From positions 1 through 28,213 of the IMG/VR virus record IMGVR_UViG_3300026078_000074: DNA of 28,213 bases, one strand, 5' to 3'. The position numbers were made by a program, and so were the translations under genes. Positions 1 to 28,213 of this stretch are shown piece after piece. The notes beneath the pieces are model-generated. The model was given only the letters and a program-made list of their open reading frames with translations. It was not told where the DNA came from and did no database searches. The stretch's first letter is position 1. Each line of letters opens with the position of its first letter. This DNA comes from a virus.

Positions 1-5
1 AAGCG

Positions 6-44
6 CCGAATCGGGGCAGCCGTGAACCCGTTGCCTCGATTCGG
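6..44. terminator. Left-edge inverted repeat, possible terminator
   Basis: Positions 6-17 and 33-44 can form a 12-base-pair stem (one G-U pair as RNA) closing a 15-base loop, followed by TTCCC. It lies just upstream of the first plus-strand gene and may end a transcript entering from outside the window. There is no long U tract, so it may be only a structured leader. Confidence 0.35.
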
Positions 45-98
45 TTCCCAGCAAGCACAGACCCACACAACTACTCAGTACGAGGGAAGGTGCCAGCA

Positions 99-530
99 AT
101 GGCGACGAAGGAGCAGTTCGAGAAGCGCATTTCGGTGCGGCAGACCCGGCTCGACAAGCTGAGCCCGAAGCTCACCGTTCTCGACGAGAGGGTCGAGAAG
201 TTCGACGAGGACACGAAGAACCGGCGCGAGAAGCTGACGGAGCGGCGCGACCGCACGAAGAAGCGCGTCGATCAGCTCAAGCGTGAGATCGAGTGGTACA
301 AGAACGCGCCGGTCAACGGCGTCGAGGACAGCGAGCCGGACCAGACCGACGACGAGGGCAACCCGGCCGGCGAGCCCGACGACGGCGACGAGGACACCGA
401 CACGGACAGCGACGGCGAGACCGACGACGACACCGACTCGGGTGACGACAACGGCGACGAGTCGGCCGAGCCCGTCACGGTCAGTCGGCAGCGCGACGAG
501 CGCGGGCACTTCCTGCCGGCCAGCGTGTAG
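99..530 (+). CDS. Acidic coiled-coil protein of unknown function
   Basis: About 143 residues. I prefer the ATG at 99 over the in-frame GTG at 90 because GAGGGAAGG ends about 8 bases before it. Residues about 5-68 are rich in K, R, E and regularly spaced hydrophobics, so they probably form a coiled coil. Residues about 75-125 are almost entirely D, E, G, T and S, a strongly acidic low-complexity tail, followed by a short basic end. The layout resembles a scaffold or chaperone-like protein, but the gene is far from the capsid operon and on the other strand, so no function is claimed. It is the first of the plus-strand group of small genes. The acidic tail could mimic DNA or bind basic partners; that is speculation. 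Confidence 0.7.
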   Translation: MATKEQFEKRISVRQTRLDKLSPKLTVLDERVEKFDEDTKNRREKLTERRDRTKKRVDQLKREIEWYKNAPVNGVEDSEPDQTDDEGNPAGEPDDGDEDTDTDSDGETDDDTDSGDDNGDESAEPVTVSRQRDERGHFLPASV

Positions 531-531
531 A

Positions 532-682
532 TCAGTACGGCGGTACCGTTCCCTACTGAGCGGAGGGTGTGTGACCCTCACAGCACGGCCACACACCCAC
601 GGCGGACCCCGGCGTTCCTAACCCCCCAAGGTTGGAGGGCAACGCGTCCCCCCGTGCGCGAAACCCTCGCGCCGGGGTCCGC
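532..682. repeat. Intergenic cluster of three inverted repeats
   Basis: The 199-base gap between two plus-strand genes holds three consecutive inverted repeats: 532-537 with 554-559 (TCAGTA/TACTGA, enclosing the CGGTACCG palindrome at 541-548), 565-573 with 590-598 (GGGTGTGTG/CACACACCC, perfect 9 bp), and 602-614 with 670-682 (GCGGACCCCGGCG and its exact complement, 13 bp). The last arm pair encloses 55 bases with two C-runs. The first may be a terminator for the gene ending at 530. The others look like a structured RNA or a DNA site (origin, cruciform or protein-binding site). I see no ORF that explains them. Confidence 0.55.
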
Positions 683-729
683 TTCACCCATCCCGAACGC
701 GCACCGACACAGAAAGGCGCTGATACGCC

Positions 730-1005
730 GTGAACAAGCGAGCGGCGCGCATCGGGCGGTATCTTCCGCCCGGTGTGCTCCCTCCCCCGATCAGCGACGA
801 AGAGCGCGAGCAGTGGTCGACTCTGTGCTCTATCGCCACCGATGCCGGGCTGTGCCCGCAGCCTGCTATCGATCCCTCTCAACCGGTGAAACTCTGTCAG
901 GTTCACACGTCGGTCATCCTGACGCAGACAATCAACCGACTCCGGGCACAGTTCGAGACCGACAACGAAATCGACCACCCTGGGGGACAGGATGAGCGAG
1001 CCTGA
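730..1005 (+). CDS. Small protein of unknown function
   Basis: A 91-residue product starting at GTG 730; GAAAGG lies about 11 bases upstream. The sequence has a basic N-terminus, a proline-rich stretch (residues about 12-20), three Cys (about 33, 42 and 55) and a predicted helix near residues 58-78. No signal peptide or membrane span is seen and I do not recognise the family. The stop overlaps the start of the next gene by 14 bases, so the two are probably translationally coupled in one small operon with the downstream membrane and secreted proteins. Confidence 0.65.
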   Translation: MNKRAARIGRYLPPGVLPPPISDEEREQWSTLCSIATDAGLCPQPAIDPSQPVKLCQVHTSVILTQTINRLRAQFETDNEIDHPGGQDERA

Positions 1006-1384
1006 AGACACAGGCGACATCTTCGAGCAGACACGCAAGTCGCAGCCCGGAACATGGCCGACTTCTGCGATGGATCTCATCAACGAAGCGCCTCCGGATC
1101 AGCCCGGAGTTCGAGTCGGTGCACCTCCGGTCGACGGAGACGATCCTGACTTCGCGTACATACCGGCCCCGGATGAGTCGGTCGGGCTCGTCGGCAAGGG
1201 GCAGGAACCCCCGATTCGGGTCACGGCCGACAACGGGGCAGCGACGTTCACGGCGTTCGCGCGGATCGACGGCGCAATCGGTTTCTTCGAGCTGAACACG
1301 TCGGGACCGGCTGCGTACATCGAGCGCATGATTCACGCGTTCGCTGACAACTTCGCGGAGGAACTCGCGAACTCGAAGGAGTGA
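992..1384 (+). CDS. Hypothetical protein, 130 aa
   Basis: Starts at ATG 992 behind GGGGGACAGG and overlaps the end of the preceding gene. The first 75 residues are rich in P, D, E and G and look disordered. The last 50 look folded, with beta-like then helical segments ending in an amphipathic helix (ERMIHAFADNFAEELANSKE). No membrane span, signal peptide or recognised catalytic motif. The next ATG (1391) is 6 bases after the stop, so it sits in an operon with the 46-aa membrane protein and the secreted protein. Function unknown; real-gene status rests on RBS, coupling and codon pattern. Confidence 0.68.
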   Translation: MSEPEDTGDIFEQTRKSQPGTWPTSAMDLINEAPPDQPGVRVGAPPVDGDDPDFAYIPAPDESVGLVGKGQEPPIRVTADNGAATFTAFARIDGAIGFFELNTSGPAAYIERMIHAFADNFAEELANSKE

Positions 1385-1390
1385 CGAGCG

Positions 1391-1531
1391 ATGAACCCGT
1401 TCCTGTATCAGCTCGTCTGTGCAGTCACGGCGCTCGCATTCCTCGTCGGTCTGCGACTCGCCGGCCGGCTTGCACTGAACAGCGTTCGTCGCGTCATCCC
1501 GCACAAACGCAGGGGAAGGAAAACAGCATGA
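1391..1531 (+). CDS. 46-aa single-span membrane protein
   Basis: A short ORF that length filters easily miss. ATG 1391 follows the previous stop by a few bases, and its TGA overlaps the ATG of the next gene (ATGA at 1528-1531). The product has a short polar start, one hydrophobic segment (residues about 8-28, with CAVTALAFLVGL at its core) and a highly basic C-terminus with several Arg/Lys, consistent with N-out/C-in topology by the positive-inside rule. Position and coupling suggest it works with the secreted protein encoded immediately downstream, or only sets its translation rate. No homologous family is recognised. Confidence 0.6.
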   Translation: MNPFLYQLVCAVTALAFLVGLRLAGRLALNSVRRVIPHKRRGRKTA

Positions 1532-2085
1532 GAAAGAGAATCATCTCGGCAACGCTCGCCGTGTTCGCAAGCATCGGCTTCGTACTCGCCGGTCCGGTCA
1601 ACCCGGCGCACGCTTCGGGGGTGGTGGTGGGCTCGACGGCGAACGGGCACTACTGCCACGGCAATAACTGCGCGCTCGGAGAGGCGACGGTGAGCGTCTC
1701 GCTTCGCTTCTTCGTGAGCGACACGGGAATCGTCGAAGGCACCGAAGCACAGTGCGTGATCCACGATGTCAGGGGCATTACTCGGGTGCAAGTGGATTCG
1801 TGCCGTGAGGGTGTCGTCGGTGGGGTCACGCTCGCTACCGGCGGACCGGTGAACAACGCCACCGATGCAACGGTCGTATCACCGAACTCGCCTCAGTACG
1901 TGGCAACGATCCGCTTCCCGGGCGACACGACAGGCTTCTCCGTCAAGGCTGTCGGTAATTTCTCGATCCGATGGTCTGACGGTCAATTGGCGACGCCGGG
2001 CGACTTCTCATCCGCTACGAACGGGCCGTTCTCGTGCTCGTCGAACGGTGCTGGCGGCTGCCAGTACGCGACGCTGTTCGCCTAG
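1528..2085 (+). CDS. Secreted six-cysteine protein, likely cargo (moron) gene
   Basis: The product is 185 residues from ATG 1528, which overlaps the preceding stop and follows AGGGGAAGGA. A longer in-frame extension to 1381 exists, but the signal peptide places the start here. Residues 1-29 form a classic Sec signal: MRKR, a hydrophobic core, then AHA before the predicted cleavage at 29/30. The mature 156 residues look beta-rich and carry six Cys in three sequence pairs (YC-HGNNC; QC and SC; SC and GGC), fitting three disulfides outside the membrane. No catalytic motif is recognised. A secreted, disulfide-stabilised protein in a phage suggests a lysogen-expressed surface or exported factor (superinfection exclusion or host-conversion function), but that is inference. 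Confidence 0.75.
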   Translation: MRKRIISATLAVFASIGFVLAGPVNPAHASGVVVGSTANGHYCHGNNCALGEATVSVSLRFFVSDTGIVEGTEAQCVIHDVRGITRVQVDSCREGVVGGVTLATGGPVNNATDATVVSPNSPQYVATIRFPGDTTGFSVKAVGNFSIRWSDGQLATPGDFSSATNGPFSCSSNGAGGCQYATLFA

Positions 2086-2098
2086 TTCGCAACGCAAA

Positions 2099-2144
2099 GA
2101 GAGCCCGGCACCGAACCCCGCGAAGGGAACGGTGCCGGGCTCTT
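2099..2144. terminator. Bidirectional intrinsic terminator
   Basis: A perfect 14-bp GC-rich stem pairs 2100-2113 with 2130-2143, around a 16-base loop, with A-rich sequence on the left and TCTTC on the right. It sits between the convergent ends of the secreted-protein gene (stop 2085, plus) and the holin gene (stop 2165, minus), so it can end both transcripts. Confidence 0.85.
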
Positions 2145-2164
2145 CGTGTCTCTGAGCGTGTCTA

Positions 2165-2485
2165 TCAGACCGGATCGACCGGCCGGGGTGGGAGTACCGG
2201 AGCCGGCACGTTCGCGCCGCTCTGATCGATGTAGGCGGGCTGCTTGCGGGCTCCGAGAAGCAGACCGAAGACCGGCCACTTCGATTCGAGCAGGCGCGCG
2301 AGCGCGTAGTACAGCGCGATCACAGCGGGGACGAGCCACGCGTTCACGGCGTTCCCGTACTGCGTCAGATCGAGACCCTTGCTCGCTCCCCATGCGAGCG
2401 CCGTGCCGACGATCGCCGGCACGACGGTTCGGATCAGGGAGATGATGAAGTCGCTGAACGACGGCAGCGGAGCCGGGGTCGTCAT
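2165..2485 (-). CDS. Putative holin, two-span membrane protein
   Basis: 106 residues from ATG 2485, which overlaps the endolysin stop (ATGA). Two hydrophobic segments are visible: residues about 12-33 (FIISLIRTVVPAIVGTALAW) and about 46-64 (VNAWLVPAVIALYYALARLL), followed by a polar, proline-rich cytoplasmic-type tail. Small size, two spans and position directly behind the endolysin fit a class II-like holin, which would open the cytoplasmic membrane and let the endolysin reach peptidoglycan. The I-R-T-V-V-P-x-I-V-G segment recurs in small actinophage membrane proteins annotated as holins, from memory. It is the last gene of the lysis cassette. The alternative is an accessory membrane protein, with one of the upstream membrane proteins being the holin. 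Confidence 0.72.
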   Translation of the reverse strand: MTTPAPLPSFSDFIISLIRTVVPAIVGTALAWGASKGLDLTQYGNAVNAWLVPAVIALYYALARLLESKWPVFGLLLGARKQPAYIDQSGANVPAPVLPPRPVDPV

Positions 2486-3438
2486 GGGGTCGGCTCCGGG
2501 TCAGCCGGGGCAGCCGGGGCATCGGTCCCCACCGTCAGGCGCAGATCGAGGTTCTCGAACCCGGCGCTCACGGCGTCGTCGAGAGTCTGCTTGATCTCGT
2601 CGACAGAGATCGGGGAACCCTGCGCGTCAGCGAGCTTCGCGACTGCTGCGATCAGAGCCGTCTCACGTGCCGTCGACTCGACGATGAACTTGCTCAGTTT
2701 CTTGTTCACCGTCTGAAGATTGTCGGGGTGCGTGTCGGGCTTCGCGTCTGTCCGGTCATCTCCGAACATGAGCAGCGCAGTGGATTTACCCACTAGCTTT
2801 GAAAGATCACCGATCGCCTTCATGATGTCGTCAGCATCGGACACGCTGATTTCTCCTTCGGTTGTGCCGTTCGGGTTGAGGTACCAGAACCGCACGCGTT
2901 CCATGTACCACGCGTACGGGAAGTTCGGACCGGGGTCCGAATGGGTTGTTCCGCCGAGAGCAAGCCTGATGTCGTTGTGTGTGCAGAAGCCCTTGACGGT
3001 CTTCTTCGCGACTTCCGAGACGGTCAGCCACCGGCAATCAGCGAGCGACCATCCCCGTTCGTGTGCTCGCTGTGCCGAGCGGCGAGCCGACCGGTCGAGC
3101 ATCGCCCGGCCGTTGGCCGAAAGCCACTGCGCTTGAGTCAGGCTGACCGAACCGCAGTGTTCCGAGCCCGTGCTGAGCCCGTTCCCGTTCGGCCCGACGT
3201 GATAGGGAACGGTGTGCTCGTCGAGCATCTTCACCCCGTCGATGGGGTCGAAGATGTCGGTCGCGCTAGTTCCTGCCTTCGGTCCGCCGAACCATGCCGG
3301 ACCGGCGAGCGCCTTCGCGTTCCCCGGCGACATCGGTCCCTCTGTCGAGTGGATGACGTGAAACGCCGGGGGGTCGGTGTGGAACTTGCCGCCGTGCGAG
3401 TACGCCGGCATGACGGCGGTGTACACGGGTTCAGTCAC
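2482..3438 (-). CDS. Endolysin, N-acetylmuramoyl-L-alanine amidase type
   Basis: 318 residues from GTG 3438 behind GGAGGCGAA. The N-terminal half (about 20-185) matches an amidase_2/PGRP-like zinc amidase: HVIHSTEG (H27, H30), a central block with an HCGSVS motif (H94), and a late H166-S-D168-P-G motif, the usual zinc-ligand region. Such enzymes cut the lactyl-amide bond between MurNAc and L-Ala of the stem peptide. The remaining about 120 residues are helical and charged, without a recognisable LysM, SH3 or other wall-binding repeat, so this tail may be a novel binding or oligomerisation region. No signal peptide is present, in keeping with holin-dependent release. No lysB-like mycolylarabinogalactan esterase is seen nearby. 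Confidence 0.9.
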   Translation of the reverse strand: MTEPVYTAVMPAYSHGGKFHTDPPAFHVIHSTEGPMSPGNAKALAGPAWFGGPKAGTSATDIFDPIDGVKMLDEHTVPYHVGPNGNGLSTGSEHCGSVSLTQAQWLSANGRAMLDRSARRSAQRAHERGWSLADCRWLTVSEVAKKTVKGFCTHNDIRLALGGTTHSDPGPNFPYAWYMERVRFWYLNPNGTTEGEISVSDADDIMKAIGDLSKLVGKSTALLMFGDDRTDAKPDTHPDNLQTVNKKLSKFIVESTARETALIAAVAKLADAQGSPISVDEIKQTLDDAVSAGFENLDLRLTVGTDAPAAPADPEPTP

Positions 3439-3619
3439 TCGGGTTCGCCTCCGGATCGTCGAGACCGTTCAGCTCGTCGAGTATCTCCGGGGGCAGCACG
3501 TGACCACCGGAGCCGCTTTCGTATGTCGCGTCGTACTCTTCGTCGGTCAGCTTCCGCCCCGGATCACCGATCAGCGGGGAAATGTTCGGGTCGTGGTCGT
3601 GGTCCGGACCCTTCGTCAT
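3431..3619 (-). CDS. Small acidic protein in lysis cassette
   Basis: About 62 residues. I place the start at ATG 3619 because AAGGAGACTCTG precedes it; an upstream in-frame ATG at 3640 lacks a clear ribosome site. The protein is hydrophilic and acidic, with an HDHD cluster, a KLTDEEYDATYE helix and an LPPEILDELNGLDD segment. It overlaps the upstream membrane-protein gene by 56 bases and its stop overlaps the endolysin GTG. No domain recognised; possibly an endolysin regulator or simply a coupling ORF. Confidence 0.6.
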   Translation of the reverse strand: MTKGPDHDHDPNISPLIGDPGRKLTDEEYDATYESGSGGHVLPPEILDELNGLDDPEANPSD

Positions 3620-3959
3620 CAGAGTCTCCTTCTCTGTCATCGTTGCCGTTGTCGTCGTGACGGTCTCTCCGCTGTGCGCGGAGGAGTAGCCACGTCATGT
3701 TGATGAGCACGAGAGCGACCGATACTCGGATTGCGAGCGCAACCCATCGAGCCGTGTCGCTAATGAAGAAGTGCGGCCAAATCAGCGCGACAACGCCGAG
3801 AGAGTACGTGATCGCGATGATGCTCATCAGCGCCATGATTGAGCGGCCGGTACTACTGTATCGCCACGAGGAACGGAATCCGTACAGCACGACGAAAACG
3901 ATCGAGGCTGCGAGCCCGACGTAAAACGAGACTCGCAGGAGGGTATTCAGCACGTTCAC
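3564..3959 (-). CDS. Three-span membrane protein in lysis cassette
   Basis: 131 residues from GTG 3959 behind AGGAGATC. Three hydrophobic segments are seen at residues about 8-27, 40-62 and 71-92, followed by a 35-residue tail rich in D, R, E and G. Size, three spans and a charged cytoplasmic tail fit a class I-like holin or an antiholin, and the gene lies just upstream of the endolysin. The GTG start and long charged tail are typical of the surrounding genes. Whether this or the two-span protein downstream of the endolysin is the pore-former cannot be decided from sequence; two membrane proteins around a lysin often form a holin/antiholin pair. Confidence 0.7.
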   Translation of the reverse strand: MNVLNTLLRVSFYVGLAASIVFVVLYGFRSSWRYSSTGRSIMALMSIIAITYSLGVVALIWPHFFISDTARWVALAIRVSVALVLINMTWLLLRAQRRDRHDDNGNDDREGDSDDEGSGPRPRPEHFPADR

Positions 3960-3965
3960 GATCTC

Positions 3966-4202
3966 CTATGTCGGCCGTCGAGACATCGCAGCGCGCCAAT
4001 CCGCCGCGAATCCATTGCGAGCCCGTAGTACGCGCAGAGAACTCGCCGTCGCCCGTACAGACGGATCGCGCGCCTGCGCATGACGCAGACTCAGCTCACT
4101 CGCTAGCCGTGCCTGCCGAGCTTCGTCGAGTGACGTACCGTGCTCTTCCTCATCGGTCACGGGCTCTAGCCTCTCGATAGGCTTACGGCGGAACAATCGC
4201 AT
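3966..4202 (-). CDS. Small charged helical protein
   Basis: 78 residues from ATG 4202, six bases after the stop of the preceding gene in the same operon. It begins with a basic MRLFRRKP segment, then a long helical, Arg/Glu/Ala-rich region. No membrane span, cysteine or recognised motif. The upstream ribosome site is weak (GTGAGACCC), so it may depend on coupling to the 4209-4535 gene. Function unknown; part of the lysis block by position only. Confidence 0.55.
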   Translation of the reverse strand: MRLFRRKPIERLEPVTDEEEHGTSLDEARQARLASELSLRHAQARDPSVRATASSLRVLRARNGFAADWRAAMSRRPT

Positions 4203-4208
4203 CGGGTC

Positions 4209-4535
4209 TCACTGCCCTTTCGCTGCGGTCTTCAGCCCGCGAAGCGCTGCGTCGGTTGTCCGGGCAAGTTCAAGCAATTCGTCGATCTGCTTCTCTTGCA
4301 GATCGCCGCGAGCCCGTTCGGCAGTCCATGCAGCGCGCCACTCTTCTTCACGACTGCGAGAGTCGTCGAGCCGTTCGGATTGAACGGCAGCGACTCGATC
4401 GTTCGCCGCTGTGATCTGATCGACGGTGGCTTTCGGGACGAGCCACCCCCGGTAGACCGCGAGCACGGCAAACGCGATCAGCGTGACGAGCGCGCCGCTC
4501 GGAGCAAGCGGAGCGAGCTGTTCGAGACCCCCCAC
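4209..4535 (-). CDS. Membrane-anchored coiled-coil protein
   Basis: 108 residues from GTG 4535, with GAAGGA about 12 bases upstream. One hydrophobic segment (residues about 14-34) is followed by WLVPK and then a long heptad-like region rich in E, R, Q, A and D (about 38-100). Proteins of this shape, one N-terminal span plus a cytoplasmic coiled coil, are common near actinophage lysis genes and are usually annotated only as membrane proteins. It is the first gene of the minus-strand lysis operon and is transcribed divergently from the translocase gene; the 84-base gap to 4620 should hold promoters for both. Confidence 0.65.
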   Translation of the reverse strand: MGGLEQLAPLAPSGALVTLIAFAVLAVYRGWLVPKATVDQITAANDRVAAVQSERLDDSRSREEEWRAAWTAERARGDLQEKQIDELLELARTTDAALRGLKTAAKGQ

Positions 4536-4619
4536 GGTCCGAAATCCTTCCGCGTACGTCGTTCACGGTGTACTGTCGAGACAACGTGAGACATCGGTTC
4601 CCATCCCACGGAGCAAGTC
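4536..4619. promoter_or_regulatory. Divergent intergenic region, presumed promoters
   Basis: This 84-base gap separates divergent starts at 4535 (minus) and 4620 (plus), so promoters for the lysis operon and the translocase operon should lie here or overlap the first codons. I see ribosome-binding sites (GAAGGA for the minus gene, CGGAG for the plus gene) but no convincing -35/-10 pair. Confidence 0.4.
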
Positions 4620-7094
4620 ATGCCTTCTCTCAAGTCGAAGCGGTACAGCCCGTTCAGCCCGGCCGGGATGATCTACGTCGTGTGCCGGTCGTGGTTCCGA
4701 TACTTCGTCACCGGTCAGAGCGTCACCGGTCGGCGAGGCGATAACGCGAGCTTCCTTCATGCAGCCACGAAGGATGATCGCGGGAAGCCGGTCGAGCGGC
4801 TCAGTGGTCCGATCTGGCAGCGCCTCGCGCGTCGGTGGGCAGCCTTCGGGATGCCGCTTCTGTTTACGGCGTTCATCGGAGTGAGCGCCGTTGCGCGCTT
4901 CGTCTGCCGGTTGTTTGGGGTCACGACCCCGACTTTCTTCGAGCTGCCGTGGCTGTACGTGCTCGTCGGGTGGGAATCGCTCGTTCTCATCACGCTCGGC
5001 GGTTTCGGATACGCCGTGTTCTCGTCATGGTGGAAAGCGCGCCGCGAGATCAATGAGTTCGTAATCCCTGCGTGGCAGGCAGCCTGCGCGATTATGGGCA
5101 CGGCTTACCACCGTCGCGACGCGCGCCGCATGGTCGAGCTGCCCGAAGGCTTCGCCGTGGTCGACGAGAAGGGAGCAGACGAGCCCGGCATGTGGGGTCG
5201 GATCGCTGACCGGCTGATGCGCGATCGCCGGCAGCGGGCAGCGCTGAGCCGGGCCGAGAAGGAGGCTGCGCAGCCCGATCAGGGGGGTACCGACACACCC
5301 CCGGGGACCGACATTGCCGTACAGCGTTCACACCCGATCAGCCGGTACTTCGGCCGGAAGATCATCCCTGACACGGAGACGCCGGCCGAAGCGCCGGAGC
5401 CGCCCCCGGTTCGGATCTTCCTGTTCCCCGGCCGGGTGAGTTCGGAGCAAGACCGGAAACGCTTCGCTGCCGCTCTCGGCCCCGTGCTAGGGATGCCCGA
5501 AGTCAAGTGCGCGTGGTACCCGAAGGGCTCGCGCCCGTACGTCGAGATCCGTCCGCAGCTCGCGCCGCCCCCGGCCGTCAGCTTCGATCAGATCCGGAAG
5601 CATCTCGTGAAGGCGCCGCTAACTGCGCCGTTCATGGGTCTCGCCCCCGGTAATCACCCGGTCGGCATCGATCTCGACAATAACTCGCCACACACCCTGA
5701 TCTCCGGAGGCTCCGGCACCGGTAAGTCGGTTCTGCTGAAGAACTTCCTTGCGCAGCGAATGCACAACGGAGCCGGTGTCGTCATGCTCGATTACAAGCG
5801 CGTCTCTCACCGTTGGATGCACAATCTCGACGGCTGTGTGTACGCGTGGCGACTTGCTGAGATTCACGCGATGCTGTGCGCGGCCGGCGAGGAACTCGCT
5901 CGTCGACTTGAGAACGTGCTTCCGCCCGACGACGACATTGATGCGGAAATGCAGCAGTTCCCGACGATCGACATCGTTGTCGAAGAAATCAACTCGACGA
6001 CGAAGCTACTCGATGCGTACTGGCGGACCGTGCTCGACGGCAAGGGAACGAGCCCGGCGATCACGTCGCTGATGACCCTCGTCAACATGGGTCGGGAATA
6101 CTGCATGCACGTATGGATTGCCGCACAGCGCGCTTCTGCTTCCGTGTTCGGTAACAACGGAGGCGACCTGCGCGAGTCGTTCCAGACTCGCCTTATGGCG
6201 AAGTGGTCTGTGCAGACATGGAAAATGCTCGCCGGCAATGCGCAGTATCGTCGCTTCGTCGGTGGTCGTGGGGTGTGGGCACGCGTTCAAGACGATGAAG
6301 TCGAGATCGTGCGTGTGCCGCTTTGGACAACCAAGGAAGCGCGCGAGTGGGCGATGTCCGGCACTCCCTGCCCGGCGATCGTGCTTGCCGGTGGCGCACA
6401 CCGGGTCGGGGGCGACTCCCTGACGATCGAGCCGGACATCGGTCCGCAGCTCGTAACGTTGTCCGCCGCACTGCCGAGCCTGCCCCCGGACAACCGGGGT
6501 CGGACACTCTCGATCGACGGACTGCGCACAGCTAGTCGCCGGCCGGGCTTCCCCGAACCGAAGATCATCGGTGGTGGAACACGACCCTCGCTCTACGATC
6601 TCGAAGAGCTGATCGAGTGGCGCGTTCAGCGAGGGGTCGGTGAACTAGTGGAGATGTTCGATCAGCCTCCGGCTGTTCGTGAGCTGCGCCGTGCCGGCAT
6701 CGTGTACGCGTTCGAGTGCCTCAATCCCGAGTCAGGGGCGATCGAGTGCGGGTACGTCGGTCAGACCCGGCGCACGCTCGCTGAGCGCGAGGCAGAGCAT
6801 CGCGGAGATAAGCCGTGGGCAGATCTCATCGTGGGGTCGGGTCGGGTGGTCTGGACCGGCGAGCCGACAGACGAGGAACTCGACGCGATCGAACTCCGCT
6901 TCATCCGCACTCTGAGCCCCCGGTACAACGTGGACGGTCAGCGCGGAGCGCCGCACGCCGTGCCGAAGTGGGAACAGCTCGATCAGCGCCACGCGCGAGA
7001 CCGTCAGCTCGGCCGGGAATTGTGGGTGCCGATTGACGTGTACAACGGCGAGCGCCGACCGGAACGCGTTCAGGAATGGCGCCGACCGGCATAA
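4620..7094 (+). CDS. FtsK/TraB-like DNA translocase with C-terminal GIY-YIG domain
   Basis: 824 residues from ATG 4620 behind CGGAG. Two N-terminal membrane spans lie near residues 78-100 and 105-135. A linker leads to an FtsK/SpoIIIE-type ATPase: Walker A GGSGTGKS near 363-370, Walker B-like IDIVVEE near 446-452, and a typical WIAAQR block near residue 500. Such hexameric motors pump dsDNA; the actinobacterial plasmid version, TraB/Tra, moves unprocessed dsDNA between cells. Residues about 692-780 form an apparent GIY-YIG nuclease fold: IVYAFE, GYVGQTRR, LAERE, then ELRFIRTLSPRYN with the usual Glu and Asn. The usual C-terminal winged-helix DNA-recognition domain is not obvious and seems replaced by the nuclease domain. 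The next gene encodes an SpdB-like protein, which supports a transfer role. Alternatives: segregation, replication-intermediate processing or exclusion of competing DNA. Confidence 0.9.
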   Translation: MPSLKSKRYSPFSPAGMIYVVCRSWFRYFVTGQSVTGRRGDNASFLHAATKDDRGKPVERLSGPIWQRLARRWAAFGMPLLFTAFIGVSAVARFVCRLFGVTTPTFFELPWLYVLVGWESLVLITLGGFGYAVFSSWWKARREINEFVIPAWQAACAIMGTAYHRRDARRMVELPEGFAVVDEKGADEPGMWGRIADRLMRDRRQRAALSRAEKEAAQPDQGGTDTPPGTDIAVQRSHPISRYFGRKIIPDTETPAEAPEPPPVRIFLFPGRVSSEQDRKRFAAALGPVLGMPEVKCAWYPKGSRPYVEIRPQLAPPPAVSFDQIRKHLVKAPLTAPFMGLAPGNHPVGIDLDNNSPHTLISGGSGTGKSVLLKNFLAQRMHNGAGVVMLDYKRVSHRWMHNLDGCVYAWRLAEIHAMLCAAGEELARRLENVLPPDDDIDAEMQQFPTIDIVVEEINSTTKLLDAYWRTVLDGKGTSPAITSLMTLVNMGREYCMHVWIAAQRASASVFGNNGGDLRESFQTRLMAKWSVQTWKMLAGNAQYRRFVGGRGVWARVQDDEVEIVRVPLWTTKEAREWAMSGTPCPAIVLAGGAHRVGGDSLTIEPDIGPQLVTLSAALPSLPPDNRGRTLSIDGLRTASRRPGFPEPKIIGGGTRPSLYDLEELIEWRVQRGVGELVEMFDQPPAVRELRRAGIVYAFECLNPESGAIECGYVGQTRRTLAEREAEHRGDKPWADLIVGSGRVVWTGEPTDEELDAIELRFIRTLSPRYNVDGQRGAPHAVPKWEQLDQRHARDRQLGRELWVPIDVYNGERRPERVQEWRRPA

Positions 7095-7217
7095 GAAGAC
7101 GCGACGAGAAAGATCAGGAGGAACTTAACACCCGTTTACAAACGTAACTGACGCAAGTAGTCGTGACCTGCGCTTTCGCAGAGACGCGACTTAAGTCAAG
7201 GGGAAGGAGACCCCGCA
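7095..7217 (+). promoter_or_regulatory. Leader between translocase and SpdB-like genes
   Basis: This 123-base spacer contains an AGGAGG at 7116-7121 not followed by a usable start codon, a short operator-like palindrome CGTTTacAAACG (7133-7144), and a hairpin in which 7168-7172 pairs with 7177-7181 with a wobble-paired outer stem (7161-7166 with 7185-7190). The real ribosome site of the next gene is GGAAGGAG just before ATG 7218. It is likely a regulated internal promoter or leader, but no -35/-10 pair is convincing. Confidence 0.4.
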
Positions 7218-8132
7218 ATGAACAGTCAGACCGATCGACCGAAGTTCAGTCCCCTCTTCTTCGGGCTCGCCGGCATCACCCTCGCGCTCGCCTCGTGGGG
7301 TTACTTCCGGCTGTTCGTCGACTTCGCCGGCATGCCTCCACAGCTCGCGGTCTTCGCGGTCTTCGGGCTCGACGTGGCAGCCGTGCTCATCGGTAAGCAC
7401 GCGCTCACCGTGGCCGAAGACGGCGACTCGTCCCTTCCGTGGAACCTCACGCTGATCGGGCTCGTCGCAGTCGGCGCGTACGCGCAGTTCGCCCGGACCG
7501 TGCTCGCTCACGAGGCGCTCGCGATCGGCATCGTCAGCGCTGCGTTCCCGGTCGTGACCGTGCTTCTCTTCGAGGGTCAGCTTCGCCGGATCTACCGGCT
7601 GAACGGCCGGCGTGCCGGCCGGCTCGCCCCTCCCCGAGCGACGGTCGATCTCGTCACGTGGATCATGTACCGGAAGCTCGCAATGCGCGCGACGCGCCTC
7701 GCTGTGCTCGATCGGGGTCTCGACACCGACACCGCTCTGATGGTGGCCGAGCGGCAGCTTCAGATCGAAGCGGAGGCTTCTGTTCGTCCGCCTGCGCGCC
7801 GGATCATGCGCCGGACATACGCGTCTGAGCTGACCGGTGGGCAGCTCGTCGAGATCGAGCCGGGAACTCCTCCGGTGCATCGTCCGCCAAGCCCGGACAA
7901 CGGGGGCGGACGCACGGCGGACGAGCCGGACGAGTCGGCGGACAATTCGGCGGACGAGCCGGTTTCCGTGTCCGATGTCCGGCAGCGTGGCGATCTCGCG
8001 CGAGCGGTCGACGAGGCTCGGGAAATCGTGGGCGATGATCCGGAGAAGGTAATTCGGATCGTGCGCATGCGGTTTCCGGACGCGCTGCCCGACAACATTC
8101 GCCGCACACTTTCCCGGCGAATGGCGAGCTGA
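7218..8132 (+). CDS. SpdB/DUF2637-like membrane protein
   Basis: 304 residues from ATG 7218. Four hydrophobic segments lie at about 11-33, 38-60, 72-93 and 97-117; the second holds VFGLDVAAVLIG, matching the conserved aspartate-containing span of the DUF2637/SpdB2-type family as I recall it. A basic region follows (LRRIYRLNGRRAGR), then a helical segment (about 150-185), a disordered acidic stretch (about 225-255) and a C-terminal helical region (about 258-304) that could bind DNA. In Streptomyces plasmids and AICEs, Spd proteins accompany TraB and are needed for spread of transferred DNA through the mycelium. Placement directly behind an FtsK/TraB-like gene is the expected plasmid arrangement, unusual in a phage. 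Family assignment is by eye. Confidence 0.78.
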   Translation: MNSQTDRPKFSPLFFGLAGITLALASWGYFRLFVDFAGMPPQLAVFAVFGLDVAAVLIGKHALTVAEDGDSSLPWNLTLIGLVAVGAYAQFARTVLAHEALAIGIVSAAFPVVTVLLFEGQLRRIYRLNGRRAGRLAPPRATVDLVTWIMYRKLAMRATRLAVLDRGLDTDTALMVAERQLQIEAEASVRPPARRIMRRTYASELTGGQLVEIEPGTPPVHRPPSPDNGGGRTADEPDESADNSADEPVSVSDVRQRGDLARAVDEAREIVGDDPEKVIRIVRMRFPDALPDNIRRTLSRRMAS

Positions 8133-8177
8133 TACCCTTCGGTCAGCGTCTTGTCGGGCGCCGATCGGGATGGGTCG

Positions 8178-8214
8178 AGCGGCACCCCCTCTTCAGAAGC
8201 GAGGGGGTGCCGTT
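8178..8214. terminator. Intrinsic terminator behind SpdB-like gene
   Basis: A perfect 12-bp stem (8180-8191 with 8201-8212, CGGCACCCCCTC and its complement) encloses a nine-base loop, can extend by two pairs, and is followed by TTCCC. It lies 47 bases after the SpdB-like stop and should end the plus-strand transcript. Confidence 0.8.
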
Positions 8215-8224
8215 CCCATGTTGG

Positions 8225-8278
8225 GCGAGGGTGCCACGCTCCGAGCCCTTCCCTTCGCTCGCGTACTCGCACCCTCGC
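8225..8278. repeat. Second inverted repeat in convergent gap
   Basis: A perfect 10-bp inverted repeat, GCGAGGGTGC at 8225-8234 and its complement at 8269-8278, separated by 34 bases. It lies between two stronger hairpins and may add to termination or form a joint structure with them. Confidence 0.5.
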
Positions 8279-8285
8279 GTTCTGC

Positions 8286-8331
8286 GCCGGGCGAGCTGAG
8301 GAGACCCCGCGAAGAGGGCAGCTCGCCCGGC
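8286..8331. terminator. Terminator of the structural operon
   Basis: A perfect 12-bp stem, 8286-8297 with 8320-8331 (GCCGGGCGAGCT and its complement), with a 22-base loop, starting five bases beyond the stop of the last minus-strand structural gene. It is placed to end the long morphogenesis transcript and could act in both directions. Confidence 0.75.
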
Positions 8332-8335
8332 TGCT

Positions 8336-8881
8336 CTAGGGAGCGACCCACCTAGCGCGCAACGTCGGAAAGATCGCGTTGATTGCTGACGTTGCGATGA
8401 TTCCGCCGCTCGTTTGGTTCGCGACGAGCTCTAGGTAATCCCCGGCGAGTAGTGGAACTTCGATCGCCATTGTCGCGAGACCGACACCGATACTCGCGCC
8501 ACCGTTCGCGATGATGACGCGACCGCCGTTGATGCCAGTAGTTGACCCGTTCTTAGCGATCCTGATCTCACGCTGACCGGTCGCGTTCGGATCGTACGCA
8601 ACCGTTGCCGACACGAGATACTGCCCCGGTGTATTGCACGTCAGCCGGGTCGGGTTCGTGACCGTCGAATGCATGTTATCGGTGTCGAAGTCTTCCGTGT
8701 CCAGCGGAAGCGCAGTCGGGACACCGTTCGAAAGGTTCTGCGCTACTGAGCGACGGCACTGCGCGCCGGGCGGATTCAGCAGGAACGAGAGAACGTCACC
8801 GACTCCGGCTTCGAGATCGGAAGCGGTCGCGAACAGACCGTCGTGCGCGATCCAGTCGTAAACGGTGGGGACGGTACCCAT
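8336..8881 (-). CDS. Putative tail fibre or tail-tip protein, C1q-like fold
   Basis: 181 residues from ATG 8881, which overlaps the upstream stop as TAATG. The middle and C-terminal parts alternate short beta strands in the pattern of C1q/TNF-like jelly rolls found at tips of phage fibres: CNTPGQYLVSATVAYD, REIRIAKNGS, then a hydrophobic strand with LLAGDYLELVANQTSGG near the end. Such domains form trimers that contact host surface structures. It is the last gene of the structural operon, as expected for a receptor-binding component. No enzymatic motif is seen. Assignment to the C1q-like class is by strand pattern only, so it could be another small trimeric fibre fold. Confidence 0.68.
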   Translation of the reverse strand: MGTVPTVYDWIAHDGLFATASDLEAGVGDVLSFLLNPPGAQCRRSVAQNLSNGVPTALPLDTEDFDTDNMHSTVTNPTRLTCNTPGQYLVSATVAYDPNATGQREIRIAKNGSTTGINGGRVIIANGGASIGVGLATMAIEVPLLAGDYLELVANQTSGGIIATSAINAIFPTLRARWVAP

Positions 8882-9147
8882 TACGCGGGCACCCCCTTAG
8901 ACCAGTCGACGAAGACGGAAACATAAGGCGCTATGCCTTGAGTGAGGTAGACCCCCCACCCCTCTTCGTCCCACCACTCGGCCGGAACTCCCTGCTCGAC
9001 ATTCGCCTTCTCCATCGCGGTTTCCAGTTCCGGGGGAACTGTCGTCGCATCGAGATCGAGGGGGAGTACGTACGTCACGTATTCTGGTCCGGGCTTCGTG
9101 ATCGTATACGTCCAGTTCACTTCGCCGCTAAACTCGGGTTCGGTCAT
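8881..9147 (-). CDS. Small tail-associated protein, 88 aa
   Basis: I place the start at ATG 9147, whose ATGA overlaps the stop of the 804-aa minor tail gene; an in-frame extension to 9207 overlaps that gene and is less likely. The product is acidic and tryptophan-rich, with strands such as WTYTITKPGPEYVTYVLPLD and a WWDEEGWGVYL motif. No domain is recognised. Its position between the minor tail protein and the fibre-like gene suggests a small tail-tip component or a fibre-assembly helper. Confidence 0.68.
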   Translation of the reverse strand: MTEPEFSGEVNWTYTITKPGPEYVTYVLPLDLDATTVPPELETAMEKANVEQGVPAEWWDEEGWGVYLTQGIAPYVSVFVDWSKGVPA

Positions 9148-11561
9148 CAGTGCGCGATCCTCGTCGTCAGCCCGATTTCGGAGTGACCGGCCACCCCGAT
9201 TTGCCACACGTCATAAGGATCTGCCGGCGACGTGTTCAGCTCCATAGACCACTCTTCTTCACTGATCGTCTCTCCCCAACCTTCGATGAAGAGACCGAGC
9301 GACGACACCGGAGCCTGTGTCGGAAGGTTCACGATGCTGATCTTCGAACCGATGTCGAGAAGTAGAGCGGTCGAGATTACCGACGCGTCGTTCAGCAGTG
9401 AGAACTTCACACCGGTAATGCGGTTCCGCTGAATCCCGAACACGTTGACTCTCCATGCAGCGAGATCTCGAAGAGCGTCATCAGTCGTGGGAATCGCGTT
9501 GAGCTGTGCCTTCACTCGTCCGTGATCGTCCACGCTGTCTTGATTGACGACACGCGCCGAAGCTCCGTCAGATCTTTCCGCAGTTACGTCGTTCATCAGC
9601 CCGAAGTCATCGCCCCGGAACTTCACCGAATCGGGGTCGAGACGCTCTGAGTCGATCGCGAGCGACGGCGCTAGGTTATACCTAGCGTTCCGCAGCCGAA
9701 GTATCGAGCGGCCGGCTCCGTCGATGTAGAACTGACCGTCTTCGGTGGTTTCGACGAGACGCATCGCTTCGATCGGCTGCCCTTCGATCTCTTGCGGACC
9801 GACCGGCACCGGGTTAAACGAGCCGTCACCCGACACGAATCGCAGCGGGCTCTCAAGGTTCGTGTAGATACACAGCTTGTTCAGGCGAGCGTACGAAGTC
9901 GAGCCCGCACCGTCTGTGCCACGGAACGCCGAGAACCACCATCCGATGATGCCGCCCGTCGAGACCGGCCAGTTATAGAACCCGACGTGTGAGATGTACC
10001 CACGGAACAGCTCACTCGCCCGTCCCCCGACAGACACGACTGCCCACGTAGGAATCGCAGCAAGAGGGAACGTGACCGGCGTACCGAACGCATTTCCGTT
10101 CGCATAGAACGTGATGCGCCCGTTGCCTGCGCTCGGAACATCGAGCGTCGCCGTGTACATGGTCGGGTTGAGGCTCGTCATGCCGATTCCGGTGTCGACT
10201 TCGAACGTGCTGCCGGAATCAACATCGAAGTACGCTGCCGAGATGTTGCCGTTCGACCGCTTGCGGATGCCGAAGTATGAGCCGTTCGTCGCTGTCAGGA
10301 ACGCGAGCGCTCCCTGTGTGATCGGTGAAGTCGACTCTTGCGCGAAGACATTCACAGTCGCACCGCGAGCTGAGAAGATCGCCGGCACCTTCCGAAGCTG
10401 CCCGCGAAGCCACGGACCGTTGCCATTCGACGCAGGATTGAACGCGACTGTCGTGCGCTTCTGAACATAGAACGGGGGAATGCCTGGCTCCGAGCCGAAC
10501 GTGATGACTCCCCCACCCCCCGACTGCCGCACAGTCAGAGGAATCTCGTCGTTACCCGACAGATCGCCGGCCGACTGCGTTGTTCCGTCAACGCCGGCCG
10601 GCTCGTTCAGCGGGTAGTACGCGAACGGCACGTCATCGATAATGTCTTCGTCGAGTGTCGTGAGCAGCTCGCCACGATCCCCGAGCCGCTTGAACTTGTC
10701 GGTCGCTGTCAGAAGCGTCTCAGCGTGTAACCCCGGTCCGCCTTCCCACCCGGTAGGCCACTCGTTCACTTCCCCCGTGAAGCGCCACGAGAACACGCCG
10801 GCCGTGCTGTCAAACGTGGTCGCGACCGCACCTTCTTCGACTTGCACAGCATCGACGAAGATGTCTTCAGTACCGGCAGCGGTCGCGTTGTTCTGAACGT
10901 ATAGCTCATGCACCGGAGCAGTCGCCGTGAATGTCACCGACTCGCGCTCGAACGCGTTGAGCGTGGTCGTATCCGACGTGCCGAAGCCGGTCACACCGAA
11001 CCGCATCGCGGGGTCGCCCGTACCGACGCGCAGGTACAGCGACGCCGTGTACTGCTTCCCCGGAATGAACCCGTAAATCTTCTTACGGATCTTGTTCGTG
11101 CCTGCTACTCCGGCCGACAGAAGGATACGCATCGAAGTCGTACCGGACTGTGCGAACGATGTCGAAGATTGGATCGTAACCGTCGCCGTTCCAACCGACT
11201 CCCACGGATACAGCTTGTTTGACCCGGAGAACGGAGCTGTGCCATTGAACGAAGGATCTGTGTCGAGCTGCTTCCCGTTCCCCTTGCGCAGCACACCGAA
11301 GCGAATCCGCTTGCCGCTCTTCACGTTCGGGTAATACGGGCTCGCCGGCCGCTGCGCAGTGAACCGGCCGTCATTCCTCAGCGTGCACGCGAACGTGCTC
11401 GGCTGCATCTCGGAGAACTCGTCGGTACGACCACGAGTGACACGCACCCCGGCTTTCACGTCAAGATACGGCGTTATGTCTGTCCATACCTGCGACGCTG
11501 TTAAGTCATCAGGATTAGACGCGAACGCGCACTCTAGAACGTAAGCATCGGGCCGGGGCAC
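9147..11561 (-). CDS. Minor tail protein with CBM-like and LamG-like domains
   Basis: 804 residues. The N-terminus (about 1-85; WTDITPYL, VRVTRGRTDEFSEMQPSTF, LRNDGRFT) matches a recurring start of actinophage minor tail proteins that resembles a distal-tail-like domain. Residues about 105-250 look like a carbohydrate-binding beta sandwich (ESVGTATVTIQ, GKQYTASLYLRVG). Residues about 310-540 resemble a laminin-G/concanavalin fold (FAYYPLNEPAG and, near the end, RGYISHVGFYN). The rest is beta-rich and may form the tail hub. It follows the tape measure by eight bases and precedes two small genes, so it probably combines tip, hub and glycan-binding roles usually split among several proteins. Domain names are by eye. 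Confidence 0.85.
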   Translation of the reverse strand: MPRPDAYVLECAFASNPDDLTASQVWTDITPYLDVKAGVRVTRGRTDEFSEMQPSTFACTLRNDGRFTAQRPASPYYPNVKSGKRIRFGVLRKGNGKQLDTDPSFNGTAPFSGSNKLYPWESVGTATVTIQSSTSFAQSGTTSMRILLSAGVAGTNKIRKKIYGFIPGKQYTASLYLRVGTGDPAMRFGVTGFGTSDTTTLNAFERESVTFTATAPVHELYVQNNATAAGTEDIFVDAVQVEEGAVATTFDSTAGVFSWRFTGEVNEWPTGWEGGPGLHAETLLTATDKFKRLGDRGELLTTLDEDIIDDVPFAYYPLNEPAGVDGTTQSAGDLSGNDEIPLTVRQSGGGGVITFGSEPGIPPFYVQKRTTVAFNPASNGNGPWLRGQLRKVPAIFSARGATVNVFAQESTSPITQGALAFLTATNGSYFGIRKRSNGNISAAYFDVDSGSTFEVDTGIGMTSLNPTMYTATLDVPSAGNGRITFYANGNAFGTPVTFPLAAIPTWAVVSVGGRASELFRGYISHVGFYNWPVSTGGIIGWWFSAFRGTDGAGSTSYARLNKLCIYTNLESPLRFVSGDGSFNPVPVGPQEIEGQPIEAMRLVETTEDGQFYIDGAGRSILRLRNARYNLAPSLAIDSERLDPDSVKFRGDDFGLMNDVTAERSDGASARVVNQDSVDDHGRVKAQLNAIPTTDDALRDLAAWRVNVFGIQRNRITGVKFSLLNDASVISTALLLDIGSKISIVNLPTQAPVSSLGLFIEGWGETISEEEWSMELNTSPADPYDVWQIGVAGHSEIGLTTRIAH

Positions 11562-11569
11562 GTATCCTC

Positions 11570-14026
11570 CTAATGCGCTAGTTCGAACTGCTTACCCTGC
11601 GACTGTGCCCACCGTTCGAGCAGATTCACGATCTGCCGGCCGGTTGCCACCGGGTCTAGCGCTCCGTCGACATGAATGTTCACGACCATACCCGCCCCAG
11701 TGCCAGCACCGAAAGGCACAGTCGAAGGAACCCCACCGGAGCCGCTCGCCCCGAAGTCGAAGTTCCCGGTTCCGCTCGCGACCGCTGCGTTCGTGACATC
11801 GCCCATTGCGCCCGTGACGGCGCGCAGCAGACCCGGCATCGCGTCGAGCATGCCTGCCGTGATGCCGGGCGGAATCCACCGGCCTACTTTATCGGCCATG
11901 ACCCGAGACGGCGAACCAATCCCGAGACCGTGCATCACACCCGAAACGATGTTGCCGGCGACTCGTCGTGCTTCCGCCACGGCTGCCCCGGCAGCGTTGC
12001 CGATACCACGCACGAGACCCCGGATCACATCAGCTCCGGCGTTGAGAAGCCACGTACCGGCTCCGGCGAACGCTCCCCTGATCTTCCCGGGGAGGGAGGA
12101 CAGAGCGGAAGCGGCTCGCCCCGGAAGCTGCCGGAACCATCCGAGAGCCCGGTTAACGCCGTTCACCGTGATCGATACGGCACTGTTCCACGCGTTCCGG
12201 AAGAACGTTCCGACTCTTGCCCCGAGCGAAGAGATCGCTGAAGCGGCTCGCCCCGGAAGCTGCCGGAACCAATTCACTATAGCTCGCGAACCGGCAACGG
12301 CGAGCGTGATGCCACGATTCCAGACCGATTGCCAGAACGACGCTATCCACCCGAGAAGCCGGATCACGGCGCGCTGCACTTGCCCCGGAAGCTCGATGAA
12401 GAAGCGGACCGTTCGGCCGATACCGTAGCCGACCCAATACGCTCCCTGTTCGAGCACGAATTTCCAGAATCGAATATACATGCCCGGGAAGGCGATCAGA
12501 GCGCCTAAGATTCGCCCCGGCAGCGCGACGAAGAAGTTCACCACTGCCTGAACAATCCCGGGTATCGCGCGCACGGCTGTCATGAACGCGCCTGCGATCC
12601 ACTGCGCAGCTCCCGCTATCGCACGGCCGACCGCATCGACTGCGTTCCGGAACACGGTGATGTGCTTGTACGCGAGGATCACACCGATTACGAGTGCAGC
12701 CACCCCGAGCACGATGAGCGTGATCGGAGCGAGAAGTACGGCGAGCGCTGCGTTCGCAAGCCACACAGCTCCGGCGAACACCGTCGTCGCTGCCGACCCG
12801 ATTCCGGTCGCGATCGCGTACGCGACCTTCGCCGCTGTGTTCGCTTCGGTGGCGAGAGTCTGCCCTAGCATCGCCGTTGTCAGACCGGTGATGACTCCGG
12901 CGAAGACGCTGACGGCACCCATCAGTCGAGTAACGATCATCGCACCCTGCATCGCGACCGACCATGCGATGAACGCTGCAACGATTCCGGTCAAGACCGG
13001 CTGCGGAATCGCGTTGATGATCTGCGTCAGTGAAGTCGCGATCGCGAGCGACACCGGGGCGAGGGGAGCGGCAGCCTGCGCGAGCGACCCGATAGAAGTC
13101 GCGATGCCGAGCAGAAGCGCACCCATGCGGCCGCCGTTTGCGTTCACGTAGTCGATGATCCGCTGAACGCCGGCAGCGCCCGGACCCCTTGCCCATCCGG
13201 CGAACGCGAGCGAGAGACGGTCAATGCCGTTCACGATTCCGTCAGTCGTCGTCAGGAACGGCGCGAGAAGGTAGCCGATGCCGGCTCCGAGCGAGATCGC
13301 GATTCCGCCGAACTGCTCTAGGGTCGGCAGCGCCTTCGCTGACAGAAAGTTGATGAACCGGTCTAGTCCGCCCCGGTTCACGAATCCCTGTATCGCGACG
13401 AGCAGCTCATTCGCCGCTTGTGCTCCGGCGATGAAGAGCGGTCGCAGCTTCGGAATGATCGATGTCAGAAGCGAGAACCCTCGCGTCATGATCGAGAGCG
13501 TCCCCGGCTTCACGGAGTCGACGAAGTTCTGCCATGCCGTCTTCAGACTGTCGAGCGCCATGACGGCAGCTCGCGTCGGGGCAGGAAGCAGAGCGAGGCG
13601 CGCACGGTATTCGAGAAGCGCCTTATCGCGAGACTTGATGAGAGTCGACTGCTTCACCGTGCCGAACGGTGCCATGCTGATTTCTTGGTTCAGCAGTCGG
13701 ATCTTATCCCGCAGATCGTCGCTCTTCTTCGACGCGTCTGCGACTTCCTTGAACGTGGTCGCGAAGACCGCTCCGAACACACCGACCGCAGCTCCGGCAG
13801 ACGCGAAGGCAGCGCCGAGCCCGACCGTACCGACTGCCGCTGCCCCGAGCACGGGGAGGAGTGCCGGGCCGAGAGCGGCAGCCGTGGTCGCGAGCGGACC
13901 GAGACCGATGACGTTGAGGTTCCGGAGCTTCTGTGCCGTGCGGTCGGTAGAGTCACCGACGTTCTTCATCACGCGCGACGCGAAGTCTTTCGCGAGGATA
14001 AGGAAGGTAACGTTCCGCTCAGCCAT
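11570..14026 (-). CDS. Tape measure protein
   Basis: 818 residues from ATG 14026, overlapping the chaperone T-frame stop by eight bases. The N-terminus is helical and basic. Long hydrophobic, Ala/Gly-rich helices occupy residues about 45-110 and 230-450. Residues about 490-650 contain four copies of a 44-residue motif beginning VNFF/VRFF/VNWF/LGWF and then LPG. Near 690-725 is a GIGSPSRVM-type motif common in tape measures, followed by a low-complexity C-terminus. Tape measures set tail length and are expelled on DNA entry; at about 0.15 nm per residue this implies a tail of roughly 120 nm. The position behind the frameshifted chaperones is the standard one. Confidence 0.93.
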   Translation of the reverse strand: MAERNVTFLILAKDFASRVMKNVGDSTDRTAQKLRNLNVIGLGPLATTAAALGPALLPVLGAAAVGTVGLGAAFASAGAAVGVFGAVFATTFKEVADASKKSDDLRDKIRLLNQEISMAPFGTVKQSTLIKSRDKALLEYRARLALLPAPTRAAVMALDSLKTAWQNFVDSVKPGTLSIMTRGFSLLTSIIPKLRPLFIAGAQAANELLVAIQGFVNRGGLDRFINFLSAKALPTLEQFGGIAISLGAGIGYLLAPFLTTTDGIVNGIDRLSLAFAGWARGPGAAGVQRIIDYVNANGGRMGALLLGIATSIGSLAQAAAPLAPVSLAIATSLTQIINAIPQPVLTGIVAAFIAWSVAMQGAMIVTRLMGAVSVFAGVITGLTTAMLGQTLATEANTAAKVAYAIATGIGSAATTVFAGAVWLANAALAVLLAPITLIVLGVAALVIGVILAYKHITVFRNAVDAVGRAIAGAAQWIAGAFMTAVRAIPGIVQAVVNFFVALPGRILGALIAFPGMYIRFWKFVLEQGAYWVGYGIGRTVRFFIELPGQVQRAVIRLLGWIASFWQSVWNRGITLAVAGSRAIVNWFRQLPGRAASAISSLGARVGTFFRNAWNSAVSITVNGVNRALGWFRQLPGRAASALSSLPGKIRGAFAGAGTWLLNAGADVIRGLVRGIGNAAGAAVAEARRVAGNIVSGVMHGLGIGSPSRVMADKVGRWIPPGITAGMLDAMPGLLRAVTGAMGDVTNAAVASGTGNFDFGASGSGGVPSTVPFGAGTGAGMVVNIHVDGALDPVATGRQIVNLLERWAQSQGKQFELAH
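12108..12271 (-). repeat. Exact 32-bp direct repeat inside tape measure gene
   Basis: An identical 32-base sequence occurs at 12108-12139 and 12240-12271, 132 bases (44 codons) apart, coding for the shared WFRQLPGRAAS segment. Identity at DNA level, unlike the two diverged copies upstream, indicates a recent duplication or gene conversion within the 44-residue repeat region. Confidence 0.85.
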
Positions 14027-14602
14027 TGGGTTTCGCTGCCTTCCTCATCGCCTCTTCACGATCCGCTAGGTACTGCTCAAGTTTGTCGAACTCGTCGACT
14101 GTGAGAAGTCTCGTCTCCCACGGCCGAATGTGCAGTACCTCTGCGAACGATCCCATCAGCCGGAGTCGTCGCCTTTCTCGGCCGTGGATTGCGAGTTTCC
14201 CGGGTTCGCCTCGTCTTCGTCCGGGTCGAAGTCGAGATGATTCAGCTCCGGCTCTCCGAGAGCGATCAGAACGTCTCGCTTCTCCTCGTCTGACATGTCG
14301 TCGTTCTTCTTCAGCTCTTCCCTGATCCGGCGCTTCTCGTCGTCGTCGAGAGAGATGTCGAGTTCGTTCATGCGGAAGTGAACGTTCCTGAACCTCAAGC
14401 CGGGGTTCTGCCGCTTGAGCAGAACCCACACGAGAGCGCGACCGCACAGCGCGCTTCCGTTCATGAGCTGCTGACCCCACTGCGCGAAGGTGAGTTCAGT
14501 CACCTTCTCGATGTCTTCAGCTTCGGTCGAGCCGAGTTCGTTCGGCTTCAGCTCAAGCCATTCGAACTCGCCCATCTGATCGCTTGTCAGCTTGATGTTC
14601 AC
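14019..14602 (-). CDS. Tail assembly chaperone GT fusion made by -1 frameshift
   Basis: The G reading frame and the frame holding the T part are related by a -1 shift. Starting at GTG 14602, about 136 codons are read to the slippery site, then 58 more in the -1 frame to the TGA at 14019-14021, giving about 194 residues. The T-specific part ends with VLHIRPWETRLLTVDEFDKLEQYL, typical of actinophage T domains. In lambda, the G and GT proteins coat the tape measure and bring major tail subunits to it; the same role is inferred. The -1 frame stays open across the region upstream of the site. An alternative is independent initiation at the TGATG coupling at 14154-14158, giving a 45-aa T protein. 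Confidence 0.82.
14156..14602 (-). CDS. Tail assembly chaperone, unshifted (G-like) form
   Basis: 148 residues starting at GTG 14602, which overlaps the stop of the upstream gene (GTGA). An in-frame ATG farther upstream (14641) lies inside that gene and is less likely. The N-terminus is folded-looking (TSDQMGEFEWLELKPNELGSTEAED, given in part), with a WVLLKRQNPGLRFRNVHF segment, then a charged helix and an acidic, low-complexity tail. The gene lies immediately before the tape measure and contains a GGGAAAC slippery site 13 codons before its stop, the hallmark of the G gene of long-tailed phages. Confidence 0.85.
   Translation of the reverse strand: MNIKLTSDQMGEFEWLELKPNELGSTEAEDIEKVTELTFAQWGQQLMNGSALCGRALVWVLLKRQNPGLRFRNVHFRMNELDISLDDDEKRRIREELKKNDDMSDEEKRDVLIALGEPELNHLDFDPDEDEANPGNSQSTAEKGDDSG
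14195..14201 (-). other. Slippery heptamer GGGAAAC for -1 frameshifting
   Basis: On the minus strand the heptamer reads G GGA AAC in the G frame, a canonical X XXY YYZ site. The P-site codon GGA can re-pair as GGG and the A-site codon AAC as AAA. The shifted frame is open to 14019. It differs by one base from the lambda G-GT site (GGGAAAG). Confidence 0.85.
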
Positions 14603-15078
14603 GTGTGGGAACCTCCGAGTTTGTTCGCTACGGCTGTGCACGCAGCGAGGATCTCCGCTCTTACTCCGGTGTCAGCTTCGCGTTCCATGCGATCGCTGAA
14701 CCATCCCGGCTTGACTTCCTGATCTCTCCACGGTCGCTTGCCGTACGTCAGGTGACGGATACGACCACGGTCCATTGAATCGAGATCGTATGTCTTGCCG
14801 GTCTCTTCCCCGATCTGCCCCCGGCCGACGATTCTGATCGAGGGGTTGCGCACTCCGAGTCTCGTGTTCACGGAGAACTTCGAAGCGGCAACCCTCTCGG
14901 CCAGACCCCCGGATTGTGGCAGCTCTTCGAGCGCTGCCGCTTTCGCTGCGGGCTTCAGTGGCTTCGCTCCCCGCTGAATGCCCCGAAACAGCTCGCGTCG
15001 AAGCTCTCTGTCGCCGGCAGCCTTGAGATCTCGCGCCACTGCCGCGAGCTGCTCGACTCCGATGACTTCGACGCTCAC
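14599..15078 (-). CDS. HK97 gp10-like / tail completion protein
   Basis: 159 residues from GTG 15078 behind GGGGGAA. The start, VEVIGVEQLAAVARDLKAAG, followed by a helix-rich segment with RELFRGIQRGAKPLKPAAKAAA, matches the pattern of HK97 gp10-like neck and tail proteins. The C-terminal half has LTYGKRPWRDQEVKPGWFSDRMERE, also typical. These proteins act at the head-tail interface or in tail completion. In most HK97-like phages the gene precedes the tail terminator and major tail gene; here it follows the major tail gene and overlaps the chaperone gene, a rearranged order. Identification is by pattern. Confidence 0.7.
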   Translation of the reverse strand: MSVEVIGVEQLAAVARDLKAAGDRELRRELFRGIQRGAKPLKPAAKAAALEELPQSGGLAERVAASKFSVNTRLGVRNPSIRIVGRGQIGEETGKTYDLDSMDRGRIRHLTYGKRPWRDQEVKPGWFSDRMEREADTGVRAEILAACTAVANKLGGSHT

Positions 15079-15090
15079 GACTTCCCCCGA

Positions 15091-16101
15091 TCAGAGAACG
15101 CTGTCCGTGCTCTGGTACTCGCAGAGCGCGAGCGCCGTGATCGTCTGAGCGAGATCGACATACGCCGTGTAGTCGAAATCGGTCGTGATGACATCGGGAC
15201 CGTCCGCAGACGGTGTGTCGGTGTCGAAGTAGATCGCCGGCAAGGTGAGCCGGAACGTGTACGGGAACGTCGTCGCGATGATCGGGCCGATGAACTCCCA
15301 CACGAGGGCAGCCGGAGTGTCGTCGCGATACCGGTCAGCGAAGTCGGCTGCGACTTTGTAGTCGACGGAGATGGTTCCGGAGACTTCGACGAGATCGTTC
15401 GAAACGGGCTCTTCCTTCAGACCGGCATTGTTCGCGTAGAACATGTCAGTCTTCAGCTTGCGCTCGATCTTGCACGTGACCTTCCGGACACCGCCGACCG
15501 CTGCCACCCCGGCGACCGTTGTTCCGAGCTTCACACCCATCTGTGCGAAGTGGAACGGCTTTCGGGCGGTCGCGAAGCTCGCCGCTGCGAGCGCCTGCGT
15601 CTCGACGACATTCCGAATGTCGCCGTCGATGTTGACGGTCAGCAGATCACCGACACCGCACGAGAACTCTGCCGAAGTGACCTTCGCGCCGATGCCGCTC
15701 TGTGCGATGACGGAGCCACCCGTAAGCGGGTTGCCCTGCTGTGCCGTGAAGATCTTGCCGGCCGTGTCGACGAGCGTATGCGTCTGAAGCAGAGCGGTCG
15801 GCGCGGTCTGCGCGACCGGTGTAACCGTTCCGCCGAAGATCTGATTGAGCAGAAGACCCATGTCGCGATCCGACACGACGAGATCTTCGATCGTGAGCGC
15901 TCCGGCTTGATACGTCTGCGCCCGACCGTCTACACGCTTGCCGAGCCGTCCAGCAGCGAGACCGGTCCAATCGGCCGTGTTCTTCGACTTCTTCACGCTC
16001 GACTTGCCGACTTCGTAGAAACGGGTCGGCGCTTGGTACGTCTGGTACGCACTCTGCGCCGCAATCCCGAACTGCGAGCCGAGCCCGCTGCCGATTGCCA
16101 C
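15091..16101 (-). CDS. Major tail tube protein
   Basis: 336 residues from GTG 16101 behind GGGGAAG. Alternating beta strands and loops fit a phage tail-tube fold: an early WTGLAAGRLGKRVDGR region, SDRDMGLLLNQIFGG, AEFSCGVGDLLTVNIDGDIRN, VRKVTCKIERKLKTDMFYANN and a C-terminal strand set ending in FDYTAYVDLAQTITALALCEYQ. Length and position between the tail terminator and the chaperone/tape measure genes agree with the major tail protein, the repeated hexameric ring of the tube. A C-terminal Ig-like extra domain is not obvious. Confidence 0.85.
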   Translation of the reverse strand: MAIGSGLGSQFGIAAQSAYQTYQAPTRFYEVGKSSVKKSKNTADWTGLAAGRLGKRVDGRAQTYQAGALTIEDLVVSDRDMGLLLNQIFGGTVTPVAQTAPTALLQTHTLVDTAGKIFTAQQGNPLTGGSVIAQSGIGAKVTSAEFSCGVGDLLTVNIDGDIRNVVETQALAAASFATARKPFHFAQMGVKLGTTVAGVAAVGGVRKVTCKIERKLKTDMFYANNAGLKEEPVSNDLVEVSGTISVDYKVAADFADRYRDDTPAALVWEFIGPIIATTFPYTFRLTLPAIYFDTDTPSADGPDVITTDFDYTAYVDLAQTITALALCEYQSTDSVL

Positions 16102-16105
16102 TGCG

Positions 16106-16378
16106 TCACTTCCCCTTCGTGGTCGTCTTCTTCGCCGGCTCGGCCGACTCGCTCACCGGCTCGTCCGGTAGCGGCTGTTCCGTGCTTGCTTCCGGGTCGT
16201 AATTCTTCGGCGGCCACGGAAAGCCCTTGACTTCGAAGAAGTGCGGTTGGCACGCGTACGACTCGTCGAACTCGTCGGGGACGGTGAACGTCTGATCGGG
16301 CTCGATCCGACGAAGGTAACCGTCCGGCAGAATGGCGACTTCTCTCGGCTCGTCACCGACATAGGTAACCTGAGACAC
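16106..16378 (-). CDS. Small acidic/proline-rich protein before major tail gene
   Basis: The reading frame is open farther upstream, but the real start is most likely GTG 16378, with AGGGGAG about ten bases before it and the upstream stop at 16390-16392; this gives 90 residues. Residues 1-55 look folded (YVGDEPREVAILPDGYLRRIEPDQTF in part), and the rest is rich in P, E, S and K, ending in KKTTTKGK. No family is recognised. Its place between tail terminator and major tail genes suggests a small connector or tail-assembly component. Confidence 0.7.
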   Translation of the reverse strand: MSQVTYVGDEPREVAILPDGYLRRIEPDQTFTVPDEFDESYACQPHFFEVKGFPWPPKNYDPEASTEQPLPDEPVSESAEPAKKTTTKGK

Positions 16379-16389
16379 TCCGCTCTCCC

Positions 16390-16902
16390 CTAGCTTGTGA
16401 GGTAAGCCCGGCAGTCGATGCCGAACTGAACTTGAATCGTGACGCCGCGATCGGTGAAGAACTGCCGGAGCCGATCGACACCGCCGAACCCGCTGTATAG
16501 CACGGGACCGGCTGTCACCCCGTCTCCGAGATCGATGTGTGCGAGAAGTACGGTCTCGACTGTTCGCAGTATCTCGAACAGCTCGGCCCGGCAGCCTCGC
16601 ACGTCTTCGCCACCGTCCATGACGAGCGCGACACAACCGATCGTGAACCGCTCGTCTTTGTCACGGGGGAGACCAGTTCCGCCCCATTGCTGTTCACCGG
16701 TAGCTGAGTCGCCGTCTTCACCGTCGACATCAGCGCCGATGAACAAGTACCGCCTACCGTCGCCCCGTTGCTCGCCGGCTGTGCGAAGCGGATTCCACTC
16801 GAACGGCGGACCGTCGATCACGTCCACTGTGGACATGGCGGCATCCGCTGCGATGAGATCGACGGCAGCCACGATCGCAGCGTGCATCGCGCTCGTTCTC
16901 AC
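16390..16902 (-). CDS. Tail terminator protein
   Basis: 170 residues from GTG 16902, overlapping the connector stop (GTGA). The layout fits siphophage tail terminators: an N-terminal helix (MHAAIVAAVDLIAAD), a VDVIDGPPFEW strand, RRYLFIGADV, a RDKDERFTIGCVALVMDGG strand pair, a long helix with CRAELFEILRTVETVLL, and a last strand VTIQVQFGIDCRAYL. The protein forms the ring that stops tail polymerisation and docks to the head. Position just before the tail tube genes agrees. Confidence 0.82.
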   Translation of the reverse strand: MRTSAMHAAIVAAVDLIAADAAMSTVDVIDGPPFEWNPLRTAGEQRGDGRRYLFIGADVDGEDGDSATGEQQWGGTGLPRDKDERFTIGCVALVMDGGEDVRGCRAELFEILRTVETVLLAHIDLGDGVTAGPVLYSGFGGVDRLRQFFTDRGVTIQVQFGIDCRAYLTS

Positions 16903-17735
16903 GTGGCGAGCCCCGTTCTCGTGCCGAGAGGCTTGAGCAGCTCGACGGCGCGATTCGGAATCGAGAAACCAAACCCGGGGAGAACCGTCGTGTCGTCACT
17001 GTTCCCTCGCCGTACCGCTGTGCTCACGGCACCCCGACCCCGCTGCGTCTCCCACAAGTGGGCTAGAATCACCTTCGCAGCGTGACTCATCGCTTCGGGG
17101 ATGATTCGACGGCCGGCGACGTACACCGCGTACCACCGACCGTGACTGAGGTAGATCGTGCCGTCAGTCGGATAGATCATCCCGCTTTCGTTGTCAACGG
17201 TGAGCGTCGTCGTGTCGAACGCTGTGCCGTAGAACGCGAGCGAAGTCAGAGAAATGATCGGTGCGTGCGGCAGAACGAGCGAGTATCCGCCACCGTCGAT
17301 GAATCGCCTGACGGTTTTCGGCTCGACTGACCCGGCGAGGTATTCGACGGCCGGGGTTAGGGTCCGGATGAACCCTAGAATCTCGTCGTCGTGGGTCGGG
17401 TTGTCAAGCGCGATGTTCAGATACTTCTTCCCGTCGTCGAGCCCTAGCAATTCCTGCGCGAAGGGATCGAAGACATCGATCACGCCGTTCCGAACGGTCT
17501 TGCCGGGGTCCGTTGTCGAGAATACCCATGCGTAATGACCGAAGTCTTCGATGTCCGTGTCGAGAATCGAGTGATACAGCCCGGTCCCGTCGTGCGCCGG
17601 AACAGCGATGTCGGCCGGCACATCGGTATCGGGGGAAAGGAGCTGCATCCGCACCGACCCCGGATCGACGAGTTCGCCGGAGAGATCGGTAACTTCGAAG
17701 TCGAGCCGTACCGGCTGCCCGCTAGGCACTCTCAC
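16899..17735 (-). CDS. Head-to-tail connector (adaptor) with N-terminal Ig-like domain
   Basis: 278 residues from GTG 17735, overlapping the preceding stop (GTGA). Residues about 1-90 look like an Ig-like beta sandwich (VRLDFEVTDLSGELVDPGSV, then YAWVFSTTDPGKTVRNGVIDVFDP in part). The remainder fits a gp6/gp15-type adaptor: the YLNIALDNPTHDDEILGFI helix, AVEYLAG, a beta-rich insert and a long C-terminal helix (AAKVILAHLWETQRG). Adaptor rings bind beneath the portal and connect to the stopper or terminator. The added N-terminal beta domain is a variation on the usual shorter form. Other neck proteins are not obvious, so this one may do more of the job. Confidence 0.78.
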   Translation of the reverse strand: MRVPSGQPVRLDFEVTDLSGELVDPGSVRMQLLSPDTDVPADIAVPAHDGTGLYHSILDTDIEDFGHYAWVFSTTDPGKTVRNGVIDVFDPFAQELLGLDDGKKYLNIALDNPTHDDEILGFIRTLTPAVEYLAGSVEPKTVRRFIDGGGYSLVLPHAPIISLTSLAFYGTAFDTTTLTVDNESGMIYPTDGTIYLSHGRWYAVYVAGRRIIPEAMSHAAKVILAHLWETQRGRGAVSTAVRRGNSDDTTVLPGFGFSIPNRAVELLKPLGTRTGLAT

Positions 17736-20419
17736 GACGCACCCTTCCTCACTGTGACCCGAGCCGAACCGGGGAAGCTGATCGCGACACCGGCTGCGCC
17801 GGTCGAGCGGACCCTGACGGAACTCGACGAGCCCGGCCGGGTTGAGACGGATGCCGAGCCAACGAAGCCCGGAGTGTGCGTGTTCGCGCTGATTCCGAGC
17901 ACGGCGATCGCGACGAGCTGCGCGAGCGCCTTCTGATCGAGACGTGCCGAGACGCTGAGAGCCGCTGTGCCGGTCAGAGCGACCCCGGCCGGCACAACCA
18001 CTACCCCGAGCCCGGAGAGGCTCGCAGCGGCGAGAAGAGCCACCGGGGCGACCGCGATGCGCTGACCGGCCACGGTGAGCAGGGACGAGGCGACAAGATC
18101 AGCCTCAGTCTGCCCGGCGATCAAGCCTGCGACGGTCAAAGTCGACTGCGCGTTCAGGGTCACGACCCCGAGTACGGTGACCAGACCAGACACCGCAAAC
18201 AGGGATGAAGCGGACAGATCGACGGCGCTGAGCTTCCCCACGACGCCGGCAACACTGAACGCCGAGCCGGCAGTGAGCGCCGCCGTCGCGATCGCCGTAC
18301 GCTGTCCACTGATCGCAAGCGTGGCCGAAGCGACGAGAGCGGCTGCCGTTTGCCCGGCGACTGTCGCTGCGACACCTAGCGACGCATCCGCAGTCAACGC
18401 AGCTACGCCGAGCACGGTGCGCGTGCCGGCTGCCGTCAGAGTCGCTCCGGCCACGATTGCGACCGACCCGAGCACGGTGACAACCCCGGTTGTCGAGAGA
18501 CTCGACGCAGCGCTCAGCGCCGCTGTTCCGGGGCGAGTGACGACACCGCTCGCGCTCAGCGAAGCGGCAGCGATCAGATCAGCGGCAGCGCTCGCCCCAC
18601 CGATCACCGTGCCGGTTGCAGCCAATGTCGACGAAGCAGCGAGCGCAGCGCTCGCGAGCTTCGACACTACGGCTGCCGTGGAAAGATCCGAACTTGCTGC
18701 GAGGTTCGCGACCCCGAGTCGGGTCACGACCCCCGATGCGCCTAGGGTCGCACCGGCCGTGAGCGCAGCAGTCCCGAGCCGGGTCACGATCCCAGCGACG
18801 GCGAGTTGCGCGCTCGCCGTCAGACCGGCAGCACCGAAGCCGGCCAGGGTAGCGGATGCCGAGAGGGATGCGGTCGCCGTGAGCGATGCGCTCGCGATCT
18901 TCGAGACGACGCCGGTTGCGGCGAGGCTCGACGACGCCGTGAGCGATGCGCTCGCGACCTTGGTAACGACGCCGGTTGCAGCAAGGCTCGACGACGCTGC
19001 GAGCGATGCGCTCGCGAGAGCTGTAACGGTCCCCGTTGCAACGAGGCTCGCCGTTGCCGTCAGCGCAGCCGAGCCGTTCTGCGTCGCCGGTCCACCGGCA
19101 CGGATCTCGAAGATGACCGTGTTCGCCTGCGAAGCGTCCGGAGTCACCCACGACGACGAGTTCGACACGCCGGCCGAGCCCGCTTCGTAGCCGACCGACC
19201 CGGAAGCCTGTCCGCTGATCGTCCATGTGTCTTCAACGAGATCCGAAGAGTTCATCGTCGCCGGAGCAGTCCAATCGGACGCGCCGGAGATGATGAGCCC
19301 CGTCGTCTGCGGAGTGATCGCAGCAGTCGTGATCGTGGCAGCCGTCGATGTGCCCGGCGCGCTCGAACCGATCGGGGTCGTCGAGTCGTACCCACTGCGG
19401 ATGATGTACAGCTTCGACGCGAGACCATTCGCCCCGGCACCGATTGACACGGCTGCCGTGACGGTCGCCGTTGTCTGCGAAGCGAACGCTCTCCGGTACG
19501 CGCCGACGAAGCCGGGTTGCCCGCCCGTAAGCGATTGATCCTCAATCAGCGTCCACGTATTACCGGCTGAGTCGGTGACAGTTCCGGTTAGGTTGCTGCC
19601 GCTCGGCCCGTTCGCCGTGACGACGAGGATTCCGAGCGAACCTGCCGGGAAGGTACGACTCGCGCTTACGACTGAAGTCGCTCCGGCGTTCGAGTTCAGA
19701 TCTGTCGGGAACTCTTCGAACTCGATCCCGTTGACGACGTGAAGTGCCTGCCCGGTCGTGACAAGCGACGCGCTCGCCGTCAGATCTGCCGAACCCTGCT
19801 GCTCCGGGGGAAGGAACACGAGGTTTTGTGAAAACTCAATCCATGCAACCGTGCCGGTCGTATCACCTTCGGTGACTGCGTGATCGGTGCCGTTACCGCC
19901 GATCACCATGTCATACTGCGGGCTCGTACCGGTCGAGCTGAGACCGTAGCCGACTTCTACTAGAATGCGGTCGCCGGCTTGCACGTTGACTGTTCCGGTG
20001 CCAGCAACGTTCGCCATGATCTGACCGGACAGCGACGTACCTAGTTCAGTCGTGCTCGATGTCGCCTGCATCGAGTTCATGACGGCACGCACAGTCGAAC
20101 CGTCATTCGAAATGATCTTTGTTACGCGCCACCGCTTGTTAACGTTGTCGGTAGTGGAGAGTTCTCGCCCCCGGCACATTAACGTGACGGTTCCACCCGT
20201 GATCGTCTGCGCGTCGAGTGGATCAGAGATAAGCTGAAAGGCGAGCGCGTTGTTACCCGCACCCGACGTGACATTGACGGCGGACCGGGTTTCGGTAGTG
20301 GCAGCCTTAGTCAGCGAAAGACCACGACGTACAGCGCTAGTTGTATCAATCCACCCCGAGTCGAACGCCGGAGAGACGGGGGCAGCCGTGTTAGCAACGC
20401 CATACAGCCTCGTCGCCAC
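17732..20419 (-). CDS. Large structural protein with tandem 20-residue repeats
   Basis: 895 residues from GTG 20419 behind GGGGGCAGCC. Residues about 1-205 look like a beta-sandwich domain (GWIDTTSAVRRGLSL, WRVTKIISNDGSTVRAVM), and about 230-440 like a second (GNTWTLIEDQSLTGG, ANTVIFEIRAGGPA). Residues about 445-830 hold about 20 imperfect tandem repeats of 20 residues, consensus near A-L-T-A-x-A-S-L-x-A-T-G-V-V-T-x-L-G-x-A; one isolated copy (ADLTASASLVTTG) lies between the two beta domains. A short Ser/Gly/Arg/Val-rich tail ends the protein. The regular spacing suggests a beta-solenoid, so a fibre-like shaft attached to the capsid or neck is likely. The gene lies between head proteins and the connector, where a protein this large is unusual. 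Confidence 0.8.
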   Translation of the reverse strand: MATRLYGVANTAAPVSPAFDSGWIDTTSAVRRGLSLTKAATTETRSAVNVTSGAGNNALAFQLISDPLDAQTITGGTVTLMCRGRELSTTDNVNKRWRVTKIISNDGSTVRAVMNSMQATSSTTELGTSLSGQIMANVAGTGTVNVQAGDRILVEVGYGLSSTGTSPQYDMVIGGNGTDHAVTEGDTTGTVAWIEFSQNLVFLPPEQQGSADLTASASLVTTGQALHVVNGIEFEEFPTDLNSNAGATSVVSASRTFPAGSLGILVVTANGPSGSNLTGTVTDSAGNTWTLIEDQSLTGGQPGFVGAYRRAFASQTTATVTAAVSIGAGANGLASKLYIIRSGYDSTTPIGSSAPGTSTAATITTAAITPQTTGLIISGASDWTAPATMNSSDLVEDTWTISGQASGSVGYEAGSAGVSNSSSWVTPDASQANTVIFEIRAGGPATQNGSAALTATASLVATGTVTALASASLAASSSLAATGVVTKVASASLTASSSLAATGVVSKIASASLTATASLSASATLAGFGAAGLTASAQLAVAGIVTRLGTAALTAGATLGASGVVTRLGVANLAASSDLSTAAVVSKLASAALAASSTLAATGTVIGGASAAADLIAAASLSASGVVTRPGTAALSAASSLSTTGVVTVLGSVAIVAGATLTAAGTRTVLGVAALTADASLGVAATVAGQTAAALVASATLAISGQRTAIATAALTAGSAFSVAGVVGKLSAVDLSASSLFAVSGLVTVLGVVTLNAQSTLTVAGLIAGQTEADLVASSLLTVAGQRIAVAPVALLAAASLSGLGVVVVPAGVALTGTAALSVSARLDQKALAQLVAIAVLGISANTHTPGFVGSASVSTRPGSSSSVRVRSTGAAGVAISFPGSARVTVRKGAS
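17900..19090 (-). repeat. Tandem array of about 20 degenerate 60-bp repeats
   Basis: Within the 895-aa gene, a 60-base unit (20 codons) recurs about 20 times with substitutions and few length changes; one junction, between the eighth and ninth units, adds about two codons. Best-kept units, around 18880-19020, share near-identical segments such as GTGAGCGATGCGCTCGCGA on the plus strand. Confidence 0.8.
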
Positions 20420-20436
20420 GGCTGCCCCCGTTCAGC

Positions 20437-20841
20437 TCAGAGATCGGTCGCCGTGAGCGCGCCCGACGCGATCGTGAACGTATCGCCGCTCGCCGTGGTC
20501 TTGTTCGCCGCGAGCGCACCCCACCACTTCCGCTTGGGAGTGCCGGCCGAATCCCACAGCTCGACACCGACGATCGTCGCAGCGGGCATGTTCGTCACAG
20601 AAACCGCAGCGTTCGACGCTGCCTGACCGGTAGTCGTGCTCGCGCTCGCGAAGGTGACGGTCGGCGCTCCGGTGCCGGACGTGTACCCGCCCCCGGTTGT
20701 CAGCTCCGTTCCGTTCGCCGTGGCTGAGCCGTTCGCCGTCATGAAGCGAACGTGAATCGGCGTTGTCGTCGCGACGAAGGATGCCGTGCCGAGCGAAGCA
20801 TCGACGATGTTTGCTGCGTGCGCAGCGTCGAGACCCGGCAT
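20437..20841 (-). CDS. Small beta-rich head-associated structural protein
   Basis: 134 residues from ATG 20841, overlapping the upstream stop as TGATG. The sequence is rich in A, T, G and S with beta-strand pattern: PIHVRFMTANGSATANGTEL, GAPTVTFASAS, MPAATIVGVELWDSAGTPKRKWWGAL and a last strand pair GDTFTIASGALT. I recall similar TANGSATANGTEL and VELWDSAGTPKR proteins in actinophage head regions, but cannot name their function firmly; a head decoration or fibre-base protein is likely. The following gene encodes the large repeat protein, so it could form the base on which that shaft sits. Confidence 0.72.
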   Translation of the reverse strand: MPGLDAAHAANIVDASLGTASFVATTTPIHVRFMTANGSATANGTELTTGGGYTSGTGAPTVTFASASTTTGQAASNAAVSVTNMPAATIVGVELWDSAGTPKRKWWGALAANKTTASGDTFTIASGALTATDL

Positions 20842-21185
20842 CAGTCGTCACTCCCCCCGGCGTACACGCGCATCGGCTGCGATTCGAGCAACGCAAGCAG
20901 CTCGTCGCCCGTCTTCCCGCTGCCGGCTCGCTCCGGTGCGCCGCACTGAGCTTCGGGCTCGGCCGGGCAACCGGCAGCGGCGCAGCAGTCGAGATGACGA
21001 ACCTGCGTGTCATCTTGCATGATCTCCGTCAGCGCCTCGTCGGGAATGCCGTTCGCGATCAGGCGCTTCAGAATGACACCTTCGGGTACGCCGGCATCTC
21101 CCTTCGGAGTCGCCACGACGTGACGAGGGTCGGTGTCGACTCCCCCGCACAACTCACACCCCCGAAGGGGTCGGTCACTATCCAC
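20841..21185 (-). CDS. Cysteine-rich small head-operon protein
   Basis: About 114 residues if starting at GTG 21185, which has GAAGGG six bases upstream; the frame is open back to a TTG at 21230. A GCELCGG pair and a later HLDCCAAAGC...QC cluster give six Cys with nearby His, suggesting a zinc-binding site. The middle (VILKRLIANGIPDEALTEIMQDD) is helical. The stop overlaps the next ATG. Cysteine-rich proteins of this sort occur in actinophage head gene clusters without known role; a capsid-assembly or DNA-contact function is possible. Confidence 0.68.
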   Translation of the reverse strand: MDSDRPLRGCELCGGVDTDPRHVVATPKGDAGVPEGVILKRLIANGIPDEALTEIMQDDTQVRHLDCCAAAGCPAEPEAQCGAPERAGSGKTGDELLALLESQPMRVYAGGSDD

Positions 21186-21248
21186 TTCAGTCCCTTCGAG
21201 AATGGAACCGGGGGCGACCGGGGTTCCCAACCGACCGCCCCCGGTCGT

Positions 21249-21620
21249 TCACTTCGTCTGCGCGGTCTCCCGCGAGACGGCTGTGTTCGACCGCTTGTCG
21301 CGCTCCTTCGCACGGTCAGCGAACGTCGAGTTCCGGTGCGAAGTCGCACCATCCACGATGGACGCACCGGCCGAAGCCGACACCTGATCGACGGGCACCG
21401 GGTCACCGTGATCCGGCTTGTCGTGACTCACGTCGCTCGTGTCAATGGTCGAGAACCCGTACTTCGAGTTCAGCGCCGCATCGGTCTCGTCGACACCGAC
21501 ATCGGTCGGGACGCTCGCCGTCGAGTCGGTGCGCTTGTCGGCCGTCGTGTCCGGCTCGCGCGGGTCGGTCTTGTCGTCGGGGGCGGTTGTGCCGCTGCCC
21601 GACTTCGGGGCGGTTGCCAT
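21249..21620 (-). CDS. Hydrophilic, probably disordered head-operon protein
   Basis: 123 residues from ATG 21620 behind GGAAGAGGAAGC. The sequence is dominated by T, D, S, K, P and A with few hydrophobics, as in disordered proteins, apart from a short LNSKYGFSTIDTSDVS segment and a basic FADRAKERDKR helix near the end. No domain recognised. Location between the small capsid-associated protein and the cysteine-rich protein suggests a minor head component or assembly helper. Confidence 0.65.
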   Translation of the reverse strand: MATAPKSGSGTTAPDDKTDPREPDTTADKRTDSTASVPTDVGVDETDAALNSKYGFSTIDTSDVSHDKPDHGDPVPVDQVSASAGASIVDGATSHRNSTFADRAKERDKRSNTAVSRETAQTK

Positions 21621-21680
21621 GCTTCCTCTTCCTTCGTTGGGCAGGGATTCTCCGGAGTGTCGGTGCGCGACTGTCCGGGG

Positions 21681-22037
21681 TTACTCCGAGTAGATCCGCA
21701 CTTCGAACGTGAAGCTCGGAGTCGTACCGCCGATCGTCCACGACACACGAAGTAAGTCGGTGAACGGCGCGACCACGTTGACCACTTCGCGAGAGATCGC
21801 CGTCTTCTGCGCGAAGGTGCCGACCGTGTTCCACGTAGCGCCGCCGTCGACAGAATCTTCGATCAGAACGTTCAGCGTCGGCGTTGTTCCGCTTGCGGCG
21901 GAAACGTTGAGCTGTGCTCGCAGGGTCTTCGCTGACCCGAAACCACCGATCGGGCCGCTGTTGCCGTTCGTGTTGCGAGCGGCAGAAGCGACCGTGACAT
22001 CGGTGATTCCGGGCGAAGCGAGATCATCGCGCGGCAT
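21681..22037 (-). CDS. Putative head decoration protein
   Basis: 118 residues from ATG 22037, four bases after the capsid stop. The fold looks all-beta: ITDVTVASAARNTNGNSG, LRAQLNVSAASGTTPTLNVLIE, DGGATWNTVGTFAQ, and DLLRVSWTIGGTTPSFTFEVRIYSE in part. The DSVDGGATW and VSWTIGG motifs are of the kind found in small jelly-roll or Ig-like virion proteins. Immediate position after the major capsid gene is where HK97-type phages put decoration or capsid-stabilising proteins. An alternative is a small head-fibre subunit. Confidence 0.7.
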   Translation of the reverse strand: MPRDDLASPGITDVTVASAARNTNGNSGPIGGFGSAKTLRAQLNVSAASGTTPTLNVLIEDSVDGGATWNTVGTFAQKTAISREVVNVVAPFTDLLRVSWTIGGTTPSFTFEVRIYSE

Positions 22038-22040
22038 GGG

Positions 22041-23399
22041 TCAGACGGCCGTGATCGTGCAGAACGCCTGCGAGTCGAGCACGCCGAAGCCGGCACGCAT
22101 CTCGGCCAGGATCGCGAGAAGGTTCCGCGTGAAGAAGTCCATGTGCGAATCCGTCACGCTGACGGAAATGCCCTCACGCTCCCACAGCACGCCGAACCGG
22201 AAATCACCGACGAGAGCAGTGTTCGCGGCGAGACCCTCGCTCACGACGACGCGCAGACCCCAAATCGAGTTGAGCTGATCGAGGGAAGCGCGAGGATCGC
22301 CGAGAATGTAGTTCCCTTGCGTGTCCTTCGCGAGAAGGAACCCGGTCGAGTACCAGTCGTCGGGGTGGATGACCATTGCAGTAGGCCGGCGACGACCGGT
22401 GACCCGAACTGCCTTGATCGCGTCGACAACCGCGTCGATGTCGGTGCCGGCCGAACCGACCGTGAGCGGCGAGCTGTTCATGATCCCAAGGAAGTTCTCC
22501 CCGGAACCGGAGCCGCTCAAGATCTGGTCTTCGAGTTCCTCGTTCAGCCCGTAGCGCAGGAACGAGTCGACGATCGTGCGCACCTGACCGGCGTCCGAAG
22601 CGGCGCGCTTCGTCATCGGCATCCAGTGCGCGAGCGTCTTGATCGTGGTCGTGACCTTCTCAAGCGCGACGCCTGATTCGGGCTTGTACCCGCCCGAAGT
22701 CAGCTCGCCACCGGTCGGCGCGTTGTACGTCGCCGGAAGACCGCTCTGCGTCGCCTCCGGAACCGGCGCAGCGTTGTTCGTCTTGCCGGTGATCCGGACG
22801 TACTCGATCGTGTCGCTCTCCGTCGAGCCGTGCGTGACCAGATCCGAGACGGTCAGCTCGCGCTCGCCCACGAGATCCGTAACGGGGGTATAAATGTCGT
22901 TCCGGATGAACGCGCCACCGGAAGTGTCAGAAGCGCCGGTGACGAGCGACTTCAGACCCATCTCGGGGGTGAAGAACGTCGGGGACTGAATCCCCTTCGT
23001 CGAGTCGGGAATAACTCCATCCCGGCCGCCGTAGCGCTTCGTGAACTCCTTGAACTGGTCCGACTCCGTGAAGAGCTGACCCCACGTCTTGCCCTGCGGG
23101 TTGCCGGCCAGACCGGAGGGAGTGAGCGCCGCGCGAGCGGTCTTCATCGCCTGCGCGTCGAGCTGCTCCGGGTCGGGCTCTGCGAGCGACTTCAGGAACG
23201 AACGCGCGTCGTCGAGATCCTTGCGCGCCTCTCCCTCGTCGAGAACTTGCTGCTTCAGGCTCTTCACTTCGCGAGCGCGACGAAGAAGTTCCTGCGTCTG
23301 CTCGCCGGTCTGCGGACCGGTCTGCTTGTCGATCTCGTCAGCGAGCGTCTGAAGCCCCTTGACTTCGGCTTCCATGCGCTCACGCAGTGCGGAAGGCAC
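22041..23399 (-). CDS. Major capsid protein, HK97 fold
   Basis: 452 residues from GTG 23399 behind GGAGAAGC. The first about 110 residues are a charged helical delta-like domain (RERMEAEVKGLQTLADEIDKQ; QELLRRAREVKSLKQQVLDEGE in part) that acts as internal scaffold and is normally cut off by the prohead protease. The rest has the HK97 pattern: GGAFIRNDIYTPVTDLVGERELTVSDLV, EATQSGLPATY, then KVTTTIKTLAHWMPMTKRAASDA, ILSGSGSGENFLGIM, TAMVIHPDDWYSTG, and a final SVTDSHMDFFTRNLLAILAEMRAGFGV (all in part). The final mature chain probably begins near residue 110-165. No separate scaffolding gene is present. Confidence 0.93.
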   Translation of the reverse strand: MPSALRERMEAEVKGLQTLADEIDKQTGPQTGEQTQELLRRAREVKSLKQQVLDEGEARKDLDDARSFLKSLAEPDPEQLDAQAMKTARAALTPSGLAGNPQGKTWGQLFTESDQFKEFTKRYGGRDGVIPDSTKGIQSPTFFTPEMGLKSLVTGASDTSGGAFIRNDIYTPVTDLVGERELTVSDLVTHGSTESDTIEYVRITGKTNNAAPVPEATQSGLPATYNAPTGGELTSGGYKPESGVALEKVTTTIKTLAHWMPMTKRAASDAGQVRTIVDSFLRYGLNEELEDQILSGSGSGENFLGIMNSSPLTVGSAGTDIDAVVDAIKAVRVTGRRRPTAMVIHPDDWYSTGFLLAKDTQGNYILGDPRASLDQLNSIWGLRVVVSEGLAANTALVGDFRFGVLWEREGISVSVTDSHMDFFTRNLLAILAEMRAGFGVLDSQAFCTITAV

Positions 23400-23426
23400 C
23401 GTGCTTCTCCGTTCGTGTCCGGCTCG

Positions 23427-24341
23427 TCAGTCGACGAGCGCTAGTGCGGTCTCTGCGTCTGCGAGAGCCGCATGTGCCATTGCGAGCGCCGAAGCCTCAT
23501 CGGCAGGAACGGCAGACTTCGAGTCGGCAGTTCCGGCAGAGTCGGGCTTGGGGGCAGACTTTCCATCATCGCTCTTCACCGGCTCGTAAACGACCTTCGC
23601 GACAACTTCGATCGCGTCGCCGGTCATCTTCGCTTCGTTACCGGTGACTTCGTAGTTCTGCTGAAGCATGCGGGGTCCGGTCTTCGATGAGTAGACCCGG
23701 AACACCGCCCACTCGTCGGTGTAGTCGATCAGGTAGGCGTACGACCGTTCTCCTCCGTGCGCCTGCTCGATCGCCCGGTTCAGCGCCTCCGAGAGCACGC
23801 TTGCCGTCAGCCCGTGACCCTTGAACATCGGACGGTCAAAGCCACGCACGCGAGCGATCGTGCCGTCATCACCGGGGAGAGCTGAGCGATCAGCGAATGC
23901 CTTCGCGCTGATGACGTTCGCACCACGGTTCGAAGGGATCGGGGTGAAGGCACCGTTCAAGATCTCAGCCTTGACGATGGTCGGCACACCGTCACGCTGT
24001 TCGTACTCAGCGCCCATGAAAGCGACGCTCGTCGAGCGAACGTGACCCTCGCGAACGAGGGTCCGTACCTTCTGCGCTTCGGGGATCGATGACCATGTGC
24101 CGGCGACCTTGAGCAGATCACCGTCGTATCGCGGGGTTCCACTGCCGACCGTCGTCGCGACGCTCATTCCGTGGTCGATGTCGAAGCTCATGTGCTCCGG
24201 CAGCGGTTCGAAAGCCTTCACAGCGATCGACTCGCCGTCTCTGTCGACTTCCGGAGTCGAGAGAATGACTTCGAACTGTCCGGGGAACTCATCCGCTCCG
24301 CCGATATCCTTGACCGTGCCGAACGCGTACAGCTTGTTCAT
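23427..24341 (-). CDS. Prohead maturation protease (HK97/S78-like) with extra C-terminal domain
   Basis: 304 residues from ATG 24341 behind GAAGGAGATC; the frame is open farther upstream but that part lies inside the portal gene. The N-terminal about 165 residues match the HK97 prohead protease: VDRDGESIAVKAF, a DIDHGMS histidine and an STSVAFMGAEY serine motif, then LNGAFTPIPSNRGANV. These proteases remove the capsid delta domain and packaged assembly proteins. The last 140 residues form an added domain: helix VLSEALNRAIEQAH, strands YAYLIDYTDEWAVFRV and EVVAKVVYEPV, and a low-complexity tail with DSAGTADSKSAVPADE. The extra domain may bind capsid precursors or DNA. Confidence 0.87.
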   Translation of the reverse strand: MNKLYAFGTVKDIGGADEFPGQFEVILSTPEVDRDGESIAVKAFEPLPEHMSFDIDHGMSVATTVGSGTPRYDGDLLKVAGTWSSIPEAQKVRTLVREGHVRSTSVAFMGAEYEQRDGVPTIVKAEILNGAFTPIPSNRGANVISAKAFADRSALPGDDGTIARVRGFDRPMFKGHGLTASVLSEALNRAIEQAHGGERSYAYLIDYTDEWAVFRVYSSKTGPRMLQQNYEVTGNEAKMTGDAIEVVAKVVYEPVKSDDGKSAPKPDSAGTADSKSAVPADEASALAMAHAALADAETALALVD

Positions 24342-25828
24342 GCTGCGATCTCCTTCTGAATCGTCTTCAGCCGGGCTCGCAGCTCCGGCACGCTCTCGTC
24401 GAGATCGAATGCCTTGCGACACTCTGCGATGACTTTTTGCCCGAACACCGGGTCAAGACCATCGATAAGCGCAGTCTCGTCGATGTCGCGCACGTCCACG
24501 ATCCGGCTGAGTCGCCCCATGACCGTTCGCATGCCCACGTCGAGCCGGCGAGCTGAGACACGCACGGTGCGCTTCGCCGGCTCGTCGGCAGTGTCGTCAG
24601 CATTGTCGGCCGGAGCCGGGTCATTCTGTGAGCCCGGCGCTCCGGCATCGATCGGACCCGGCTCGCTGAGCCGTTCGAGCGGCAGCGTCGCTGTGTTCAC
24701 AAGAATGACGTCGGTGCCATCCTTGAACGGCAGATTCTCTGCGCGACGCTTCTCAGCGATCGTCATGTAATCAGCCTTCGAGAACGCAGTCGTACGCTGT
24801 TCGAAGTCGCCTCTCAGCACACCGTCAAGCAAGAACTCGGCGTACTCGTTCGCAGCGAAGTCAGGCGCTCGAAGCTGCGTGTCGACATCGCTTTCGAACG
24901 CACGCAGGATCGCTGCCATTGTGTCTCGATACAGCGACCGCATTTGCTCTGTGATGTTCGAATACGTCGCGTTGTCGAGGATCTGCACAGCCGGGGGCGG
25001 CATGTCGTACACCGCGCAGACTTCCTCGCGGTTCAGCTTCCGGCTCTCGATGTACTGCGCGTCGTCGGCCGAGATCGTGAGTGGAGCCGGCTCCATGCCC
25101 TCTTCGAGAACGAGCGTCTTGCCGGTGTTCCATGCACCCGTGTACATGCCGTCGAACTGACCCTTGAGCCGAGCCTGCGCACCGTCGCTGAGATTGCTCG
25201 GGTGCTTCAGCACGAAGCCGGGGCGAGCGCCGTTGCGCCAGAACGCAGAAGTCGCAGCCTTCGACGACGCTTCGTGCTCAAGCGTCGAGCGCAGCGGTTC
25301 GAGCGCGCTCATCCCCCGACCGTCCGGGTTCGGGTTCCACGACTTGAAGTACACGAGATCGGCCGGCTTGATGCCCTGAAGCTGAGCCTTCCCGTTCGAG
25401 AAGTTCCACACGTCGCGAGCTTCGTCGTACTGCATTCCGGTCGGGTGAAGGGGGACGAGTTGGAACGGTCTTCCCCCACGGTCGCGCCGCTTGTACCAGA
25501 ACGCTTCTCCGAACACGTCGTACGTGCTACTCGTCCACTCCCAAAAGCGGTACGGCGAGATCGCCGGATTCGGGTTGTCGAGAAGCATCTTGTACGGGCT
25601 CGTCGGTGCCGCTTCGGGTCGGTTCAGATCGTCCCTGATGTACGTCTTCAGGGGAAGGCGCGCGAGAGATCGAGCGCGCTTCGACACGACCACGTACACC
25701 CACGGCTGCCGGCGATACATTCCGTGATACCCGTGCCAGTGGTTCGGCCGTTCGTAGTTGTAGAACCAATCCGACGTGGCTCCGGGGAAGTACGGGGTCT
25801 TGACCGCAACTCCCGACGAGATCAGCAC
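24338..25828 (-). CDS. Portal protein, HK97 family
   Basis: 496 residues from GTG 25828 behind GGGGGGAA. Typical portal features: RRQPWVYVVVSKRARSLARLPLKTY near residues 38-63, YRFWEWTSSTYDVFGEAFWYKRR near 92-115, PADLVYFKSWNPNPDGRGMSALEPLR, LKGQFDGMYTGAWNTGKTLVLEEGMEP, and a long helix with REEVCAVYDMPPPAVQI and YSNITEQMRSLYRDTMA (all in part). A C-terminal low-complexity stretch (about 405-440) precedes a basic helical end. The dodecamer sits at one capsid vertex, docks terminase and carries the connector. Its stop overlaps the protease start (ATGA). Confidence 0.93.
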   Translation of the reverse strand: MLISSGVAVKTPYFPGATSDWFYNYERPNHWHGYHGMYRRQPWVYVVVSKRARSLARLPLKTYIRDDLNRPEAAPTSPYKMLLDNPNPAISPYRFWEWTSSTYDVFGEAFWYKRRDRGGRPFQLVPLHPTGMQYDEARDVWNFSNGKAQLQGIKPADLVYFKSWNPNPDGRGMSALEPLRSTLEHEASSKAATSAFWRNGARPGFVLKHPSNLSDGAQARLKGQFDGMYTGAWNTGKTLVLEEGMEPAPLTISADDAQYIESRKLNREEVCAVYDMPPPAVQILDNATYSNITEQMRSLYRDTMAAILRAFESDVDTQLRAPDFAANEYAEFLLDGVLRGDFEQRTTAFSKADYMTIAEKRRAENLPFKDGTDVILVNTATLPLERLSEPGPIDAGAPGSQNDPAPADNADDTADEPAKRTVRVSARRLDVGMRTVMGRLSRIVDVRDIDETALIDGLDPVFGQKVIAECRKAFDLDESVPELRARLKTIQKEIAA

Positions 25829-25837
25829 ACTTCCCCC

Positions 25838-26176
25838 CTAGGGCTTCTGAACGTACGCGATGTCGGATACGAAGATCAGAAGCTCACCGTCGACAGGCAA
25901 GTTCTCTCGCTTATCGGCCATGCCGATGCCTGCCGCTCCGCGTAGCACGATCTCGCGCGGGGTCTCCTCCCACAGCACACCCGAGAACGTTTCACCGGTC
26001 TTCATCGTGACCACGATCTGATCGCGAACGAGTCGCTCGATTCCAGCCGGGTCGGGGGGAGGGGGAGGGTCGGACGGCTCAGCGCGGGTCGCTCGACGCA
26101 GCTCGTACCACCCGATCAGTAGAGCAACGGCGAGAAGTGTGAGCACACCGATCGCGATGATTCCCGGCACGTTCAC
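25838..26176 (-). CDS. Membrane-anchored Sm-like (LSM-like) domain protein
   Basis: 112 residues from GTG 26176, overlapping the terminase stop (GTGA). Residues about 5-24 form one hydrophobic span (IIAIGVLTLLAVALLIGWY), followed by a basic/acidic linker with PPPPPDP. Residues about 46-112 resemble a five-stranded Sm-like barrel: an N-terminal helix (IERLVRDQ), IVVTMKTGETFSGVLWEET, REIVLRGA, then after a loop VDGELLIFVSDIAYVQ. Sm folds bind RNA or DNA, or form rings. The position between large terminase and portal is conserved for small proteins in many actinophages, as I recall, but their role is unknown. Membrane attachment might put packaging or the portal complex at the membrane; that is inference. 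Confidence 0.72.
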   Translation of the reverse strand: MNVPGIIAIGVLTLLAVALLIGWYELRRATRAEPSDPPPPPDPAGIERLVRDQIVVTMKTGETFSGVLWEETPREIVLRGAAGIGMADKRENLPVDGELLIFVSDIAYVQKP

Positions 26177-27657
26177 AGCTCGACCATCCCTCTCGACTCG
26201 TACACCGATGTCGTCGGCGCGTTCAGCCGAGCGAGCGCTAGGTATTGGTACAGCGCTATCGTCATCGCCTCAACCGGTGAAGTGTCGGTCGCTTCCTTAC
26301 GCGACCACGTGAACCCGTCGCCTAGTGGACGCTTGTTCGCGGTCGCGACTGCGCGCGTCAGCTCCGGCTGCCCGAAGTGACAGAAGCGGGGATTGTCGCC
26401 GGCCACTTCAGACAGGAACAGCCCGAACGCGCGAGCCGTCTCCTGCATCCCGATTTCGATCAGCGGAACGTCAGCGTCGATTAGGGGAGCGATCAGCCTG
26501 CCGGCCGGCCCGCCACGATCGACCACGACCCCGAGATTCGGGTTCGCCTTTGTCAGCGCGCTCAGCGCATCGACTGCCCACATCGCGCCGGCTTTGTGCT
26601 CGATCACTTGCCCGACGAACTGCCCGTCAATCGAGCCAAGCACGACGATCGCGGTCTCTTGCGCGTCCGGCCACGCTGAAGCAACGGCGAAAATGACCGG
26701 ACCGTCAGGCCGAATCGGCTCGACTTCGCGCTCTTCCCATGCCGTCCGGGTGATGATCGACCATTCGGGAACGGCATCTTTGCGCACCCACCGGTTCAGG
26801 AAGGCGCGAGAAAAGTCGATCAGGCCCATGTCGTCAAGTTCGGCACGGATCGCTTCTTCGGTCTGCGTGTAGCCGAGAGCCGGCATGCAGCCGTACCACG
26901 TCTCGGGGTCGTACGGGTCTTCGTCTTCCGGGCTTGACCACTCGAAGTAGCAGCGGCCGGTCGTGCGTCCCTTCGCTACGGCGAGCCGACCGGCTGCGAC
27001 TTCCTCTTCGAGATACGGCGACTCGCCCAACCATCCGGCCGTACTGAGAACCCCGAGCTGCTTGTTCACTCGGGTAATCATCGCCGGCCGAAATGCCTGC
27101 TCTAGTCGCCGGTCTTGCTGCGCGAAAGCCTCATCGATGTACGCTTCGTCGATGGTTCCGCCGTGACCGGCTTTCTCCGTGTTCGACTCGATGCCGAATC
27201 GCGTGCTGTTCGGGAAGCGAATATGCTCCGAACCGTTGCGCTTCTGTACCTTGATCTTCGGTCCGAAGTACCGATTCTCTTCGAGGACAGTCGCAAAGTC
27301 TTCTTCCCACTTCTCGCGAGCCTTCTCGCGAGTCTGTGCGGTATAGACGATCTTCTGTCGACGGCCAAAGAACTCCGTCGCCATGCCCCGATGAACAGCC
27401 TTCGCGAGAACGAGCGTCGTCTTTCCGCTCTGCCGGGGGACAGTCAGCCCGAACTTCGAGTACGCGAGCCGACCGGTGTCCGGGTCGATCTCAAGCGCAA
27501 CGTCTGCGACGTACTGCTGCCACGGCATGAACGGGGTGCCGATTCGAGCTGCGACCATGCCCACGGCCGGGCCGAGAGTGAGCCGGCTCGGCGTTCTAGG
27601 TGTCCCGAACCGGGGAAGGGTTCGGGCTCGGCGCGGAGATCGCAGACTCGAACTCAT
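26173..27657 (-). CDS. Terminase large subunit
   Basis: 494 residues from ATG 27657, with GGAGG eight bases upstream; the first 62 bases overlap the TerS gene. Residues 74-81 (PRQSGKTT) are Walker A, 173-177 (YIDEA) Walker B with catalytic Glu, and LSTAGW near 204-209 fits the coupling motif. The C-terminal part fits an RNase H-like nuclease: a strand with VIFAVASAWPD near 321-331, GVVVDRGG near 376-383 with D380, and DTSPVEAMTIALYQYLA near the end. The usual first metal-binding Asp of the nuclease appears replaced by Ala (A326). TerL pumps DNA into the prohead through the portal and cuts concatemers. Confidence 0.93.
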   Translation of the reverse strand: MSSSLRSPRRARTLPRFGTPRTPSRLTLGPAVGMVAARIGTPFMPWQQYVADVALEIDPDTGRLAYSKFGLTVPRQSGKTTLVLAKAVHRGMATEFFGRRQKIVYTAQTREKAREKWEEDFATVLEENRYFGPKIKVQKRNGSEHIRFPNSTRFGIESNTEKAGHGGTIDEAYIDEAFAQQDRRLEQAFRPAMITRVNKQLGVLSTAGWLGESPYLEEEVAAGRLAVAKGRTTGRCYFEWSSPEDEDPYDPETWYGCMPALGYTQTEEAIRAELDDMGLIDFSRAFLNRWVRKDAVPEWSIITRTAWEEREVEPIRPDGPVIFAVASAWPDAQETAIVVLGSIDGQFVGQVIEHKAGAMWAVDALSALTKANPNLGVVVDRGGPAGRLIAPLIDADVPLIEIGMQETARAFGLFLSEVAGDNPRFCHFGQPELTRAVATANKRPLGDGFTWSRKEATDTSPVEAMTIALYQYLALARLNAPTTSVYESRGMVEL

Positions 27658-27913
27658 CGCCTTCGCCTCCGGGTGCGTTCACGATCGTGTCGACGGTCAT
27701 CCGCAGCTCGCGCGCAGTGCCGGCGAGAGGCGCCTTCGTGTCGTTTCGATCCTCGTCGAGTGACCGTGCGAGCCGGCGAGCGACCGCCCCGAGCGTCTCT
27801 GCGAACGGGTGACCACTGCTGACGGCTGCGAGATCGGCGCGCACGTGCGCCTCAACATCACCGAAAGCGCCGCTGTGATGGTCGCCTGCGTCGAAGGGGT
27901 CGCCTATACCCAC
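27596..27913 (-). CDS. Terminase small subunit
   Basis: 105 residues from GTG 27913, overlapping the preceding gene's stop by ten bases. A disordered first 20 residues is followed by helices: VEAHVRADLAAVSSG, ETLGAVARRLARSLDE, and KAPLAGTARELRMTVDTIV, then a proline/serine-rich tail. The pattern of a leucine-rich helix, Ala-Arg-Ser-Leu-Asp-Glu and then a P-L-A-x-x-A-R-E-L-R helix is common in small actinophage TerS proteins. It recognises the packaging site and delivers DNA to TerL. No clear helix-turn-helix is seen. Confidence 0.78.
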   Translation of the reverse strand: MGIGDPFDAGDHHSGAFGDVEAHVRADLAAVSSGHPFAETLGAVARRLARSLDEDRNDTKAPLAGTARELRMTVDTIVNAPGGEGDEFESAISAPSPNPSPVRDT

Positions 27914-28095
27914 GTCTCACCCCTCCGTGCGGCAGCGGCGCGCTGAGCGCGCTTCTCGCGGGCTCTCCGGCGACGGTCTCTGCGGTTCTCGACGACGTAC
28001 ACCGGCTCGCGACGATCGGTCGCAACTTCGGTCAGTTCTCGCGCGAGCCACTCGCCCACGAACGCCGGGTTCGTCGGCACACCGTTTCCGGTCAC
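27904..28095 (-). CDS. Small arginine-rich protein before terminase
   Basis: 63 residues from GTG 28095 with GAAGGGG upstream. The N-terminal half is mixed (FVGEWLARELTEVATDRREPVYVVE in part), and the second half is an extremely basic run with NRRDRRRRAREKRAQRAAAARR, likely to bind nucleic acid. Its TAG lies within the TerS start region, implying coupling. It could be a packaging accessory or a DNA-binding regulator of the structural operon; no family is recognised. Confidence 0.62.
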   Translation of the reverse strand: MTGNGVPTNPAFVGEWLARELTEVATDRREPVYVVENRRDRRRRAREKRAQRAAAARRGETWV

Positions 28096-28122
28096 TTTCT
28101 GTCACCCCTTCGCGTCCGTTTC

Positions 28123-28149
28123 CACTTTGGACTGTCCACATTGGACTGT
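28123..28149. repeat. Direct repeat with embedded palindrome upstream of structural operon
   Basis: CACNTTGGACTGT occurs twice, at 28123-28135 and 28137-28149, one and a half helical turns apart (14 bases). The sequence between forms an odd palindrome, TGGACTGTCCA (28128-28138), and the second copy supplies a further half-site. Located 28-54 bases upstream of the first gene of the operon, this looks like an operator or terminase-binding site (cos/pac). No good promoter hexamers were identified with it. Confidence 0.5.
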
Positions 28150-28213
28150 GCTCGTTCGCTGAAAACGGTCAAGATCGCTCGCCGAAATCCTCGCGGGAGA
28201 GAAAAACGGCGGC

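Follow-up and report, generated by a model that had tools for sequence, protein, structure and literature searches.

What would a tailed phage do with a membrane-anchored DNA motor that carries a nuclease on the same polypeptide? The question is raised by the virus record IMGVR_UViG_3300026078_000074, a fragment of a tailed phage genome that was analysed over its whole length of 28,213 bases (hereafter the window), and in which an earlier note had described an FtsK/TraB-like translocase fused to a GIY-YIG nuclease. The terminase, tape measure, and endolysin of the window match PHROG families, and a megablast search with its first 25 kb returned no match in the phage collection. The relatives of its terminase are mostly actinophages (best about 32–35% identity) and its GC content is 60–66%, so the host is probably a high-GC bacterium, an actinobacterium. 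Most structural and lysis genes are carried on the minus strand; the plus strand holds the motor-nuclease gene and a DUF2637 gene, placed between the tail and lysis genes. One minus-strand gene (17732–20419) encodes an 895-aa protein whose C-terminal half consists of Ala/Ser/Thr-rich repeats of about 18–20 residues (TASASLxATGxVTxL...), matched at the DNA level by 60-nt repeats.

Domain anatomy of the motor-nuclease protein

The open reading frame at 4620–7094 (plus strand) begins with an ATG preceded by GGAG and encodes 824 aa, in which a membrane anchor is followed by an FtsK-type motor, a wHTH-like domain, and a GIY-YIG domain. This layout is well supported by computation, drawing on Pfam, AlphaFold, Foldseek, VIA, and a full-length homologue in the phage contig L009 (47% alignment identity); its purpose we infer. 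Two transmembrane helices are predicted within residues 65–159 (4812–5096), in agreement with the earlier note, since hydrophobic stretches at about 73–103 and 106–134 coincide with helices 65–98 and 111–159 of the AlphaFold model. That model, built with 36 aligned sequences, is confident over the motor domain and of low confidence at the C-terminus.

The motor spans residues 263–585 (5406–6374, plus strand) and matches Pfam FtsK_SpoIIIE slightly above the family cut-off (E=2.6e-5). Its best Foldseek match is an FtsK motor (E=2.6e-14), and its best VIA match is TcpA of pCW3 (Z 27.1 over 325 residues), with FtsK at Z 25.3. The Walker A motif GGSGTGKS lies at residues 363–370 (5706–5729), just where it had been described, and G366, G368, K369, and S370 are invariant in a 42-row family alignment. 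The Walker B-like motif IDIVVEE, previously placed near residue 446, is present a few residues later at 450–456 (5967–5987); E455, E456, and N458 at this site are invariant in the same alignment. Walker A and B motifs together with the FtsK motor fold make the protein a member of the FtsK/SpoIIIE/HerA superfamily. TcpA of pCW3 and cellular FtsK share this motor fold but lack a GIY-YIG domain and end in another C-terminal domain.

Behind the motor, residues 608–672 (6441–6635, plus strand) are predicted confidently (AlphaFold pLDDT mostly 83–91) as a wHTH-like domain. They align with the C-terminal domain of nuclease-free plasmid homologues, in which the pattern LR..(R)..FP......LY...L..W.RNR recurs and in nearly all of which, among those examined, this domain forms the end of the protein. 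The L009 protein has a wHTH-like domain as well (LRKAAQRAGFPEP...). Profile searches of the PDB gave weak matches to the MerR-type regulators 3whp and CarH (E 0.013–0.014) and to an AlpA protein (E 0.49), so that the domain is probably of the MerR/AlpA type; the FtsK gamma domain had no Pfam match anywhere in the 824-aa protein. It had been supposed that the nuclease sits in the place of the DNA-reading domain. The alignment with the plasmid homologues argues otherwise: the DNA-reading module has been retained, and the nuclease is therefore appended behind it.

The GIY-YIG domain, reported earlier at about 692–780, occupies residues 691–772 (6690–6935, plus strand), with all five signature residues present (Y696, Y712, R723, E758, and N770). 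H727 occupies the place of UvrC Y43, one of the residues (with Y19, Y29, and N88) named in the titles of PDB entries among the Foldseek matches. The spacing from E758 to N770 is 12, the same as from E76 to N88 of UvrC. With the single sequence, the Pfam GIY-YIG match (domain E=0.0036) reached 18.0 bits against a curated cut-off of 22.6, which is a detection threshold and not a biological feature. A profile of the three phage homologues, however, matched actinobacterial proteins that join a UvrC-like GIY-YIG domain to an N-terminal DEDDh exonuclease (best E=2.8e-6), and also genuine UvrC (E 0.016). Folded alone, the domain adopts the order strand-strand-helix-strand-helix in a modestly confident model (mean pLDDT 54). 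The seven best Foldseek matches of this model are UvrC GIY-YIG N-terminal domains (E 0.057–0.13), and VIA placed UvrC first (Z 6.5), followed by PD-T4-3, Slx1, and HIGLE, the leading matches being GIY-YIG folds. A profile search of the PDB with the nuclease alignment alone gave no GIY-YIG match, so solved structures are out of reach by sequence alone. Because the family profile, the separately predicted fold, and the conserved signature residues agree, the weak single-sequence match becomes a solid prediction of a UvrC/Cho-type GIY-YIG nuclease domain. UvrC/Cho-type nucleases, including the actinobacterial DEDDh-exonuclease proteins, share the fold and signature residues, whereas the domain in the window is fused to a DNA motor. 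A C-terminal tail (residues 773–824; 6936–7091, plus strand) is partly kept in the alignments with L009 and a third phage contig, L068.

The appearance of Slx1, a GIY-YIG enzyme of the type that cuts branched DNA, among the fold matches bears on a role in the lytic cycle. A phage nuclease joined to a DNA motor might resolve phage concatemers, as the earlier note suggested, or branched intermediates, or it might degrade the host chromosome at the membrane. We consider this improbable: the closest sequence relatives found for the domain are UvrC/Cho-type proteins and not resolvases, the phage has a packaging terminase of its own, the gene and its neighbour are transcribed against the late genes, and both that neighbour and the membrane anchor point to work at the envelope.

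Relatives of the fusion in phages and plasmids

L009, a 38-kb phage contig, carries the whole fusion in one open reading frame that is 47% identical to the window protein, while L068, a phage contig of 17.6 kb, begins inside the nuclease (66% identical) and runs on into the same DUF2637 neighbour gene; the fusion is therefore not an assembly accident. The phage set thus comprises three contigs, two of which span the junction. All five signature residues are kept in L009, and the Arg, Glu, and Asn are kept in L068, which starts past both Tyr. Between the window and L009, identity is 62% in the GIY-YIG domain, 48% in the motor, 44% in the wHTH-like domain, and 37% in the membrane region, and changes in the GIY-YIG region fall on first, second, and third codon positions 21, 21, and 51 times. 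From this top rank in conservation and the strong third-position excess, the nuclease domain is judged to be under purifying selection. Phages often carry GIY-YIG homing nucleases, and the plasmid relatives of the motor manage without such a domain, so it might be thought a passenger, for instance a homing-type nuclease or a relic, with no part in the job of the motor. We hold this to be very improbable, given that the domain is in frame in L009 as well as in the window, the two contigs covering the junction, and that the best-conserved part of the protein, with its signature residues intact, shows the codon pattern just described.

Scans of the viral and genome contigs with the single protein and with a two-row profile found no further fusion except that in L009, and a nuclease-only profile of the contigs added L068. 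None was found in 396 evenly sampled actinobacterial genomes, and a Gordonia plasmid match that seemed to span the nuclease was rejected, as it has no GIY-YIG domain. These absences hold for the collections and patterns used. The titles and abstracts returned by an incomplete literature search contained no precedent for a phage fusion of FtsK and GIY-YIG. The fusion described in the earlier note is borne out by the family profile, by Foldseek and VIA, by the signature residues, and by L009.

The nearest relatives of the motor were found in 72 actinobacterial plasmid records and 47 actinobacterial genome loci, at about 30–37% identity over the motor, with tblastn E values down to 1e-46 for the plasmid matches. 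In the Pseudonocardia plasmid pPSED03 (L048) the match extends over residues 25–673 of the window protein. Similarity over the motor, the anchor region, and the wHTH-like domain assigns the protein, at the level of sequence, to the actinobacterial plasmid pRL2-11/FtsK-like family. Like the window protein, plasmid motors of this family (for example those of pFRL3, L007, and pPSED03, L048) have a membrane anchor, a motor, and a C-terminal wHTH-like domain, and several have a DUF2637 neighbour; unlike it, they carry no GIY-YIG domain, which was absent from all 47 genome loci and from the five plasmid loci inspected. In a tree of the motor domain, both fusion proteins form one deep clade with 100/100 support on a long branch, and the base of the tree is without resolution.

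The same tree places motor-only phage proteins (L002 and L010–L018, Streptomyces phage Dagobah among them) in a separate clade; these are about 300–390 aa long, with neither membrane anchor nor nuclease. Many Streptomyces plasmid-type loci (L020, L022, L024, L026, L027, L029, L030, L034, L036, L038, L060, and L006) encode one or two further motor paralogues, mostly short (about 260–330 aa), directly behind the full-length motor gene, and these form their own branch. In L009, the fusion gene is immediately preceded by an open reading frame for a SprT-like metalloprotease with a HELIH motif (L009:5163–5852, plus strand); none was seen in the window. Inspection of open reading frames by eye also indicates DNA polymerase I-like, primase-like, SF2 helicase, and HNH proteins in the L009 phage (L088).

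The DUF2637 neighbour and the surroundings of the cassette

The earlier reading of the locus recognised the fusion protein but overlooked its partner gene, which lies at 7218–8132 on the plus strand and encodes a multi-spanning, DUF2637-like membrane protein of 304 aa. The Pfam DUF2637 match (E=1.6e-4, 22.0 bits) is slightly below the cut-off of 22.8, and homologues with 52–53% identity occupy the same place after the motor gene in L009 and L068. A DUF2637 profile of the contigs matched these two and none further. In the three phage contigs, as shown by computation, the motor-nuclease and DUF2637 genes occur together as a conserved cassette of two genes; in L009 the two genes are separated by about 1 kb with small open reading frames. 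DUF2637 genes also adjoin the motor in L007 (as annotated) and in L028, L040, L048, and L058, the last four above the Pfam cut-off. Many head and tail genes of the window recur in L068 (one at 74%). The overlap with L009 lies mainly in the cassette and its lysis neighbours, with weak similarity in the terminase and tail; since its head genes differ, conservation of the cassette extends to phages whose heads are unlike. A membrane protein of Streptomyces phage Enygma, encoded by gene 31 (L094:3932–4828) in a region without an annotated motor gene, is 28% identical over part of the DUF2637-like protein.

In both contigs that span it, the cassette is an opposite-strand unit between the tail and lysis genes. 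Between the cassette and the convergent late genes, the window contains a perfect 12-bp GC-rich inverted repeat (8180–8212) with a fold z-score of −4.2, and none of 200 shuffles was equally stable. It has no T-run and was missed by the scan for T-run terminators; it is possibly a bidirectional terminator. A sigma-70 promoter scan of the cassette, which is uninformative for a high-GC host, found none. The intergenic region after the motor gene (7095–7217) contains CGTTTACAAACG, and GTTYACA words like these are present behind the motor gene in both L068 and L009. Such words may serve as a promoter or as a recognition site, although as repeats they are not above chance. A search of this region for clt-like repeats found one direct repeat and 5-bp inverted repeats that did not exceed those of shuffled sequence, and no notable 8-mer clusters were found outside it.

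Proposed roles: a captured transfer machine or a weapon against foreign DNA

Streptomyces TraB proteins transport dsDNA and act with membrane Spd proteins (PMC4170104, PMC12857230). In layout like the window protein with its anchor, wHTH-like domain, and DUF2637 neighbour, the TraB/Tra proteins of this genus (pIJ101 Tra, pSVH1 TraB, and pWTY27 TraA) are membrane-anchored FtsK-type dsDNA motors with a C-terminal wHTH and a membrane partner; in pWTY27 TraA, two TM segments lie at 68–90 and 102–124 (PMC3583192). The pIJ101 transfer protein aligns with the window protein by hhalign (probability 94%, E 1.2e-7) in the motor region only, while for the anchor and the wHTH-like domain the likeness is one of layout. 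Several features set the two apart. The wHTH of pIJ101 Tra is of the MarR type, whereas that of the window protein appears MerR/AlpA-like; Streptomyces Tra has no nuclease; and clt is part of the Streptomyces TraB system, whereas none was identified near the motor gene in the window. The DUF2637-like protein resembles pIJ101 SpdB in size and layout by eye, with no detectable homology in the comparison of the two (E 0.089, probability under 1%). A phage-like element with a transfer system is known from the plasmid-phage pZL12, for which conjugal transfer that depends on a major tra gene and two adjacent genes has been reported (PMC3583192); the likeness drawn here is one of description.

Our leading, though tentative, explanation is that phages have captured a plasmid-style machine for dsDNA transfer or maintenance that cuts the DNA it handles. 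The fusion protein would form a hexamer at the membrane, probably together with the DUF2637 protein. DNA would be selected or oriented by the wHTH-like domain and pumped by the FtsK-type motor, and a GIY-YIG domain attached at the opening of the ring would nick or cut the DNA being handled. Assembly, pumping, and choice of DNA are here borrowed from FtsK/TraB biology, and cutting is read from the fusion. Such a machine could move the phage's own DNA, or a prophage in a plasmid state, through a septum or into an adjacent cell or compartment, the nuclease providing a free end, a release step, or a resolution step that the plasmid relatives would obtain elsewhere. We place this explanation first because every plasmid-motor feature examined has been kept along with the DUF2637 neighbour, because TcpA, a conjugative motor, is among the closest solved structures and the motor region is also matched by the pIJ101 transfer protein, and because TraB proteins and the plasmid-phage pZL12 offer the precedents cited above. 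It is favoured further by a nuclease judged to be under selection and by the joint presence of the motor's nuclease end and DUF2637 in each of the three phage contigs found, of which two differ in their head genes. Counted against it are the lack of a clt-like repeat cluster after the gene, the absence of identified plasmid replication or partition genes in the window, which is a fragmentary contig, the orientation of the cassette opposite the late genes, as in accessory morons, and the undetected homology of DUF2637 to SpdB. Spread across septa would, moreover, make sense only in a mycelial host, and the host here is one that we infer.

The same orientation fits a close rival, in which the captured plasmid motor has been turned into a weapon that seizes incoming or resident foreign DNA at the membrane and feeds it to the GIY-YIG domain, resulting in exclusion of superinfecting phages or plasmids. 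A separate, moron-like unit between the tail and lysis genes, followed in the window by a strong hairpin, would suit this role, as would a nuclease that is the most conserved domain of the protein. The pairing of HerA/FtsK motors with nucleases is well established among defence systems: DndH, a "HerA/FtsK capture" protein, couples its motor to a nuclease (PMC10853773), and structures of HerA-NurA, HerA-DUF4297, and HerA-SIR2 are among the fold matches of the window motor. DndH and related HerA/FtsK-capture proteins resemble the window protein in combining such a motor with nuclease and HTH domains (PMC10853773), although in the window the nuclease is different, the protein is membrane anchored and phage-encoded, and no Dnd/Ssp partners were seen. 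PADLOC matches were confined to parts of the ATPase, for the most part near the P-loop, with neither a full-length match nor the partner genes of a known anti-phage system, so no such system is linked to the locus. The wHTH-like domain and the plasmid-type DUF2637 partner would also be superfluous for non-specific destruction, and the phage genome would have to be spared by timing, place, or sequence, a sparing that is as yet unexplained. On balance, we regard an exclusion role as plausible, and as somewhat less likely than transfer. Cutting at a stalling point, release of transferred DNA, concatemer processing, and attack on rival genomes, all proposed in the earlier note, are each possible.

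The broadest form of the transfer explanation, a tailed phage that uses a conjugation-like pump-and-cut machine for non-lytic movement of DNA between compartments or cells, with cutting built into the motor, is in our estimate unlikely. The protein nonetheless joins a dsDNA-pumping motor and a predicted nuclease in one chain. To our knowledge, the source of the DNA end in plasmid TraB systems is unclear, and the fusion makes testable how closed circular DNA is handled in Streptomyces-type dsDNA transfer; alternatively, it may represent a phage exclusion system that arose from the transfer motor of a plasmid. In either case the locus connects three otherwise separate fields: actinobacterial plasmid conjugation, phage accessory genes, and HerA/FtsK-nuclease defence.
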